DNA of 64,000 nt from an uncultured Bacteroidales bacterium (lineage in GTDB: Bacteria; Bacteroidota; Bacteroidia; Bacteroidales; UBA932), in NCBI GenBank assembly GCA_900316955.1, contig ONEX01000017.1:1-64000 (forward strand), written 5' to 3'. The notes below the pieces were generated by a model. That model saw only the letters and a program-made list of their open reading frames with translations. It was not told where the DNA came from and made no database searches. Position 1 is the stretch's first letter, and each line of letters starts with the position of its first letter. Positions 1-64,000 of the stretch are shown one piece after another. The position numbers and the translations under genes were made by a program.

Positions 1-143
1 GCGCAATAAATATCCATAAACAACACCGTTGAATCGAAGTGATGACCTATTAACCCAACTTCTGTCCGAATCATTTGGAAAATCCATAAGAATAGTTAGT
101 CATTAGCAAATTCATCTGCAAAAGTCCGCGAACGAGATATCCT

Positions 144-303
144 ACAAAGCTGCCAAACAGCCGCACCGGAATGGCCATTATACGCATTCATTTGAGGGTC
201 ACGGTGAACGGACTGCACATTACGGCTTCCCGTTCACAGCCATGCCGATTCTACATGCCTACAATGGGGGGCGATGTGCGGCTGTTTGGCGAGATGCCTT
301 TGT
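144..303. repeat. Large imperfect inverted repeat
   Basis: Three nested matches are visible. ACAAAG (144-149) pairs with CTTTGT (298-303). The 14-mer GCCAAACAGCCGCA (152-165) pairs perfectly with 277-290. GTGAACGG (204-211) pairs with CCGTTCAC (230-237). A further partial match joins 173-185 to 258-270. The whole could fold as one long hairpin, or be two inverted copies of a small element. No coding function is suggested. Confidence 0.55.
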
Positions 304-488
304 GAAGAGGGATGTGAAGACAGAGGGTGCTTGTACCGGTCCAATCCGTGGACCTGTACGAGCATTCCTCTTCTTTCCAACGAACTATTACCTTTTCAGG
401 AGGATTTTTCAAAATCAGGGATAGTCCCAGGGGTAGTGAATATCCAAAAACTGCCAATTTCGGCTTTATTTTACCTCGTTTTTGGCAT

Positions 489-516
489 AAAAAAACCAGG
501 GAGCTATCCCTGGTTT
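489..516 (-). terminator. Intrinsic terminator of the DUF2795 gene
   Basis: A perfect 10-bp stem (493-502 with 507-516) closes a GCTA loop. Read leftwards it runs into seven T residues (489-495 as A on the plus strand). It lies about 45 bases beyond the stop codon of the gene at 561-782. Confidence 0.85.
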
Positions 517-560
517 ATTCATAACTAATTGATAATAGCTTATTTATCAATTTTAGCCTC

Positions 561-782
561 TTAATACTCTTCCTCGTTAAAGAAGAAATCGTCCTTCGTG
601 GGATAGTCGGGCCAGATGTCCTCGATGGATTCGTAGATCTCGCCGTCGTCTTCCAGTTCTTCCAGGTTCTCGACCACCTCGTCGGGGGCGCAGGTGCGGG
701 TGGCGTAATCGATCAGTTCGTCTTTGGTGGCCGGCCACGGAGCGTCGTCCAGGCTGCTGGCAAGTTCAAGGGTCCAATACAT
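561..782 (-). CDS. DUF2795 domain protein
   Basis: A 73-residue, very acidic protein that matches the small DUF2795 proteins of Bacteroidota from memory: it opens MYWTLELAS and carries the conserved APWPATKDELIDYA and IWPDYPTKDDF segments. There is no signal peptide or membrane segment, so it should be cytoplasmic. The function of the family is not established; the N-terminal half resembles a small helical domain. It is a single-gene unit with its own -7 box (858-865) and terminator (489-516), divergent from folE. Confidence 0.85.
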   Translation of the reverse strand: MYWTLELASSLDDAPWPATKDELIDYATRTCAPDEVVENLEELEDDGEIYESIEDIWPDYPTKDDFFFNEEEY

Positions 783-857
783 ATCGTTGTCCTTTTAATT
801 GGTTATTTATCAATCTTTTCGGATGTCCCCGAAGGACCGTCCGCACGTTTGGGGCTG

Positions 858-865
858 CAAAGATA
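858..865 (-). promoter_or_regulatory. -7 promoter box for the DUF2795 gene
   Basis: TATCTTTG on the minus strand, an exact match to the Bacteroidota -7 consensus TAnnTTTG, about 75 bases upstream of the start codon at 782. Confidence 0.7.
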
Positions 866-897
866 TACAAAAAAACGATAGAATGATTTTTTTTCGT

Positions 898-905
898 TAA
901 TTTTG
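898..905 (+). promoter_or_regulatory. -7 promoter box for folE
   Basis: TAATTTTG fits TAnnTTTG and is followed by GCAG, a common context in this window. It leaves a leader of about 35 bases before the folE start at 947, and is divergent from the box at 858-865. Confidence 0.65.
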
Positions 906-946
906 CAGTCCCAAATGTCCGCCCAAGGCGCAACAAAATCAATACC

Positions 947-1537
947 ATGGCATACAGGAAAATCGAAGAATACGACGAAAAGACCACGCAGGAGCTTGCG
1001 GGGCACGTGAAGGCCATCCTCAAGTTGCTTGGCGAGGACCCGGAGCGCGAAGGGCTTGTCAAAACGCCCGAGCGGGTGGCGAAGGCCTGGCAGTTCCTCA
1101 CGCAGGGGTATGGACAGAACGGCGAGGCCATCGTCCGTTCCGCCGTGTTCACCGAGCCTTACAGCCAGATGGTCCTTGTCAAGGACATCGAACTCTTCTC
1201 CCTATGCGAGCACCACATGCTCCCGTTCATCGGCAAGGCCCATGTCGCCTACATCCCGAACGGCCGCATCACCGGGCTCTCCAAGATCGCCCGTGTGGTG
1301 GAAACCTATGCCCGCCGCCTGCAGGTCCAGGAGCGCCTGACCGAGCAGATCCGCGACTGCATCCAGGACTCCCTCCAGCCGCTGGGCGTCGCCGTCGTCA
1401 TCGAGGCCATGCATACCTGCATGTCCATGCGCGGCGTGGAGAAGTCCAACGCCGTCACCACGACATCGGCCTTCTCCGGGATCTTCCTCAAGTCGTTCAA
1501 GACCCGGAACGAGTTCCTCCAGCTGATCGGGAAATAG
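947..1537 (+). CDS. folE: GTP cyclohydrolase I
   Basis: Converts GTP to dihydroneopterin triphosphate, the first step of tetrahydrofolate synthesis; cytoplasmic. The 196-residue length is normal for type I enzymes. The zinc ligands are visible as Cys87 and His90 in SLCEHHMLP and Cys158 in MHTCMSMRG, and the core [15 protein letters not shown] is conserved. The N-terminal arm (1-40) is a short helical extension as usual. The start at 947 follows a -7 box by a normal leader. Its stop codon directly abuts the stop of the convergent gene at 1538, so no terminator separates them. Confidence 0.97.
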
Positions 1538-2278
1538 TTACTTTCCGCCCGCCATCTTCAAGAAATACCGGAACGGCGCCAGCCAGGTGTCGTCCGTGCG
1601 CGCCATGCCTTCCGGGTGGAACTGGAAGGCGATGAGGCGGTCGCCGTATTCGTAGGCCTCCACGATGCCGTTGGGAGAATAGGCCGTGACCCGGACGCCG
1701 GGCGCGACCTTTTTCACGGCCTGATGGTGGAAGGAATTGACCGTCAGGGAATCCTGGCCGAAGAGTTCATACAGCACACTCCCCTTCTCCACGCCGATCC
1801 GGTGCAAGGCGCCGCCGGCGTGCTTGACCGTCGTGTCCACCTGCGTGGGGATGTCCTGGTACAGCGAACCGCCCAGGACGACGTTCATCAGCTGCTCGCC
1901 GCGGCAGATGGCCATGATCGGCTTTTTCGCGGCCAGGGCCGCCCGCATCAGCATCAGGTCGCTGACGTCGCGGAGCGTATCGACCTTCACCGTCTCGTTC
2001 CAGACCGTCTCGCCGTAGTAGGACGGGTCCAGGTCCGGGCCGCCGGAGAAGATGACTCCGTCCACCCGGCGGACCAGTTCCGCCGCCAGGACGGAATCCG
2101 CCACCGTCGGGAAGATGACCGGGATGCCCCCGGCCCGGGCGACAGCCTGGGTATAGTTTGCGGACAGGGAGGCGGCGCCGGCGGTAGTCCGGCCACAGGA
2201 AATGCCGATGAGCGGCTGCGCCGGCCGGCAGGCCCACAGCGCGGCGACGGCAAGGAGGAGGAGGGTGAAGCGCTTCAT
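1538..2278 (-). CDS. Class-I glutamine amidotransferase (peptidase C26-like) lipoprotein
   Basis: A 246-residue protein with a lipoprotein signal (lipobox ending at Cys17) followed by a class-I glutamine amidotransferase fold. The nucleophile is Cys125 in MAICRGEQ, and the His221/Glu223 pair lies in FQFHPEG. The IFSGGPDLDP segment is typical of gamma-glutamyl-GABA hydrolase (PuuD-like, peptidase C26) proteins. It probably hydrolyses a gamma-glutamyl amide, but export to the periplasm as a lipoprotein is unusual for a PuuD role, so a gamma-glutamyl peptide or peptidoglycan-derived substrate is possible. The substrate is an inference; the fold is well supported. Confidence 0.85.
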   Translation of the reverse strand: MKRFTLLLLAVAALWACRPAQPLIGISCGRTTAGAASLSANYTQAVARAGGIPVIFPTVADSVLAAELVRRVDGVIFSGGPDLDPSYYGETVWNETVKVDTLRDVSDLMLMRAALAAKKPIMAICRGEQLMNVVLGGSLYQDIPTQVDTTVKHAGGALHRIGVEKGSVLYELFGQDSLTVNSFHHQAVKKVAPGVRVTAYSPNGIVEAYEYGDRLIAFQFHPEGMARTDDTWLAPFRYFLKMAGGK

Positions 2279-2293
2279 AGCTACAAAAATAAG

Positions 2294-2328
2294 AAAAAAA
2301 CTCGGAATGGCCGGTTTGTCATTCCGAG
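2294..2328 (-). terminator. htpG terminator built from a dispersed palindrome
   Basis: CTCGGAATG (2301-2309) pairs with CATTCCGAG (2320-2328), and leftwards the stem runs into seven T residues (2294-2300). The right arm belongs to the GTCATTCCGAGCG repeat that recurs elsewhere in the window. Confidence 0.75.
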
Positions 2329-2347
2329 CGAAGCGAAGGAATCTCCG
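2318..2347. repeat. GTCATTCC...GGAATCTCC dispersed repeat, copy 1
   Basis: Reads GTCATTCCGAGCGAAGCG then AAGGAATCTCC. A near copy lies at 15990-16011, and two variants with the same ends lie inside recN (52124-52150 and 52394-52420). This copy abuts the htpG stop codon at 2352. Confidence 0.7.
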
Positions 2348-2351
2348 TTCC

Positions 2352-4352
2352 TTATTTCAGGTAGGCGTCCGTGACGACCTTCTGGCTGCGGGCGATGAAG
2401 TCGCTCAGGGCCTTGCCCTTGAGCATGCCGTTCGCCAGGAGGGCCAGGTCGGTGATCTGGTGCAGGATCTCGTTCCCGGCCGCGAAGGCCTCCACGTCGG
2501 CCCGGTGGGCCTTGCGGACCTCTTCGCGGGCCTTGCGGGCGGCGTCCTTCTCCGCGTCGGAGGCGTCGGACGGGGCTTCGGCCGGCAGTTCGCCCTGCGG
2601 GGCGACCTCGGCCTGCTTCGCGGCCCAGATCTTCGCCACAAGCGGGTTCTCCATATTCACGGTGATGTTGTAGCTCTCGGGCATCTCGCCGTAGAAGTTC
2701 ATCCCGCCGCCGAGTGCACTCATCTCGCGGTAGCGGCGCATGAACTCGCTCTGGGTGATGAGGATCGGCGCGGCGTCGGCGCCCAGGTTGTCACCCGTCA
2801 CGTAGTAGTCCTTGCCGGCGGGCAGGACCGCCTTGAACAGGTTCTCCAGGTCGTAGCGCTCGTCCTCCTTCATCTCCGGCTTCACCTTCTCCTCCTTCGG
2901 GATCAGGTTCTCCACGGCATCGGAATCCACGCGGGCGAAGCGGGTGTCCTCCAGCTTGCGCTCCAGCAGGTTCACATAGTGGGAATCCAGCTCGCAGTCC
3001 ATCAGGAGCACGTCATAGCCCTTGGACTTGGCGGCCTCCACGAAGGCGTACTGGGCCTCCACGTCCGTCGCATACAGGTACACGCGCTTTTTGTCCTTGT
3101 CCGTCTGGTTGCCCTCCACGGCGGCCTTGTATTCGTCGAAGGAGAAGAACTTGCCGTCCGTGTTCTTGAGGAGGGCGAACTTCACCGCGCGGTCGCAGAA
3201 CTTCTCGTCCGTCAGCATACCGTATTCGATGAAGAGCTTGAGGTTGTCCCACTTGGCCTCGAGGTCCGTCCGCTGGTTCTTGAAGATGTCCTCCAGCCGG
3301 TCGGCGACCTTCTTGGTGATGTAGGTGGAGATCTTCTTCACGTTGGCGTCGCTCTGCAGGTAGCTGCGGGAGACGTTTAGCGGAATGTCCGGGGAGTCGA
3401 TGACGCCGTGCAGCAGCGTCATGAAGTCCGGGACGATGTTATCGACATGGTCCGTCACGAACATCTGGTTGCAGTATAGGGAGATCTTGTTCCGGTCGAT
3501 GGCGACGCGTTCCTTGATCTTCGGGAAGTACAGGATGCCGGTGAGGTTGAACGGGTAGTCCACGTTCAGGTGGATGTAGAACAGCGGCTCCTCGTTCATC
3601 GGGTACAGGGCGCGGTAGAACGCGAGGTAGTCCTCCTCCTTGAGGTCGGACGGGGATTTCGCCCACAGGGGCTCGAGGCCGTTGATGACCTTGTCCTTGT
3701 CGGTATCGACATACTTGCCGTCCTTCCACTCCTGCTCCTTGCCGAACACGATCGGAACGGGCATGAACTTGCAGTACTTGTTCAGGAGGCCTTCGATGCG
3801 GGCCTTCTCCGCGAACTCCGCGGAATCGTCGTCCAGGTACAGGGTGATGACCGTGCCGCGGTCGCTCTTGTCGATCTCCTCCATCTCATAGGCCGGCGAG
3901 CCGTCGCAGCTCCATTTCACGGCCTTCGCGCCTTCCTTCCAGGAGAGCGTCTCGATGGTGACCTTCTTCGAGACCATGAACGCGCTGTAGAAGCCGAGGC
4001 CGAAATGGCCGATGATGCTGCCGATCTGGTCCTTGTACTTCTCCAGGAACTCGCCCGCGGACGAGAACGCGATCTGGTTGATGTACTTGTCCACTTCCTC
4101 CTCGGTCATGCCGATACCCTCGTCGATGACTTTCAGGGTCTTCTCCTTCTCATCCAGCTCGATGCGGACCTTGAGGTCGCCCAGCTCGGCCTTGCATTCG
4201 CCGGTGGCGGCCAGGGCCTTCAGCTTCTGGGTGGCATCCACCGCGTTCGCGACAAGCTCGCGGAGGAAAATCTCGTGGTCGGAATACAGGAATTGCTTGA
4301 TGACGGGGAAAATGTTCTCGGTGGTTACACCGATCTGTCCTTTGTTTGCCAT
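2352..4352 (-). CDS. htpG: Molecular chaperone HtpG (Hsp90)
   Basis: Bacterial Hsp90, an ATP-dependent cytoplasmic chaperone for late folding of client proteins. The 666 residues are slightly longer than the E. coli protein. The N-terminal GHKL ATPase shows LRELVANAVDATQK, DEGIGMT and the lid/glycine motif GHFGLGFYS. The middle domain carries the catalytic-loop region around NVSRSYLQSD. The C-terminal dimerisation domain is complete. It lies downstream of fadD but is separated from it by a terminator at 4374-4400. No clear -7 box could be assigned in the roughly 20 bases available upstream. Confidence 0.97.
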   Translation of the reverse strand: MANKGQIGVTTENIFPVIKQFLYSDHEIFLRELVANAVDATQKLKALAATGECKAELGDLKVRIELDEKEKTLKVIDEGIGMTEEEVDKYINQIAFSSAGEFLEKYKDQIGSIIGHFGLGFYSAFMVSKKVTIETLSWKEGAKAVKWSCDGSPAYEMEEIDKSDRGTVITLYLDDDSAEFAEKARIEGLLNKYCKFMPVPIVFGKEQEWKDGKYVDTDKDKVINGLEPLWAKSPSDLKEEDYLAFYRALYPMNEEPLFYIHLNVDYPFNLTGILYFPKIKERVAIDRNKISLYCNQMFVTDHVDNIVPDFMTLLHGVIDSPDIPLNVSRSYLQSDANVKKISTYITKKVADRLEDIFKNQRTDLEAKWDNLKLFIEYGMLTDEKFCDRAVKFALLKNTDGKFFSFDEYKAAVEGNQTDKDKKRVYLYATDVEAQYAFVEAAKSKGYDVLLMDCELDSHYVNLLERKLEDTRFARVDSDAVENLIPKEEKVKPEMKEDERYDLENLFKAVLPAGKDYYVTGDNLGADAAPILITQSEFMRRYREMSALGGGMNFYGEMPESYNITVNMENPLVAKIWAAKQAEVAPQGELPAEAPSDASDAEKDAARKAREEVRKAHRADVEAFAAGNEILHQITDLALLANGMLKGKALSDFIARSQKVVTDAYLK

Positions 4353-4373
4353 ATCTAATGTCTGTTTAATGCA

Positions 4374-4400
4374 AAAAACCGACCCCCGCAGGGGCCGGTC
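4374..4400 (-). terminator. Terminator of the acyl-CoA ligase gene
   Basis: Stem ACCG-A-CCCC (4379-4387) with GGGG-C-CGGT (4392-4400), with one A/C mismatch and a four-base loop. Reading leftwards it is followed by six T residues. It lies about 50 bases past the stop at 4452. Confidence 0.75.
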
Positions 4401-4451
4401 TCAACTACTCAAATTGCAAGCCAGTCCGCCCGGACTGACAAATTGTCACGC

Positions 4452-6098
4452 CTATTTGTACAGGAAGCGGCGGATGGACATCTTCGGAGTCTTCTCGAAG
4501 GGCTTGTCCATCAGTTCCACCTTGGCGATCTGGCTGTAGCCCGGGAACTGGCGGTTGGCGCCACGGCGAATGTTCTCCGGGATCTCGGCCTTGGCCTCGG
4601 GATCGAGGAGGGCCTTGGCGATGGCCTGCTCGTCGAGGAAGACGAGGGCGACCAGCTTGCCGCCACGGTCCACGACCACGGACTCCAGCACGTACGGCTG
4701 GTTGTTCACCACGGCCTCGAGCTCCTCCGGATAGATGTTCTGGCCGGAAGGACCGAGGATCATGTTCTTGGAACGGCCGCGGATGAAGATGTTGCCTTCG
4801 GCGTCGATGATGCCCAGGTCGCCGGTGCGGAGCCAGCCGTCCTCGGTGAACGCGTTGGCCGTGGCCTCCTCGTTCTTGTAGTAGCCGATCATGATGTTCT
4901 CGCCGCGGGCCTGGATCTCGCCGACCACATGCTGCGGGTCCTCGGAGTCGATGCGGACCTCGGCCACGTCGACGGCCTTGCCGCAGGAACCGGCCACGTA
5001 CTTGGTCCAGTGCTCATAGGCGAGCAGCGGGCAGGCTTCCGTCATGCCGTAACCGACGAGGTACGGGAACTTGATGCGCTTGAAGAGGCGCTCGACCTCC
5101 GGGTTGAGGGCCGCGCCGCCCATGATGAACTCCTCGACGTTGCCGCCGAAGGCCTGCACGAGGCCGTCCTTGACCTTCTTGTAGATGACGTTGTTCAGGC
5201 CGGGGATCTTGAGCAGGACCTTCATGAGGGGCTTGTCCAGGGTGGGCTTCACCTTGTTCTTGTAGATCTTCTCCATCACCAGCGGGACGGTGATCAGCAG
5301 GTAGGGCTTCACCTCGGCGAAGGCCTTCATCAGGGCCGCCGGGGTCGGGGCCTTGCCCAGCCAGTAGATGGACGTGCCGTTGCACAGCGGATAGATGAAC
5401 TCGATCACGAGGCCGTACATGTGGGCCATCGGAAGCATCGACACCATCTTGTCGCCGGCCGGGACGTGCCGCTGGCTGTAGTCCACGATGGAGGAGAAGT
5501 TGCGGTAGGTGAGCATCACGCCCTTCGGGTCGCCGGTGGAGCCGGAGGTGTAGTTGATGGTGGAGAGGTCGTCCCAGTTGTCGGTGGGGAATTTCACGTC
5601 GTCCGGGCCGAAGCCGTTCGGATACTTCGCGGCGAAGAGCTCGTCCCAGTGGGCGACCGCGTCGGCGATCTTCTCGTCGCGGCACAGGAGGACGTCCCAG
5701 TTGTCCACGTCGAAGACCACCTTGAGGGCGGGCATCTTCTCGGGATCCATCTTCTTCCAGCGCGCGGCGTTGGTGAAGAGGGCGACGGAGTCGGAGTGGT
5801 TCACCAGGCCCATCACGCTCTCGGGCGTGAAGTCCGCGAGGATGGGGACGATGACGGTCTCGTATGTGTTGACGGCCAGGTAGGCGAAGCCCCAGCGGGC
5901 GCCGTTGTTGGCGCAGAGGGCGATCTTCTCCCCTTTCTTGAAGCCGGCTTTCTCGAAGATGATGTGGAAACGGGCGATGGCGGTGGCCATCTCGGCGTAG
6001 GTCAGGCTTTCGCCGCCGAGGGTGTTGAGGGCGGGCTTGTCCCAGTACTTCCGGGTCGCGGCCTGAAGTCTTTCCAGATAGTGCGGATAAGTGCTCAT
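4452..6098 (-). CDS. Long-chain acyl-CoA synthetase (AMP-forming)
   Basis: Adenylates a fatty acid and transfers it to CoA. The 548-residue ANL-superfamily enzyme shows the P-loop-like signature TSGSTGDPKGVMLTYRN, the YGMTEACP motif and the hinge/core segment GWLRTGDLG followed by IRGRSKNMI, with a late catalytic-lysine context near the C terminus (EKTPKMSIRR). There is no signal peptide. The start at 6098 (MSTYPHYLERL) is chosen because the open frame continues upstream to 6785 only by running across the promoter and antisense to the next gene. It resembles FadD/AMP-ligases of Bacteroidota; chain-length preference cannot be read. Confidence 0.93.
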   Translation of the reverse strand: MSTYPHYLERLQAATRKYWDKPALNTLGGESLTYAEMATAIARFHIIFEKAGFKKGEKIALCANNGARWGFAYLAVNTYETVIVPILADFTPESVMGLVNHSDSVALFTNAARWKKMDPEKMPALKVVFDVDNWDVLLCRDEKIADAVAHWDELFAAKYPNGFGPDDVKFPTDNWDDLSTINYTSGSTGDPKGVMLTYRNFSSIVDYSQRHVPAGDKMVSMLPMAHMYGLVIEFIYPLCNGTSIYWLGKAPTPAALMKAFAEVKPYLLITVPLVMEKIYKNKVKPTLDKPLMKVLLKIPGLNNVIYKKVKDGLVQAFGGNVEEFIMGGAALNPEVERLFKRIKFPYLVGYGMTEACPLLAYEHWTKYVAGSCGKAVDVAEVRIDSEDPQHVVGEIQARGENIMIGYYKNEEATANAFTEDGWLRTGDLGIIDAEGNIFIRGRSKNMILGPSGQNIYPEELEAVVNNQPYVLESVVVDRGGKLVALVFLDEQAIAKALLDPEAKAEIPENIRRGANRQFPGYSQIAKVELMDKPFEKTPKMSIRRFLYK

Positions 6099-6125
6099 TC
6101 GGTTTGTTTTTAGTTTACGCAACCG

Positions 6126-6133
6126 CAAATGTA
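6126..6133 (-). promoter_or_regulatory. -7 box for the acyl-CoA ligase gene
   Basis: TACATTTG on the minus strand (TAnnTTTG), 27 bases upstream of the start at 6098. It sets the start codon and rules out the longer upstream reading frame. Confidence 0.7.
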
Positions 6134-6155
6134 GCAATATTTCCCGAAAGTCTCG

Positions 6156-6163
6156 TATCTTTG
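6156..6163 (+). promoter_or_regulatory. -7 box for the HAD hydrolase gene
   Basis: TATCTTTG followed by GCAG. Divergent from the ligase promoter; leader of about 40 bases to the ATG at 6207. Confidence 0.75.
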
Positions 6164-6206
6164 CAGAATAAAGGACAGAACGAGCAGAATATAGGATAGA
6201 ATCGAT

Positions 6207-7046
6207 ATGCGACGCAAACCCATCATCGCCCTCATCTACGACTTCGACGGCACCCTCTCCCCCGGCAACATGCAGGAGTTCGGGTTCATCCAGGCCATCG
6301 GCCAGACCCCGGAGGAATTCTGGTCCAAGAGCGACGGCATCGCCAAGGGGCAGGACGCCTCCAACATCCTCGCCTACATGAAGCTCATGTTCGACGAGGC
6401 CCGCAAGAGCGGCATCAAGCTCACCCGCGAGGACTTCCACCGCTACGGGGCCGACATCAAGCTCTTCGAGGGCGTCCGCGAGTGGTTCCGGAACGTCAAC
6501 GAGTACGGCCGCCGGCACGGGGTGATCATCGAGCACTACATCAATTCCTCCGGCCTGAAGGAGATCATCGAGGGCTCCCCCATCGCCCGGGAGTTCAAGC
6601 ACATCTTCGCCGGCAGCTTCATCTATGACGACGCCGGTGAGGCGGAATGGCCCGGCATCGCGGTGGACTACACCGCCAAGACCCAGTTCCTGTTCAAGAT
6701 CCAGAAGGGCATCTTCTCCTCCCGCGACGCCAAGAAGGTGAACGAGAGCATGGCCGACGAGAACAAGCGCATCCCCTTCCCCCACATGATCTATTTCGGG
6801 GACGGAGAGACGGACGTCCCGTCGATGAAGATCGTGAACATGTTCGGCGGCAACGCCATCGCCGTGTTCAATCCCGAGGACCCGCGCAAGCGGGGCGTGG
6901 CGCGGAAACTCCTCCGCCAGGGCCGCGTGAATTTCATCACGCCAGCCTCCTATACACGGGAATCCAGGACTTTCCGGGTCGTCTGCGCCATCATCGACAA
7001 GATAAAAGCGGACAATGAATTGAAATTATTGGCCCGTTATCAATAA
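6207..7046 (+). CDS. HAD-superfamily hydrolase
   Basis: A 279-residue cytoplasmic HAD phosphatase. Motif I is YDFDGTLS with the nucleophile Asp12 and acid/base Asp14. Motif IV is GDGETDVPSM (198-207). Between them is a helical cap-like insert (about 20-110), then INSSGLKEII, which fits motif II (Ser114). A substrate cannot be assigned; the cap type suggests a phosphoserine-phosphatase-like member. It is followed immediately by the promoter of the porin/pot operon, so it is probably monocistronic or reads through. Confidence 0.88.
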   Translation: MRRKPIIALIYDFDGTLSPGNMQEFGFIQAIGQTPEEFWSKSDGIAKGQDASNILAYMKLMFDEARKSGIKLTREDFHRYGADIKLFEGVREWFRNVNEYGRRHGVIIEHYINSSGLKEIIEGSPIAREFKHIFAGSFIYDDAGEAEWPGIAVDYTAKTQFLFKIQKGIFSSRDAKKVNESMADENKRIPFPHMIYFGDGETDVPSMKIVNMFGGNAIAVFNPEDPRKRGVARKLLRQGRVNFITPASYTRESRTFRVVCAIIDKIKADNELKLLARYQ

Positions 7047-7054
7047 TTTTTTTG

Positions 7055-7062
7055 TACTTTTG
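7055..7062 (+). promoter_or_regulatory. -7 box for the barrel-potABCD operon
   Basis: TACTTTTG followed by GCAG, just after the stop of the HAD gene. The leader to the ATG at 7123 is about 55 bases. Confidence 0.7.
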
Positions 7063-7122
7063 CAGCCGGAACCCTTTGGGGGTCCCTATGTTTCACCAAA
7101 TACCATTTTATGCGTATCAAAA

Positions 7123-8151
7123 ATGAAGAGACTCCTGGTTGTTTGCGCAGCTGCGTTGCTGCCTTGCTTCCTTGTGTCCGCACAAGAGGCTGACAACTCC
7201 GGCCGTAGCGTCGAGTTGTCCGTTATTCCGAGACTTGACCTCAATCCTGTCTTCTCGACCGAGAAGGGCGGTGGCACGGAATTCACGCTCGGCAATACAT
7301 CTCTTTATTCCCTGTTCGAAGGTAACATCACCGAGAACCTTTCCTTCAGCGTCTGCAACCACTGGGCGGCTTTCGACACCGTCCGGGACGGCTTTTTCGA
7401 TTCCACGAAGCAGCTCTACCAGAGCACCTTCTACTCGGACAACACCAACTGGGTGGACTGGGCGTACCTGACCTATTCCGTGGGCAGCTTCGCCTTTACG
7501 CTCGGCAAGGACATGGTCACCACCGGCGGCCTGGAATTCGACGACTACGACTTCGAGATCCATCCGTCCCTGGTCTCCAGCTTCTGGCAGAACTTCGCCT
7601 GCTACCAGTGGGGCGGCAAGGTGGCCTTCACCACCCCGTCCGAAAGCGACTCCTTCAGCCTCCAGATGACGACTTCCCCGTACGGCGAGCGTCCCTTCGC
7701 GAGCAAGCTCTTCAACTATTCCCTCGAATGGAGGGGTGAGCACGGCCCGCTGGAGACCATTTGGAGCGCCACCGCCGTGGGGGTGGACAAGGGCGAGTTC
7801 CAGCCCGTCTTCGCCCTCGGCCAGCGCCTGAACTTCGACACCTTCACCGTCGGCCTGGACGCTTTCAGCATCGTCGGCGACGAACTCGACATCCTGCGCA
7901 AGGGCATCACCCTCATGCCCGTCGTCACCTATTCCCCCAGTGAGAAGATCACCCTCCTCGCCAAGGGCGGCTACGAGAACTACGCCTCCGAACTGGTCGA
8001 GGACCTGACTTTCAAGCGCTGGTGGGGCGGCCTGGCCTTCCACTGGTTCCCCGTCGAGAACCTCCGCGTCCACGCCGTCGCTTCCTACGACAACGCCTAT
8101 TCCTTCATGTCCCTGACCGCCGGCATCCTGTACAACATCAGCATCCTCTAG
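7123..8151 (+). CDS. Outer-membrane beta-barrel protein, first gene of the pot operon
   Basis: A 342-residue protein with a clear signal peptide ([21 protein letters not shown]) and a body of alternating amphipathic strands rich in aromatic residues, ending in a hydrophobic strand ([12 protein letters not shown]) as barrel proteins do. No named family was recognised. Only four bases separate its stop from the potA start, and one promoter (7055-7062) precedes both, so the two are almost certainly cotranscribed. I infer an outer-membrane channel for polyamines or similar cations. The start at 7123 is chosen over the upstream open frame because it begins the signal peptide. Confidence 0.8.
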
Positions 8152-8155
8152 GCGC

Positions 8156-9532
8156 ATGGACAAAATCATCGAGATCAAGAATCTCTCCAAGTCCTTCGGC
8201 GACAAGAAGGTCCTCGAGGACATCAACCTGTATATCCGCCGCGGCGAATTCATCACCCTGCTGGGCCCTTCGGGCTGCGGCAAGACCACGCTCCTGCGGA
8301 TGATCGCGGGCTTCCTGCAGCCGGACGAAGGCTCCATCCTGATGGAAGGCAAGGAACTCGCGGGCATTCCCCCGCACGAGCGCCCGCTGAACACCGTGTT
8401 CCAGCGCTACGCCCTGTTCCCGCACCTGGACGTGTATGACAACATCGCCTTCGGCCTCAAGCTCAAGAAAGTGCCCGAGGACGAGATCGAGAAGCGCGTC
8501 CGCCGGGTGCTCAAGCTCGTGGCGATGTCCGACTACGAGGACCGCGACGTGAACACCCTCTCCGGCGGCCAGCAGCAGCGTATCGCCATCGCGCGCGCCA
8601 TCGTGAACCAGCCCAAGGTGCTCCTGTTGGACGAGCCCCTCGCCGCGCTGGACCTCAAGATGCGCAAGGATATGCAGACGGAACTGAAGGAGATGCACAA
8701 GAAGCTGGGCATCACCTTCATCTATGTCACCCACGACCAGGAGGAGGCCCTCACCCTCTCCGACACGATCGTCGTCCTGAACGAGGGCCGCATCCAGCAG
8801 ATCGGCACCCCCGTGGACATCTACAACGAGCCCGTGAACTCTTTCGTCGCGGACTTCATCGGCGAATCCAACATCCTCAACGGCACGATGATCCGCGACC
8901 GCCGCGTCGCCTTCATGGGCCACGAGTTCGACTGCGTGGACGAGGGCTTCGGCGAGAACGTCCCCGTGGACGTGGTCGTCCGCCCGGAGGACATCTATTT
9001 CACCACCGAGGAGAGCAAGACCCAGTTCACCGCCAAGGTCAAGTCCTGCACTTTCAAGGGCGTGCACTACGAGATGTTCGTGGACACGGACACCGGCAAC
9101 GAGCTGATGATCCAGGACTACGACGCCTACCCCGTGGACAGCACCGTGCGCCTGTACATCGACCCGGACGACATCCAGGTGATGAAGAAGGAGCGCACCT
9201 GCAACACCCTGTACGGTACGGTGAAGGACGAAGAGACCGTCACCCTGCTCGACGCCGACTTCCCGCTCAAGAGCGAGTTCGAGCCCGGCACGGAGGTCAA
9301 GGTCGAGGTTCCTTTCGAGGCCGTCGACCTGATGGACAACCTGGACGACGGCGTCCTGGACGGCGAAGTCCACTTCATCCTGTACAAGGGCGACCACTAC
9401 CATCTGACCATCAAGACCGACGCGGGCGACTTCCTCTGGGTCGACACGAACGACATCTGGGACAAGGGCGACCTCGTGGGCATCCGGCTGATCGCAGACA
9501 AGGGAATCAAGATCTCCAGGAACAATGGGTAA
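8156..9532 (+). CDS. potA: Spermidine/putrescine ABC transporter ATP-binding protein
   Basis: The ATPase of a polyamine importer. It has Walker [10 protein letters not shown], signature LSGGQQQR, Walker [13 protein letters not shown] and the switch His in THDQEEA. The [10 protein letters not shown]-loop is typical of PotA. At 458 residues it is longer than the usual 350-380; the C-terminal region (about 235-458) appears to hold two TOBE-like beta segments instead of one, which would form the regulatory domain. It overlaps potB by eight bases, indicating translational coupling. Confidence 0.94.
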
Positions 9533-10292
9533 GAGAAGCAACTGGAGCATCCCGTACGTGGTCTTCCTCGTCTTCTTTGTCGTACTCCCGCTGGTGCTGG
9601 TGATGGTCTATGCCTTCCAGGACAGCCAGGGCCACTTCACGCTCGGGAACCTGGCGAAGTTCTTCACGGACAAGGATGCGCTCTCCACGTTCGCCGTCTC
9701 CATCGAGGTGGCCCTCGAGAACACGGCCCTGTGCATTCTCCTCGGCTATCCCGCCGCCTGGATCCTGGCGAACAAGCAGTACAACAAGAGCGCGGTCACC
9801 ATCGTGCTGTTCATCATGCCGATGTGGATCAACGCCCTGATGCGCACCCTCGCCACGGCCCAGCTCTTCACGATGCTGGGCATCACCCTAGGCAAGGGAA
9901 CGCTCCTGTTCGGTATGGTCTATGACTACCTGCCGTTCATGATCTACCCGATCTACAACGTGCTCGCCAAGATGGACAAGTCCTACGCGGAGGCGGCCGT
10001 GGACCTCGGCGCCACGCCCTGGAAGGCCTTCTGGAAGGTCACCGTCCCCCTCTCGATGCCCGGCGTCACCTCCGGCATCCTGATGGTGTTCATGCCCACG
10101 GTGTCCACCTTCGCCATCTCCGAGTTCCTCACCAACAACAAGATCAAGCTGTTCGGTACCATCATCCAGGAGAACATCAACTCCTCGATGTGGAACTACG
10201 GTGCGGCCCTGGCGTTCATCATGCTCATCATCATCGGTATCACCACCCTGTTCGACAAGGACAAGGAGCAAGCGGAAGGAGCGCTGATCTGA
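9525..10292 (+). CDS. potB: Spermidine/putrescine ABC transporter permease
   Basis: A 255-residue inner-membrane permease with about six hydrophobic segments. It has the EAA-loop signature [18 protein letters not shown] (about 155-172) that docks on PotA, and the N-terminal segment [20 protein letters not shown]. It sits between potA (overlap) and potC (one-base gap), the usual order for polyamine importers. Confidence 0.93.
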
Positions 10293-10293
10293 T

Positions 10294-11100
10294 ATGGGTA
10301 AATTCTTCGCCAGACTCTATCTGTGGGTCCTCCTGATCCTCCTGTACGCCCCGCTGGTGTTCATCGCCGTCTTCTCCTTCACGGAGAGCAAGGTCCTGGG
10401 CAGCTGGGAGGGATTCTCCACCCACCTGTACCGGAACCTCCTGACCGGGCAGATGCAGGGCAACGCCTCGCTGCTCGCCGCCGTGGAGAACACGGTCCTG
10501 ATCGCCCTCGTCGCCGCCGCCTTCTCCACCCTGCTGGGGACCGTCGCCGCCATCGGCATCCACAACCTCAAGGGACGGAAGAAGAAGGCCGTGAGCTTCC
10601 TGAACAACATTCCGATGATCAACCCGGACATCATCACCGGTGTCTCGCTGTTCCTGCTGTTCGTCTTCCTGCACATCAGCCAGGGATATGTGACCGTCAT
10701 CCTGGCCCATATCACCTTCTGCACCCCGTATGTGGTGCTGAGCGTGCTCCCGAAGCTCCAGCAGATGAATCCGAACATCTACGAGGCCGCCCTGGACCTC
10801 GGCGCCACGCCGTCCCAGGCCCTGTGGAAGGTCCTCGTACCGGAACTGAGGCCGGGCATGGTCTCGGGCTTCATCCTCGCTTTCACGATGTCCCTGGACG
10901 ACTTCGCCGTGACGTTCTTCACGCGCGGAACCATCGGCCTGGACACCCTCTCCACCTATATCTACACGGATGCCCGGAAGGGCGGCCTCACCCCCGAGCT
11001 GCGCCCGCTGATGACGCTCATCTTCCTGGTCATCCTCATCCTCCTGGTGATCATCAACCTCCGCCAGGACCGTCTCCAGAAACAAAACGAAAACAGATGA
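10294..11100 (+). CDS. potC: Spermidine/putrescine ABC transporter permease
   Basis: The second permease, 268 residues with six predicted transmembrane segments. The EAA loop reads YEAALDLGATPSQALWKV. The segment MSLDDFAVTFF is a hallmark of PotC. The stop overlaps the potD start in an ATGA arrangement (11097-11100). Confidence 0.93.
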   Translation: MGKFFARLYLWVLLILLYAPLVFIAVFSFTESKVLGSWEGFSTHLYRNLLTGQMQGNASLLAAVENTVLIALVAAAFSTLLGTVAAIGIHNLKGRKKKAVSFLNNIPMINPDIITGVSLFLLFVFLHISQGYVTVILAHITFCTPYVVLSVLPKLQQMNPNIYEAALDLGATPSQALWKVLVPELRPGMVSGFILAFTMSLDDFAVTFFTRGTIGLDTLSTYIYTDARKGGLTPELRPLMTLIFLVILILLVIINLRQDRLQKQNENR

Positions 11101-12401
11101 AAAGAATCCTGACCGCGTTTGCAGCCGTCCTTCTCCTCGCCGGCTGCTCCGAGGACCGCACGCAAGTCCTCAAGGTGTACAACTGGTCCGACTACATCGA
11201 CGAGACCGTCATTCCCGAATTCGAGCAGTGGTATGAGCAGCAGACCGGGGAAAAGGTCAAGGTCATCTACCAGACCTTCGACATCAACGAGACGATGCTC
11301 TCCAAGATCGAGAAGGGACACGAGGATTACGACGTCGTCTGCCCGTCCGACTACATCATCGAGCGGATGCTCCAGAATGACCTCCTGCTCCCGCTGGACC
11401 GCGACTTCGGCACCACGCCCAACTACATCGACGGAAACCTTTCCCCGTACATCCGCGCCTGCTTCGACAAGATGGACGGCAAGGGCAAGAACGCCAACGA
11501 CTACTCCGTGGGCTATATGTGGGGCACGACCGGCATCCTGTACAACGCCAAGTACGTGACGGACGAGGAAGCCTCCACCTGGGACATCATCAAGAATCCC
11601 AAGTTCGCCGACCGCATCTTCATCAAGGACTCCGCCCGGGATGTCTATTCCCAGGTTATCCTGAAAGTCAAGGAGAACGAGCTGGCCGCCGGGACCGTCA
11701 CGATGGACGGTCTGATGAACTACACCTCCGACGCGGACATCGCCGCCGTAGAGAACTACATGAAGGAAGTGAAGCCCCTCGTGGCCGGCTGGGAAGCCGA
11801 TTTCGGCAAGGACCAGATGGTCCAGGAACTGGGCTACGTGAACCTCACCTGGAGCGGTGACGGCGTGTGGGCCATCGACGAGGCCGCCGAGCTCGGCGTG
11901 GACCTCCGCTACGCCCTCCCGAAGGAAGGCTTCACCGTCTGGTTCGACGGCTGGGTGATCCCGAAGTACGCGCAGAACACCAAGGCCGCCAAGTACTGGA
12001 TCAACTTCATGAGCCGGCCGGACATCGTCATCCGCAACGTGGAAGTCACCGGCTATGTGTCCGTCAGCGGCGCTCCGGAAGTCCGTGACGCCTTCACCGA
12101 CGAGGAATACGAGCCGCTCGACCTCTCCTACTTCTTCACCCCGGCCGACACCGCCGTCTGCGCCAACCCGGTCCTCTATCCGGACAAGGCCGACATCGAC
12201 CGTTCCACCCAGGAGCACGACTGGGGCGAGAACACCGGCAAGCTCATCGAGATGTGGTCCCGCGTCAAGGGCGACAACGCCAACGCCTTCACCTACATCT
12301 TCATCGGCATCGTCGCCGTGGCCATCGCCGCCTTCGCCTTCTTCGCGAACGCCGCCAAGAACCGCCGCAAGCGCAGCCGCAGCAAGGCCGGTCGGAGGTA
12401 G
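11097..12401 (+). CDS. potD: Spermidine/putrescine-binding lipoprotein with C-terminal membrane helix
   Basis: The substrate-binding component of the polyamine importer, 434 residues. The N-terminal lipobox LLLAGC puts the lipidated Cys at about residue 17. The binding-domain signatures are VYNWSDYID, DVVCPSDYIIERM, SVGYMWGTTGILYN and YVNLTWSGDGVWAIDEA. Unlike the E. coli protein it ends, after the binding domain, with a hydrophobic helix (about 397-417: YIFIGIVAVAIAAFAFF) and a strongly basic tail (NRRKRSRSKAGRR), so it is predicted to be tethered at both ends to the inner membrane. The start is fixed by the ATGA overlap with potC. Confidence 0.92.
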   Translation: MKRILTAFAAVLLLAGCSEDRTQVLKVYNWSDYIDETVIPEFEQWYEQQTGEKVKVIYQTFDINETMLSKIEKGHEDYDVVCPSDYIIERMLQNDLLLPLDRDFGTTPNYIDGNLSPYIRACFDKMDGKGKNANDYSVGYMWGTTGILYNAKYVTDEEASTWDIIKNPKFADRIFIKDSARDVYSQVILKVKENELAAGTVTMDGLMNYTSDADIAAVENYMKEVKPLVAGWEADFGKDQMVQELGYVNLTWSGDGVWAIDEAAELGVDLRYALPKEGFTVWFDGWVIPKYAQNTKAAKYWINFMSRPDIVIRNVEVTGYVSVSGAPEVRDAFTDEEYEPLDLSYFFTPADTAVCANPVLYPDKADIDRSTQEHDWGENTGKLIEMWSRVKGDNANAFTYIFIGIVAVAIAAFAFFANAAKNRRKRSRSKAGRR

Positions 12402-14642
12402 CTAGTCTTTCCAGACCTTCAGGTATTCCTGCAAGGCCCACATCTCATCGCGGAATTTCGCCGCGGCCGTGAAATCGAGATCGGCCGCGGCTTTCTGCAT
12501 CTTGCGCTTGGCCTCTTCGGCGGCCTTCTCCACCTGGGGCCGGGACATGGACCGGATCACCGGATCCTGGAGCACGGCCGCGAGGTCCGCCGCGATGTAG
12601 CCGTCCACATAGGCCGACGCGCCTTCGCGCTTGGCGTCGTGGCCCAGGCCCACGGACACGGTGCCGCGGCCCAGGTCGGAAGGATTCGGAACGTAGGTCG
12701 GGGCCGAGACGGAGTCCTCAGCGCTGACGTGCCCGGTGACCGTGTTCTTGAGGCGCGGGTTGAGCGGCTTTCCCGTCGCGGAGCCCGACAGGCCGCCGTC
12801 CTCGTTGAGGAAGCCGCTGACATGCGTGGTGTCCTCCTTGGAAGTAACCAGTTCGGACATCAGGATGTTGGCGCGGACCTGCACCTGCTGCGGGGTGATG
12901 CCGTGCAGCTGGTTGTATTCCTGCTGCTTCTGCCGCCGGCGGTTGGTCTCCCGGATGGTCTCGTCCATGGACTGGGTGATCGTGTCGGCGTACATGATGA
13001 CGAGGCCGTTCACGTTGCGGGCGGCGCGGCCGGCGGTCTGCGTCAGGGCGCGGCCGCTGCGCAGGAAGCCTTCCTTGTCCGCGTCCAGGATGGCGACGAG
13101 CGAGACGGTGGGGATGTCCAGGCCCTCCCGGAGGAGGTTCACGCCGATCAGGACGTCGAACAGGCCGTTCTTGAAGTCCTCGATGATCTCCACGCGCTCG
13201 GCCGTGTCCACGTCAGAGTGGATGTACCGGCAGCGGACGCCCATCCGGCCGAAATAGCTGTCCAGTTCCTCGGCCATCCGCTTGGTGAGCGTGGTGACGA
13301 GCACGCGCTCATCCACCTCCGCCCGCTTCCGGATCTCCTCCATCAGGTCGTCCACCTGGTTCTCGGTGGGCCGGACCTCGATGGGCGGGTCCAGCAGGCC
13401 GGTGGGCCGGACGATCTGCTCGACCACGAGGCCCTCGGACTTCTCCAGCTCGTAGTCGGCGGGCGTGGCGCTCACGTACACGGTCTGGCCGGTGATGGAC
13501 TCGAACTCGTCGAAGGTGAGCGGACGGTTGTCCGCCGCGGCGGGCAGGCGGAATCCGTATTCCACCAGCGTGGCCTTGCGGGAATGGTCGCCGCCGAACA
13601 TCGCGCGGATCTGCGGCAGGGTGACGTGGCTTTCGTCGATGAAGCAGATGAAGTCGTCCGGGAAGTAGTCGATGAGCGTGAAAGGCCGCTGGCCGGGCTT
13701 CCGGCCGTCGAAATAGCGGGAATAGTTCTCCACGCCGGGGCAGTAGCCCATCTCCTTGATCATTTCGATGTCATACTCCACCCGCTGCTTGAGGCGCTTT
13801 GCCTCCAGGGACTTGCCGATGCTCTCGAAGTACTCGACCTGGGCGATGAGGTCGTCCTGGATCTGGAGGACCGCCTTCGCGCCCTTCTCCTTGGAGGTGA
13901 CGAAGTTCTTCGCCGGATACAGGTCGATCTTGTCCAGTTCCTCGAACCGCGCGCCCGTCACGGGATCCACCAGCGAGATGCTGTCCACCTCGTCGCCGAA
14001 GAATTCGATCCGGGCCGCATAGTCGGCGCCGCCGAGGAAAATGTCCACGGTGTCGCCCCGGACGCGGAAGGAACCGCGCTTGAACTCGGTCTCCGTCCGG
14101 TAGTAGAGGGCGTCCACGATCTTGTACAGGAGCCGGGTCATGGACATGGCCTCGCCCTTGTGGACCGTGACGGTCTGGTCGTGGAAGTCGTCCGGATTGC
14201 CGATGCCGTACAGGCAGGAGACGGACGAGATGACGATGACGTCCCGGCGTCCCGACATCAGGGCGGAGGCGGCGCTCACGCGGAGCTCGTCGATCTTGTC
14301 GTTGATGCTCAGGTCCTTTTCAATATAGGTGTCGGTGACGGGGATGTAGGCCTCCGGCTGATAATAATCGTAGTAGGAGACGAAGTATTCCACCGCGTTG
14401 TGCGGGAAGAAGGCCTTGAACTCGCCATACAGCTGCGCAGCGAGCGTCTTGTTGTGGCTCAGGATCAGGGCCGGACGCTGGAGACGCTGGATGACGTTGG
14501 CCATCGTGAAGGTCTTTCCGGAGCCGGTCACGCCCAGGAGCGTGACATCACGGACGCCTTCGGAGAGGGCATTGCACAGGCCTTCGATGGCGGCCGGCTG
14601 GTCCCCGGATGGCTGGTATTCGGACTGCAGTTGGAATTTCAT
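12402..14642 (-). CDS. uvrB: Excinuclease ABC subunit B
   Basis: The DNA-damage verification helicase of nucleotide excision repair; cytoplasmic. It has Walker [10 protein letters not shown], the beta-hairpin region YYQPEAYIP, helicase motifs DESHVTLPQ and QTAGRAARN, and a C-terminal UVR motif ([17 protein letters not shown]). At 746 residues it is about 75 longer than usual. The extra length lies between the helicase domain (ending near HGITPQQVQ) and the UVR motif, roughly residues 590-690, and is Ser/Thr/Gly-rich. Its stop codon abuts the potD stop. The -7 box lies only four bases from the ATG, implying a leaderless transcript. Confidence 0.96.
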
Positions 14643-14646
14643 ACCG

Positions 14647-14654
14647 CAAAATTA
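14647..14654 (-). promoter_or_regulatory. -7 box of uvrB, adjacent to the start codon
   Basis: TAATTTTG on the minus strand, ending four bases before the uvrB ATG (14640-14642). With a normal -7 to +1 distance, transcription would begin at or within a few bases of the start codon. Confidence 0.6.
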
Positions 14655-14675
14655 CGCTTTTTTCAAAAAAAAGCT

Positions 14676-14683
14676 TAAATTTG
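14676..14683 (+). promoter_or_regulatory. -7 box of the OmpA-family gene
   Basis: TAAATTTG followed by GCAT, with a leader of about 50 bases to the ATG at 14742. It faces the uvrB promoter. Confidence 0.7.
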
Positions 14684-14741
14684 CATTCTGTATAGTGTGA
14701 CTGTACACGGGAATTGACGCAATTAAACTTAACATAGTATT

Positions 14742-15938
14742 ATGAAAGTCATCAAATTCATCGGAATTCTTGCGGCTGCAAGTTTCCTCTCCTTCAGCGC
14801 TTTCGCGCAGGAGGACAACAATGTTGGCCCCAACGGTGAAATCGTCCGTGGTCCCTATGTGACCAACGGCGCTTTCGACAACACCTTCATCGGCCTCGGC
14901 GCCGGTGTCAACTCTGTCCTTGAAAAGGGCAAGGGCCTGGGCAAGATGGGCCTGGCTACGGACCTGTACCTCGGCAAGTGGTTCAGCCCCGCCGTCGGTA
15001 TCCGCGCCGGCTGGCACGGTCTGTTCGACACCGCCAAGAGCGGCAAGATCGAGAAGGCTCCGCTCAACTACTTCCACGGCGACTTCCTCTGGAACATCTC
15101 CAACAGCATCGCCGGCTATAAGGAAACCCGCTTCTGGAGCTTCATCCCCTATGCCACGACCGGTCTTCTGATCGTCGGTGAAAACAACGGCAAGTTCTCC
15201 CTCAAGGGCAACAAGGAATTCGCCGCCGGTGTCGGCCTCCTCAACCAGCTCCGTCTGGGCGAGCGCGTGAACCTGAACATCGACCTCGGCCTGCTCACCG
15301 CCCGCGCCAAGGCGTACAACATGGAAGGCTTCGCCAAGATCCTGGCCGGTATCCCGACCGCTACCCTCGGCCTGTCCTTCAACCTCGGCCGTCCCGGCTT
15401 CGACCGCCTCAGCACCGTGATGCCGGTCATCATCCCTTCCAAGTACACGGACGCCCAGTATGAGGCCCTGCAGAAGAAGTACGCCGAACTCGAGAAGGAG
15501 AACGCCGCCCTCAAGAACAAGATCGCGGACCTCGAGAACCAGCTCGCTCCGTTCAAGAACCTCGTCGACGGCCAGACCTACCTCTTCAAGAACGGCCGCT
15601 TCACCGCTGTCGAAGCGAAGGTCGCCTCCCCGGCCACCGTTTACTTCGACCTCGGCTCCGCCAAGATCTCCGCGCGTGAGAAGGCTCACCTCGAGTTCTT
15701 CGCCAACAACGTCGTCGAGGCTGGCACCAAGCTCCTGCTCACCGGCTCCGCCGACAAGCAGACCGGCACCGCCAAGGGCAACCAGAAGCTCTCCGAGCAG
15801 CGTGTCGACGCCGTCAAGGCTCTCCTCGAGAAGCTCGGCGCCAACGGCAGCAACATCGATACCGTCGCCAAGGGTGACACCGACAACAAGTTCGACACCC
15901 CGGCCAAGAACCGCTGCGTCGTGATCGAGGTGAAGTAA
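14742..15938 (+). CDS. OmpA-family outer-membrane protein
   Basis: A 398-residue major outer-membrane protein candidate. It has a signal peptide (cleavage after SAFAQ, about residue 23), an N-terminal beta-barrel of about 210 residues, a short coiled coil (about 240-270, LQKKYAELEKENAALKNKI) and a C-terminal OmpA/MotB peptidoglycan-binding domain (about 290-398) with VYFDLGSAKIS and LSEQRVDAVKALLEK. It links the outer membrane to the cell wall. Codon use is strongly biased and the gene has its own promoter and a strong terminator, suggesting high expression. Confidence 0.92.
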   Translation: MKVIKFIGILAAASFLSFSAFAQEDNNVGPNGEIVRGPYVTNGAFDNTFIGLGAGVNSVLEKGKGLGKMGLATDLYLGKWFSPAVGIRAGWHGLFDTAKSGKIEKAPLNYFHGDFLWNISNSIAGYKETRFWSFIPYATTGLLIVGENNGKFSLKGNKEFAAGVGLLNQLRLGERVNLNIDLGLLTARAKAYNMEGFAKILAGIPTATLGLSFNLGRPGFDRLSTVMPVIIPSKYTDAQYEALQKKYAELEKENAALKNKIADLENQLAPFKNLVDGQTYLFKNGRFTAVEAKVASPATVYFDLGSAKISAREKAHLEFFANNVVEAGTKLLLTGSADKQTGTAKGNQKLSEQRVDAVKALLEKLGANGSNIDTVAKGDTDNKFDTPAKNRCVVIEVK

Positions 15939-15954
15939 TTCACCCCCGCAAACC

Positions 15955-15989
15955 AAAAACCGGAGACCCGCAAGGCCTCCGGTTTTTTT
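15955..15989 (+). terminator. Terminator of the OmpA-family gene (possibly bidirectional)
   Basis: An 11-bp stem (15955-15965 with 15977-15987) followed by seven T residues to 15989. The left arm also begins with five A residues, so it could stop relA transcription arriving from the right as well. Confidence 0.9.
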
Positions 15990-16011
15990 GTCATTCCGAG
16001 CGAAGGAATCT
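15990..16011. repeat. GTCATTCC...GGAATCT dispersed repeat, copy 2
   Basis: GTCATTCCGAGCGAAGGAATCT, a shorter form of the element at 2318-2347. It starts right after the terminator T-run and overlaps the relA stop codon (16010-16012). Confidence 0.7.
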
Positions 16012-18148
16012 ATACCCGATTCACTTTGAGCACGTGCTTCTGCGCACGGATCTGGGAGAGGATCTTGTCCAGCTCCAGGTTCGACGGGACGAGGAGCTTC
16101 AGGAGAATGTCATAGGTGCCCTGCCGCTGGTTCTCCTGCACGTTGAAGGTCCGGATGGAAGCCTTGAAGGTTCCAACCACTTCCATGATCTTGTTCAGCG
16201 CTTCGCTCTCCTGGTCCGTGGTGATCTTCAGGGTCACTTGGAAGGAGCCGCTGGAGGGCGAATCGGCCCAGCGCACCTTCTGGATGCGGTAGGGATAGTT
16301 CTCGATGAGGCGGGCGGCGTTCGGGCAGGTGATGCGGTGGATCTTGATGCCGCTCTCGCGGGTGACGAAGCCGAACACGTCGTCGCCGAAGACCGGATTG
16401 CAGCAGCGGGCCATCCGGTAGTCGAGGCCCTTGAGGTCCTTGGCGTTCAGCACGAGGATGTCATCCTTGGAAGTGGCCTCGATCCGGTGCGGGCGGGCCG
16501 CTTCCTGGGCCTGGGCGGCCTCCAGGGCTTCCTGGTGGCGTTTCTCCTCGGTCAGGATGTATTCCTTGATCTCGTTGACGTCGATGTCCCCGTTCCCCAC
16601 GGCGGCGAAGAAGGCGTTCACGCTCGTGATCTTGCGCTTCTTCATCATCTCCGTGAGCATCTCGTCCGGGAACTCCAGCTTCCAGTTCTTCAGCCGGCGC
16701 TCGAGCAGCTCCCGGCCGGTGGAAGCGAGCTTCTGCTCGCCTTCGCTGAGGGCCTGCTTGATCTTCTGGCGGGCCTTGGAGGTCACGACGAAATTGACCC
16801 AGTCCGGCGCCGGCCGCTGGTTCTTCGCCGTGAGGATTTCCACGACGTCGCCCGTCTGGAGCTTCTCCTTGATGGGCACGGGCTTCCCGCCCACTTTACC
16901 GCCCACGCAGCGCGTGCCGATATTGGTGTGGATGCTGAAGGCGAAATCCAGCACGGTCGCGCCGGCGGGCAGGATCCGGAGCTCGCCCGTCGGGGTGAAC
17001 ACGAAAATCTCCCGGGACGGGGGCTGCGGCAGGTCCTCCGGACTGTCCGTGTCGGGATGCTCGAGGGCGTAGCGGACGGATGTCAGCCAGCGGTCCATCG
17101 TCTCTTCCCGCTTGATGCCCTTGTAGGACCAGTGCGAGGCGAAGCCGTTCTCAGCGATCTCGTCCATCCGCCGGGTGCGGATCTGGACCTCCACGTAGGC
17201 GCCGTCCTTGTTCTTGACCGTGATATGGAGGGATTCGTAGCCGTTGGGCTTGGGGTTCGTGACCCAGTCGCGGAGCCGCTTCGTGTCCTGCTCGTACTCC
17301 TCCGTCACGAATCCGAACACCTTCCAGCACAGTTCCCGCTCCAGCTTGATGTCCTCCGGACAGTCGATGATGAAGCGGATCGCGAACACGTCGAAGACAC
17401 CCTCGAAGGGGACTTTCTGCTTGACCATCTTCGCCCAGATGGAGTAGGCGGCCTTGGTGCGGATCTTCAGCTTGTACTGGATTCCGGCCTCGGAGAGCTT
17501 GACCTTGAGGGGTTCGATGAACTCCGCCATCAGCTTTTCCCGGTCCTTCTGGGTCGCGCGCAGCTTGTTCGTGATGAGGCGGTACTGCTCGGGTTCCGCG
17601 TAGCTCAGGTAGATGTCCTCCATCTCCCGCTTCATGTTGTACAGGCCCAGCTGGTGCGCCAGTGGGATGTACAGCATGAGGGTTTCCAGCACTTTCCGTT
17701 CGCGGTCCGCCTTCGGGAAGATGGCGAGGGAGCGCATCACCTCCAGCCGGTCTGCCAGCTTGATGACGGTCACGCGCGGGTCCATGGAGTACTGGATGAT
17801 GAGTTTCTTGTAATTCTCGGCCTCCAGGCGGGTGTCCTTGGGCTTGATGGTGGAGATCTTGTTCAGGCCGTCCACCATCGTGTACACGCTTTCATCCAGC
17901 TTCAGGGCATGGATGTCCAGGTCCACCTTCCCGCCCCGCGTCGCCTCGTGCAGGAACACGGCGGCCACGCACTCGGGGGGCAGGCCGATCTCGTCGGAGA
18001 CGATCTTCGCGACGGCGAGGGGATGCCCGAAGAAAGGCGTCCCGTTGCTGCGGGTTTCGCCGGCGAGGGCCTTCTCGGCCACGTCGTAGGCTTTCCGGAT
18101 CAGGTCACGGCCCTGCTCGGAATAATGCGGAAAGAGGGCGTCGTCCAT
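16010..18148 (-). CDS. relA: RelA/SpoT-family (p)ppGpp synthetase with degenerate hydrolase domain
   Basis: Long Rel protein (712 residues) that makes the alarmone (p)ppGpp. The N-terminal HD domain keeps GHPLAVAKI (His42) but the metal-binding HD dyad is His67-Glu68 (VFLHEATRGG), and the usual ED pair after it is missing, so hydrolase activity is predicted lost. The synthetase core is intact: RLRDWVTNPKPNGYESLHIT and EVQIRTRRMDEIAENG. TGS (FVFTPTGEL), a zinc-finger-like region with MARCCNPVFGDDVFGFV, and a C-terminal ACT domain follow. It lies four bases after mltG, in the same leftward operon. Bifunctional activity is not excluded by sequence alone. Confidence 0.93.
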   Translation of the reverse strand: MDDALFPHYSEQGRDLIRKAYDVAEKALAGETRSNGTPFFGHPLAVAKIVSDEIGLPPECVAAVFLHEATRGGKVDLDIHALKLDESVYTMVDGLNKISTIKPKDTRLEAENYKKLIIQYSMDPRVTVIKLADRLEVMRSLAIFPKADRERKVLETLMLYIPLAHQLGLYNMKREMEDIYLSYAEPEQYRLITNKLRATQKDREKLMAEFIEPLKVKLSEAGIQYKLKIRTKAAYSIWAKMVKQKVPFEGVFDVFAIRFIIDCPEDIKLERELCWKVFGFVTEEYEQDTKRLRDWVTNPKPNGYESLHITVKNKDGAYVEVQIRTRRMDEIAENGFASHWSYKGIKREETMDRWLTSVRYALEHPDTDSPEDLPQPPSREIFVFTPTGELRILPAGATVLDFAFSIHTNIGTRCVGGKVGGKPVPIKEKLQTGDVVEILTAKNQRPAPDWVNFVVTSKARQKIKQALSEGEQKLASTGRELLERRLKNWKLEFPDEMLTEMMKKRKITSVNAFFAAVGNGDIDVNEIKEYILTEEKRHQEALEAAQAQEAARPHRIEATSKDDILVLNAKDLKGLDYRMARCCNPVFGDDVFGFVTRESGIKIHRITCPNAARLIENYPYRIQKVRWADSPSSGSFQVTLKITTDQESEALNKIMEVVGTFKASIRTFNVQENQRQGTYDILLKLLVPSNLELDKILSQIRAQKHVLKVNRV

Positions 18149-18151
18149 AGG

Positions 18152-19189
18152 CTAGCGCTTGGTGCGCGCATCCAGCGCACGCTGGAAGGCGCGGGCATTG
18201 TTCAGATGTTCGGTATAGGTCGCCGCGAAGCGGTGGGAACCGTTGAACGAAGGGTCCGCGCAGAAATACAGGTAGTTGTGCTTCTGCGCGTGCAGGACGG
18301 CTTCCAGGCAGCTTTTCGGCGGGCAGGAGATCGGGCCCGGGGGCAGGCCGGCGTACTTGTAGGTATTGTAGGGAGAGTCGATTTCCAGGTGCCGCGTCAG
18401 GATGCGGTTCAGGCTGTAGCCGTAGCAGTAGGCGACGGTGGGATCGGCCTGGAGGAGCATGCCGATGCGGAGCCGGTTCAGATACACGCCGGCGACCGTG
18501 GGCTGCTCGGGCCCGTACTGGGTTTCGCCGTCCACGATGGAGGCGAGGGTGGACACCCCGACGGGGTTGAGCCCCTGCATCCTGGCGAGTTCCACGCGCT
18601 CATCGGTCCAGAAGGCGTCGGCCTCCTTCTTGAAACGGTCGAAGATCTCGGACACGGAGCTCGTCCAGAGGACCTGGTAGGTGTCCGGGATGACGATGGT
18701 GAACAGGAGCGGCGGCGTGATGCCGTACCGGGCCAGGGAGTCCGCCGACCGGGCGAAATCCGCCACGGCGGCGCTGTCTACGAGCATCTGGTTGCCGATC
18801 TTCCGGGCGAGGACCTCCGGGGTCCGGATGGTTCCGGAGAGCGTGAGGTTCACGGGCGTCTGCCAGCCGTTCGCCAGCATCCGGGAGACATACTTGCTGG
18901 AGGATTTCGCATCCAGCGTATAATGGCCGACCTTCATCGACTGGAGGGGCTCCAGGGTCCGGCGGAGGCTCTTCTGGTTCAGGACGACGCCGCTTTTGAG
19001 GAGCGTGTCCACGACGTCGGACGGCTCCATGCCCGGCCGGACATAGAACTCGTAGGTGCCGCTGAAATTGGGCACCTTCCGGTCATAGAAGGCGCCGTAC
19101 AGGCTGAAAGCCACGGCAACGGCCAGCCCGCAGAGGGCGGCCAGCAGCATGAGCAGCCATTTCGGACGAGACTTTACCGCTTTTTCCAT
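18152..19189 (-). CDS. mltG: Endolytic transglycosylase MltG
   Basis: An inner-membrane-anchored lytic transglycosylase thought to cut nascent glycan strands and set their length. It is 345 residues, with one N-terminal transmembrane helix (about 12-32) then a LysM-like and YceG domain. Conserved segments are LTLSGTIRTPEVLARKI, IPDTYQV, STLASIVDGET and LQADPTVAYCYG, ending with SPYNTY-KYAGLPPGPISCP. The active-site region reads SIVDGET where many members have SIVEKET, so one acidic residue is shortened to Asp while the other Glu stays. Its start overlaps the end of the preceding glucosaminidase gene by 16 bases. Confidence 0.94.
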   Translation of the reverse strand: MEKAVKSRPKWLLMLLAALCGLAVAVAFSLYGAFYDRKVPNFSGTYEFYVRPGMEPSDVVDTLLKSGVVLNQKSLRRTLEPLQSMKVGHYTLDAKSSSKYVSRMLANGWQTPVNLTLSGTIRTPEVLARKIGNQMLVDSAAVADFARSADSLARYGITPPLLFTIVIPDTYQVLWTSSVSEIFDRFKKEADAFWTDERVELARMQGLNPVGVSTLASIVDGETQYGPEQPTVAGVYLNRLRIGMLLQADPTVAYCYGYSLNRILTRHLEIDSPYNTYKYAGLPPGPISCPPKSCLEAVLHAQKHNYLYFCADPSFNGSHRFAATYTEHLNNARAFQRALDARTKR

Positions 19190-20208
19190 AGCTTCTTGAT
19201 TTTGGACTCCGGGCGGAGGACGAGCTCGTCCCCTTCCTTGGGCTGGTAGTTCGCCGGAAGGCCGTTCAGCTTGCGGATGGCCTTCTCCTTGACGGCGAAG
19301 CGCTGGCAGATGCCGTGGAAGGTCTCCCCTTCCTCGCCCACGATGTACTTGTCCAGGCCGCGGACCGTCTTGTTCTTCTTGGGCTCCAGGTACACGACCT
19401 CGCCGGCACGCAGTTCCCCGCCGTGGGACAGATCGTTGAACTTGAGGATTTCACGGAGCAGGAGGTGGTTGCTCTTGGCGATGGAGGCATAGGTTTCACC
19501 CTCGACGGCATAGACGAAGGGAACGCCGTTCCGGCTGTACAGCGTCCTGGACAGGGAGAAGCGGTATTCCTCCCCCGCCTTGCCCCGGAAGATCTCGCCG
19601 GCCTCGATCTTGAGCGGCGAGTCGGGAATCCCTTCCAGCTCGTCCTGCGTGACCGGCGCTTCGGCTTCCCGGCCGCCCTCGGCCAGGGCCTCGGTGACGG
19701 TCATCCGGTCGTAGCGCGACAGGTTGTAGTCCTCCACGCACTTGATGAGCTTGGCGGCATAGGAAGGGTCCGTGGCGTAGCCGGCCTGCTTGAGGCCGTA
19801 TGCCCAGGACTTGTAGTCGGTGGTCTTGAAATCGAACAGGAACTTGTAGCGGTCCCGGTAGCGGAGGAAGTCGGAATGGTCCCGGAAGCTTTCCTCGGCG
19901 GTGTCATACACCCGGAAGCATTCGTTCTTCCGGTCGTCGTCGACCAGCATCGTGCGGCCTTTCCAGCTGTTGTGGCATTTGATGCCGAAGTGGTTGTTCC
20001 CGTCCGCCGCGAGGGCGGACTGGCCGGACCGGGATTCGATGATGCCCTGCGCCAGGGTGATGCTGGCGGGGACGCCGGAGCGGTACATCTCGTTGACGGC
20101 GATGGATGCGTAGCGGGAAATATAGCGTTCCTGGGGCGTCCCGGCCTCCCGCTGCGCGGAGACCGACAGTCCCAGGATCAAGGCGATGGCAATGAGGACC
20201 TTCTTCAT
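19174..20208 (-). CDS. Secreted glucosaminidase-domain protein with LysM repeats
   Basis: A predicted peptidoglycan hydrolase (N-acetylglucosaminidase-like, GH73 type), 344 residues. Signal peptide 1-19. The glucosaminidase domain (about 25-180) has the catalytic-glutamate context ITLAQGIIESRSGQSALA (Glu58) and NNHFGIKCH. Two LysM-like modules follow: about 232-276 (YAVEGETYASIAKSNHLLL) and about 285-333 (YIVGEEGETFHGICQRF). It is translationally coupled to mltG and sits upstream of relA. Its promoter at 20231-20238 makes it the first gene of the operon. Confidence 0.9.
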   Translation of the reverse strand: MKKVLIAIALILGLSVSAQREAGTPQERYISRYASIAVNEMYRSGVPASITLAQGIIESRSGQSALAADGNNHFGIKCHNSWKGRTMLVDDDRKNECFRVYDTAEESFRDHSDFLRYRDRYKFLFDFKTTDYKSWAYGLKQAGYATDPSYAAKLIKCVEDYNLSRYDRMTVTEALAEGGREAEAPVTQDELEGIPDSPLKIEAGEIFRGKAGEEYRFSLSRTLYSRNGVPFVYAVEGETYASIAKSNHLLLREILKFNDLSHGGELRAGEVVYLEPKKNKTVRGLDKYIVGEEGETFHGICQRFAVKEKAIRKLNGLPANYQPKEGDELVLRPESKIKKLWKKR

Positions 20209-20214
20209 ATCTTC

Positions 20215-20231
20215 GAAATCGAACCGATTTC
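20215..20231. promoter_or_regulatory. Palindrome at the glucosaminidase-operon start
   Basis: GAAATCG (20215-20221), spacer AAC, CGATTTC (20225-20231): a perfect 7-bp inverted repeat lying between the -7 box and the start codon at 20208. It could be an operator or a leader hairpin; no regulator is suggested. Confidence 0.4.
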
Positions 20232-20238
20232 AAAGATA
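20231..20238 (-). promoter_or_regulatory. -7 box of the glucosaminidase-mltG-relA operon
   Basis: TATCTTTG on the minus strand, just past the rnz stop, 22 bases from the start codon at 20208. Confidence 0.75.
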
Positions 20239-20248
20239 CGGAAAAAAA

Positions 20249-21172
20249 TCAGATTTCGTACACGTCGCCGTCGGCCGCGGCATAAGATTCCGGGAAGACT
20301 TCCCGGCACTCCGCCTCGTACAGGCGCTGGTCCGTGTTCCGGGAGGAATAGTGGCCGATGAGCAGTTTCCCGACGCCCGCATCGACGGCGACCTGCGCCG
20401 CCTGCCGGGTCGTGGAATGGAACCGGGCGGCCGCCTTGTCCTCGTGCTCGTTGAGGAAAGTCGTCTCGTGATAGAGGACCGTGACCCCCTGCAGCACTTC
20501 AGCTTCGCCGGGGAACACGGCCGTATCCGACACATAGGCGTAGCTCCGGGGTGCAAAGGGCTTGTAGGCGGCCACGTCCCGCGGAATCACGGAACCGTCC
20601 TCGCGGACCACGTCCTCGCCCCGCTTGAGCGTGCCGATCTCGGTGAGGCTGAGCCCGTACTGCCCGATGCACTCTTTCCGCACGTTCCACATGGGCTCCT
20701 TCTCCCGGAAAAGGTAGCCGTAGGTCTCGATCCCGTGCAGGAGGGGGAAAGCCGTCACTTCCAGAGCCTTGTTCTCCATGATCTTCTCCGGGAACCGGGT
20801 GTTCACCGGATGGAAGGCGATCTCGAAAGGCAGCCATTCGTTGTAGGAGAGGAAGAACTTGAGGAAGGGACGGAGATTGCCCGGGCCGTACACGTGGAGC
20901 GGGGCGGTCCGGCCGCCCATCCCGAAGGTGGAGAGCAGGCCGAACAGGCCGAACACGTGATCGCCGTGGATGTGCGAGATGAACACGGCCTCGAGTTTCG
21001 CCATGGGCACGTGGAAGCGCATCATCTGCGTCTGCACGCCTTCCCCGGCGTCCACAAGAAACAAGCGCCCATGCACTTGCAGTGCCTGGGCGCTTTGACT
21101 CCGGTTCACGACGGGCATCGCCGATGCGGTGCCCAACATCGTGACCGTAAAGTTGTTCTGGGAATTACTCAC
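20249..21172 (-). CDS. rnz: Ribonuclease Z
   Basis: Metallo-beta-lactamase-fold endonuclease that trims tRNA 3' ends. About 307 residues. The metal motif is FISHIHGDHVFGLFGLL; further ligands are in LLHGIETYGY, YVSDTAV and LLIGHYSSR. The N terminus after the start, FTVTMLGTASAMP, is typical. I choose the GTG at 21172, which overlaps the rpsA stop (GTGAGTAA), over the in-frame ATG at 21217 because the extra 15 residues are low-complexity Ser/Pro/Arg and lie inside rpsA. It is translationally coupled to rpsA. Confidence 0.92.
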   Translation of the reverse strand: MSNSQNNFTVTMLGTASAMPVVNRSQSAQALQVHGRLFLVDAGEGVQTQMMRFHVPMAKLEAVFISHIHGDHVFGLFGLLSTFGMGGRTAPLHVYGPGNLRPFLKFFLSYNEWLPFEIAFHPVNTRFPEKIMENKALEVTAFPLLHGIETYGYLFREKEPMWNVRKECIGQYGLSLTEIGTLKRGEDVVREDGSVIPRDVAAYKPFAPRSYAYVSDTAVFPGEAEVLQGVTVLYHETTFLNEHEDKAAARFHSTTRQAAQVAVDAGVGKLLIGHYSSRNTDQRLYEAECREVFPESYAAADGDVYEI

Positions 21173-23000
21173 CCTTCTCGAGCTTGTCCTTGAGGGCGGC
21201 GAGGGCGGAGATGTCACCGAGGGTGGTCTTCTCGACGGTGCTGTTCACCTTCTTGATGGCCTTCTTGGTGGTGTCAGCCTCGGCGGTCTCGCGGGCAACG
21301 CGGGCCTCCTGGTAGGTACGGAGGTGGGAGACACGCACGGTGCGGGTGCTGCGGCGCAGCTCCACGACCTTCACCGGCAGGGTCTCGCCGACGATGGCCT
21401 GCTTGCCGTCTTCCTTCACCATCTCGCGGTTGAAGGCAGCGGCCTCGGTGCCATCCTCGAACTTGAGGGTGTAGCCCTTGTCGCCGGCGGCGACGACGGT
21501 GGCGTCCACCACGGTGCCGACCGGGTACTTGGCCTCGAGCTCGTCCCAAGGGTTCGGGGTGAGCTGCTTGTGGCCCAGGCTGAGCTTGTGGTTGTTCTCG
21601 TCGAACTCGAGGATGACGACGTCGATGACGTCACCGGAAGCGACGAGCTCGCTCGGGTGCTTGAGCTTGTTCCAGGAGAGGTCGCTGATGTGGATCAGAC
21701 CCTCCACGCCGTCCTCCAGCTCGGCGAACACGCCGAAGTTGGTGATGTTGCGGACGGTGGCCTTGTGGGTGGAACCCACGGGATACTTCTCGCGGATGGA
21801 CTCCCAAGGATTCTGGGTGAGCTGCTTCAGACCGAGGGACATCTTGCGGGCCTCGCGGTCCAGGGTGAGGATGACGGCCTCGACCTCGTCGCCGAGCTTG
21901 AGGAACTCCTGGGCGCTGTGCAGGCGCGGGCTCCAGGACATCTCGCTCACGTGCACGAGACCCTCGACACCGGGTTCGACCTCGACGAAAGCGCCGTAGT
22001 CGGCGATGGCGACGACCTTGCCCTTCACGGTGTCACCGACCTTGAGGTCGGCGGAGAGGCTCTCCCACGGGTGCGGGGTGAGCTGCTTCAGGCCGAGGGC
22101 GATGCGCTTCTGCGCCTCGTTGAAGTCGAGCACCACGACATTGATCTTCTGGTCCAGGGCGACCACCTCTTCCGGATGGGAGATGCGGCCCCAGCTGAGG
22201 TCGGTGATGTGGATGAGACCGTCCACGCCGCCGAGGTCCACGAACACGCCGTAGTTGGTGATGTTCTTGACGGTACCCTCGAGCACCTGGCCTTTCTCCA
22301 GCTTGGAGATGAGTTCGGCGCGCTTGGCCTCCTGCTCGGCCTCGAGAAGGGCCTTGTGGGAGACGACCACGTTGCGGAACTCCTGGTTGATCTTGACGAT
22401 CTTGAAGTCCATGGTGGTATCCACGAACACGTCATAGTCACGGATGGGCTTGATGTCGATCTGGGAACCCGGGAGGAAGGCCTCGATGCCGAACACGTCG
22501 ACGATCATGCCGCCCTTCGTGCGGGTCTTGACATAACCCTTCACCACCTCGTTGTTCTCGTAGGCGGCGTTGACCATATCCCAAGACTTGAGCTGGCGGG
22601 CTTTCTTGTGGGAAATGACCAGCTGGCCCTTGCGGTCCTCGGCGTTCTCGACGAGCACCTCGACCTTGTCACCGACCTTGAGGTCCGGGTTGTAACGGAA
22701 CTCGGGGGCGGAGATGACACCTTCGCTCTTGGCGCCGATGTTCACGACGACCTCGCGCTTGTTGATCGCGGTGACGACACCCTCGACCACCTCGTTCTCG
22801 GTGACCTTCTGGAGGGTCTGGTCGTACAGGGCGGCGACTTCCTCGCGGTTCTCACCGGCGACGGTGTCGTTCTCGAAAGCGTCCCAGTCGAAATCCTCAG
22901 GCGCGATGGAGGCGTTGAGGGGGGCCTTCTTGGTTTCTTCTTTCTGGACAGGAGCCTCGTTCAGAGTCTCTTCTGCCACGTTCTTGATTTCTTCAGACAT
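21165..23000 (-). CDS. rpsA: 30S ribosomal protein S1
   Basis: A 611-residue S1 protein that brings mRNA to the 30S subunit. It has an acidic N-terminal tail (about 1-65) and then six S1 (OB-fold) domains, visible as repeats of the pattern G-x-V-x-x-I-x-x-Y-G-x-F-V-x-L, e.g. VKNITNYGVFVDLGGVDGLI and VVAIADYGAFVEVEPGVEGL, with intervening DLSWGRISHP-type segments. The tail after domain six (about 560-611) is Lys/Glu/Thr-rich. Large size and domain number fit the Bacteroidota form. Rnz follows with an overlapping start. Confidence 0.96.
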   Translation of the reverse strand: MSEEIKNVAEETLNEAPVQKEETKKAPLNASIAPEDFDWDAFENDTVAGENREEVAALYDQTLQKVTENEVVEGVVTAINKREVVVNIGAKSEGVISAPEFRYNPDLKVGDKVEVLVENAEDRKGQLVISHKKARQLKSWDMVNAAYENNEVVKGYVKTRTKGGMIVDVFGIEAFLPGSQIDIKPIRDYDVFVDTTMDFKIVKINQEFRNVVVSHKALLEAEQEAKRAELISKLEKGQVLEGTVKNITNYGVFVDLGGVDGLIHITDLSWGRISHPEEVVALDQKINVVVLDFNEAQKRIALGLKQLTPHPWESLSADLKVGDTVKGKVVAIADYGAFVEVEPGVEGLVHVSEMSWSPRLHSAQEFLKLGDEVEAVILTLDREARKMSLGLKQLTQNPWESIREKYPVGSTHKATVRNITNFGVFAELEDGVEGLIHISDLSWNKLKHPSELVASGDVIDVVILEFDENNHKLSLGHKQLTPNPWDELEAKYPVGTVVDATVVAAGDKGYTLKFEDGTEAAAFNREMVKEDGKQAIVGETLPVKVVELRRSTRTVRVSHLRTYQEARVARETAEADTTKKAIKKVNSTVEKTTLGDISALAALKDKLEKGE

Positions 23001-23058
23001 AGTTTTTTGTGCTGGAAACTAGTTGTTTAACAATATTTTTTGTGCCGCGCGGAGGGGC

Positions 23059-23089
23059 AAAAAAATGCACGCCTCCGTAAAAGCGTGCA
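23059..23089 (-). terminator. corA terminator overlapping the rpsA promoter
   Basis: Stem TGCACGC (23066-23072) with GCGTGCA (23083-23089), followed leftwards by seven T residues (23059-23065). It lies 24 bases beyond the corA stop. Confidence 0.75.
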
Positions 23090-23095
23090 AAAATA
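23088..23095 (-). promoter_or_regulatory. -7 box of rpsA
   Basis: TATTTTTG on the minus strand. It touches the first bases of the corA terminator stem, so the rpsA transcript would start inside that stem. The leader is about 80 bases. Confidence 0.6.
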
Positions 23096-23112
23096 CGAAA
23101 AAATTCTGGATT

Positions 23113-24078
23113 TCAAAGCATTTTCTTGCGTTTGAAGAAGATCCAGATGACTACGCAGGACAGGGCCATGATCCCCAGGATGATCACCCAGTTCCAGAAC
23201 GAGGCGTTGGGCTCGTCGGCGGCGATCATCGGCAGGCGCACGTTCATCCCGTAGAAGCCCGCGATGAGGGTGGGCGGCATCATGAACAGGGAGACGACCG
23301 CGAGCACCTTCATGATCTTATTCTGGTCCAGGTTGATCAGACCCAGGACCGTATCCTGGAGGTATTCCAGACGCTCGAAGCAGAAGTTCGTGTGGTTGAT
23401 CAGGGACGAGATATCCTGCAGGAGCACGTTCAGGCGCGAATCCAGCGACTGCGGGACCTTGTTGCTGCGCATGAGGTTGGAGATCAGGCGCTGCTTGTCC
23501 ACGACGTTCTCGCGGACCATCATCGTGTTCTCCTGGAGCTGGGAGATGTCGATCAGGAGTTCCTGGTCGATGTCCTCCTCCTCGTTGATGCGCTTCGCGT
23601 ACTGGGAGATCTCCTTCGACAGGAGCTCGATCATATCCGCGTCCAGGTCGACACGCTGGTCCAGGATCGTGGCGAACACCGTGAAGCCGGAGGGATATTG
23701 TTTCGGGTTCACCTGCAAGCGCCGCTGGAGCTCGGTGAAGCTGCGCAGGGGCACTTCGCGGAGCGTGGTGAGGGTATTGTCCACCAGGGTGAACGACACC
23801 GCCTGCATCATGTATTCCTCTGCCCCCGGGGTCAGGAAGTTCGTGTTGGCGAAGATGGCGTCGTCCGTCTCGAAATAACGGGAGGAGCTTTCGATTTCCT
23901 CCGCTTGCGCGCGGCTCTGGATCTCGGTCCCGAGGAAGGCCTCCACGGCACGCTTCTCCGTGCCGGAAGGATCCACGAGGTCGATCCATACGGTGTTCTC
24001 GAGGGTGATCTTGGCGAAATCTTTCTCCGACTGGGAGACTCCGATCTTTCCGTTTTCTCTGTAGAAGATATTCAGCAT
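23113..24078 (-). CDS. corA: CorA-family magnesium/cobalt transporter
   Basis: Inner-membrane divalent-cation channel, 321 residues, forming a pentamer in the family. A large cytoplasmic N-terminal domain (about 1-260) with long helices ends in two transmembrane segments; the first ends in the signature GFYGMNV and the second is near WVIILGIMALSCVVIWIFF, with a short basic tail. A leader of about 85 bases separates the start from the -7 box at 24167-24174, long enough to carry a regulatory structure, though no known magnesium riboswitch was recognised. Confidence 0.93.
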   Translation of the reverse strand: MLNIFYRENGKIGVSQSEKDFAKITLENTVWIDLVDPSGTEKRAVEAFLGTEIQSRAQAEEIESSSRYFETDDAIFANTNFLTPGAEEYMMQAVSFTLVDNTLTTLREVPLRSFTELQRRLQVNPKQYPSGFTVFATILDQRVDLDADMIELLSKEISQYAKRINEEEDIDQELLIDISQLQENTMMVRENVVDKQRLISNLMRSNKVPQSLDSRLNVLLQDISSLINHTNFCFERLEYLQDTVLGLINLDQNKIMKVLAVVSLFMMPPTLIAGFYGMNVRLPMIAADEPNASFWNWVIILGIMALSCVVIWIFFKRKKML

Positions 24079-24166
24079 ATCGTTCCAGGGTGTTTTAGCT
24101 CCGGGCCAGTCGCACCGGATGGATTTTACATCAATAACCAGCTGCCGTTACGGAAAAGGTAGCTCA

Positions 24167-24174
24167 CAAAGGTA
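24167..24174 (-). promoter_or_regulatory. -7 box of corA
   Basis: TACCTTTG on the minus strand, just downstream of the tRNA-Pro terminator; leader of about 85 bases to 24078. Confidence 0.65.
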
Positions 24175-24209
24175 CGGATATTTCTGTGAATTGCAACACC
24201 CGGGGGCCT

Positions 24210-24246
24210 AAAAAACGAAACAGACCGGGAAAATTCCCAGTCTGTT
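24210..24246 (-). terminator. Terminator of the tRNA-Glu/rpsT/tRNA-Pro unit
   Basis: AACAGAC (24219-24225) with GTCTGTT (24240-24246), plus an inner GGGAA/TTCCC pairing. Leftwards it is followed by TTCGTTTTTT. It begins directly after the tRNA-Pro 3' end. Confidence 0.8.
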
Positions 24247-24247
24247 G

Positions 24248-24321
24248 TCGGGATGATCCGACTCGAACGGACGACCCCTACGTCCCGAACGTAGTGCGCT
24301 AGCCAACTGCGCTACATCCCG
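24248..24321 (-). tRNA. tRNA-Pro (CGG)
   Basis: 74-nt cloverleaf on the minus strand. The acceptor arms CGGGATG and CATCCCG pair, the anticodon stem CTACG/CGTAG closes the loop TTCGGGA giving anticodon CGG, and the T-arm contains GTTCGAGTC. The discriminator is A; CCA is not encoded. It follows rpsT by 39 bases and precedes a strong terminator. Confidence 0.93.
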
Positions 24322-24360
24322 ATTGCCCTTCGAAGCCGGGCCGGCTCATTGTCTCTAAGC

Positions 24361-24615
24361 TTACGCGAGCTTGTTGATGTAGACCTGGAGGCCGCTCTTG
24401 AGGTTGGAGGCCTTGTTCTTGTGGATGACGCCGATCTTCGCGAGTTTGTCGATCATAGCGTACACCTTCGGAGCGCTCTCCTCGGCAGCTTTCTTGTCAG
24501 TGGTGTTGCGGAGGTCGCGGATCGCGTTCCTCGCAGTCTTTGCATAATACTTGTTATGCAAGCGGTGCCTCTCGTTCTGGCGGGAAGCCCTTTGAGCGGA
24601 TTTCGTGTTTGCCAT
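24361..24615 (-). CDS. rpsT: 30S ribosomal protein S20
   Basis: An 84-residue basic helical protein that binds 16S rRNA. The start [18 protein letters not shown] and the internal [17 protein letters not shown] are typical of S20. It is sandwiched between tRNA-Glu and tRNA-Pro with no promoter between, so the three are likely processed from one transcript; a T-free, A-rich leader precedes the ATG. Confidence 0.96.
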
Positions 24616-24636
24616 TATACTATTTTTTTTATTTTT

Positions 24637-24711
24637 TGGTAGTGGGTAGGAGAATCGAACTCCTATTGCGGGAATGAAAATCCCGAGTACTAACCGTTAT
24701 ACGAACCCACC
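24637..24711 (-). tRNA. tRNA-Glu (TTC)
   Basis: Cloverleaf on the minus strand. The acceptor GGTGGGT pairs with ACCCACT, with a G-T wobble at the end pair. The anticodon stem CGGGA/TCCCG closes TTTTCAT, giving anticodon TTC. The T-arm contains GTTCGATTC. The 3' CCA is encoded (24637-24639). It is the first element of the tRNA-Glu/rpsT/tRNA-Pro unit. Confidence 0.93.
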
Positions 24712-24759
24712 AACTGGATTTTTCCCTCTTGAGAAAGCCGGGCTCCTCAAAAGGGAATG

Positions 24760-24767
24760 CAAAGGTA
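24760..24767 (-). promoter_or_regulatory. -7 box of the tRNA-Glu/rpsT/tRNA-Pro unit
   Basis: TACCTTTG followed by GCA on the minus strand, about 50 bases upstream of the tRNA-Glu 5' end and downstream of the DUF4837 stop. Confidence 0.65.
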
Positions 24768-24791
24768 AGAAGATTTTCTTACTCCGCCAAA

Positions 24792-25793
24792 TTATTTTTC
24801 ATTATTTTTCCACTCGAAGGAGTAGAGGATGGACTCGACCTGCCGCAGATAGGAGCGCTTGTCGTATCTCGCGGCATAAACGAAGGCTTCCAGCACGATC
24901 AGGTCCTTCCCGTCCTGGCTGTAGAAAGTGTGGGACACGAAGGGGCCGCCCATGAAGTCGCCCTCGACCTCCCAGTAGCCCCGGGTCTCGACAAAGTCGA
25001 TGCCGTGATACTTGAGGGAGCGCGTTTCCACCGGGAAACCGGTGGAGGTGGTCATGTACGTGCCGTCGAACATGCCGGGGACGTTCGCCCGCATGACTTC
25101 GTTCCGCTTGGCGATGATGTTCTCCTTGTCGAACGGGCCCTCCAAGGGGACCGGGTAGCGGTACACGAGGACGATCTGGTTCGTGTACTGCTTGTCGTCG
25201 GCGATCCACACGAAGTCGTCCGTCACCTTGCGGAGCTTGTAGCCCGAAGGGAAATGCAGGATGCCGCCGGTGAGCTTCTCCACGGGGTCACGCAGGGTAA
25301 GCTCCTCGTACAGGATGGAATTCGCGATGATGCGGTCGCGCTCCGCCGCCTCGAAGAACTCGGGCAGCTGCTCCTTCGCCTCGGCGATGATGGCGAGGGC
25401 GTCCTCCTGGCCGTAGGCATTGACCTGGGCCACGCTCTGCGGACGGGCCCACTGGTCCCGCTTGTACATCATCCCGGTCGTCTGGTTCTGGGGGTTGATG
25501 TTCAGGATGAGGATGTTCCGGTGCATCTTGAACATGTTGTTGAAGCTGCCCGGAGGGACGTTCGCCAGGCTGAACAGGGGCTCGCGCTGGGCCAGGTACG
25601 GGGTGTCGTCCGCCAGGATCCCGCGGAGGGCGTTGCCGATCTCCCCTTCCCAGTTGTCCTTGTCGATGACGACCACGATCTCGCCGGCCTTGCCGCTCAC
25701 GTTCGGGAGCAGCGGCCCGCGGTTGCGGCCCTTGCATCCCGCGAGGGCCAGCACCATCGCCGCGAGGGCGGCTATCTTGACGATTCTTTTCAT
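24792..25793 (-). CDS. DUF4837 family lipoprotein
   Basis: A 333-residue lipoprotein (lipobox ALAGC, lipidated Cys20) matching the DUF4837 family of Bacteroidota by its N-terminal segment GKAGEIVVVIDKDNWEGEIG and central INPQNQT. The function is unknown. It is the last gene of the M23-like/dxr/rseP operon, 18 bases after rseP, a context that hints at an envelope-stress or lipoprotein-processing role, but that is only inference. Confidence 0.85.
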   Translation of the reverse strand: MKRIVKIAALAAMVLALAGCKGRNRGPLLPNVSGKAGEIVVVIDKDNWEGEIGNALRGILADDTPYLAQREPLFSLANVPPGSFNNMFKMHRNILILNINPQNQTTGMMYKRDQWARPQSVAQVNAYGQEDALAIIAEAKEQLPEFFEAAERDRIIANSILYEELTLRDPVEKLTGGILHFPSGYKLRKVTDDFVWIADDKQYTNQIVLVYRYPVPLEGPFDKENIIAKRNEVMRANVPGMFDGTYMTTSTGFPVETRSLKYHGIDFVETRGYWEVEGDFMGGPFVSHTFYSQDGKDLIVLEAFVYAARYDKRSYLRQVESILYSFEWKNNEK

Positions 25794-25811
25794 ATGACAG
25801 GTGTTTTGTGT

Positions 25812-27146
25812 TTATCTGATCAGTCTTCCGATGTCGTTGCCGAAGGCCAGCAGCATCAGCCCCAGGAGCAGGACCATGCCCACCATCTGCGCGGCCAGGA
25901 TGAACTTGTCGCTGGGTTTCCGGCCGGTAATCATCTCATAGAGGCAGATGACGATGTGCCCCCCGTCCAGGGCCGGAATCGGCAGGAGGTTCATCACGCC
26001 CAGCATGATGGACAGCAGGGCCAGCAGCGTCAGGAACCGGTACCAGTCCCACTCCGCCGGGAACACCTGCCCGATGGCGATGAAGCTGCCCACGGACTTG
26101 TAGGCCTCCGTCCGCGGCGTGGCGACGAGGCGCAGGTCCTGCAGGTACCCGCCCACCGTGGAGAAGGTCAGGCGGAAGCCGGCCGGAATGGCCTCGAAGA
26201 AGTTGTACTCCCGGTGTTCGTAGCCCGGGAACACGGTATAGACGCCCACGCGGCCGGTGGTGTCCACCTGCAGGACCGCCTGCAAGGTATCCGCCCCGCG
26301 GGTGATGTCCACGGGCACTTCCCCGCCCGCATGCGCGGCGAACAGGGGGCGCGCCTCCTGGAGATAGGTGATCGGCTGCCCGTCCACGGAGACGATGCGG
26401 TCCCCGTGCGCGAGGAGGCCGGCGTTCGGGGTGCCGGGCGGGATGGTGTCCACGACGAACGGCACGGCGAGGTCGAACATCCCCGGCGAGTTCAGCACGT
26501 CCCCGATCCGGGACTGGTCGATGTACAGGTCCAGGGTGTCCGTCCCGCGCAGGACCGTCGCCTTGCGGACGTCCCGACGCGCGAGGTCCACCTGCAGGTC
26601 CATGAAGTCGTCGGGGACGAAGTCGTCGAACCGGAGGATCCGGTCGCCGGTGCGGAAGCCCATCTCGTAGGCCAGGTCATTGACATAGATGGCGTTCCCC
26701 TCGTTGCGGAGGTAGGCGTCGCCCCAGATGTCCAGGATGAGGATGTAGGCGAGGATGGCGAAGAGGAAGTTGTTCAGCACGCCGCCGGACATGACCAGCA
26801 GGCGCTGCCAGGCAGGATGCGTGCGGAACTCCCACGGCTGGGGGGCCTGCTTCAGGGATTCGGTGTCCAGGGACTCGTCGATCATCCCGGCGATCTTGCA
26901 GTAGCCGCCGAGGGGCAGCCAGCCGATGCCGTATTCGGTCTCCCACGCCGCGGCCTTCGGGCACAGTTTCGTGAACCAGGCCGACTTCGTGGAGAAGAGC
27001 TTCACCCCGCCGATGTCGAAGAACAGGAAGAACTTGTCCACCCGGATATGGAAGAGCTTGGCCCACAGGAAATGGCCGAGCTCATGCAGGACGATGAGCA
27101 CGGACAGGGCCAGGATGACCTGGAGGGTCTTGATGAGAACTACCAT
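25812..27146 (-). CDS. rseP: RIP metalloprotease RseP
   Basis: A site-2-type intramembrane zinc protease of 444 residues. The first transmembrane helix carries the zinc motif HELGH (21-25) and the last region has LLPIPALDGGHI with the third ligand (LDG motif). Two PDZ-like regions lie between (about 115-290), including GLLAHGDRIVSVDGQPI. It would clip anti-sigma factors or signal-peptide remnants. The start at 27146 (MVVLIKTLQ) is chosen; the longer frame to 27230 lies inside dxr. It overlaps the dxr stop by seven bases (ATGGTAG). Confidence 0.94.
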   Translation of the reverse strand: MVVLIKTLQVILALSVLIVLHELGHFLWAKLFHIRVDKFFLFFDIGGVKLFSTKSAWFTKLCPKAAAWETEYGIGWLPLGGYCKIAGMIDESLDTESLKQAPQPWEFRTHPAWQRLLVMSGGVLNNFLFAILAYILILDIWGDAYLRNEGNAIYVNDLAYEMGFRTGDRILRFDDFVPDDFMDLQVDLARRDVRKATVLRGTDTLDLYIDQSRIGDVLNSPGMFDLAVPFVVDTIPPGTPNAGLLAHGDRIVSVDGQPITYLQEARPLFAAHAGGEVPVDITRGADTLQAVLQVDTTGRVGVYTVFPGYEHREYNFFEAIPAGFRLTFSTVGGYLQDLRLVATPRTEAYKSVGSFIAIGQVFPAEWDWYRFLTLLALLSIMLGVMNLLPIPALDGGHIVICLYEMITGRKPSDKFILAAQMVGMVLLLGLMLLAFGNDIGRLIR

Positions 27147-28294
27147 ATCAGACTGCGGGCGTGGACGAATGCTTCCTCGTTGGTGGCGAAGATATCGTCC
27201 AGCGTCGGGTCTGCTACAAATTCCGTGCAAGCGAGCGTGTCCGCGGCGACGGAAGCGATGTCATAGAAGCCGATCCGGTCCTGGAGGTAGCCCGCGACGG
27301 CGGCCTCGTTGGCCGCGTTGAGGGCGCAGGGGATATTGCCGCCCCGGCCAATGGCGTCGAAGGCCAGCTTCAGGCACGGGAACTTGTCCAGGTCCGGTTC
27401 GAAGAAAGTCAGGGCGCCCAGGGAGCCGAAATCCAGCTTCTTATTGTTCAGGGACAGCCGCTCCGGGTACGAGAGGGCCAGCTGGATGGGCTCCCGCATG
27501 TCCGGACAGCCCAGCTGGGCGAGGACGGCCCCGTCCGCGAACTCCACCATCGAGTGGATGACCGACTCTGGATGCACGACCACGTGGATCCGCTCCGGCT
27601 CCACGTCGAAGAGCCATTTGGCCTCGATGACCTCGAAGCCCTTGTTCATCATCGTCGCGGAGTCGATGGTGATCTTCGCGCCCATGTTCCAGTTGGGATG
27701 CCGCAGCGCGAGGTCCTTGCCGGCCGACTCGATCTGCGCCCGCTCCCAGGTGCGGAACGGGCCGCCCGAGGCCGTCAGGTGGATCCGCGCGAGCGGGTTC
27801 CCCTGCGCGCCCTGCAGGCACTGGAAGATGGCGGAGTGCTCGGAATCCACCGGCAGGATCTTCACCCCGTGCTTGCGGGCCTCCGCCATGACGATGGATC
27901 CCGCGGCGACGAGCGTCTCCTTGTTCGCGAGTGCGATGTCCTTCCCGGCCCGGATGGCGGCCAGCGTGGGCCGGAGCCCGCTGAAGCCCACCATCGAGGC
28001 GACGACGATGTCCACGTGCTTTCCCGTCACCAGGTCGCAGGCGGCGTCGATGCCGGCATGTACCTCCGTAGCGTTCCCGACCAGGGCATCCTTGACCTCA
28101 TCATATTTCGTCACGTCGCAGATGACCGCGTGCGGAACGGAAAACTCGTTCGCCTGTTCGGCGAGGAGGGCGGCGTTGCTTCCCGCCGTGATGACTTCCA
28201 CTTGGAACCGGTCCGGATGCTGCCGGACCACGTCCAGCGTCTGGCGGCCGATGGATCCCGTCGATCCGAGGATGGCAATCTTCTTTCTTTGCAT
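27140..28294 (-). CDS. dxr: 1-deoxy-D-xylulose 5-phosphate reductoisomerase
   Basis: Second enzyme of the MEP isoprenoid pathway (NADPH-dependent; forms 2-C-methyl-D-erythritol 4-phosphate), 384 residues. The NADPH loop is ILGSTGSIGRQTL at the N terminus; the metal and substrate region is PVDSEHSAIFQCLQG, then TASGGPFRTW and ATMMNKGFEVIEA. The start at 28294 (MQRKKIAILG) is chosen over 28342. Pairing with rseP is common in bacteria, and uppS at 43686 uses the downstream product. Confidence 0.96.
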   Translation of the reverse strand: MQRKKIAILGSTGSIGRQTLDVVRQHPDRFQVEVITAGSNAALLAEQANEFSVPHAVICDVTKYDEVKDALVGNATEVHAGIDAACDLVTGKHVDIVVASMVGFSGLRPTLAAIRAGKDIALANKETLVAAGSIVMAEARKHGVKILPVDSEHSAIFQCLQGAQGNPLARIHLTASGGPFRTWERAQIESAGKDLALRHPNWNMGAKITIDSATMMNKGFEVIEAKWLFDVEPERIHVVVHPESVIHSMVEFADGAVLAQLGCPDMREPIQLALSYPERLSLNNKKLDFGSLGALTFFEPDLDKFPCLKLAFDAIGRGGNIPCALNAANEAAVAGYLQDRIGFYDIASVAADTLACTEFVADPTLDDIFATNEEAFVHARSLIW

Positions 28295-28298
28295 AGGG

Positions 28299-29141
28299 TC
28301 AGAAACTGATGTAGGCGGCCGGGTCCACGGCCTCCCCGGCATACCAGAGTTCGAAACGCAGGTGGTCTCCCTTGGTCAGGGAGCCGGAACTGCCCACCAG
28401 GGCGACCGGCGTACCCGCCTTCACGGTGTCGCCCGCCTTCTTGAGCAGTTTCTCATTCCGCTTGTACACCGAGAGGATGTCGCCCCGGTGCTGGATGGCC
28501 AGCGTGTAGCCGTCGGCCTCCTCCCAGCCGGCGAAGACTACGGTGCCGTCCAGGACGGCCATCACCGCCGTGCCGGTCGGGGCCGTGACGTCCACCCACG
28601 GATGGAGCGTGCGGTCGAAGCTCTGCGACACGACGCCCTTGAGGGGCGTGTAGAACGAGAGCGCCTCGATGGGCAGGTCGCGCCGGGGGCCGGACACCTC
28701 GAACTGCTCCGCCTCGGTCACCCGGGCGCGGAGGAGGGAATCCCGGCGGGCCAAGAACACGGAGTCCGCGTCCCGGCCGGCTTCCTGCCGCCGGAGGATG
28801 AGGCTGTCCAGGAGGAGCGGCTCCTCGCCGGCGACCACTTTCTTGAGATTCTCCGTATAGAGTTCCCACTGGAGGATCTGCGTCTCCAGCGAGTCGATCC
28901 GGATGGCGTTCTGGACGGCCTGCCGGCGCGCCTGCGCGTCGGGATAGCCGGGGATGAAGGTCCGGATCGGGGTGAACGCGACGAGCAGGTAGAAGATCAC
29001 CAGCAGGAGGACGACGAGCGAAACGATGGCGGTGACGAACGCCGGCCGCGTGAAGACGATGGACCAAAGGCGCTCGTGGGAAACCGCGTCGATCAGGGAC
29101 GCCCTGTATTTCCTTGTTGTCCGGTTCTTGTCATTAGCCAT
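28299..29141 (-). CDS. Membrane-anchored M23/LytM-like protein with degenerate active site
   Basis: A 280-residue protein with one transmembrane helix (about 35-56), a coiled-coil stalk (about 68-145) and a C-terminal LytM-like domain (about 160-280). Two ligand positions remain, His180 and Asp184 (HPWVDVTAPTGT), but the HxH motif reads HLR (His260-Arg262) and the usual YxHL segment is YKRN. It is therefore probably not an active endopeptidase and may act like EnvC/NlpD-type activators of a cell-wall hydrolase. First gene of the dxr-rseP-DUF4837 operon. No TAnnTTTG box was found in the short gap to ruvX. Confidence 0.85.
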   Translation of the reverse strand: MANDKNRTTRKYRASLIDAVSHERLWSIVFTRPAFVTAIVSLVVLLLVIFYLLVAFTPIRTFIPGYPDAQARRQAVQNAIRIDSLETQILQWELYTENLKKVVAGEEPLLLDSLILRRQEAGRDADSVFLARRDSLLRARVTEAEQFEVSGPRRDLPIEALSFYTPLKGVVSQSFDRTLHPWVDVTAPTGTAVMAVLDGTVVFAGWEEADGYTLAIQHRGDILSVYKRNEKLLKKAGDTVKAGTPVALVGSSGSLTKGDHLRFELWYAGEAVDPAAYISF

Positions 29142-29150
29142 AAAAAATGT

Positions 29151-29158
29151 TATCTTTG
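29151..29158 (+). promoter_or_regulatory. Promoter of the ruvX operon, next to the start codon
   Basis: -7 box TATCTTTG, with TTG at 29128-29130 as a -33 candidate, giving a 20-base spacer. Only six bases separate the -7 box from the ATG at 29165, predicting a leaderless or nearly leaderless mRNA. Confidence 0.7.
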
Positions 29159-29164
29159 TAACCT

Positions 29165-29650
29165 ATGGACAGACTCATCGGGATCGATTACGGACGCAGA
29201 CGCACCGGCCTTGCCGCGAGCGACCCGCTCCGTATCTTCGCCTCTGCCCTGGATACGGTCGATTCTGCAAAGTTAATAGATTATCTCAAAAATTACACCG
29301 AAAAGGAGACAATCGAACGCTTTGTGGTGGGTTATCCGGTGAACATGGACGGCACCCCGTCCGAGGCCCAGGCCGACGTGGACGCCTTCCTGAAGGTCCT
29401 CGCGAAGGCCTTCCCCGGCATCCCGGTCTCCCTGGAGGACGAGCGGTTCACCTCCGTGCTCGCGCACCGGGCGATGATCGACGGAGGGATGAAGGCGAAG
29501 GACCGGCGCGACAAGAAATCCGTGGACCGGATCAGCGCGGCCATCATCCTGCAGAGCTACATGGACCGGACTTCGGGTGCGGTTTTTGCAGTGAATCCTG
29601 ATTCCGTTCCGGAGAGCCTGTCCCGGAACAAGACAAAACGAAGGAAATGA
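29165..29650 (+). CDS. ruvX: YqgF/RuvX-type RNase H-fold nuclease
   Basis: A 161-residue YqgF family protein: putative Holliday-junction resolvase or 16S pre-rRNA nuclease. It has the acidic site in LIGIDYGRRRTGLA (Asp6), VVGYPVNMDGT, the second acid in VSLEDERFTSVLA, and KSVDRISAAIILQ with the final Asp. Length is slightly above the typical 140-150 because of a basic tail. It overlaps def by four bases (ATGA). Confidence 0.93.
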   Translation: MDRLIGIDYGRRRTGLAASDPLRIFASALDTVDSAKLIDYLKNYTEKETIERFVVGYPVNMDGTPSEAQADVDAFLKVLAKAFPGIPVSLEDERFTSVLAHRAMIDGGMKAKDRRDKKSVDRISAAIILQSYMDRTSGAVFAVNPDSVPESLSRNKTKRRK

Positions 29651-30201
29651 TACAACCTATCTACTTATACGGTTCCGAGGTGCTCCGCCGGAAAGCCGTC
29701 GAAGCCGACCTCGCGAAGAAAGACGAGCTGAACACCCTCATCCAGGACCTCCGGGACACCCTCACCCGGGCCGACGGGTGCGGCCTGGCCGCCCCGCAGA
29801 TCGGAGTGAGCCTCCGCGTGGTCATCGTAGACGGGGATGTGGTCGCCGACACCTACGACTACCTGAAAGGCTTCAAGCGCGTGATCATCAACCCGGAAAT
29901 CCTCGAGGAAAGCGACGAGAAAGTCACCTACTCCGAGGGCTGCCTGAGCATCCCGAACATCTACTGCGACGTGCTCCGTCCGGCGAAGATGACCCTCCGC
30001 TACTACAACGAGAATTTCGAGCAGGTCACCGAGACCCTGGACAAGTTCGCCTGCCGGATGGTGCAGCACGAACTGTCGCACCTGGACGGCAACCTGTTCA
30101 CGGACAACGTCCCCCCGATCCGGCGGAAGATGATCGCCTCCAAGCTGCAGAACATCGCCAAGGGGAAGGTGCACCCGCACTACAACAGCAAGCTGAAGTA
30201 A
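29647..30201 (+). CDS. def: Peptide deformylase
   Basis: Removes the formyl group from nascent N termini; 184 residues. All three motifs are present: GCGLAAPQ (44-51), EGCLS with metal ligand Cys99, and QHELSHLDG with His141, Glu142 and His145. It is coupled to ruvX and followed 19 bases later by the phosphohexomutase gene. Confidence 0.97.
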   Translation: MIQPIYLYGSEVLRRKAVEADLAKKDELNTLIQDLRDTLTRADGCGLAAPQIGVSLRVVIVDGDVVADTYDYLKGFKRVIINPEILEESDEKVTYSEGCLSIPNIYCDVLRPAKMTLRYYNENFEQVTETLDKFACRMVQHELSHLDGNLFTDNVPPIRRKMIASKLQNIAKGKVHPHYNSKLK

Positions 30202-30220
30202 CATTAAAACATTCAATACC

Positions 30221-31585
30221 ATGGGAGCTTTTCACGCATATGACATCCGCGGCATCTACGGCAAGGACTGGGACCGGGAGACCGCTTACAAGATCGGTTA
30301 TTTCATCCCCCGGCTGCTCAAGGCCGACAAGGTTCTGGTGGGCCGCGACTGCCGCGTCTCCTCGCCCGAGGTCCACGACGCGGTTGTCCAGGGCATCAAC
30401 GACGCCGGCGCCGACGTCTACGACATCGGCCTGAGTTCCACGCCCATGGTCTATTTCGGCACGGCGAACTACGGCTTCAAGGCCTCCGTCCAGATTACCG
30501 CCTCGCACAACGCCGCCCCCTACAACGGCATGAAGGTGTCCACGACGGACGCCCAGGCCATCGGCTATGACGCCGGCCTGAAGGACATCAAGGCCTGGAT
30601 CGACGAAGGCGTCCCCACCCCGGTGGCGGAAGTCCGCGGCAAGGTCTATCAGAAGGAAATCCTCGACGACTACCTGGCCTTCATGCGCAAGTTCAAGAAG
30701 GACCTCTCCGGCATCACCATCGCCATGGACCTCTCGAACGGCATGTCCAACCTCTTCGCGAAGGAGATCTTCGGCACCGGAGAGAACGTCCACTACCTGT
30801 TCGACACGATGGACGGCCGCTTCCCCAACCATGAGCCCAACCCGCTCATCGAGGCGAACGTCGTCCCCCTCGAGAACCTCGTCCGGGAAGTGAAGGCCGA
30901 CGCCGGCGTCATCTACGACGGTGACGCGGACCGCGTGGTCTTCGTGGACGAGAAGGGCGGCTTCATCTCCCCCGACCTCCTCATCGCCCTGATGGGCCTT
31001 TACTACGTGAACGAGCGCGGCCTCAAGGGCATCGTCCTGCAGGACATCCGTTCCTCGAAGGCCGTGGGCGAATTCCTCGAGCCGATGGGCTGCAAGATGT
31101 ACACCTGGAAGGTGGGCCGCGCCTTCGCCGCCGCGAAGCTCCGCGAGATCGACGGCGTCTGGGGCGGCGAGCTGGCCGGTCACTTCTATTTCCGCGACTT
31201 CTTCTACAGCGACAGCGGCCTCCTGGCCTCCCTGATCGTCCTCAACATCGTCGCGGACCTCAAGAAGGAAGGCAAGACCCTCAGCCAGGCCATCGCGGAG
31301 ATCGTCCGCTACAAAAACTCCGGCGAGATCAACTACCGCGTGGAGGACAAGAAGGGCGCGATGGACGCCGTCAAGGACCATTTCATGGCCCAGGAGAAGG
31401 CGACCGCCTTCATGGACTTCGACGGCTACCGCATCGAATTCCCCGACTGGTGGCTGAACATCCGTCCCTCCAACACCGAACCCTACCTGCGCTTCCTGTG
31501 CGAAGCGACTTCCGACGAACTGCTGAAGCAAAAGATCGCCGAGGTCGACGACCTGCTGAAGACTCGCTTCGGCGCAATCCGTTAG
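30221..31585 (+). CDS. Phosphomannomutase/phosphoglucomutase
   Basis: Alpha-D-phosphohexomutase that moves phosphate between C1 and C6 of glucose or mannose, feeding nucleotide-sugar pools; 454 residues. The phosphoserine is Ser95 in TASHNAAPYNGMK, the metal loop is YDGDADRVVF, the sugar-binding loop is WGGELAGHFYF, and the phosphate site is RPSNTEPYLR. Specificity for mannose or glucose cannot be fixed; glucosamine specificity is less likely because the sugar loop lacks the GlmM signature. Confidence 0.93.
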   Translation: MGAFHAYDIRGIYGKDWDRETAYKIGYFIPRLLKADKVLVGRDCRVSSPEVHDAVVQGINDAGADVYDIGLSSTPMVYFGTANYGFKASVQITASHNAAPYNGMKVSTTDAQAIGYDAGLKDIKAWIDEGVPTPVAEVRGKVYQKEILDDYLAFMRKFKKDLSGITIAMDLSNGMSNLFAKEIFGTGENVHYLFDTMDGRFPNHEPNPLIEANVVPLENLVREVKADAGVIYDGDADRVVFVDEKGGFISPDLLIALMGLYYVNERGLKGIVLQDIRSSKAVGEFLEPMGCKMYTWKVGRAFAAAKLREIDGVWGGELAGHFYFRDFFYSDSGLLASLIVLNIVADLKKEGKTLSQAIAEIVRYKNSGEINYRVEDKKGAMDAVKDHFMAQEKATAFMDFDGYRIEFPDWWLNIRPSNTEPYLRFLCEATSDELLKQKIAEVDDLLKTRFGAIR

Positions 31586-31589
31586 TCCA

Positions 31590-32630
31590 ATGAATTTCAA
31601 GACGTTACTGACAACCTGCCTATTCCTATCCGCCTGTATTTCCCTGCGTGCGCAGGATGACCACGAAGCCGACTCTCTCCGCCACCAGTTCGGGCGGATG
31701 AGCGTCAGTTCCTCGCGCAGCACCGCCACGCCCTACGCCGACACGCTGGACACCGCGAATCCCGCGGTCAAGGTCGTCTTGTACAACAACGGCACCTATC
31801 GCTATGTCAAGGACCCCAAGGCCATCCAGGACGAAAAGGTCTTCACGGAGCACTGGGACACCCGGAGCGTGAACCCGTACCACGACGAGAAGCCCCTCCC
31901 GGACCGCTTTTCCCTGTGGATCGTGGACACGCTGGACTCCTACTGCTGCCCGAACAAGACCCGCGTGTACTCCAAGTTCGGCTATCGGCACGGCCGCCGT
32001 CACCAGGGCGTCGACCTTCCCTATCCCACCGGCACGCCGGTGTATGCCGCCTTCGACGGCAAAGTCCGCGTGTCCGACTACGTGGGCGGCTACGGCAACC
32101 TGATCATCATCCGGCACGCTAACGGCCTGGAGACCTTCTACGGCCATCTGTCCCGCCGCGACAAGGAGCCCGGCGACTGGGTGAACGCCGGGGACGTCAT
32201 CGGCCTGGGCGGCTCCACCGGCCGCTCCAGCGGTCCGCACCTGCATTTCGAGACCCGCTACCAGGGCTACGCTTTCGACCCCACCTGGCTCATCGACTTC
32301 GAGACCGGCACCCTGCGGCACCGCCTGCTGACCTTCCGCAGCTGGTACTTCAACCCGAACAGCCGCTACGTCCAGTCCGTCGATGACGAAGACGAGATCT
32401 ACCGCACCGACGAGGAGGAGCGCCTGCTCGCCGAGCAGCAGGCCAAGAAGGAAGCCGAGGCCCGCGCCGCCGCCGAACGCGCCGCCGTCAAGTACTACAC
32501 GGTCCGCTCCGGCGACACCCTGGGCAAGATCGCCAAGAAGAACGGGACTACGGTCCGGGCCCTGTGCCGCCTGAACGGCATCAAGGAAACCACCACCCTC
32601 CAGATCGGACGCAGGCTGCGGGTGAAATAG
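31590..32630 (+). CDS. M23 peptidase with C-terminal LysM
   Basis: A secreted peptidoglycan endopeptidase, 346 residues. The signal peptide ends near residue 21. The M23 domain (about 125-235) has all zinc and catalytic residues: His138 and Asp142 in HQGVDLPY, His186 in YGHLS, and His217/His219 in GPHLHFE. A charged Ala/Glu-rich linker (about 270-300) leads to a LysM domain (about 302-346, YYTVRSGDTLGKIAKKNG). It is last in the ruvX-def operon. It contrasts with the degenerate M23 protein encoded at 28299-29141. Confidence 0.93.
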   Translation: MNFKTLLTTCLFLSACISLRAQDDHEADSLRHQFGRMSVSSSRSTATPYADTLDTANPAVKVVLYNNGTYRYVKDPKAIQDEKVFTEHWDTRSVNPYHDEKPLPDRFSLWIVDTLDSYCCPNKTRVYSKFGYRHGRRHQGVDLPYPTGTPVYAAFDGKVRVSDYVGGYGNLIIIRHANGLETFYGHLSRRDKEPGDWVNAGDVIGLGGSTGRSSGPHLHFETRYQGYAFDPTWLIDFETGTLRHRLLTFRSWYFNPNSRYVQSVDDEDEIYRTDEEERLLAEQQAKKEAEARAAAERAAVKYYTVRSGDTLGKIAKKNGTTVRALCRLNGIKETTTLQIGRRLRVK

Positions 32631-32646
32631 GCCACCCGGGCGCATC

Positions 32647-32681
32647 AAAAAAACCGGCTCTCGGAAGAGTCGGTTTTTTTT
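32647..32681. terminator. Bidirectional terminator
   Basis: A-tract, ACCG-GCTCT stem pairing with AGAG-T-CGGT, then eight T residues. It serves the M23/LysM gene and the convergent barrel gene ending at 32683. Confidence 0.85.
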
Positions 32682-32682
32682 G

Positions 32683-34065
32683 TCAGAAACTGAATTTCAC
32701 CATCTGCTCGACGCGATGGTTCAGGACCCAGTGGCCGGTGTCGTAGAGGCCGCCGCGGTTGCGGTCGCCCTCGCCGAACCAGGCGCCGGTGCAGTTGTAC
32801 TCCAGGGAGAAGGTGAGCTCGCCCAGGTTGAGGGCGAGCGTAGGCGTGGCGCGGAAGGCGCGCTGGATCTTGTTGTCCGCGGACGTGTTGAGCCACAGGG
32901 TGTTCAGCCGGTCGTTGGCCAGGTAGGCGAAGACCGACCGGGTGGTGCCCAGCTGCTGCATGTAGCCCAGCATGCACAGGAACTGGAACTTCCGGCCCGC
33001 CTGGAAGGAGATGAACGAGGCCCAGTCCTGCATCGGCGTGTACTCCAGGGCGTGCTTGCTCCAGTTGTAGGAGCCGGCGTAGCCCGAAAGCAGGTTCATA
33101 TGTTCGCCGGACTGCGCCAGGATGCTCTTGGCCTTGAGTTGGAAACTGCCCTTGGTGAACTGCAGGAACACGAACGGGGAAATCGCGTACAGGCGCTCCT
33201 TTAGCATGGAAGTGTGGTCGTAATCGAACGCGAGTTCCTTCGTCGCCTCATCCACGATCGTGATGGCCGGAGCCTGCCAGCGCGGCATGCTGGAGAAGAA
33301 ATTGGCGCCCACCTTGCCCAGGAAACCGCCGCTCTCGAGCGCCACGCCCACATACACCTCCGGAATCATGCCGTATTTGTTGAATTCGGCGCTCTTGGTC
33401 GTGCTGTAGGTGGTCTTGGGTTCGTACTTGCCAAGAGAGCTGTTCCAAACCGGATCGGTGGAATAGATGGGCCCCACCGGCAGGTACTGCATCGGATACA
33501 GGATGCCGCCGGTCCAGGTGAACTTGCCCACGGTCCAGTGGAACATCACCTGCGGGCTGCGGTTGAACGGATTGAAAGGAGCGCCCGTCTCCAGGTTGGT
33601 GACGTGGGGCATGTCCGCCGCCATCGGGTGCCAGGTCTGGCCCACGTTGACCAGCAGGTCGCCGAGGACCAGGTTGTCCCAGAGCAGGCCCATGTAGGCG
33701 TGCCGCAACCGGAGCGTGGCCAGCGAGCCGCTCATGCAGTAGAAGTCCGCCTCGACATTGCCTTTCACCTTGAGTTCGCCGATCCGGTAACCGTCGACAT
33801 TCAGCCCCAGACGGGTGGTCAAGGCCAGCATCCGGAAGGAAGGGACCTGGTTCTGGTCCACCCCGTCCACCATCTTGCTGTCCTTGGGCATGTAGAAATA
33901 CAGGTCCTGGGTGCCGGCGCTCACCTCGTGGGTGTCGAACACCATGTAGTTACGGATGAAGCCGTACAGCTTCACCTTGGCCGGGGTCTCTTCCTGGGCG
34001 GAGCACACGACGCCCGGACCCAGTGCAGAAAGGGCTGCCAGCAGCGGTAGGAGAATCTTTTTCAT
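32683..34065 (-). CDS. Outer-membrane porin-like protein
   Basis: A 460-residue protein with a signal peptide (about 1-24, ending CSAQE) and a body of amphipathic strands ending in a terminal Phe strand (VEQMVKFSF), typical of outer-membrane barrels. Segments such as KVKLYGFIRNYMVFDTHE and RLRHAYMGLLWDNLVLGDLLVN resemble the start of porin barrels. No specific family was recognised. It is the last gene of the operon that begins with the M49-like lipoprotein, 43 bases after the OprO/P-type porin, so both barrels may supply the same substrate to the DASS transporter. Confidence 0.8.
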   Translation of the reverse strand: MKKILLPLLAALSALGPGVVCSAQEETPAKVKLYGFIRNYMVFDTHEVSAGTQDLYFYMPKDSKMVDGVDQNQVPSFRMLALTTRLGLNVDGYRIGELKVKGNVEADFYCMSGSLATLRLRHAYMGLLWDNLVLGDLLVNVGQTWHPMAADMPHVTNLETGAPFNPFNRSPQVMFHWTVGKFTWTGGILYPMQYLPVGPIYSTDPVWNSSLGKYEPKTTYSTTKSAEFNKYGMIPEVYVGVALESGGFLGKVGANFFSSMPRWQAPAITIVDEATKELAFDYDHTSMLKERLYAISPFVFLQFTKGSFQLKAKSILAQSGEHMNLLSGYAGSYNWSKHALEYTPMQDWASFISFQAGRKFQFLCMLGYMQQLGTTRSVFAYLANDRLNTLWLNTSADNKIQRAFRATPTLALNLGELTFSLEYNCTGAWFGEGDRNRGGLYDTGHWVLNHRVEQMVKFSF

Positions 34066-34108
34066 ACAGATGGATCCGGACGTTACGTAGTTTGCTCAGC
34101 AGAATCCG

Positions 34109-35155
34109 TTAGAAACGGATGTAGGACATGAACCAGAGTTCGTTGTACTGCGGCTTGGCCAGCAGCTTGTTGTTGTGGTGGCGGTACTCCAGCTGGAAGT
34201 TCAGGTTCTTGTGGAGCCGGAAGTTCAGGCAGCCGGAATACATATCGTGACTGGTTTCGGCATTGCCGCCGGCGCGGAACTCGTCCCACTTGGCGTAGAC
34301 CTTCAGCCAGTCCGTGACGGGGACGCCCACCGTGACGTACAGGGCATCGGCCGCGCCGCTCTGCTCCTTCTCCCCGGCGAGGGCCGTCGCATACTCGGCG
34401 CGGACCGTCCAGTTGTCGTAGTCGTACTTGAGGCCGGCGCTGACGCGCTCGCGCTTGAGGGTCTCGCCCTTGCCGTTCACCCAGTCGCCCTTCCAGCCGA
34501 AAGCGCCGAGATACAGGCCCTTGACGGGCTGGATCTGGAGGGTGCCGATGATGTCCTTGGCCTTGTTGGCATCGGCCAGATTGATGCCCTGGCCGTTGTA
34601 CACGCCCAGCTGGTAGTGGAGCAGCCGGTACTGGTCGTTCGCCATCGGGATCAGGTCGCCCTGGACCTGGATACCCTGGTCACGGCCGCCCATATTGGCT
34701 TCGCCCAGACGGTCGCCCATACCGGCCATCTTCTGGACCAGGAAGGAGAAGTCTCCCACACCCACGTCCCAGGGGTTCATCGGATTCTCGAAGGTGAAGG
34801 CGCGCTTGAACTGGCCGATCTTCACGGAGAACTCCTTGTACTTCGCCCACTCGACATAGAAATCCTTCGTGTGCGGATTGGAACCATTGACCTGGAGCTG
34901 GATGCGGTATTTGAAGTCGTTGAAGATGCTGCCGTCCACATACATACGGATGAGCCGGCAGTTGAAACCGGGACCGCCGTGGGCGCCTTCCTGGTCGCTG
35001 TACTTGTAGCCGCCGATGATGTAGGCGCCAAATTTGGGCTTGCTCACGAAATCGGAGACCTTGTAGCCGTATTCGGGTTTCTGGTTCTCCTGCGCGAAAG
35101 CGGAGAAACCGATCGCGGACACGAGGGCCGCCAATAAAACGATAGTCTTTTTCAT
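34109..35155 (-). CDS. OprO/OprP-type (phosphate-selective) porin
   Basis: A 348-residue outer-membrane porin. The signal peptide ends FSAFAQ. Family features are RLIRMYVDGSIFNDFKYRIQLQVN, KIGQFKRAFTFENPMNPWD and GLYLGAFGWKGDW, ending with NELWFMSYIRF. The family forms anion-selective trimers. Here it is directly downstream of a DASS anion/sodium symporter gene (16-base gap), so it more likely admits dicarboxylates or similar anions than phosphate alone. This is an inference from context. Confidence 0.88.
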   Translation of the reverse strand: MKKTIVLLAALVSAIGFSAFAQENQKPEYGYKVSDFVSKPKFGAYIIGGYKYSDQEGAHGGPGFNCRLIRMYVDGSIFNDFKYRIQLQVNGSNPHTKDFYVEWAKYKEFSVKIGQFKRAFTFENPMNPWDVGVGDFSFLVQKMAGMGDRLGEANMGGRDQGIQVQGDLIPMANDQYRLLHYQLGVYNGQGINLADANKAKDIIGTLQIQPVKGLYLGAFGWKGDWVNGKGETLKRERVSAGLKYDYDNWTVRAEYATALAGEKEQSGAADALYVTVGVPVTDWLKVYAKWDEFRAGGNAETSHDMYSGCLNFRLHKNLNFQLEYRHHNNKLLAKPQYNELWFMSYIRF

Positions 35156-35171
35156 ATGCGAGTTGGGTTGA

Positions 35172-36617
35172 TTAAGCGAACGGGAAAAGCTTGGTCAGCC
35201 AGAAATAGCCGAAAATGAAACCGACGACGCCGATGATCAGGCCGACGCGGGTCATATCCTTGGTCTCCACCATGCCGGTCGCGGAAGCGATGGCGTTCGG
35301 CGGGGTGGAAATCGGGAAGAGCATCGCGATGGAGGCGCACACGGCAATGAAGATGATCATCGCGCTGGTACCGCCCATCGCAAGGAACTGCGCGTTGTTG
35401 GCGGCCTCGGGATCGGCCATGCCGTTCGCGACCACGATGAGGATCGGGATGAGCAGCGCAGCGGTGGCGGAGTTGGAAATGAAGTTGGAGAGCAGGTAGC
35501 ACACCAGGCCGGCGACCACCAGGACCACCCACACCTTCATGCTGCCGAACGGGATCGCCTGGATCAGGACCTTGGCGAGGCCGGTGTCCTGCAGGCAGTA
35601 GCCGAGGCAGAAGCCGCCGGCGACGAGCCAGAGCACGTTCCAGTTGATCTCCTTGATCTCTTCCTTGCCGAACAGGCCCGTGGCGGTGAACACGCCCAGC
35701 GGGATGAGGGCCACGATGTTGGAGTTGATATGGGTGAGCTGCTCGGTGGCCCACAGGAGGATCGTGCCGATGAAGGTGATCCAGACCACATACAGCTTCC
35801 AGTCCTTCTTCTTGTTGCTCTCGGGGATCTCGAGCACGAGCTTCTTCGTCTTGAACGGGAAGAAGACCCGCAGGATGACCCAGGCCAGGAGGATCATGAT
35901 GATCACATAGGGGATCATGTGCACGCACCATTCGCCGAAGGAGATGTCGATGCCGGCCTGCTCCAGAGCGCCCTTCGCGGTGGCGTTCGGCGGGGTGCCG
36001 ATCGGCGTGCCGATACCGCCCAGGTTCGCGGCGACCGGGATGGAGAGAGCGAGCCCCACCTTGCCCTTGTCATCGGCCGGGAGCTTGGAGAGCACCGGGG
36101 TGAGCAGGGCGAGCATCATCGCGGCCGTCGCCGTGTTGGACATGAACATCGAGAACACGGAAATCATCAGCAGGAAGCCCAGGAGGACGATTTCCGGCTT
36201 GGTGCCGAACAGTTTCAGCAGCGCGCGGGCCAGCGTGACGTCCAGGCCGTACTTCTCCGCCATGATGGCGAGGACGAAACCGCCCAGGAACAGCATCACC
36301 ACCGGGTCGGCCATCGAGGACATGATGCGGGCATACGGAACGAGCGTCCCGTACTGCGGGTCGCAGAACAGGCCGATCCCCTTGTTGGAGACGGTGAGCA
36401 GGGAGATGACGATCACCAGGAGCGAGGTGCTCCAGTTCGGAATGATCTCGAAGATCCACATCAGCGCGGCGAACACGAACAGGGCGATCACCCGCTGTTG
36501 GACAACGGTCAGGGCCTCGATGCCGTAGAACGACACCGGGACGGCCCAGAGGAAGATGGTGATGAGCAGCACAAGCGGCAGAAACACACCATACTTGAGG
36601 TTGAATTTCTTGGCCAT
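35172..36617 (-). CDS. SLC13/DASS-family anion:sodium symporter
   Basis: An inner-membrane transporter of the divalent anion:sodium symporter family (C4-dicarboxylates, citrate or sulfate), 481 residues with about 11 hydrophobic segments. Both SNT signatures are visible, MSNTATAAMM (about 158-167) and ISNSATAALL, each followed by its partner motif: GIGTPIGTPPNA and PISTPPNAIAS. The combination of two SNT motifs with TPPNA favours dicarboxylates. It is 12 bases after the M49-like gene and directly before the OprO/P porin. Confidence 0.92.
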   Translation of the reverse strand: MAKKFNLKYGVFLPLVLLITIFLWAVPVSFYGIEALTVVQQRVIALFVFAALMWIFEIIPNWSTSLLVIVISLLTVSNKGIGLFCDPQYGTLVPYARIMSSMADPVVMLFLGGFVLAIMAEKYGLDVTLARALLKLFGTKPEIVLLGFLLMISVFSMFMSNTATAAMMLALLTPVLSKLPADDKGKVGLALSIPVAANLGGIGTPIGTPPNATAKGALEQAGIDISFGEWCVHMIPYVIIMILLAWVILRVFFPFKTKKLVLEIPESNKKKDWKLYVVWITFIGTILLWATEQLTHINSNIVALIPLGVFTATGLFGKEEIKEINWNVLWLVAGGFCLGYCLQDTGLAKVLIQAIPFGSMKVWVVLVVAGLVCYLLSNFISNSATAALLIPILIVVANGMADPEAANNAQFLAMGGTSAMIIFIAVCASIAMLFPISTPPNAIASATGMVETKDMTRVGLIIGVVGFIFGYFWLTKLFPFA

Positions 36618-36629
36618 TATCTGGATTCT

Positions 36630-38231
36630 TTATTTTTCATAGGTAAAACGGATGTCCACCGGGATCTTCTCGAGCTCCAGGGAGACGATGTCAGCCTCGA
36701 TCCCGGGCGTGACGACGCCATATTTCGCGACATAGGAACGGGCGGCGCCCAGGTCGCCGAGCGCCTGGATCCGGAGGATCTCGGCGCCGAGGGTCTCGAG
36801 GGCCTGCCAGGTCTTGCCGTAGTCGATGCCGTAGCGGCCGGAAGCCTTGCGGGTGATGGCGCCGGTCTCGACCAGGTAGTTGTACACGGCGATGTTCGCG
36901 ACGCCGGTCGGGTCCGCCGCGCCGAAACGGGTGGAACGGATCGTGTTGGCGACGAAGGTGGCCAGCACGTCCTCCTTCTGGATGAGGGCGGAGATGCGGT
37001 GGGCCTCCACCTCCTTGGCGCAGAGGTAGGCGCCCAGGACGTTGGACTTCGCCTTCTCGACGGTCAGGGCCTCGTTGCCGAGGGCGTCGGCGACGGTGCC
37101 CTTGCCGTTCACGGTCTCCTTGACGCCCAGACCCTTCGCGATCTCGCGGAACGCGATGATCCAGTAGAAGGCGCTGGCGTCCAGATGGGCCTGGTGGTCG
37201 CTCTCCAGGAGCGTCATGCCCACCGGGAAGACGGTACGGTTGAACTTCTCGCGGATGACGTTGTCGAAGAGGATGGTGCGGGTGCCCAGTTCCTCCTGGA
37301 CCTTCGCGTCATACGGGAAGTTGATGGCGATCACCTTGAAGCCGGCGTTGGTGTAGCCGCTGCAGTAGAGCACGTTGCAGGAGAAGATGTTGGACTCGCT
37401 GCCGGGGACGAAGGCGCGGTGCGCCGGGTCGCCGGGGAGCATTTCCTGGAATTCCGGAAGACGGGCCGAGAGGGCGTTCAGCTCCTCGGTGCGCTCCAGG
37501 TTCTTCAGGAGCACGTAGGCGCCGTAGGAGGCCTTGGTGCCATACAGGGCGTCGTCCACGGCCTCGTTCGGGCCGATTACGAGGTCCATCTTGCTGTCGG
37601 TCATCTCCAGCCAGGCCTTGTCGCTCGCGTAGTAGTCGTCCGTCCGGAGGCCTTCGATCTTCTTGAGGAGGTATTCCCGGACGCTGGGCTTGATGGTGAT
37701 GTCGGCGGCCGCCTTCAGGTAGTCGGCGATCTTGTCGATAGATTCAGCGTAGGCGTCGTGATACCAGACAGTCTTCAGCGTGCCGTCCCCGGCACGCTGG
37801 ACGAGGGTGTACGGGCTGTGCTTGGCGGGATCGGCCAGCGCGTCGAACTCCGCGGCGGTCATATCGGCCGGATAGAAGCAGGAGCCGGCCGGCTTGGCGG
37901 CATAGCCCTCCACGAAAGGCTTTCCGTCGATGCGGTCCCAGGGGCCGTAGTTGATTTCGGCATAAAGCTTGGTGGCGGGATCGGACAGGGAAGCGAGAAA
38001 TGCGTCCTTCTCCCCGAAATTCTGTTTCCAATAGATCTTGTCCACCTCGTCCGCGGCGAAGCGGTACAGGTTCAGCACCTCCTTGCCATTGTCGGTGATG
38101 CCCGAGAGGTCCGGAGCGGGGATCTTCACCACGGCGTAATTCTCCACCAGGCGGTCCGCCTTGGTCCTGTGGGTGTCACAGGAGACGGCCAAGAGGGAAA
38201 GGAGCGCCACGGCGGCTGCAAGTTTTCTCAT
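36630..38231 (-). CDS. M49 (dipeptidyl-peptidase III)-like lipoprotein lacking zinc ligands
   Basis: A 533-residue lipoprotein (lipobox LAVSC, Cys18) with the M49-family fold signature INYGPWDRIDGKPFVEGY (93-110) and AGSCFYPADMTAAEF. The zinc site where related proteins read HEICHG or HEVxGH is here REIAKG (362-367), and the third-ligand helix, normally EEAKAD, reads VEKAKSN (391-397). All three ligands thus look substituted, so peptidase activity is unlikely. It is the first gene of an operon with a DASS transporter and two porins, suggesting a binding or accessory role. The family assignment is by remembered motifs. Confidence 0.75.
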   Translation of the reverse strand: MRKLAAAVALLSLLAVSCDTHRTKADRLVENYAVVKIPAPDLSGITDNGKEVLNLYRFAADEVDKIYWKQNFGEKDAFLASLSDPATKLYAEINYGPWDRIDGKPFVEGYAAKPAGSCFYPADMTAAEFDALADPAKHSPYTLVQRAGDGTLKTVWYHDAYAESIDKIADYLKAAADITIKPSVREYLLKKIEGLRTDDYYASDKAWLEMTDSKMDLVIGPNEAVDDALYGTKASYGAYVLLKNLERTEELNALSARLPEFQEMLPGDPAHRAFVPGSESNIFSCNVLYCSGYTNAGFKVIAINFPYDAKVQEELGTRTILFDNVIREKFNRTVFPVGMTLLESDHQAHLDASAFYWIIAFREIAKGLGVKETVNGKGTVADALGNEALTVEKAKSNVLGAYLCAKEVEAHRISALIQKEDVLATFVANTIRSTRFGAADPTGVANIAVYNYLVETGAITRKASGRYGIDYGKTWQALETLGAEILRIQALGDLGAARSYVAKYGVVTPGIEADIVSLELEKIPVDIRFTYEK

Positions 38232-38262
38232 ATCGTCGGTTCTTGATTCCTAAAACAATTTA

Positions 38263-38270
38263 CAAATGTA
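38263..38270 (-). promoter_or_regulatory. -7 box of the M49-like/DASS/porin operon
   Basis: TACATTTG on the minus strand, about 30 bases upstream of the start at 38231, between the gdhA terminator and the gene. Confidence 0.65.
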
Positions 38271-38286
38271 GCAATTCTCCCCGACA

Positions 38287-38322
38287 TAAAAAAAGAGGAT
38301 GGCCTTCGTGGCCATCCTCTTT
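38287..38322 (-). terminator. gdhA terminator
   Basis: A perfect 13-bp stem (38292-38304 with 38310-38322) around TTCGT, followed leftwards by eight T residues. About 20 bases beyond the gdhA stop at 38341. Confidence 0.92.
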
Positions 38323-38340
38323 CGAAGAAAAAGTCCAGTT

Positions 38341-39684
38341 TTAGATCGTTCCCTGCTCCAGCATAGCCTGGGCGACCTTCATGAAGCCGGCGATGTTCGC
38401 GCCCTTCACGTAGTCGACGGAGCCGTCCGGCTGGGTGCCGAACTTGACGCACTGCTCGTGGATGGACTTCATGATGAAGTGGAGCTTCGCGTCCACTTCC
38501 TCGCCGCTCCAGGAGATGTGTTCCGCGTTCTGGGTCATTTCGAGACCGGAGGTGGCGACGCCGCCCGCGTTCACGGCCTTGCCCGGCGCGAAGAGGATCC
38601 CGTTGTGCTGGAAATAGTGGATGGCGCCCGGCTGGCAGCCCATGTTGGAGACTTCGCAGCAGCACCAGCAGCCGTTGGCGACCAGTTCCTTCGCGTCGTC
38701 CTCGGAGAGCTCGTTCTGGAAGGCGCAAGGGAGGGCGATGTCCACAGGGATGGACCACGCCTTCTTGCCGGCCGTGAAGAACGCCTTGTCGGGGAACTCG
38801 GTGGCCATGTCCTCGACCATGTTGCGGTTGGAGGCGCGCATGACGAGCATGTAGTCGATCATTTCCTTGGTAATGCCGTCCGGGATGTGGCAGACGCCGT
38901 CCGGACCGGAGATCGCGACGACCTTGGCGCCGAGCTCCTTCGCCTTGGTGGCGGCGCCCCATGCGACGTTGCCGAAGCCGGAGAGGGCGATCGTCTTGCC
39001 CTTGATGTCCTTGCCCGCCTTCTCGAGGAGGTGCTGGGTGAAATAGAGGGCGCCGAAGCCGGTGGCCTCCGGACGGAGGATGGAGCCGCCCCAGGTGCCG
39101 CCCTTGCCGGTGAGCACGCCGGTGTTGTACTGGCGGGCGAGCTTCTTGTACATGCCGTACATGTAGCCGATCTCACGGCCGCCCACGCCCACGTCGCCGG
39201 CGGGAACGTCCTGGTCCGGGCCGATGCAGTTCCACAGTTCCAGCATGAAGGCCTGGCAGAAGCGCATGATCTCGTCGTTGGACTTGCCCACGGGGTCGAA
39301 GTCGGAGCCGCCCTTGGCGCCGCCCATCGGGAGGGTGGTGAGGGCGTTCTTGAACGTCTGCTCGAAGCCGAGGAACTTGAGCATGGACGGGGTCACCGCA
39401 CGGTGGAAGCGGAGGCCGCCCTTATAGGGACCGATGGCGCTGTTGAACTGGACGCGGTAGCCGAGGTTCGTCTGGACCTCGCCACGGTCGTCCACCCAGG
39501 TTACCCGGAACGTGAAGATGCGGTCCGGCTCGACCATCCTTTCGACGATCTTCGCCTGCTCGAACTCGGGGTGCTGGTTGTACACCTCTTCGATGGATTC
39601 GAGGACTTCCTGCACGGCCTGGAGATACTCTTTCTCAAGCGGGTACTTGGCCTGGAGCTTCGCCATGATGTCTTGTGTTCTCAT
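38341..39684 (-). CDS. gdhA: NADP-type glutamate dehydrogenase
   Basis: A 447-residue hexameric-type glutamate dehydrogenase, which assimilates ammonia into 2-oxoglutarate. It has the catalytic-lysine context GPYKGGLRFHRAV, PMGGAKGGSDFDP, the active-site segment VPAGDVGVGGREIGYMYG, and the dinucleotide-binding fold ALSGFGNVAWGA. Length and motifs fit the NADP-dependent small-subunit class. It is monocistronic, with its own promoter and a strong terminator, and its 2-oxoglutarate is a link to the dicarboxylate transporter operon nearby. Confidence 0.97.
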   Translation of the reverse strand: MRTQDIMAKLQAKYPLEKEYLQAVQEVLESIEEVYNQHPEFEQAKIVERMVEPDRIFTFRVTWVDDRGEVQTNLGYRVQFNSAIGPYKGGLRFHRAVTPSMLKFLGFEQTFKNALTTLPMGGAKGGSDFDPVGKSNDEIMRFCQAFMLELWNCIGPDQDVPAGDVGVGGREIGYMYGMYKKLARQYNTGVLTGKGGTWGGSILRPEATGFGALYFTQHLLEKAGKDIKGKTIALSGFGNVAWGAATKAKELGAKVVAISGPDGVCHIPDGITKEMIDYMLVMRASNRNMVEDMATEFPDKAFFTAGKKAWSIPVDIALPCAFQNELSEDDAKELVANGCWCCCEVSNMGCQPGAIHYFQHNGILFAPGKAVNAGGVATSGLEMTQNAEHISWSGEEVDAKLHFIMKSIHEQCVKFGTQPDGSVDYVKGANIAGFMKVAQAMLEQGTI

Positions 39685-39747
39685 GATAGATGCTTAAGTT
39701 TTTGTGTTTTAATTATGAAGTTATGGTTATGTGTGCAATCAAGCATA

Positions 39748-39755
39748 CAAATGTA
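39748..39755 (-). promoter_or_regulatory. Promoter of gdhA
   Basis: -7 box TACATTTG on the minus strand, with TTG (39776-39778, minus strand) 20 bases upstream as a -33 element. The leader is about 57 bases. Confidence 0.7.
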
Positions 39756-39799
39756 AAGAATAAAAAGATATTTCCCAATAGATTTTAAGTGAATGTTTG

Positions 39800-39807
39800 T
39801 ATCTTTG
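39800..39807 (+). promoter_or_regulatory. -7 box of the unknown gene at 39827
   Basis: TATCTTTG followed by GCAA, about 20 bases ahead of the ATG at 39827. Confidence 0.7.
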
Positions 39808-39826
39808 CAACCTGAAACGAACGAAT

Positions 39827-40360
39827 ATGAAAAAGGATTTCAAAGACAGGCTGGGCTCCTGCGTGAAGGACCTCACCGGCGCCGAAATCAAAGGCATCAC
39901 CATCGACGAGGAAGGCGGCCAGGTGGCCGTCGTGCTCGTCCCCGGGCGCGGGCACGGGCGGGTCTCCCTCTCCCAACTCCCCGACGTGCTGAAAGTGGCC
40001 GACGTGGACATCGTCGGCGGCGACATCACCCTCCTGGGCGCCTACGCGGGCGTCCGCGATTTCGTGGAATCTTGGAACCTGGAGGCCGACGATCCCCGCA
40101 TCGGCCGCTTCATCGAGATTCTCCGCCGCGAGACCCGCGGCGAGGTGACGAACGTGGAGTTCCGCTCCGGCGAGCTCCTCTACGAGCTGACCGTCCGCAC
40201 CCTGGACTTCACCGCCCCGGAATACGTCTATATCGAAGGCGTGGACTTCCGGAGCCGTGTCCTCTACTGCTACACCTTCGTGGAAGACATGAACGACATC
40301 CTGGAGACGGACTCCTTCTCCATCCTGGGGTACCCGTTCACCGGGTCCATCAAGAGCTAA
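39827..40360 (+). CDS. Hypothetical protein
   Basis: A 177-residue soluble, acidic protein without signal peptide or membrane segment. I do not recognise a family. It has alternating strand-like segments (GAEIKGITIDEEGGQVAVVLVPG, GEVTNVEFRSGELLYELTVR) and a conserved-looking C-terminal part, EGVDFRSRVLYCYTFVEDMND. It is monocistronic, with its own promoter and terminator, divergent from gdhA. The start at 39827 is chosen because the upstream ATG at 39797 lies within the promoter. Normal base composition argues it is a native gene. Confidence 0.75.
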   Translation: MKKDFKDRLGSCVKDLTGAEIKGITIDEEGGQVAVVLVPGRGHGRVSLSQLPDVLKVADVDIVGGDITLLGAYAGVRDFVESWNLEADDPRIGRFIEILRRETRGEVTNVEFRSGELLYELTVRTLDFTAPEYVYIEGVDFRSRVLYCYTFVEDMNDILETDSFSILGYPFTGSIKS

Positions 40361-40362
40361 TA

Positions 40363-40388
40363 AGAAACCCCGGCCGGTCGGGGTTTCT
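40363..40388. terminator. Stem-loop terminator between convergent genes
   Basis: A 10-bp stem (40363-40372 with 40379-40388) with a six-base loop. T-rich but without a clean T-run on either side; it sits between the gene at 39827 and the convergent skp gene. Confidence 0.6.
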
Positions 40389-40406
40389 CATTCATTGAAA
40401 GGTCGA

Positions 40407-40976
40407 TTACTGGGCGTTCTGCGCCTGGGCCTGGGCCTGGGCCTGGAGCTCCTGCTGGAGCTGCTCGAGGGTGCGGCCATCCTTGATGCCGAGGGACTTG
40501 CGGGCGGCCGGGGTGAGGTCCACGACGGCGGTCTCATCGAAATAGAGGGCGGAGCCGGAATCGAAGACAGCCACGATGCCCTGGGCCTTCGCGAGGTCCT
40601 GGACGGCCTTCTGGGCCTTCTCCATGATCGGGTTCATCAGTTCGGCCTGCTTCTGCTGCAGTTCCTGGGAAATGGTCTGCTGGAATTCCTGGATACGGTT
40701 CTGGATGTCCACGAGTTCCTTCTCCTTGGCGTCCTTGATCGCGGCGGTCCAGGTGGCGGACTTCTGCTGATACTGGTTGGCCTTGGTCTGATATTCCTCG
40801 ACCATCGAGGAGAACGTCTCCTGCGCCTCGTTCTGCATCGCGTTGATCTGTTCGCGGGCGGCGTCGGCCTCAGGGGCGAGCTGGTAGAGTTCGGTGAAGT
40901 TGACACGGCCGAGCTTCTGGGCGGAAGCGGCGAGGGTCAGGAGCGCCATGGCGGCAATTGCAAGAATCTTTTTCAT
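40407..40976 (-). CDS. OmpH/Skp-family periplasmic chaperone (first copy)
   Basis: A 189-residue periplasmic protein with signal peptide (about 1-19) and a long coiled coil, as in Skp, which escorts unfolded outer-membrane proteins to BamA. The N-terminal strand LGRVNFTEL and C-terminal SGSALYFDETAVVDLTPAA are typical. The C terminus is a run of alternating Ala-Gln encoded by a hexanucleotide tandem repeat (40423-40446). It follows bamA by about 60 bases, the usual bamA-skp arrangement. Confidence 0.92.
   Translation of the reverse strand: MKKILAIAAMALLTLAASAQKLGRVNFTELYQLAPEADAAREQINAMQNEAQETFSSMVEEYQTKANQYQQKSATWTAAIKDAKEKELVDIQNRIQEFQQTISQELQQKQAELMNPIMEKAQKAVQDLAKAQGIVAVFDSGSALYFDETAVVDLTPAARKSLGIKDGRTLEQLQQELQAQAQAQAQNAQ
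40423..40446. repeat. Hexanucleotide tandem repeat in skp
   Basis: Four perfect copies of GCCTGG, encoding Ala-Gln pairs near the C terminus of the first Skp. Slippage would change the tail by two residues per unit without shifting the frame. Confidence 0.7.
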
Positions 40977-41036
40977 ATTACGTTGTAGTTTTTAGATTTC
41001 GTGTCGGAAGGGGTAAGGCAAAAGTTGTACCAAACG

Positions 41037-43664
41037 TTAGAACTGCTGTCCGATGACAAAGTGGAACTGGCTTCCGCCGTTCTTGGCGTCGTCGAAGCCG
41101 TAGCCCCAGTCGACGCCCAGCAGGCCGATCATCGGGAGGAACACGCGCACGCCCACGCCGGCGCTCCGCTTGATCTGGAGCGGGTTGAACTCGCGGATGT
41201 CCGCCCAGCAGTTACCGCCCTCGAGGAAGCCGAGGACATAGATGGTGGACTGCGGCTCCAGGATCACCGGGTAACGCAGTTCGACCGTAAACTTGTCGTA
41301 GATGTTACCCGCGTACGTGCCCTGGGCGCTGTACGGAGTGACGCGCATCGGCGTGAGGGAATAATCCTCGTAACCGCGCAGGGAGATGATTTCCGAGCCG
41401 TAGGTCATGTAGCCCGACATACCGTCGCCGCCCACCTGGAAGCCTTCGAACGGGGAATAGCCCCAGTTGCGGTTATAGTAGCCCAGGAAGCCGAACTGCG
41501 CGCGGCTCATCAGGACGAGGTCGCCCACCAGCTTGGTGTAGACGGCGCCGCTGAACTTCCACTTGTGGTACTCGATCCACTTGTAGCGGTTCGCCGAGCT
41601 CCATTCGTTCTGGATGTTGCCCAGGCCGTCCAGATAGGTGGCGTCGTAGTTCACGTCCTTGTAGCTGTTCACCTTGACTTTCTCCCCGTTCTTGAAGGTG
41701 TACCTGCGGAGCAGGGAATAAGGCGGGGTGAACTGCACGGAGGCGGAGAACTCGGAACCCTGGCGCGGGTAGATCTGCTGGTCGGAGGAGTTGCGGGTCA
41801 GCGAGAGGGTGTAGCTCAGGTTGTGGGAGATGCCGTCCGTGAAGGCGAAGTAGCTCTGGTACCAGTTCGTGAGCTTATACGTCTGCCAGCTGAGGTTGTT
41901 GTACAGGACGAAGTAGTTGTCCGGCCACTTCAGGCGGTTGCCGAGGCCGGCGTTGAAGCCGAAGACTTCGAACATGCGGTCCGTGGAGAGGAGGCCGATG
42001 TACAGGTAGGAGTCCGTCATCCTGGAATAGTAGCCGGAGAGGCTTAGGGATGTCGGTTTCTTGCCGAAGAGCCAAGGCTCCATGAAGCTGGCGCTGAGGG
42101 TCGTGTAGTAGCGGCCGTTCGTCTGGAAGCGGAAGGATAGCGTCTGCGCGTCGCCCAGCGGGACCGGGCGCCAGGCGCCCTTCTCGAACATCCGGCGGGT
42201 GGAGAAGTTGTTGAAGCTCACGCCCGCGGTGGCGACGAAGGTGCGGCCGCCCCAGCCGCCGGAGAGCTCCAGGGTGGAGGACGGCTTCTCGGTGACGTTG
42301 TACACCAGGTCCACCGTGTTGTTCAGCTGGTTGGGGATGATGTTGTAACCCTTGCCGTACTGCATGATGGCCTCCGCATCGAACTGGCCGAGGGAGGCGA
42401 TTTCACGGATGGAGCGCTCGAAGTCCGTCTGGCTGAACAGGTAGCCCGGACGGGTCATGATCTGGCGGCGGACCACCTTCTCGTTGGTGAGGTCGTTACC
42501 GTTGATGACGATGTTGTTCAGGATGGCGGGCTTGCCTTCGGAGATGCGCATCTCCACATCGACGGAGTCGTTCTGGATGTTCACCTCCACCGGAGTGACC
42601 TGGAAGAACAGGTAGCCGTTGTCCTTGTAGAGCTTGGAGACGTCGTAGTCCGTCTGCTTGCCGCCGCCGTGGAGGCGCTTGTCCATCGTGACCATATCAT
42701 AGATGTCACCCTTCTTGATCTGGAGGATCTCGTCGAGGACCTCGGAAGGATAGACCGAGTTGCCGGTCCAGGTCACGTTGCGGAAGTAGTATTTCGGGCC
42801 CTGGTCGAAGACCATGTCGATCGACAGATGCTTGGGGTCCGAGTAATAGACGGAATCCTTCACCAGGCGGGCGTCGCGGTAGCCGGCCTCGTTGAAGGCC
42901 TCCAGGACGGTCTTGCGGTCCGTCTGGTACTCCTTCTCCTTGAACTTCTTGGACTTGAAGAAGTTGTACCACTTGTTGGAGTGGGTTTCCTTCATGGCCT
43001 TGGCGAGCTTGTACTCCGACACGTCCTCGTTGTTGCCCTTGAAGTTGATGTCCTTGATGCGGATCTTGTTTCCCTTCTTCACGTCGAAGTTCACCCGGAT
43101 GGCGCTGCGGATCATGGTATCCTTCTGCACCTGGGTGTCCACCTCGCACAGGAGGTAGCCTTTTTCCTTGTAGTAACGCTTGATGATGTCCTCGGAGGTG
43201 CGCTGCACGTAGTCGGAGAACTCACGGCCGGGACGGAGGTTCAGGCGGTCCTGCAGGTCCTTCCGTTCCCCGGACTTGACGCCGGAGTAGGTCCAGCGGG
43301 AGACGCGGGGGCGCTCCTTGACGACGATCTTGAACCAGGCGGTGTCCTGCGCCACGTTCAGCGAGTCCACGACCATGGCCACGTCCTCGAAGAACCGCTG
43401 CGCGACCAGGCGCTTGACGACGCCGGTCACGTCCTCGCCCGGGACGGTGAGCTTCATGCCGGGGCGCAGGCCGGTCAGCTGCAGGACCTGGTTCTCACCA
43501 AAGTACTGGTTGCCTTCCACGCCGACGCCGCCGACCACGTAGGTCTTGGGATTGCCGTAATCTATCTCGATCGATTCCCGCCCTGTCTGGGCCCGGAGGG
43601 AAAACCCCGCGAGGCCGAGCAGCAGGAGGCAGGCTATCTTGCGTATCATCATCGTTTCTCTCAT
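41037..43664 (-). CDS. bamA: Outer-membrane assembly factor BamA
   Basis: The central barrel of the outer-membrane protein assembly machine, 875 residues. Signal peptide (about 5-24), five POTRA domains (about 30-430, e.g. VGGVGVEGNQYFGENQVLQLTGLRPG), and a 16-strand barrel to the terminal phenylalanine (FHFVIGQQF). The lid-loop signature region around EIISLRGYEDYSLTP (VRGF/Y-type) is visible. The start may be 43664 or the internal MMIRKIAC at 43652: a -7 box sits just upstream, which makes the first start leaderless. The gene follows uppS with a 21-base gap. Confidence 0.95.
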   Translation of the reverse strand: MRETMMIRKIACLLLLGLAGFSLRAQTGRESIEIDYGNPKTYVVGGVGVEGNQYFGENQVLQLTGLRPGMKLTVPGEDVTGVVKRLVAQRFFEDVAMVVDSLNVAQDTAWFKIVVKERPRVSRWTYSGVKSGERKDLQDRLNLRPGREFSDYVQRTSEDIIKRYYKEKGYLLCEVDTQVQKDTMIRSAIRVNFDVKKGNKIRIKDINFKGNNEDVSEYKLAKAMKETHSNKWYNFFKSKKFKEKEYQTDRKTVLEAFNEAGYRDARLVKDSVYYSDPKHLSIDMVFDQGPKYYFRNVTWTGNSVYPSEVLDEILQIKKGDIYDMVTMDKRLHGGGKQTDYDVSKLYKDNGYLFFQVTPVEVNIQNDSVDVEMRISEGKPAILNNIVINGNDLTNEKVVRRQIMTRPGYLFSQTDFERSIREIASLGQFDAEAIMQYGKGYNIIPNQLNNTVDLVYNVTEKPSSTLELSGGWGGRTFVATAGVSFNNFSTRRMFEKGAWRPVPLGDAQTLSFRFQTNGRYYTTLSASFMEPWLFGKKPTSLSLSGYYSRMTDSYLYIGLLSTDRMFEVFGFNAGLGNRLKWPDNYFVLYNNLSWQTYKLTNWYQSYFAFTDGISHNLSYTLSLTRNSSDQQIYPRQGSEFSASVQFTPPYSLLRRYTFKNGEKVKVNSYKDVNYDATYLDGLGNIQNEWSSANRYKWIEYHKWKFSGAVYTKLVGDLVLMSRAQFGFLGYYNRNWGYSPFEGFQVGGDGMSGYMTYGSEIISLRGYEDYSLTPMRVTPYSAQGTYAGNIYDKFTVELRYPVILEPQSTIYVLGFLEGGNCWADIREFNPLQIKRSAGVGVRVFLPMIGLLGVDWGYGFDDAKNGGSQFHFVIGQQF

Positions 43665-43671
43665 TATCCTG

Positions 43672-43679
43672 CAAAGATA
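43672..43679 (-). promoter_or_regulatory. -7 box between uppS and bamA
   Basis: TATCTTTG on the minus strand, seven bases before the first possible bamA start. It would give bamA-skp its own promoter inside the nadK-uppS-bamA-skp cluster. Confidence 0.6.
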
Positions 43680-43685
43680 ACTCTT

Positions 43686-44384
43686 TTATTTCACTTTTCC
43701 ATATCTGCGGTCCCGGCCGGCATAGGTTTCGAGGGCGGCGCGGAACTCCGGCTTCCGGAAATCGGGCCAGAGGACATCGGAAAAGACGAACTCGGTATAG
43801 GCGCACTGCCAGAGCAGATAGTTGGAGATGCGCTGCTCCCCGGAAGTGCGGATCAGCAGGTCCGGATCCGGGATGCCGGCGGTCACCAGGTAGCCGGCGA
43901 AGTCGTCGGCCGTCATCGCCTGGACCCCTTCGGGGCCTTTCTCGGCCGCCGCCTTCTTCACCGCCTGGAGGATGTCCCACTGCCCGCTGTAGCTGAGGAA
44001 GACGATGAGCGTCATCCGCGCGCAGGCGGCGGTTTTCTCCATGAGGGCGTCGATGGCGGCGTTCAGGCTGGCGGACAGCCGGGCGCGGTTTCCGAGCACG
44101 ACGAAGCGCACGCCGTTGTCCAGGAGCGTCTTCACTTCGTTGTGGATGGCTTCCATCATCAGTTCCATCAGGCGGTTCACTTCCGCCTCGGGACGGTTCC
44201 AGTTCTCCTCGGAGAAGGCGTAGAGGGAAAGATACTTCACCCCCGCCTCCACGGCGGCCTCCGTGCAGGCGCGGACGCTTTCCACCCCCGCCACATGGCC
44301 ATAGACACGCTCCTTCCCGCGGGCTTTCGCCCAGCGGCCGTTTCCGTCCATGATGATGGAGACGTGCTGCGGTACGTTGTTCAT
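43686..44384 (-). CDS. uppS: Undecaprenyl diphosphate synthase
   Basis: A cis-prenyltransferase that makes the C55 lipid carrier for cell-wall and polysaccharide units; 232 residues. The N-terminal motif IIMDGNGRWAKARG has the catalytic Asp13; LYAFSEENWNRP, and DLLIRTSGEQRISNYLLWQ near the C terminus, are conserved. It starts eight bases after the nadK stop, in the same operon. Confidence 0.97.
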   Translation of the reverse strand: MNNVPQHVSIIMDGNGRWAKARGKERVYGHVAGVESVRACTEAAVEAGVKYLSLYAFSEENWNRPEAEVNRLMELMMEAIHNEVKTLLDNGVRFVVLGNRARLSASLNAAIDALMEKTAACARMTLIVFLSYSGQWDILQAVKKAAAEKGPEGVQAMTADDFAGYLVTAGIPDPDLLIRTSGEQRISNYLLWQCAYTEFVFSDVLWPDFRKPEFRAALETYAGRDRRYGKVK

Positions 44385-44391
44385 ACGATTA

Positions 44392-45216
44392 TTACCCGTT
44401 GTTTCTCATGTCCTCGCCCCAGAACAGCCTGGATGTAAGCGCCCGGACGAAACCGGACTCGGCGAGCCGGATACGCTTAAGCGAAAATTGTGCCATCTCC
44501 ACATGGATGGACCAGTCCTGGTCGATTTCCATCGTCTGGTTGTCGGTGGACAGGGTCGCCATCCCGTCCCGGCTCTCGAAGGCGATGTCCACCTTGGCGG
44601 TTTCGGGCAGGACGAGCGGCCGCACGTTCAGGTTGTGCGGGGCGATCGGCGTGATGACGATGACCTTGGTGTCCGGCATGCAGATGGGGCCGCCGGCGCT
44701 GAGGGAGTAGGCGGTGGAGCCGGAGCAGGTGGAGACGATCAGGCCGTCGGCCCAGTAGGTGGGAAGCGTCTCGCCGTTCACGGTGACGCGGATGCCCAGC
44801 ACGGACGGGCCCTTGCGGTGGATGGCCACCTCATTGACGGAATAAGGGAGCATCCCGATGTTGCGGCGGGCGTTGGGCCCCTTGAGCGTGGCGTTCAGGA
44901 CGGTCCGGTATTCGATGGTGAAATCGCCCTCCATGAGGGCCTTGAGCACCTCGTCGGGGCGGTTCTCGCACAGGAAGCCGATGCGGCCGTAGTTCACGCC
45001 CAGGATGGGGATGCCGATGTCCGAGACGATGTGGGCCGCGGACAGGAACGTGCCGTCGCCGCCCATCGACAGGACCAGGTCCGTCTCGGGGAGGACGTCG
45101 CTCTTGCTCCGGATTTCGTACACTTCGCAGGAGGCGGCTTCCAGGTCGGAGAGAAGCCCGGCCACGGAAGGGTCTTCCCGCAATCCGTCGTTCAGGATGA
45201 AATAGCCTATTTTCAT
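44392..45216 (-). CDS. nadK: NAD kinase
   Basis: Phosphorylates NAD to NADP; 274 residues. The signature SMGGDGTFLSAAH is present with NYGRIGFLC, NEVAIHRKG, and the substrate loop DGLIVSTCSGSTAYSLSAGGP. The start at 45216 (MKIGYFILND) is chosen; the upstream ATG at 45249 lies over the promoter. It is first of the nadK-uppS-bamA-skp cluster and divergent from pdxJ. Confidence 0.96.
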   Translation of the reverse strand: MKIGYFILNDGLREDPSVAGLLSDLEAASCEVYEIRSKSDVLPETDLVLSMGGDGTFLSAAHIVSDIGIPILGVNYGRIGFLCENRPDEVLKALMEGDFTIEYRTVLNATLKGPNARRNIGMLPYSVNEVAIHRKGPSVLGIRVTVNGETLPTYWADGLIVSTCSGSTAYSLSAGGPICMPDTKVIVITPIAPHNLNVRPLVLPETAKVDIAFESRDGMATLSTDNQTMEIDQDWSIHVEMAQFSLKRIRLAESGFVRALTSRLFWGEDMRNNG

Positions 45217-45237
45217 CGTCAGTATCAAATCAGCCGC

Positions 45238-45245
45238 CAAAAATA
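45238..45245 (-). promoter_or_regulatory. -7 box of nadK
   Basis: TATTTTTG on the minus strand, about 20 bases before the start at 45216; divergent from the pdxJ promoter. Confidence 0.6.
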
Positions 45246-45268
45246 ACACTTTAAATTATAAAAATCAC

Positions 45269-45276
45269 TATTTTTG
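45269..45276 (+). promoter_or_regulatory. -7 box of pdxJ
   Basis: TATTTTTG, with a 20-base leader to the ATG at 45297. Confidence 0.65.
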
Positions 45277-45296
45277 TCGCGAAAAAACGACGAAAC

Positions 45297-46016
45297 ATGA
45301 CTCGATTGAGCGTAAATATCAACAAGGTAGCCACCCTGCGCAACGCCCGCGGCGGCAACATGCCCGACGTGACGAAAGCCGCCCTCGACTGCGAGCGCTT
45401 CGGCGCGGAAGGCATCACGGTCCATCCCCGGCCGGACGAGCGCCACATCCGGTACAGCGACGTGCGGATCATCCGTCCCCTCGTCACGACCGAGTTCAAC
45501 ATCGAAGGCAACCCCATCCCGTCCTTCGTGGACCTGGTGGATGAAGTCGTCCCCGACCAGGTGACCCTGGTCCCCGACGCCCACGATGCCATCACCTCCA
45601 ATGCCGGCTGGGACACGCTGAAGCACAAGGACTTCCTGACGGAGGTCTGCCAGGAGTTCAAGGCCCGCGGCATCCGCGTCTCCATCTTCATCGACCCGGT
45701 CCCGGCCATGGCCGAAGGGGCCGCCGCCTGCGGGGCCGACCGCGTGGAACTCTACACGGCCGACTATGCCGCTGAGTACCCGCAGGGCCCGGAGGCCGCC
45801 ATCGCCCGCTATCTGGAGACGGCGAAAGCCGCCCGCGCCTGCGGGCTGGGTCTGAACGCCGGCCACGACCTGTCCCTGGAGAACCTCGCGTATTTCGTGC
45901 AGACCATCCCCTGGACGGACGAGGTGTCCATCGGCCACGCCATCATCTGCGATGCCCTCTACATGGGCTTGGAGCGCACGATTGCGGCCTATCTTGCGGA
46001 AATCCGCAAAAAATAG
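45297..46016 (+). CDS. pdxJ: Pyridoxine 5'-phosphate synthase
   Basis: The final ring-closing enzyme of DXP-dependent vitamin B6 synthesis; 239 residues, TIM barrel. Motifs are [40 protein letters not shown] and [15 protein letters not shown]. It uses deoxyxylulose phosphate, the same precursor as dxr. It stands alone, with its own promoter, and the next gene again has a -7 box. Confidence 0.97.
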
Positions 46017-46017
46017 T

Positions 46018-46025
46018 TATCTTTG
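46018..46025 (+). promoter_or_regulatory. -7 box of the second skp gene and downstream operon
   Basis: TATCTTTG followed by GCAT, immediately after the pdxJ stop; a leader of about 30 bases to the ATG at 46060. Confidence 0.75.
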
Positions 46026-46059
46026 CATTCTTGTATTGAAAATATTAATTGTACCATAC

Positions 46060-46668
46060 ATGAAAAGAACCGTATCCATCCTCAGCGCCGCCCTCGTGGC
46101 CGGCCTGTTCTTCGTCGGCTGCAACAATGCAGCCCCTGTCGCCGCCACCGCCACCCAGGCCGACACCACCGCCGCCGCCGGCAGCATCGTCTTCTTCAAC
46201 ATCGACAAGGTCGTCGAGAGCTATGACATGGCGAACGACCTCCGTTCCGTCGTGGAGACCAAGGTCAGCGGCATCCAGTCCGAGATCGACCGTCGCGGCA
46301 ACAAGCTCCAGAAAGACGCCAACGACTTCCAGAACAAGATGGACAAGGGGCTCCTGACCACCTCCGTGGCCAACGCCCAGTACCAGAAGCTCCAGCAGCA
46401 GCAGAACGAATACCAGCAGTATGTGGTGCGCAAGCAGCAGGAGATGCAGGAGGAGCAGCAGGTGATGCTGAACCAGATCATGAACGCCATCGCCGAGTAC
46501 GTGCAGGCTTTCAACGCTGAGAAGCAGTACGCCCTCATCCTCACCACCTCCGGCGACATCCTCCCGGCCCCCGTGGTGACCGGCAGCGCCGCCCTCGACA
46601 TCACCGACGAGATCCTCGCCGGCCTGAACGCCGAATACGTCAAGACCAAGGCGGCCGAGACCAAGTAA
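46060..46668 (+). CDS. OmpH/Skp-family lipoprotein (second copy)
   Basis: A 202-residue Skp-like protein with a lipobox (FVGC, Cys19), then the strand SIVFFNIDKVVESYDM, a long Gln/Lys-rich coiled coil (about 75-150), and the closing strands YALILTTSGDILPAP. Unlike the first Skp (40407-40976) it is lipidated, so it is tethered and may act at a fixed membrane. The longer open frame to 45952 lies inside pdxJ. First gene of a run with a glycosyltransferase and a LysM/binding-protein fusion. Confidence 0.87.
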   Translation: MKRTVSILSAALVAGLFFVGCNNAAPVAATATQADTTAAAGSIVFFNIDKVVESYDMANDLRSVVETKVSGIQSEIDRRGNKLQKDANDFQNKMDKGLLTTSVANAQYQKLQQQQNEYQQYVVRKQQEMQEEQQVMLNQIMNAIAEYVQAFNAEKQYALILTTSGDILPAPVVTGSAALDITDEILAGLNAEYVKTKAAETK

Positions 46669-46679
46669 GCCCGGCCCCG

Positions 46680-47801
46680 ATGAAGGTCGCCATACTGTCC
46701 AGTTTCTATCCCCTCCGGGGAGGCATTTCCCAGTTCAACGCGAGTTTGCTCGCGGGACTGGGAAAGTTGCACGATGTAAGGGCCTTTTCCTTCAAACGGC
46801 AGTATCCGGAGATCCTCTTTCCCGGGAAGACGCAGTATGTGACCCCCGACGACGAAGCCGTGCCGGTGGAGGCGGAAGCCCTGCTGGACACGGTAAACCC
46901 GTTTTCATGGGGCAAGACCGCCCGCGCCATCCGCGCCTGGGAGCCCGACCTCCTCGTGATGAAGTACTGGATGTCGTGGTTCGCCCCGTCGCTGGGCTGG
47001 GTGGCCCGGCACGCAGGCCCCCGCTGCAAGGTGGTGCCCGTGCTGGACAATGTCATCCCCCACGAACCGCACTGGTTCGACAAGCCCCTGACGAAATGGT
47101 TCCTGAGCGCCTGTGACGGCTTCGTGACCATGTCCCAAAGCGTCACGGACGACCTCCTGACCCTGAAGCCCGGCGCCAGGTACGTCCTCCTCCCCCACCC
47201 GCTCTACTCCCATTTCGGGGAGAAGCTCCCGCGGGAAGCGGCGGCGGAGGCGCTCGGCATCGACCCGTCGCTGAAGACGCTCCTGTTCTTCGGCCTCATC
47301 CGGGACTACAAGGGGCTGGACATCCTGCTGGAAGCGTTCCGGGACCTGCCGGAAGACTACCAGCTGGTGATCGCCGGCGAGCCCTACGGCTCCTTCGACA
47401 AGTACCAGGCCCTCATCGACACTCTCCCGGGGAAGGACCGGGTCCACGTGTTTCCGGACTACATCCGGGATTCGGAGGTCAAGACCTTTTTCTCCGCGGC
47501 CGACGTGACCGTCCTCCCCTACCGGAGCGCCACCCAGAGCGGGATTTCGTCCATTTCGTACCACTTCGAGGTGCCGATGATCGTCACTGACGTGGGCGGC
47601 CTGAAGGGCACCATCGGTGACCGTGGCACGGGAATTGTCGCCCCTGCGCCGGACCCCGGGGCCATCCGCGGCGAAATCCTCCGGTATTTTTCCGACCCCT
47701 CCGTCCGGACGGACTGCGTCCGGGCGATCCGCCTCGAAAAGGAGCGTCTCGGCTGGGACCGCTTCTGCGAGGACCTCGCCGGCTTCGCGGCCCAACTTTA
47801 A
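46680..47801 (+). CDS. Glycosyltransferase family 4 protein
   Basis: A 373-residue GT-B glycosyltransferase that uses a nucleotide sugar. The N-terminal domain starts VAILSSFYPLRGGISQFN, and the donor-binding half has LFFGLIRDYKGLDILLEAF, VTVLPYRSATQSGIS and SYHFEVPMIVTDVGGL. The acceptor cannot be read from sequence; no other polysaccharide genes lie nearby. The gaps to its neighbours are 11 and 13 bases, so it belongs to the same transcript as the second skp gene. Confidence 0.88.
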   Translation: MKVAILSSFYPLRGGISQFNASLLAGLGKLHDVRAFSFKRQYPEILFPGKTQYVTPDDEAVPVEAEALLDTVNPFSWGKTARAIRAWEPDLLVMKYWMSWFAPSLGWVARHAGPRCKVVPVLDNVIPHEPHWFDKPLTKWFLSACDGFVTMSQSVTDDLLTLKPGARYVLLPHPLYSHFGEKLPREAAAEALGIDPSLKTLLFFGLIRDYKGLDILLEAFRDLPEDYQLVIAGEPYGSFDKYQALIDTLPGKDRVHVFPDYIRDSEVKTFFSAADVTVLPYRSATQSGISSISYHFEVPMIVTDVGGLKGTIGDRGTGIVAPAPDPGAIRGEILRYFSDPSVRTDCVRAIRLEKERLGWDRFCEDLAGFAAQL

Positions 47802-47814
47802 AAGCAACAGCGCC

Positions 47815-49680
47815 ATGAAAAATAGAGCCATCGCCCTCGCCGGGCTCCTCCTCTGCCTCGTCCTCTCCCCTGCGCTTTCCGCGCAGGAGTATGTCGCCAC
47901 GCCGGTCAAGGTGTCCACGGAGAAAGTGCGCCTGAACGGCAAGGTGTACCTGTCCCATCCGGTCCAGGAACGCCAGACCCTGTTCGGCATCGCCAAGGCC
48001 TACGGCGTCACGGTCGAGGACCTGTACAAGGCCAATGAAGGCCTGGAGGAGAAAGGCCTGCAGACGGGCACCACCCTGCTCGTCCCCATCGTGGAAGGCG
48101 CCGCCCAGCCGGCTCGCGCGGAAGCAGCCCCGCAGGCAGCCCCGCAGGGACAGTCCTTCGTGGAGCACACCGTGATGTGGTACGAGGACATCGAGGACAT
48201 CGCCGCCCTTTACGGCGTGACTCCGGAGGATATCATGCAGGCCAACGGCATGCGCACCAAGAAAGTCACCAAGCGCCAGGTGCTCAAGATTCCGGCGAAG
48301 CCCGGAGTGAAGCCCGCCACCGTGCAGACCGCGCAGAAGGCCGAGGACAAGCCCGTCCCGCCGCCGACGCTGCCCGCCATCGAGGATCCCGTCATCAAGG
48401 ATCCCGAGATGGTTTCCGCGGGCAAGTACAGGCCCCTCAAGGTGGACAAGGTCAAGGTGAAGAAGGCCGATATCCTCCCGCCCGAGATCCCCAACCTCGG
48501 CGACCCCGAGATCGCCGATCCCGAAATCGCCGCCGGCAACTACGATCCCCTCACCGTGAATCCCGTGACCGTGGACCCGGCCCAGGCCCTGGCCGGAAAG
48601 GAGGAGGAAGAGGAGGACGACGACAGCATCCTCGACTGGCTCACCGGCAAAGGAAGCGTGGAGATGGGTCTCCTGCTGCCTTTCAACGCCGCCGGACGCA
48701 CGAGCGAGACCAACATGGACTTCTATTCCGGAGTCCTGGCGGCCCTGCGCGACCTCGAAGCCGCGGGCATCAAGGCCACCCTGAACGTCTATGACCTCCA
48801 GGACGGCGTTCCTTCCTCCCTGGAACTGGGCAAGAACGACTTCATCCTGGGTCCCATCACCACCACCGACCTGACTACGGTCCTGGACCGCACCGACGGC
48901 CGGGTGCCGGTCGTCTCCCCGCTGGACCAGCGGGCCGCCGACCTCGCCGACGCCCGCCCCGGCTTCATCCAGGCCCCGTCCTCCGTGGACAGCCAGTACA
49001 CCGACCTCGCCGCCTGGGCCGCCGACGACCTCCAGCGGGACGACCGGATCATCCTCGTGACCGAGAAGGTGAACGGCAGCACGGCGCCCGCCGTGGGCGT
49101 CCGGAACGCCCTGGTCGACGCCGGCACGCCGTACGAAGGCGTCAGCTGGACCGTCGCCGAAGGCCGGTCCCTGCCCGCCGCCCTCACTTCCCGCCTCACC
49201 AAGACGGGCGTGAACCGCATCATCGTGGCTTCCGAGAAGGAGGCGTTCGTGAGCGACATGGTCCGCAACCTCGTCATCCTGCTGGGCCGCGGCTACAAGG
49301 TCGCGATGTACGCCCCTTCCAAGGTCCGCACCTTCGAAACCATCGACGGCAGCACCTATCACCAGAACGACCTGCACATCTGCTCGCCGTATTTCGCCGA
49401 TTACGACACGCCTGCGGTGAAGTCCTTCGTGCGCGCCTACCGCGCCCTCTACCGGACCGAGCCCAGCCAGTTCGCTTTCCAGGGATACGACCTCACCCAC
49501 TACTTCGCCAGCCTGGTCTCCAAGTACGGCAACCGCTGGACCCGGGCGATCACGCGGGTCGACGAATCCGGCCTCCACACCGACTTCCACTTCGAGAAGA
49601 CGCCCGCCGGATCTTTCCGGAACACCGGCATCCGCCGGATCGTGTACAAGACCGACTATTCCACCACCCTTGTCAAATAA
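47815..49680 (+). CDS. LysM / type-1 periplasmic binding-protein fusion
   Basis: A 621-residue secreted protein. Signal peptide (about 1-24), LysM-like domain 1 (about 43-92, QTLFGIAKAYGVTVEDLYKAN), LysM 2 (about 116-160), a Pro/Asp-rich linker with an acidic stretch (about 165-275), then a leucine/isoleucine-binding-protein-like fold (about 282-621; VEMGLLLPFNAAG, DFYSGVLAALRDLEAAG and FQGYDLTHYFASLVSK). The layout resembles LpoA-type regulators of penicillin-binding proteins: a cell-wall anchor joined to a binding-protein fold. It may sense a ligand at the wall. No permease lies beside it, so a classic ABC transporter role is unlikely. Confidence 0.85.
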   Translation: MKNRAIALAGLLLCLVLSPALSAQEYVATPVKVSTEKVRLNGKVYLSHPVQERQTLFGIAKAYGVTVEDLYKANEGLEEKGLQTGTTLLVPIVEGAAQPARAEAAPQAAPQGQSFVEHTVMWYEDIEDIAALYGVTPEDIMQANGMRTKKVTKRQVLKIPAKPGVKPATVQTAQKAEDKPVPPPTLPAIEDPVIKDPEMVSAGKYRPLKVDKVKVKKADILPPEIPNLGDPEIADPEIAAGNYDPLTVNPVTVDPAQALAGKEEEEEDDDSILDWLTGKGSVEMGLLLPFNAAGRTSETNMDFYSGVLAALRDLEAAGIKATLNVYDLQDGVPSSLELGKNDFILGPITTTDLTTVLDRTDGRVPVVSPLDQRAADLADARPGFIQAPSSVDSQYTDLAAWAADDLQRDDRIILVTEKVNGSTAPAVGVRNALVDAGTPYEGVSWTVAEGRSLPAALTSRLTKTGVNRIIVASEKEAFVSDMVRNLVILLGRGYKVAMYAPSKVRTFETIDGSTYHQNDLHICSPYFADYDTPAVKSFVRAYRALYRTEPSQFAFQGYDLTHYFASLVSKYGNRWTRAITRVDESGLHTDFHFEKTPAGSFRNTGIRRIVYKTDYSTTLVK

Positions 49681-49684
49681 AGCC

Positions 49685-50608
49685 ATGGAAAGCATCCGAT
49701 GCCTCATCCTCGGCGGAGGCCCCGCCGGATTCACCGCCGCGATCTACGCCTCCCGCGCGAACCTGTCCCCCGTCCTGTACGAGGGCATCCAGCCGGGCGG
49801 CCAGCTCACGACCACGACCATCGTGGAGAACTTCCCGGGCTTCCCGGGCGGAGTGGACGCCAACAACCTGATGGATCAGATGCGGGAGCAGGCCAGGAGC
49901 TTCGGGGCCGACGTCCGCAGCGGCGTCGCCACCTCCGTGGACCTCGGCAGCCGGCCGTTCAAGGTCGTCATCGACGGGGAGAAGGAACTTGCCGCCGACG
50001 CGCTGATCATCGCGACGGGGGCGACGGCCCGCTACCTGGGCCTGCCTTCGGAGGAGAAATACAAGGGGGCCGGCGTGTCGGCCTGCGCCACCTGCGACGG
50101 CTTCTTCTACCGGAAGCGCACCGTCGCCGTGGTGGGCGGCGGCGACACGGCCTGCGAAGAGGCCGTCTATCTCGCTTCCCTCGCCAAGAAAGTGTATATG
50201 ATCGTCCGCCGCGACGTTCTCCGCGCCTCCAAGGCGATGCAGGAGAAGGTCTTCGCGACGGAGAATATTGAAATCCTGTGGAACTGCAACACGCAGGAAG
50301 TCCTCGGAGACGGTTTCGGCGTCACCGGCGCCCGCCTCGTCCGAAAGGATGGCACTGTCTTTGATATCACCATCGACGGCTTCTTCCTTGCCATCGGCCA
50401 CCATCCCAACTCGGAGCTGTTCGCCCCCTGGGTGGAAACCGACGCGGCCGGCTACATCGTCACCGAAGGGAAATCCTCCCGCACCTGCGTGGAGGGCGTC
50501 TTCGCGGCCGGCGATGTCCAGGATCCCACCTACCGCCAGGCCATCACGGCCGCGGCGTCGGGATGCGCCGCCGCAAGGGACGTGGAGAAGTTCCTGCTTG
50601 AGATCTGA
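49685..50608 (+). CDS. trxB: Thioredoxin reductase
   Basis: FAD/NADPH disulfide reductase, 307 residues. FAD-binding ILGGGPAGFTAA, redox-active CATC (Cys134 and Cys137), NADPH motif VAVVGGGDTACEEA, and the C-terminal FAD motif GVFAAGDVQDP. The start at 49685 (MESIRCLIL) is chosen; the upstream ATG at 49670 lies in the preceding gene. Five bases separate it from the fusion gene. Confidence 0.96.
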   Translation: MESIRCLILGGGPAGFTAAIYASRANLSPVLYEGIQPGGQLTTTTIVENFPGFPGGVDANNLMDQMREQARSFGADVRSGVATSVDLGSRPFKVVIDGEKELAADALIIATGATARYLGLPSEEKYKGAGVSACATCDGFFYRKRTVAVVGGGDTACEEAVYLASLAKKVYMIVRRDVLRASKAMQEKVFATENIEILWNCNTQEVLGDGFGVTGARLVRKDGTVFDITIDGFFLAIGHHPNSELFAPWVETDAAGYIVTEGKSSRTCVEGVFAAGDVQDPTYRQAITAAASGCAAARDVEKFLLEI

Positions 50609-50619
50609 TAATTGGAGTT

Positions 50620-51498
50620 ATGAAGATGAAATCCAGAACGATTGTCCTCACCATCGCGGTCCTGGCCTCCCTGGCCGCCTGCAAGTCCCAGTTCGAGACC
50701 CTGCTCTCGTCCAACGACGTGGATGCCAAATACAAGGCGGCGATGGACCTGTTCAACAACGGAAAATACCTCAAGGCCGGCCAGCTCTTCGAGTCGATGG
50801 CCATCCTGACCGACGGCACCGAACGGGACGACACGGTCCGCTACTACTGGGCCCTGTCCAACTACCGCTACAAGGACTACTACACCGCGGAATCCAACTT
50901 CGCCAAGTTCATCGAGAAGTACCCGCAGAGCCCGTTCTCGAGCGACGCCCGCTTCCTCAGGATCGACTGCCTGTACCGGGCCACCCTGCGCTGGGAGCTG
51001 GACCAGACCCCGACCAAGAACTGCCTCGCGACGATCATCACCTACGAGCTGGAGTATCCGGATGCGAAGGAGCACCTGGAAGCCTGCGCAGCGATGAAGA
51101 AGGACCTGTACGACCGGCTGGACCGCAAGGAATTCGAGAACGCCCGCCTCTACTACAAGATGGAGGACTATCTCGCCGCCCGCGTCGCCCTCCGCAACGT
51201 GTTGAAGGACAACGCGGAGAACGGCTACCGGGAGGACATCCTGTACTACACCGCCATGGCCTCCTACCACTACGCCCGGCTGAGCGTGCCGGCCAAGCAG
51301 AAGGAGCGCTACCTCGTCTTCGTGGACGACTACCTCAACTTCATCGGCGAGTATCCCGAATCCAAGTACCGCCGGGAGCTGGACGCGATGTACCGCCGCT
51401 CCCAGCGCGCCCTGGGCCGCTACGACGGCGTGGACGAGGAGCTGGACCTGAAGGAGAAGGACTTCGAGCGCGAGCGCAAGGCGATGGATAAAAAATAA
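50620..51498 (+). CDS. bamD: Outer-membrane assembly lipoprotein BamD
   Basis: An outer-membrane lipoprotein of the BAM complex, 292 residues. Lipobox LAAC (about Cys21), then TPR-like helical repeats (AAMDLFNNGKYLKAGQLFE, YYTAESNFAKFIEKYPQS) as in BamD. A long charged C-terminal tail (about 245-292) extends beyond the E. coli form. It follows trxB by 11 bases; bamA lies 7 kb away in the other orientation. Confidence 0.9.
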   Translation: MKMKSRTIVLTIAVLASLAACKSQFETLLSSNDVDAKYKAAMDLFNNGKYLKAGQLFESMAILTDGTERDDTVRYYWALSNYRYKDYYTAESNFAKFIEKYPQSPFSSDARFLRIDCLYRATLRWELDQTPTKNCLATIITYELEYPDAKEHLEACAAMKKDLYDRLDRKEFENARLYYKMEDYLAARVALRNVLKDNAENGYREDILYYTAMASYHYARLSVPAKQKERYLVFVDDYLNFIGEYPESKYRRELDAMYRRSQRALGRYDGVDEELDLKEKDFERERKAMDKK

Positions 51499-51560
51499 TT
51501 GAAACCCTGCCGGAAAAAGTGCAGTATTAATTATTGGAAACTTAAAAAACAGAAGAAGAA

Positions 51561-51911
51561 ATGGACACTGGCAGCAAGAAGAAAGTACCGGGCAACACCA
51601 TTACGCGCGACATCCGCACCCTGGCCGCCCCGACTGGCAATATCTACGAATCCGTCGTGATCCTCTACAAGCGGGCGAACCAGATCGCCGCCGCCGAGAA
51701 GAAGGAACTCACCAAGAAGCTGGAGGATTTCCGCAACGACCGCGACACCATGGAGGAAGTGTTCGAGAACAAGGAGCAGATCGAGATCTCCAAGTACTAC
51801 GAGCGCCAGCCGAAGCCGGACCTCGTGGCCATCGCCGAGTTCGAGAACGGTGAACTCTACTACCGTCGGGCACAGAGCGCGAACCCCATCGACATCAACA
51901 GCGAGGAGTAA
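51561..51911 (+). CDS. rpoZ: RNA polymerase omega/Rpb6-type subunit
   Basis: A 116-residue protein matching the Bacteroidota form of the omega subunit (Rpb6-like): ITRDIRTLAAPTGNIYESVVILYKRANQI is the conserved core helix pair, with a longer charged tail than in proteobacteria. It would assist assembly of the RNA polymerase beta' subunit. It follows bamD by 62 bases and overlaps recN by one base (TAATG). Confidence 0.8.
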   Translation: MDTGSKKKVPGNTITRDIRTLAAPTGNIYESVVILYKRANQIAAAEKKELTKKLEDFRNDRDTMEEVFENKEQIEISKYYERQPKPDLVAIAEFENGELYYRRAQSANPIDINSEE

Positions 51912-53599
51912 TGCTCCGCTCGCTCCACGTCCGGAACTACGTACTGATCGACTCTCTGGAAATTGATTTTCCGGAGGGTCTCGTCATTATTACCGGACAG
52001 ACCGGAGCGGGCAAGTCCATCCTCCTGGGCGCCCTGGGCCTCGCCCTGGGCGGCAAGGCCGACGCCTCCCTCGTGGGAGCGCACGGGGACACGTGCGTCG
52101 TGGAGGCGGAGTTCTCCGTAGGAGAGATTCCGGGTCAAGCCCGGAATGACGAAGCTCTGCAGGCTTTGATGACGGAGAACGACCTGGATGGCGACACCCT
52201 CCTCATCCGCCGGACCCTGAACCGGACGGGGCGGTCGCGGAGCTTCGTCAACGACGAACCCGTGTCCCTGCCCGTCCTGCAGGCCCTTTCCGAGCACCTC
52301 ATCGACATCCATTCCCAGCACCAGACCCTCCGGCTCGGCGATCCCGCCTTCCGGATGTCCCTGCTGGACCACTATGCCGGGAACTATTCCCCCGTCATTC
52401 CCGGCTCGACCGGGAATCTCGCCGCCTGCCGGAAGGCCTGGAACGACCTCCAGGGCCTCCGGAAGGAGCTCGCCGAGGTAACGGACCGCCTGCGGCGGAT
52501 CGCCGCGGAAAAGGACTATAACGAGGCCCTGTTCGCCCGGCTGGACGAAGCGAAGCTCCGGGACGGCGAACTGGAGGAACTCGAAGCCGAGCAAAAGCAG
52601 CTCGCCCACGCGGAGGAGCTGAAGGAATACCTGAACGGCTGCGAGGACATCCTCGCCCCGGCGGACGACCGCGCCCCCCTCACGGCCCAGCTGAAGGAAG
52701 CGGAGAAGCAGGCGGCCCGCGCCGCCCGTTTCATCCCCGCCCTGGAGCCGCTCGTCGCGCGGATGGAATCGGCCCGGCTGGAGCTGGAGGACATCGCGGA
52801 CGAGCTGGAAAGCGCGAACGCGCGCATCGACGTGTCCCCCGACCGCCTGGAGCAGGTGGAGGACCGGATGTCCCTGCTGTACGACCTGATGAAAAAGCAC
52901 GGCGTACAGACGGTCGGCGACCTGATCGCCGAAAGGGACCGCCTCTCGGAGGCGCTGTTCGATTCCACGGCGCTGGAGCAGCGGCGCGTGGACCTGGAGA
53001 AAGCCCTGGGCAAGGCGGAGAAGGTCTATGCCGCAGCGGCGGATGCCCTGCACGACGCCCGCGCGAAAGCGTCGGAGGGCTTTGCCTCCGCCATCCTCGC
53101 TTCCCTCGCCTTCCTGGAACTGGACCACGCCGTGTTCACGGTGGAACTGGCCGAGGCCCCGGAAGGGCCGACGGGCCGGGACGCCGTCCGCTTCCTGTTC
53201 TCATCGACCGGAAAGGCTCCGCAGGACCTCTCGAAGGTGGCTTCCGGCGGTGAACTCTCCCGCATCATGCTCAGCCTCAAGGCGATGATGGCCCGCTACA
53301 CGGCCATGCCCGCCCTCATCTTCGACGAGATCGACGCCGGCGTGTCCGGCAGCGCCGCGGACCGGATGGGGCAGATGATCTGCCGGATGGGCGAGGACAT
53401 GCAGGTGTTCGCCATCACCCACCTCCCGCAGGTCGCCGCGAAGGGGAACGCCCATTACCTGGTATCCAAGGAGAACGACGTCACGGACATCCGGGCCCTC
53501 TCCCCGGAGGAGCGGGTGCAGGAAATCGCCCGCCTCCTGAGCGGGTCCGTCATCACGGACGCCGCCGTCGCCAACGCCCGGGCCCTGCTGGCGTTTTGA
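51911..53599 (+). CDS. recN: DNA repair ATPase RecN with two in-frame palindrome insertions
   Basis: SMC-like ATPase for double-strand-break repair, 562 residues. Walker A GQTGAGKSILLGAL (29-42), coiled-coil arms (about 170-390), signature KVASGGELSRIMLSLK and Walker B LIFDEIDAGVSG. Two 27-bp palindromes with opposite orientation lie inside the reading frame: 52124-52150 encodes IPGQARND (73-80) and 52394-52420 encodes VIPGSTGNL (162-170). Both sit at likely surface loops next to the ATPase core and keep the frame, so the gene appears functional. Same transcript as rpoZ. Confidence 0.95.
   Translation: MLRSLHVRNYVLIDSLEIDFPEGLVIITGQTGAGKSILLGALGLALGGKADASLVGAHGDTCVVEAEFSVGEIPGQARNDEALQALMTENDLDGDTLLIRRTLNRTGRSRSFVNDEPVSLPVLQALSEHLIDIHSQHQTLRLGDPAFRMSLLDHYAGNYSPVIPGSTGNLAACRKAWNDLQGLRKELAEVTDRLRRIAAEKDYNEALFARLDEAKLRDGELEELEAEQKQLAHAEELKEYLNGCEDILAPADDRAPLTAQLKEAEKQAARAARFIPALEPLVARMESARLELEDIADELESANARIDVSPDRLEQVEDRMSLLYDLMKKHGVQTVGDLIAERDRLSEALFDSTALEQRRVDLEKALGKAEKVYAAAADALHDARAKASEGFASAILASLAFLELDHAVFTVELAEAPEGPTGRDAVRFLFSSTGKAPQDLSKVASGGELSRIMLSLKAMMARYTAMPALIFDEIDAGVSGSAADRMGQMICRMGEDMQVFAITHLPQVAAKGNAHYLVSKENDVTDIRALSPEERVQEIARLLSGSVITDAAVANARALLAF
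52124..52150. repeat. 27-bp palindrome inside recN, copy 1
   Basis: GAGATTCC-GGGTCAAGCCC-GGAATGAC; its reverse complement starts GTCATTCC and ends GGAATCTC, like the intergenic repeats at 2318 and 15990. Confidence 0.8.
52394..52420. repeat. 27-bp palindrome inside recN, copy 2
   Basis: GTCATTCC-CGGCTCGACCG-GGAATCTC. It matches the reverse complement of copy 1 at 24 of 27 positions, and the two lie 243 bases apart in opposite orientation. Confidence 0.8.
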
Positions 53600-53625
53600 A
53601 TCTTTCCAAATTAATCCTATCTTTG
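53595..53625 (+). promoter_or_regulatory. Promoter of the Fur-family gene, next to its start codon
   Basis: -33 TTTG (53595-53598), 19-base spacer and -7 TATCTTTG (53618-53625): a full match to the Bacteroidota consensus. The -33 element overlaps the recN stop codon. Only seven bases lie between the -7 box and the ATG at 53633. Confidence 0.85.
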
Positions 53626-53632
53626 CATACCC

Positions 53633-54091
53633 ATGGCCACCCAGACGAATACCGCGATGCCTTCCCTGGACGAATTCCGCTCCAGGCTCAAGCGCCACAG
53701 CCTCAAGGCAACCCGCCAGCGGATGGAGGTGCACGAAGCGATGATGGCGCTCGGCCACGCCTCGGCGGACATGGTCACGGAAGAGATCGCCCGCCGGGGC
53801 ATCGTGAAGGTCACGGTGGCCTCGGTCTATAACATCCTGTCGCAGCTGGCGGACCTCAAGATCTACAGCCGCCGTCTCAGCAGCAACAACAAGATGTATT
53901 TCGACATCAACAGCTTCCGCCACATGCACCTGTACGACAAGGAGAACCACCGGTTCCGCGACATCTTCGACGACGAACTGGCCGAGCTCGTGCAGGCGCA
54001 CCTGAAGCGGCGCAAGTTCCGGGGATTCACCGTCGAGGACATCGACATCCAGCTCATCGCCCGGCCTACCCGCAAGTCCAAAACCGTATGA
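53633..54091 (+). CDS. Fur-family transcriptional regulator
   Basis: A 152-residue winged-helix protein of the Fur family. The recognition region reads LKATRQRMEVHEAMMALGHASADMV and VASVYNILSQLADL. The dimerisation half retains a His pair (RHMHLYDKENH), but the CxxC zinc motifs that follow in Fur and PerR are absent, and no Cys is visible in the protein. Metal sensing may therefore differ from classic Fur. It has a full promoter with almost no leader and overlaps the next gene by four bases (ATGA). Confidence 0.88.
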   Translation: MATQTNTAMPSLDEFRSRLKRHSLKATRQRMEVHEAMMALGHASADMVTEEIARRGIVKVTVASVYNILSQLADLKIYSRRLSSNNKMYFDINSFRHMHLYDKENHRFRDIFDDELAELVQAHLKRRKFRGFTVEDIDIQLIARPTRKSKTV

Positions 54092-54774
54092 AAAGACTGA
54101 TTCTCGTCCTCTGCTCCGTCCTCGTCCTCGCGGCCGGATGCAAGAAGCAGGACTCCTACACCTATTCCGGCATCGAGGCCGGCACCCTCGGCGGCGGCGT
54201 GTTCACGTCCGACAACGGCACGAAAATGACCGTCGCCGGCAACGAGGGGAAATACGACGTCTCCTCCACCCGCCGGGTGCTGATCTCCTACCAGACCCAG
54301 CCCTTCACGGATCCGGCCCATATCAGCATCGACCTCCTGGGCCTGCTGGACGCCGGCATCCTGCAGCCCGAACACGCCCGTTCCCTGCCGGCGGACCCCA
54401 GCGGCTCCCCGCTTGAGATCACGGACGCCTGGTTCAGCAGCGAATACCTGAATATCCTGGCCACTTTCGAGGGGAAAGACCCTGAAAAGCACACCTTCTC
54501 CGCCGCCTATACGGCCGACGAGAAAGGCCTCACCCTCAGGATCGGCCATGACGGCTCCCAGGACGAGACGACCGGGACCAAGCCCCTGAGCATCTTCCTG
54601 TGCGTTCCCATGTACGAGCCCGTCCTGTCCCTGGACCAGGCCGCCCAGGCCGCCGGACAGAAGCCAATCCGTCCGGTTCCCGTCCTTCTCCAATGGACCT
54701 CGTACACGATGGAGGGCGGCCCCCTGACCCTGCTGGAGAAGAAGGGTTCCTACCTTCCTCCGTCCGCAGACTGA
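54088..54774 (+). CDS. NigD-like lipoprotein
   Basis: A 228-residue lipoprotein (LAAGC, Cys18). DNGTKMTVAGNEGKYDVSST, RVLISYQTQ and ITDAWFSSEYLNILATFEG resemble the NigD-like proteins common in Bacteroidota, whose role is unclear. It is translationally coupled to the Fur-family gene, which suggests a surface protein controlled with the regulator. The family assignment is from remembered pattern only. Confidence 0.6.
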   Translation: MKRLILVLCSVLVLAAGCKKQDSYTYSGIEAGTLGGGVFTSDNGTKMTVAGNEGKYDVSSTRRVLISYQTQPFTDPAHISIDLLGLLDAGILQPEHARSLPADPSGSPLEITDAWFSSEYLNILATFEGKDPEKHTFSAAYTADEKGLTLRIGHDGSQDETTGTKPLSIFLCVPMYEPVLSLDQAAQAAGQKPIRPVPVLLQWTSYTMEGGPLTLLEKKGSYLPPSAD

Positions 54775-54814
54775 TTTTTTTGCGTCCATCCCTTGCAGGG
54801 AACGATTTTTTTCG

Positions 54815-54822
54815 TACCTTTG
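54815..54822 (+). promoter_or_regulatory. -7 box of tRNA-His
   Basis: TACCTTTG followed by GCAG, 14 bases before the tRNA-His 5' end. Confidence 0.7.
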
Positions 54823-54836
54823 CAGTCCATTACATG

Positions 54837-54909
54837 GTGGATGTAGTTCAGCTGGTAGAGCATCGGATTGTGGTTCCGAGTGTCGTGGGTTCGAGCCCCA
54901 TCATCCACC
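54837..54909 (+). tRNA. tRNA-His (GTG)
   Basis: Acceptor GTGGATG/CATCCAC, anticodon stem TCGGA/TCCGA around TTGTGGT giving anticodon GTG, and T-arm GGGTTCGAGCCCC. The discriminator is C and the base before the 5' end (54836) is G, matching the extra G-1:C73 pair unique to tRNA-His. CCA is not encoded. Confidence 0.95.
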
Positions 54910-54914
54910 CAGAA

Positions 54915-54947
54915 GCGCTCCCGGAGTTTTCCGGGGGCGTTTTTTTT
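54915..54947 (+). terminator. tRNA-His terminator
   Basis: GC-rich stem (CGCTCCCGGA with TCCGGGGGCG) with a GTTT loop, then eight T residues. The next promoter's -7 box begins four bases later. Confidence 0.88.
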
Positions 54948-54950
54948 CGC

Positions 54951-54958
54951 TATATTTG
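54951..54958 (+). promoter_or_regulatory. -7 box of the flavodoxin-fold gene
   Basis: TATATTTG followed by GCAG, 18 bases before the ATG at 54977. Confidence 0.7.
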
Positions 54959-54976
54959 CAGAAAAGATTGATTGCC

Positions 54977-55555
54977 ATGAAGAAACTGGTCGTGATCGAC
55001 GCGTGCATCCGGGGGGAGGAATCCCGGACGAGAAGGATTGCGGAGCCCATCCTCGAGGAGCTCGCCAAGCGGTATGAGATAACGAGGTTCGACCTCACGA
55101 AAATGCCCATGGAGCCGCTGACGTCCGAGACCTATGCGCAGCGGGCGGCGGGAATCGTCCCCGCCTGGGCCCTGGAGGCCGCCCGGACCATCGCCGAGGC
55201 GGACCGCCTCGTGGTCGCGGCGCCGTTCTGGGACATGAGCTTCCCGGCCGTGGTGAAGGTGTTTTTCGAGCACGTTTCCCTGTACGACGTCACCTTCATG
55301 GACAACGGCCGCACCTGCGTGGGCAAGTGCAAGTGCGAGAAGGTGATGTACATCACCACGCGCGGGATGAACATTCCCACTGGCGACGCTCGTGAGCAGG
55401 GATCCAGCTACCTGCACGCCCTGTCTGAGCTTTGGGACCTGGGCACGGTCCTGACCGTGGCCGCGTGGAACCTGGACTACGCGACGCCGGAGGAGCTGGA
55501 GGAAAAGATCGAGAATACCACCCGGTTCGGCCTGCGGTTGGCGGCATCCTTCTGA
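54977..55555 (+). CDS. NAD(P)H-dependent flavodoxin-fold oxidoreductase (AzoR-like)
   Basis: A 192-residue FMN-dependent NAD(P)H oxidoreductase. The phosphate-binding start LVVIDACIRGEESRTRR, the FMN loop AAPFWDMSFPAVVKVFFEHV and the later GKKC-like YITTRGMNI segment match the AzoR/MdaB group. It likely reduces quinones or azo compounds. Its stop overlaps the start of the esterase gene (TGATG), so the two are coupled. The start at 54977 is chosen over the ATG at 54956, which lies in the promoter. Confidence 0.8.
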   Translation: MKKLVVIDACIRGEESRTRRIAEPILEELAKRYEITRFDLTKMPMEPLTSETYAQRAAGIVPAWALEAARTIAEADRLVVAAPFWDMSFPAVVKVFFEHVSLYDVTFMDNGRTCVGKCKCEKVMYITTRGMNIPTGDAREQGSSYLHALSELWDLGTVLTVAAWNLDYATPEELEEKIENTTRFGLRLAASF

Positions 55556-56484
55556 TGATGAGCCTGTTCTGTCTGATCGTAGCCATGGTCCTTCCCTTCA
55601 CGACGCCCGCCTATCAAGTGAAGGTGGAGAAGGATGTTCCTTATGCCACCGCCCCGGGCTATTACACCCACGCCCCCATCGGGGACAAGAAAGCCACCCT
55701 CAAGCTGATGTTCCACTGCGGGATCCCGAAGCCCGTCACCCTGGAGATGGACATCTATGCGCCGGCCGGGGACGATCCTTCGGCCAGACGGCCGCTGCTG
55801 CTGATGATGCACGGCGGATCCTTTTTCATCGGCAACAAAAGCGAGCCCGGCCAGAAAGGATGGGGGCAGTATTTCGCCTCGCTGGGCTATGTGGCGGTTT
55901 CCATCGACTACCGGCTGGGGTTCCATGCGGTCAAGAAGGAGATCCGGCAAGCGGAATACCGGGCGCTGGAAGACGCCGACGCCGCCCTCGCATACCTGCT
56001 GGGACGGGAAGACCTCCGCATCGACCCGGACCGTGTGTTCCTGTGCGGGACGAGCGCCGGGGCCATGACGGCCCTGAACCTGGCCTTCCGGCTGTACGGG
56101 GACAAGCCGATGCAGGAAGTCAAGCGGCGGTTGCCCGCGGATTTCCGCATCCGGGCCGTCGCCAACCTCTGGGGCTCCGTCCACGACCTGTCGGTCCTGG
56201 AGAACGCACGGGTGCCCATCCTTTCCTTCCAGTCCGTCGCCGACCCGGTGATGCCGTACGACTACGGCTATCCCCTCGGATGGGCCGGGAAACTTTTTTC
56301 GGACCCGATGTACGGGACGCACGCCGTCTATGAAAAGGCCCTGGAGCTGGGTCTGCGGGCGGAACACCATCCCGTCCCGGAACCCCGGCACCGGATGCAT
56401 CTGGACGACGCGCTGAAGTATACGCCGCGTTTTTACGAAATCCGTGATGCGATGGCGGAATTTTTCGCAGGGGAAATGGAATAA
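55555..56484 (+). CDS. Exported alpha/beta-hydrolase, carboxylesterase-like
   Basis: A 309-residue serine hydrolase with an N-terminal hydrophobic signal (MMSLFCLIVAMVLPFTTPAY). The oxyanion motif is HGGSFF (86-91), the nucleophile elbow GTSAG has Ser167, an Asp candidate is in SVADPVMPYD and a His in EPRHRMH. YVAVSIDYRLGF fits carboxylesterases and acetyl-xylan-type esterases. The substrate is unknown. Coupled to the oxidoreductase gene by the TGATG overlap. Exported, so it likely acts in the periplasm or outside the cell. Confidence 0.82.
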   Translation: MMSLFCLIVAMVLPFTTPAYQVKVEKDVPYATAPGYYTHAPIGDKKATLKLMFHCGIPKPVTLEMDIYAPAGDDPSARRPLLLMMHGGSFFIGNKSEPGQKGWGQYFASLGYVAVSIDYRLGFHAVKKEIRQAEYRALEDADAALAYLLGREDLRIDPDRVFLCGTSAGAMTALNLAFRLYGDKPMQEVKRRLPADFRIRAVANLWGSVHDLSVLENARVPILSFQSVADPVMPYDYGYPLGWAGKLFSDPMYGTHAVYEKALELGLRAEHHPVPEPRHRMHLDDALKYTPRFYEIRDAMAEFFAGEME

Positions 56485-56489
56485 TTTCG

Positions 56490-56497
56490 TATATTTG
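56490..56497 (+). promoter_or_regulatory. -7 box of the carboxyltransferase gene
   Basis: TATATTTG followed by TGG, right after the esterase stop; leader of about 35 bases to 56533. Confidence 0.65.
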
Positions 56498-56532
56498 TGG
56501 ATTGAATAGACAAAACATCTGATATTTCTGAT

Positions 56533-58317
56533 ATGGCAAAACGTGAAATCAAGTTCTCCCTGGTTTACAGGGACATGTGGCAGAGTTCCGGCCGGTATCA
56601 ACCGCGCGTGGACCAGTTGGTACGGGTGGCTCCGGCCATCGTGGACATGGGTTGCTTCGACCGCGTGGAAACCAACGGCGGCGCCTTCGAGCAGGTGAAC
56701 CTGCTCTACGGCGAGAACCCGAACGTCTCCGTGCGCAAATGGACGGCTCCCCTTCGCAAGGCGGGCATCCAGACCCATATGCTGGAACGCGGCCTCAACG
56801 CCATCCGCATGTACCCCGTTCCGGCGGACGTCCGCGAACTGATGTTCAAGGTGAAGAAGGCGCAGGGCACCGACATCGCCCGCTCCTTCTGCGGCCTGAA
56901 CGACCACCGCAACCTCAAGCTCTCCATCGAGTACGCGAAGAAGGCGGGCATGGTTTCACAGGCTGCCCTGTCCATCACCCACTCCCCCGTCCACACGGTG
57001 GAATACTATCTGGGCGTGGTGGAAAAGCTGGTCGAATACGGCACTGACGAGATCTGCCTCAAGGACATGGCCGGCGTCGGCCGTCCGACGGAGATCGGCC
57101 AGATCGTGGCCGGCATCAAGAAGAACCATCCGCACATCAAGGTCCAGTACCACGGCCACACCGGCCCCGGCTTCTCCCCGGCTTCCATGCTGGAGGCGGC
57201 CCGCGCCGGCGCGGACTACCTGGACTGCGCCGTCGAACCCCTCTCCTGGGGCAAGGTCCATCCGGACGTGATCTCGATGCAGCAGATGATGAAGGCCGAC
57301 GGCTTCCTCGTGAAGGACATCAACATGGACGCCTACATGGAGGTCCGCCGCCTCACGCAGGAGTTCATCGACGACTTCCTGGGCTACTGGATCCTTCCGG
57401 CCAATTCCCAGATGTCCTCCCTGCTGGTGGGCTGCGGCCTGCCCGGCGGCATGATGGGTTCGATGATGGCCGACCTGCGTAACTTCCAGGGCGCCATCAA
57501 CGCCGCCCAGCGTTCCCACGGCCGTCCGGAGATGACCCTGGACACCCTGATGGTGAAGCTCTTCGAAGAGGTCGAATACGTATGGCCGCGCCTCGGCTAT
57601 CCGCCGCTCGTGACCCCGTTCAGCCAGTACGTGAAGAACATCGCGCTGATGAACCTGTTCAACATGCTCAACGACAAGCCGCGCTGGTCTTCCATCGACA
57701 AGGACGCCTGGGGCATGATCCTGGGCAAGATGGGCAAGCTGCCCGGCAAGCTGGATCCGGAGATCGTGGCCCTTGCGAAGGAAAAGGGCATGGAATTCTA
57801 CACCGGCAACCCGCAGGACATGTATCCCAACGAGCTCCCGAAGTTCCGTCAGATGATGAAGGAAGAAGGCTGGGACTGCGGCGAGGATGACGAGGAACTC
57901 CTGAACATGGCCATGTTCGAGCGCCAGTACCGCGACTACCGCAGCGGCATCGCCAAGGAGCGCTTCAACAAGGACCTGGCCGACCTGAAGGCCAAGGCCA
58001 ACGCGCCCATCGTGGTCACCCGTCCCGTCGTGGAGATGCCCAAGTTCTCCGTGGACGAGTACGTCGCCAAGTACCCGAAGGCCACCCCGGTGCAGGTTCC
58101 CGTCAAGGGCCAGCTCCTGTGGCAGGTCGATGTGGACGACGCCTCCGCCGCCCCGGCCGTGGGAACGGCTGTCAAGGCGGGCCAGGTGATCGGCCACGTA
58201 CAGGCCTGGTACGGCATGGAGGAGGTGGTCGCCGCCGTGGACGGCCGCATCGTCGCGGTCGTGGGCAAGCAGGGTGACAATGTCGCGAAGAACGAAATCG
58301 TCGCCTTCATCCAGTAA
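56533..58317 (+). CDS. Oxaloacetate/pyruvate carboxyltransferase with non-canonical biotinyl-like domain
   Basis: A 594-residue protein related to oxaloacetate decarboxylase alpha and pyruvate carboxylase subunit B. The carboxyltransferase TIM barrel (about 1-300) keeps the catalytic and metal features: YRDMWQSS (Asp), EICLKDMAGVG (Lys), and VQYHGHTGPGF with the HxH metal pair. A conserved helical domain follows (about 300-500), then a C-terminal biotinyl/lipoyl-like beta domain (about 520-594). There the AMKM box is replaced by AWYGM; Tyr560 stands where the biotinylated Lys should be. It may work with a separate biotin carrier, or not use biotin. It is monocistronic with its own promoter and terminator. 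Confidence 0.85.
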   Translation: MAKREIKFSLVYRDMWQSSGRYQPRVDQLVRVAPAIVDMGCFDRVETNGGAFEQVNLLYGENPNVSVRKWTAPLRKAGIQTHMLERGLNAIRMYPVPADVRELMFKVKKAQGTDIARSFCGLNDHRNLKLSIEYAKKAGMVSQAALSITHSPVHTVEYYLGVVEKLVEYGTDEICLKDMAGVGRPTEIGQIVAGIKKNHPHIKVQYHGHTGPGFSPASMLEAARAGADYLDCAVEPLSWGKVHPDVISMQQMMKADGFLVKDINMDAYMEVRRLTQEFIDDFLGYWILPANSQMSSLLVGCGLPGGMMGSMMADLRNFQGAINAAQRSHGRPEMTLDTLMVKLFEEVEYVWPRLGYPPLVTPFSQYVKNIALMNLFNMLNDKPRWSSIDKDAWGMILGKMGKLPGKLDPEIVALAKEKGMEFYTGNPQDMYPNELPKFRQMMKEEGWDCGEDDEELLNMAMFERQYRDYRSGIAKERFNKDLADLKAKANAPIVVTRPVVEMPKFSVDEYVAKYPKATPVQVPVKGQLLWQVDVDDASAAPAVGTAVKAGQVIGHVQAWYGMEEVVAAVDGRIVAVVGKQGDNVAKNEIVAFIQ

Positions 58318-58339
58318 GAAACCGATAAAATACATAGTG

Positions 58340-58375
58340 AAACAACACCTGTTTGCGAAAACGGGTGTTGTTTTT
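58340..58375 (+). terminator. Terminator of the carboxyltransferase gene
   Basis: A 15-bp stem (58340-58354 with 58359-58373, one G-T pair) around GCGA, ending in five T residues. Confidence 0.9.
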
Positions 58376-58388
58376 CGTTTTGGCGCCT

Positions 58389-58396
58389 TATCTTTG
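58389..58396 (+). promoter_or_regulatory. -7 box of radC, adjacent to the start codon
   Basis: TATCTTTG five bases before the radC ATG at 58402; TTG at 58368-58370 could be the -33 element. It predicts a leaderless mRNA. Confidence 0.65.
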
Positions 58397-58401
58397 GGGC
58401 C

Positions 58402-59088
58402 ATGAGACTGAAGGATTGGAATACGGAAGAGCGGCCCCGGGAGAAGCTTCTCCTCAAGGGGCCGGGCGCGCTGGGAAATGCGGAGTTGTTGGCGATATTC
58501 ATCGGGTCGGGCGTGCCGGGCGCGAACGCCGTGAGCGTGGCGCAGGAGCTGCTGTCGTCCGCCGGCGGACGGCTCTCCGAGCTGTGCCGGCGGCCGGCGA
58601 AGCAGCTGATGCGGCAGCGGGGCGTCGGGCAGGCGCGGGCCGTCGCCATCGCCGCCGCCCTGGAACTGGGGCGGCGGTACCTGGCGGAGGCCGCGGCCCG
58701 GCAGCCCACGGTGAACGGCCCGGAGGACGTGGTGGACATGATGCTGCCCATCCTGAAGGGACTGGACCACGAGGAATGCTGGGCGCTGTACCTCAACCGG
58801 GCCAACGTGGTCACCGGCAAGGAGAAACTCACCTCCGGCACGGCCGACTGCACGCTCATCGACAACAAGCAGATCCTGCGCCGGGTGCTGGACGAGCAGG
58901 CGAAAGCCGTCATCCTCGTCCACAACCACCCTTCGGGCTCTCCCCTCCCCGGAGAGTCCGACCTCAAGGCCACGCGGTCCCTGCAACTGGCGCTCAAGGC
59001 CTTCGACATCTCCCTCTTCGACCACGTCATCATCGCGGACGGCGCGTACTACTCATTCCAGGACGAAAGGGTTTGCAAATCGGAATAA
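58402..59088 (+). CDS. radC: RadC-family JAMM protein
   Basis: A 228-residue UPF0758/RadC protein. The C-terminal JAMM metalloprotease-like domain has VHNHPSGSPLPGESD with His174, His176 and Asp187 as the expected metal ligands, and the upstream Glu lies in the core fold. The N-terminal half (about 20-90) has a helix-hairpin-helix-like region (LLAIFIGSGVPG, MRQRGVGQARAVAI). The role in DNA repair is doubtful and the true substrate is unknown. It precedes upp with a separate promoter between. Confidence 0.95.
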   Translation: MRLKDWNTEERPREKLLLKGPGALGNAELLAIFIGSGVPGANAVSVAQELLSSAGGRLSELCRRPAKQLMRQRGVGQARAVAIAAALELGRRYLAEAAARQPTVNGPEDVVDMMLPILKGLDHEECWALYLNRANVVTGKEKLTSGTADCTLIDNKQILRRVLDEQAKAVILVHNHPSGSPLPGESDLKATRSLQLALKAFDISLFDHVIIADGAYYSFQDERVCKSE

Positions 59089-59093
59089 ATTCC

Positions 59094-59101
59094 TATATTT
59101 G
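59094..59101 (+). promoter_or_regulatory. -7 box of upp
   Basis: TATATTTG, with TTTG (59072-59075) 18 bases upstream as a -33 element; leader of about 27 bases to the ATG at 59128. Confidence 0.7.
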
Positions 59102-59127
59102 TATTTCGGATATTAATTCGAAACCCC

Positions 59128-59781
59128 ATGAAAGTCGTCAATCTCGGTGAGAACCCTTCCGTTCTCAACAATTTCATCGCAGAGATGCGGGATGCCACCA
59201 TCCAGAAAGACCGTCTCCGTTTCCGGACCAACCTCGAACGCGTCGGCGAAATCTTTGCCTATGAGATCTCCAAGGAACTCACTTACAGCGAGAAAGACGT
59301 CGCTACGCCCCTCGGCATCGCCCGCGTCGCGACCTGCGACACCGCCCTCGTGATCTCCACGATCCTCCGGGCCGGCCTGCCGCTCCAGAAGGGCGTCTTC
59401 AACTTCTTCGACCACGCCGAAACCGCCTTCCTTGCGGCCTTCCGCAAGTACGGCGCCGGCGACTACTTCGAGATCCGGGCGGACTACTGCACCACCCCGT
59501 CCCTCGAGGGCAAGACCCTCATCCTGGCCGACACGATGCTCGCCACCGGCTCCTCCATCGAGGTCGCCATCGACAAGCTCCGCCAGGAAGGCGGCGAGCC
59601 CATCGCCATCCACCTGGTCTGCCCCATCGCCAGCACCTACGCCGTGGACCATCTCTCCAAGATCTTCGGCGACGAAGTCACCCTCTGGGTCGCCGCCGTC
59701 GACGAAGAGCTCACCAGCCACAGCTACATCGTCCCCGGCCTCGGCGACGCCGGCGACCTCGCCTTCGGCGACAAACTCTGA
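59128..59781 (+). CDS. upp: Uracil phosphoribosyltransferase
   Basis: Pyrimidine salvage enzyme that makes UMP from uracil and PRPP; 217 residues. The PRPP loop is LILADTMLATGSS, with the uracil-binding end IVPGLGDAGDLAFGDKL. STILRAGLPLQKGVF is the conserved flexible region. Transcription ends at a 13-bp palindrome (59807-59840) that is also the first unit of the REP-like array. Confidence 0.96.
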   Translation: MKVVNLGENPSVLNNFIAEMRDATIQKDRLRFRTNLERVGEIFAYEISKELTYSEKDVATPLGIARVATCDTALVISTILRAGLPLQKGVFNFFDHAETAFLAAFRKYGAGDYFEIRADYCTTPSLEGKTLILADTMLATGSSIEVAIDKLRQEGGEPIAIHLVCPIASTYAVDHLSKIFGDEVTLWVAAVDEELTSHSYIVPGLGDAGDLAFGDKL

Positions 59782-59806
59782 GGCTCCTGCTCCCAAAACC
59801 CGTCCT

Positions 59807-59840
59807 AAAAGTGTAAAACACCCCGTTTTACACTTTTTTT
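59807..59840 (+). terminator. upp terminator and first REP-like palindrome
   Basis: AAAAGTGTAAAAC (59807-59819) pairs perfectly with GTTTTACACTTTT (59825-59837) around a five-base loop, followed by a T-run. It shares its sequence with the other palindromes of the array, so a repeat unit seems to serve as terminator. Confidence 0.85.
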
Positions 59841-59986
59841 TCTGCCCCCGCCCCCAAAAAGTGCAGATTGACCCGATTCGCACTTTTTCCTGTGCCGCTG
59901 GCTAAAATAAGGGTGAATCGACCCGTTTCACACTTATCTCCGCACTCTCGGCCAGAATAAGGGCAAGATAGACCGTCCTTATGGCC
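59807..59986. repeat. REP-like palindrome array, left flank
   Basis: Four related palindromes: 59807-59837, 59856-59888 (AAAAAGTGC/GCACTTTTT), 59907-59937 (ATAAGGGTGAA/TTCACACTTAT, one mismatch) and 59957-59982 (ATAAGG/CCTTAT inside flanking GGCC). GC-rich spacers of about 14-20 bases separate them. The region 59782-60164 has no gene. The stretch after the array up to 60164 is A-rich, with short repeats (AATCATAAG). Confidence 0.75.
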
Positions 59987-60131
59987 GATTGATCGGTCAA
60001 GGGGAGTATTCCGGGCTGAATTTTCCTCTAGCCAGCGATGAGAATCGTAAGAAAAGCGCAAAGAATCATAAGAATCATAAAAAACGTACTGAAACAACGT
60101 CCGAACCGCTTGCTGACCGGATTGAATTGCC

Positions 60132-60139
60132 TAAGTTTG
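60132..60139 (+). promoter_or_regulatory. Candidate -7 box of the RAYT gene
   Basis: TAAGTTTG fits TAnnTTTG and lies about 25 bases before the ATG at 60165. No good -33 element is visible. Confidence 0.4.
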
Positions 60140-60164
60140 TGGGAGAACAGTCAGTTTTGCAGCG

Positions 60165-61124
60165 ATGGAACAGTACGTCAAATGGCCGCCTCCGACTGAG
60201 CGGCAGATCGAATGGATGCAGGAACAGTTGTTCCGCGAGTCCGGCCCTTTTTACCATCTCAGCACGAAGCCGCTCGAGGACGGGCTTATCTTTGAATGTG
60301 ATGAGGAGAGGAGGATTGCCTTCAACTTGATGGCCGTCACTGCGAAGGAGTTCCATATTGACATTCTCGCATTCGCATTGATGAGCAATCATTTCCACTT
60401 CATCATCCGGGGCGAGCTGGTCGACGGCCTGGCCTTCTTCCATCGCCTGAAGAAAAGGCTGTCGAACTACTTCGCGCGAAGGGGAAGGCCGGGTATACTG
60501 AATGCCGTCAATGTGGATCCGGATACGCCGGCCATCAGCAGCCTGACCCAATTTCGGAATGAAATTGCCTACGTCATCCGGAACCCTTATGTCGCCCGGA
60601 CTGATGTAAACCCTTTCGCTTATCCCTGGTGCAGTGGCTTTCTTTACTTCAATCCGCTCTTGGGCAGCCTGTCTTCCAAGAGCGTAAACGAACTGAGTTA
60701 CAAAGAGAAGAGGAGTATGACCCGGATGACGAACCCCATTCTGGATTCACAGTTTCGGGTCCGGGAAGGGATGATTGCCGCGGAGAGTTTCGTAAACTAC
60801 AAACTCGTGGAACAGCTGTTTCCCAGTGCGCGAAAGTTTACCTGGTGGGTGCTCAAGAATGTGGAGGCGCAGGTCGAGACCTCTGTGCGAATGGGCGAAA
60901 AGCCCAACCTGAATGATGACGAACTGTTCGTCACGGCCCAGCAACTGAGCCGGTCGGAGTATGGACGTGACAGTGTGAAGGAGTTGTCACTCCTGCAACG
61001 GAAAGAGTTGGGAATCTTGCTCAAGAACAAATGGGGCGCCTCCAACGGCCAGGTTGCCCGGATTGCGCAGCTGGACCCAAGGGCTGTCGATGCAATGTTT
61101 CCACTAACAGCCAAAAAAAGATAG
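60165..61124 (+). CDS. REP-associated (Y1) tyrosine transposase
   Basis: A 319-residue protein with a Y1-transposase (HUH) domain in its N-terminal half. The metal pair is in ALMSNHFHFIIRGE (His76 and His78), and the catalytic Tyr candidate is Tyr136 in EIAYVIRNPYVA. The remaining C-terminal half (about 180-319) is helical, ending with a helix-turn-helix-like segment (ILLKNKWGASNGQVARIAQL). Such single-copy RAYT proteins act on REP palindromes. Here palindromes of one family flank the gene on both sides. It is more AT-rich than neighbouring genes and has different codon use, suggesting horizontal origin. Confidence 0.85.
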   Translation: MEQYVKWPPPTERQIEWMQEQLFRESGPFYHLSTKPLEDGLIFECDEERRIAFNLMAVTAKEFHIDILAFALMSNHFHFIIRGELVDGLAFFHRLKKRLSNYFARRGRPGILNAVNVDPDTPAISSLTQFRNEIAYVIRNPYVARTDVNPFAYPWCSGFLYFNPLLGSLSSKSVNELSYKEKRSMTRMTNPILDSQFRVREGMIAAESFVNYKLVEQLFPSARKFTWWVLKNVEAQVETSVRMGEKPNLNDDELFVTAQQLSRSEYGRDSVKELSLLQRKELGILLKNKWGASNGQVARIAQLDPRAVDAMFPLTAKKR

Positions 61125-61139
61125 TCCTGTTCTCTGAAT

Positions 61140-61270
61140 AAGTGCAGAAACAGCCGTTTTACACTTCATTCGCGCAATCTGATCAAAAAAAGTGTGGTAA
61201 TTCCGGTTTCACACTTTTCTCCTGCCTCCGAGCCAGAATCTGTGCCAACAGAGGCATTTTACACTTTTTT
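61140..61270. repeat. REP-like palindrome array, right flank
   Basis: Three more units: 61140-61166 (AAGTGCAGAAAC/GTTTTACACTT), 61188-61218 (AAAAGTGTG/CACACTTTT) and a degenerate one at about 61236-61270 ending in ATTTTACACTTTTTT. The right half-site CCGTTTYACACTT is shared with the left array, and spacers such as CTCCTGCCTCCGAGCC resemble those on the left. Confidence 0.75.
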
Positions 61271-61305
61271 CGCGGGGACGGAGCAAAGCCGTCCGGGAAA
61301 ATGAT

Positions 61306-61313
61306 TATCTTTG
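61306..61313 (+). promoter_or_regulatory. -7 box of miaB, adjacent to the start codon
   Basis: TATCTTTG six bases before the ATG at 61320, predicting a leaderless mRNA. No clear -33 element. Confidence 0.6.
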
Positions 61314-61319
61314 TGTACT

Positions 61320-62645
61320 ATGAAGAAAGCCTACATAGAGACATACGGGTGCCAGATGAACGTGAACGACACGGAGGTCATCTTCTCCATCCTGGCGGGA
61401 GAGGGGTATGAAAGGACGGAGTCGATGGAGGAGGCGGACCTCGTCATGGCGAACACGTGTTCCGTCCGCGACAATGCGGAGCAGCGGATCTGGGGCCGGA
61501 TCGAGCAGTTCAACCTGCAGCGCAAGCGGCGCCCGGGCGTCGTGGTGGGCATCGTGGGCTGCATGGCGGAGCGCCTGAAAGACAAGCTGCTGGACACGCG
61601 GAAGGTGGACCTGGTCGTGGGCCCGGACGCCTACCGGTCGCTGCCGCGGCTGCTGCGGGCCATCACGCCGGACCAGCCGCAGATCGACGTTCTCCTTTCC
61701 CGTGACGAAACCTACGCGGACATCACCCCGGTCCGGACGGACAAGAACGGCGTAAGCGCCTTCATCTCCATCATGCGCGGGTGCAATAACGTCTGCTCCT
61801 ACTGCGTGGTGCCTTATACCCGCGGCGCAGAACGCTCGCGCGACGCGCACTCCATCGTGCGCGAGGCGTGCGACGTGTTCCAGAAGGGCTACAAGGAAGT
61901 GACGCTGCTGGGCCAGAACGTGGACAGCTACCTGTGGAAGACGGCCGACGAGACCGTGAACTTCGCGGAACTGCTCCGGCGCGTCGCCTCGGTGAGCCCC
62001 GAGCTGCGGGTCCGTTTCGCCACTTCCCATCCGAAGGACATCAGCGACGAAGTCATCGAAACGATGGCCGCGTACGACAATATCTGCAAGCACATCCACC
62101 TTCCCGTGCAGTCCGGCAGCTCCCGGATGCTGGAGAAGATGCGCCGGAAATATGACCGCGAGTGGTATCTGGAGCGGGTCGCCAAGATCCGCAGCGTGAT
62201 GCCCGACTGCGGCCTCACGACCGACGTCATCGCCGGCTTCTGCTCCGAGACGGAGGAGGACCACGCCGCGACGATGAGCCTCATGGAGGAGGTCGGCTTC
62301 GACTGGGCCTTCATGTTCGCCTATTCGGAGCGCCCCGGCACCCTCGCCGCCCGGAACTATCCCGACGACGTTCCGCCGGAGGTGAAGACCCGCCGCCTGA
62401 ACGAGATCATCGACCTGCAGAACCGGAAGTCCCTCGAGAGCTACCGGAGGGACATCGGCAAGCGCTTTACCGTCCTGGTCGAGGGCCCGTCCAAGCGGAA
62501 CCCCGACGACCTGTGCGGCCGCGCCTCCAACAGCAAGATGTGCGTCTTCCCCGGCGGCGGCCACCGCACCGGCGAGTATGTCGATGTCCAGGTCGTCGAC
62601 TGCACCAGCGCCACCCTCATCTGCCAATTGATCGAAACCACATAA
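61320..62645 (+). CDS. miaB: tRNA-2-methylthio-N6-isopentenyladenosine synthase
   Basis: Radical-SAM methylthiotransferase that modifies A37 of tRNAs; 441 residues. The N-terminal UPF0004 domain has three Cys for one iron-sulfur cluster (YGCQMN, NTCSV and IVGCMAER). The radical-SAM motif is [15 protein letters not shown] (CxxxCxxC). A C-terminal TRAM domain is present (about 375-441). The start at 61320 ([10 protein letters not shown]) is chosen over the in-frame TTG at 61311, which lies inside the -7 box. Two bases separate it from glpK. Confidence 0.96.
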
Positions 62646-62647
62646 TT

Positions 62648-64000
62648 ATGGAACAATTCATTCTGGCCCTGGACCAGGGAACCAGCTCTTCCCGGGCCAT
62701 CGTCTTCGACCACGAAGGCAACATCCGCTCCACCGCCCAGCTGGAGTTCACCCAGTATTTCCCGAAACCGGGCTGGGTCGAGCACAACCCGAAGGAAATC
62801 TGGTCTTCCGAGGCCGCCGTTATCGCCGAGGCCATCACCAAGATCGGCATCAACGGCAAGGACATCGCCGGCATCGGCATCACCAACCAGCGCGAGACCA
62901 CCATCGTGTGGGACGCGGAAACCGGCGAGCCGGTGTACAACGCCATCGTCTGGCAGGACCGCCGCACCTCCGAGTTCTGCGACACCCTCCGCGACAAGGC
63001 CGATTTCATCCGCGAAAAAACGGGCCTGATCATCGACGCCTACTTCTCCGGTACCAAGATCCGCTGGATCCTCGATAATGTCCCAGGGGCCCGGGAAAAG
63101 GCCAATGCGGGCAAGCTCCGCTTCGGTACCGTGGACAGCTGGCTCGTCTGGCAGCTCACCCGCGGCGAGGTCCACGTGACCGACGTCTCCAACGCCTCCC
63201 GGACGATGCTGTTCAACATCAACACCCTGGAATGGGACAAGGAGCTCCTGGAGCTGTTGGACGTGCCCGCGTCCATGATGCCGGAAGTCCGCTCCAGCTC
63301 CGAGGTGTACGGCGTCACCAAGACCACGATCTTCGCCCATGAAGTGCCCATCGGCGGCATCGCCGGCGACCAGCAGGCCGCCCTCTTCGGCCAGATGTGC
63401 ACCGAGCCCGGCTCCGTGAAGAACACCTACGGCACCGGCTGCTTCCTCCTGATGAACACGGGCGAAAAGCCCATCCTCTCCCGCAACAACCTCCTCACCA
63501 CCGTGGCCTGGAAGATCGGCGACAAGGTCAATTACGCCCTGGAAGGCTCCATCTTCGTGGGCGGCTCCGTCGTCCAGTGGCTCCGCGACGGCCTCGGCAT
63601 CATCCGGAGTTCCTCCGAGATCGAGGCCCTGGCGTCGACGGTCCCGGACAACGGCGGCGTGTACTTCGTCCCGGCCCTCACCGGCATGGGCGCCCCCTAC
63701 TGGGACCAGTATGCCCACGGCACCATCTGCGGCATCACCCGCGGCACCACGGCGGCCCACATCGCCCGCGCGGCCCTCGAAGGCATCGCCTTCCAGACGA
63801 TGGACATCGTCGGGGCGATGGAGAAGGACGCCGGCGTGAAGCTCTCCGAGCTGAAGGTGGACGGCGGCGCCTCCCGCAACAACCTGATGATGCAGTTCCA
63901 GGCCGATGTCCTGGACACCTCGGTCATTCGCCCGAAGGTCACCGAGACCACGGCGATGGGCGCCTGCTACCTCGCGGGCCTCGCCGTCGGCTTCTGGTCC
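62648..64000 (+). CDS. glpK: Glycerol kinase (partial, cut by the window edge)
   Basis: Phosphorylates glycerol to glycerol 3-phosphate. 451 codons are visible and the frame is open at the edge; the full enzyme is usually about 500 residues. N-terminal [33 protein letters not shown] and [13 protein letters not shown] are conserved FGGY-kinase motifs, and the sugar-kinase signature region [17 protein letters not shown] is near the edge. It starts two bases after the miaB stop and so may be cotranscribed. Confidence 0.96.

Follow-up and report, generated by a model that had tools for sequence, protein, structure and literature searches.

The gene described here, from an uncultured member of the Bacteroidales, codes for a HUH/Y1 transposase-like protein and is bordered on both sides by evenly spaced hairpins. 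Gene and hairpins probably form a RAYT/REP-like pair of lineage-specific type, in which the enzyme, by analogy with RAYT and IS200/IS605, would act on hairpin pairs of its own flavour at a fixed distance. This lineage-specific variant is marked by a pitch of 50-52 bp, by arrays in direct orientation and by the coexistence of many such pairs. The evidence comprises the pitch itself, compensatory changes in the stems, doublets dispersed away from any transposase gene, differences in content between sister species, and a RAYT fold that retains the catalytic residues.

Hairpin arrays around the gene

The features of the locus are collected in Table 1, where J1 and J2 denote the left and right arrays; the window is the full stretch of 64,000 nt that was analysed, and the genome to which it belongs is called G000. 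A preliminary description had placed a Y1/HUH gene at 60165-61124 with palindromes on both sides, and both the gene and the palindromes were found at these positions.

Table 1. Features of the transposase locus (positions in the window)
Feature	Position	Strand	Remarks
Hairpin unit 1, left array (J1)	59807..59837	+	perfect 13-bp arms, T run behind
Hairpin unit 2, left array	59857..59887	+	repeat search
Hairpin unit 3, left array	59907..59937	+	repeat search
Unit 4, weak/degenerate, in 50-bp register	59957..59987	+	by eye; not listed by the repeat search
Transposase gene leader	60029..60164	+	between G000 and sister species G041, conserved far better than the hairpins to its left
HUH/Y1 transposase-like gene, 319 aa	60165..61124	+	H76-F77-H78, Y136, N140
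Hairpin unit 1, right array (J2)	61138..61168	+	repeat search
Hairpin unit 2, right array	61188..61218	+	repeat search
Hairpin unit 3, right array	61238..61268	+	own arms pair poorly by now

A repeat search returned six 31-nt copies with start-to-start distances of 50, 50, 1231, 50 and 50 nt, the second to sixth being 61-74% identical to the first. Four equal spacings were never obtained in 200,000 trials of random non-overlapping placement (0/200000); the preliminary description had not mentioned this exact pitch. The earlier count of about seven related palindromes thus holds for these six clear units, while the seventh (at 59957) is weak and was recognised by eye. The right half-site that all of them had been said to share proved less uniform: the units are related, but CCGTTTYACACTT is exact in only three of the six clear ones. 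The motif TTYACACTT occurs six times in the window, compared with 0.20 expected occurrences. As for the spacers, described as GC-rich and of about 14-20 bases, the linker between units measures 19 nt and is conserved in part, and a 55-nt repeat family at this locus covers the repeat together with its linker. None of the seven units carries a GT[AG]G foot.

Unit 1, which begins 26 bp after the stop codon of upp, folds at -13.3 kcal/mol and has a T run behind it, so that it could serve as the upp terminator, as had been proposed; in the sister species G041, however, upp and the array are separated by other DNA. A CRISPR array was rejected because the repeats are degenerate (61-74% identity to the reference unit) and the linkers resemble each other. 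Among known RNA families, ALIL gave the only match, which was below threshold (14.3 of 50 bits).

The transposase and its distribution

The best fold match of the protein is a RAYT, with residues 23-246 aligned and a helical C-terminal part, and its sequence contains the HUH motif and a single catalytic Tyr in a Y-x-x-x-N context. Among 35 homologues, N75, H76, F77, Y136 and N140 are invariant, and H78 is found in at least 90%. Family models recognise the protein poorly, as it reaches 26.5 bits with the curated REP-transposase model NF047646 (cut-off 80) and 18.8 bits with Pfam Y1_Tnp (cut-off 23), the latter being matched by 17 of the 35 homologues at E 0.05. The C-terminus gave no Pfam HTH match and only weak fold matches, the W/F-Q motif that marks the TnpAY1 subclasses of PMC6006769 was not seen by eye between HUH and Tyr in the sequences inspected, an alignment-based sequence search of solved structures produced a single match at chance level, and the protein had no match in PHROGs. 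Thg1, YqeY, complex I and Cre, which appear in the structural lists, were taken as matches to a common arrangement.

A profile of the protein matched 13 of 119 genomes across the order of the host at E 1e-10, two of them in the genus (G000 and G050); the best of the eleven matches outside the genus had an E of 2e-15, and nearly all of these are limited to the first half of the profile. With the protein itself as query, 22 of 24 other genomes of the genus matched at E 0.001, G002 and G013 giving no match at this threshold. Carriage by a plasmid or phage was discarded, since no record in either collection matched at E 1e-5.

Stem covariation and hairpin census

Compensatory change was measured over a 12-pair stem in an alignment of 47 units from the clade of the window (14 of the 60 listed units were omitted and the unit at 61238 was added), the units being chosen partly for pairing. 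Doubly changed cells numbered 49, compared with 26.2 in shuffles, and the covariation score was 0.231, compared with 0.131; neither value was reached in 500 shuffles (0/500 in both cases). Pairing was 79% in register and fell to 24-52% when the arms were slid. Of the five stem measures, two did not rise above the shuffles: how many pairs show a double change (338/500) and how many pair types occur (472/500).

A covariance model was then searched in 24 genomes, with counts covering both strands. In the seven genomes that have both the gene clade and the hairpin type there were 29, 35, 53, 14, 9, 102 and 10 matches (29 in G000), and in three that have the clade with another stem there were 7, 0 and 9. 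From the same-genus set of 24 genomes, G000 and fourteen others entered the census; these fourteen have no close gene (best homologue at most 45% identical) and gave 1, 10, 0, 0, 0, 0, 4, 0, 0, 21, 0, 2, 0 and 0 matches, the highest counts being those of G017 (21), G003 (10) and G012 (4). Seven and fourteen genomes differ with a Mann-Whitney p of 3e-4, a comparison that is biased because the former, and not the latter, supplied units to the model. Equal numbers of palindromes in genomes lacking the gene, which had been named as evidence against a pair, were consequently not found. The expectation that the palindromes would be numerous and present only where the transposase is fared less well: their copy number is low, and five of the fourteen genomes lacking a close gene have matches, up to 21.

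Many enzymes and hairpin types in one genome

G000 contains 12 matches to the protein, all of which, except the query, are 22-32% identical to it; among these 12 there is no near-identical second copy. Partial RAYT matches were also seen at the ends of two contigs (G000:C38:5-358 and G000:C5:5-355), which probably brings the number of RAYTs in the genome above 12. In nine of the 12 loci (L007, L009-L014, L016 and L018) a stretch of the left flank recurs in the right one with 23 or more of 30 positions identical, the hairpins of L015 and L017 are mostly one-sided, and no flank hairpins were seen by eye at L008. The arrays of the L011 paralogue enclose the transposase together with a short 62-codon ORF downstream of it (L086).

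When the array DNA of ten paralogues was used as a joined query, copies elsewhere were found for nine, and each of these nine types has at least one copy that either lies on a RAYT-free contig or is separated from every RAYT match by more than 19 kb; the exception was the L010 type. Many dispersed copies are complete doublets with a conserved linker and variable loops (the dispersed match of the L014 type is weak, E 5e-4). For the type of the window, the gene-less copies taken from among the matches listed comprise doublets at C23:89749-89829 and C18:64941-65021 (the latter being junction J3, see below), a triplet at C20:107495-107627 that is conserved in G041, all three with a pitch of 50-52, and a single unit at C20:67828. 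The palindromes are therefore not confined to this locus, which had been the other outcome held to speak against a pair.

Some hairpins of other flavours were also observed. For instance, three flavours lie side by side at G000:C20:107.5-107.95 kb (L081), an ATGTG triplet, a CATGAGCAAAA doublet and a GGGGCAAAA doublet by eye, in a stretch that G041 has as well; similar stems flank RAYTs in related genomes. Additionally, a lone gene-less hairpin at 327-366 of the window is of the type that flanks paralogue L009 on contig C36.

A common pitch with differing hairpins

The pitch was followed through 47 homologous loci, the 12 of G000 and 35 of 40 that were fetched (five of 52 protein loci were dropped, L044 for its short flank, L045 for a broken frame and L056-L058 as partial). 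Self-repetition of the flanks went beyond 98% of shuffles in 35 of the 47, and the best lag was 50-53 or 100-104 in 28 of these 35, compared with about one tenth expected by chance; the other seven had other lags. Control regions at a distance of 950-1400 bp were significant in 5 of 44 cases, once at lag 52. Counted by protein cluster, the pitch is present in 12 of 18 clusters at 60% identity and in 6 of 10 at 40%, and the hairpin sequences of distant loci look unrelated. At 28 of the 47 loci the two flanks have a stretch in common, with 23 or more of 30 positions identical, and at 26 of the 28 it is in direct orientation; the hairpins at the ends of IS200/IS605 elements are likewise in direct orientation. 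Protein identity and flank similarity were correlated in a Mantel-type test (rho 0.27, 0/2000 permutations), but this was given no weight, as the signal comes mainly from pairs above 60% identity, whose flanks may share genes. The spacing that is kept despite differing hairpin sequences suggests an enzyme that reads hairpin pairs at a fixed distance.

These data also bear on whether the arrays are ordinary short tandem repeats or terminators, spread by replication slippage and homologous recombination, with the transposase merely embedded in them. Arrays in G045 do look by eye like tandem expansion with local duplications, unit 1 resembles a terminator, and two of the five stem measures stay at shuffle level; even so, such an origin is quite unlikely given the nearly equal pitch in protein clusters with unrelated hairpins, the remaining stem measures, which lie above all shuffles, the dispersion of gene-less copies and the paralogues with types of their own. 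J1 and J2 of L119 carry long expanded arrays, which by eye number about 10 and 15 units; one unit has an insertion of 2 nt, and a stretch is duplicated locally.

The locus in related genomes

A block of upp, RAYT, miaB, aquaporin and rpoN (the last two named by eye from their ends) is present in nine genomes, G000 and eight others, in three arrangements; G047 was left out of this scoring for its short contigs. Arrangement A is that of G000, G041 and G045. In arrangement B (G042, G049) the miaB-aquaporin segment is inverted, and in arrangement C (G043, G044, G046, G048) it is inverted together with RAYT. The changes are located at the intergenic sites J1, J2 and J3, and a tree of four genes needs at least three of them (count by eye). 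By eye, hairpins occur at J1 and J2 in all nine genomes, and at J3 in the seven genomes of A and C, being absent there from both genomes of B. Relative to J1 and J2, the hairpins at J3 fit better reversed in G041 and forward in G045, and are tied or weak elsewhere. A two-piece RAYT remnant was seen at the canonical locus of G048 (L121, on G048:C43), which has a homologue of the same clade elsewhere (L026).

Within one genome, the hairpin flavour is consistent between junctions. For instance, the base preceding the GTG core is A in seven of eight units of G000 (59957 excluded) and T in all eight of G041, with the other arm matching, and G046 and G048 have a different stem at all three junctions.

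The gene has diverged unusually in some pairs of genomes. Between G000 and G041, synonymous divergence is 1.86 for RAYT and 0.12-0.22 for four neighbours, and between G042 and G045 it is 2.03 compared with 0.18-0.33, while in the pairs G043-G044 and G042-G049 RAYT diverges like its neighbours. In the alignment of G000 with G041, identity is about 0.9 for the leader and the start of the gene and mostly 0.6-0.8 for the gene body, with dips at J1 and J2. These values fit a replacement of RAYT alleles at a fixed place. Since the gene tree groups these two genes as each other's sisters, any donor would have to be a close relative missing from the sample; the normal values of G043/G044 and G042/G049 favour allele replacement over hypermutation, yet the sister position of the G000 and G041 genes leaves both in play. 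The transfer previously proposed from base composition may be considered in this light: the composition of the gene does differ (G+C 53.4% and GC3 68.8, compared with 63-67% and 88-91 in four neighbours), and the synonymous divergence fits allele replacement without proving it.

Dispersed sites in the sister species

Seven sites of G000 and two of G041 were searched in the other genome (w2, i9a, i9b and i13b were left out, and w3 is J3); w2 is conserved in G041. Inversions of 873 bp, 2.33 kb and 2.27 kb were found at three sites (i12a, i12c and v1), with a hairpin doublet at one end or within about 50 bp of it in one or both genomes. Content differs at three sites (i12d, i11a and v2). One doublet of G000 has no counterpart in G041, where the empty site is imprecise; at L173 (G041:C45:68.4-69.8 kb) G041 carries a RAYT gene and G000 has only a doublet of the L011 type; and at the third the contents differ between the two. 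For w1, w4 and i12b the comparison gave no clear picture, or the hairpins were apparently retained.

The RAYT at L173 is 61% identical to paralogue L014 of G000, where only a doublet of another type occupies the site, and this would suit an IS200/IS605-like insertion sequence that has multiplied hairpin ends on one strand and moves whole, as would the direct orientation of the arrays that flank the gene (26 of 28 loci), which the ends of such elements also have. Nevertheless, this explanation is quite unlikely, since no near-identical second copy exists (the other 11 matches in G000 are 22-32% identical), a RAYT of the clade (broken in G048) occupies the same upp-miaB-rpoN block in nine genomes, the best fold match is a RAYT, and the protein is twice as long as the median IS200-type TnpA, given as 152 aa in PMC6006769.

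A DNA inversion system, in which the enzyme or recombination between arrays flips segments bordered by hairpins, is also quite unlikely: the three block arrangements differ by inversions that end at J1, J2 or J3, the core tree needs at least three changes (by eye) and three more inversions of 0.87-2.33 kb separate G000 and G041, but the breakpoint of the 2.33-kb inversion lies 40-50 bp off a doublet that both genomes have, J3 is without hairpins in arrangement B and not consistently inverted relative to J1 and J2, and intergenic 3' ends both tolerate inversions and hold hairpins, so that the link may be indirect.

Comparison with known systems

Like RAYT/TnpAREP with its REPs (the REPtron), the gene is flanked by palindromes that have further copies elsewhere. 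It differs from the E. coli enzyme (4er8) in its length of about 320 aa with an extra C-terminus, and from RAYT/REP of E. coli in the lack of a GT[AG]G foot, in the low copy number and in a 50-52 bp pitch that is common to many enzymes with unrelated hairpins. Canonical REPs exceed 100 per genome according to the abstract of PMC2817692, compared with the 29 both-strand matches of G000. The pairing of a RAYT with its own palindrome family, which the preliminary description had drawn from position, gains from the RAYT fold, the stem covariation and the census, and loses from the missing foot, the low copy number and the score far below the cut-off of the curated model.

In REPINs, as PMC3116915 describes them, a REP doublet is the dispersed unit, its spacing is fixed within a family (71 bp for GI) and tandem arrays are known; dispersed doublets, fixed spacing and tandem arrays are also found here. 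By contrast, 93% of REPIN doublets are inverted (PMC3116915), whereas the arrays on either side of the gene run in direct orientation at 26 of 28 loci; the orientation within the doublets described here is ambiguous because the hairpins are nearly symmetric. Regarding TnpAY1 subclass 2.1 (TIRYT), PMC6006769 reports that no REP-like sequences were found near the genes. The protein resembles these enzymes in its greater length and in having a C-terminal part; in TIRYTs this part is an HTH or Bac_DnaA_C domain, and here it may be helix-turn-helix, with no Pfam HTH match and weak fold matches only. The locus has conspicuous direct hairpin arrays instead of long terminal inverted repeats. Subclass 2.6, also from PMC6006769, shares with our system its occurrence in Bacteroidetes, atypical secondary structures and copies elsewhere in the genome, but has a median of 179 aa and YIH[QN]NP, compared with 319 aa and YVIRNP here. 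PMC8266576 regards RAYT/REP pairs as domesticated transposases of unknown benefit to the host, and the RAYT enzymes studied in vitro that it covers come from Proteobacteria. No Bacteroidales RAYTs with regularly spaced hairpins were found in a literature search with preprints and most subscription papers outside its reach.

Proposed mechanism and meaning

Under the preferred explanation, a RAYT/REP-like pair, the HUH/Tyr protein would most likely act on single-stranded DNA, where it would recognise folded hairpins of its own flavour, cutting and joining at the feet of these or close by. It would usually work on a pair of hairpins 50-52 nt apart (a hairpin of about 30 nt plus a linker of 20 nt), probably held by a dimer, and not on a single hairpin. 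Doublet copies would thereby be placed at other intergenic sites, and arrays would grow by 50-nt steps. Cleavage of these hairpins by the enzyme, the dimer as a ruler and the movement of copies by the enzyme are what we infer by comparison with RAYT and IS200/IS605 systems; the assemblies showed neither an excision nor a circle intermediate.

A bolder version, unlikely as a whole, would combine such a ruler with rewriting. In it, a RAYT dimer would read two same-strand hairpins 50-52 nt apart, whatever their sequence family, and by means of such pairs it would insert intergenic DNA, replace it or invert it; new alleles would arrive at the fixed locus, and the enzyme would then rewrite distant hairpins in its own flavour, all sites switching together. 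On this reading, hairpin pairs would be ever-rewritten rearrangement sites, split among a dozen non-interfering enzymes per cell.

As the pitch is conserved while the sequence is free, geometry is separable from sequence recognition, and each may be tested by swapping. The three block arrangements in nine genomes likewise offer a handle on whether hairpin pairs drive small inversions. Around twelve divergent enzymes coexist in one genome of this lineage, nine or more of them with a hairpin type of their own, and sister species differ at many hairpin sites.
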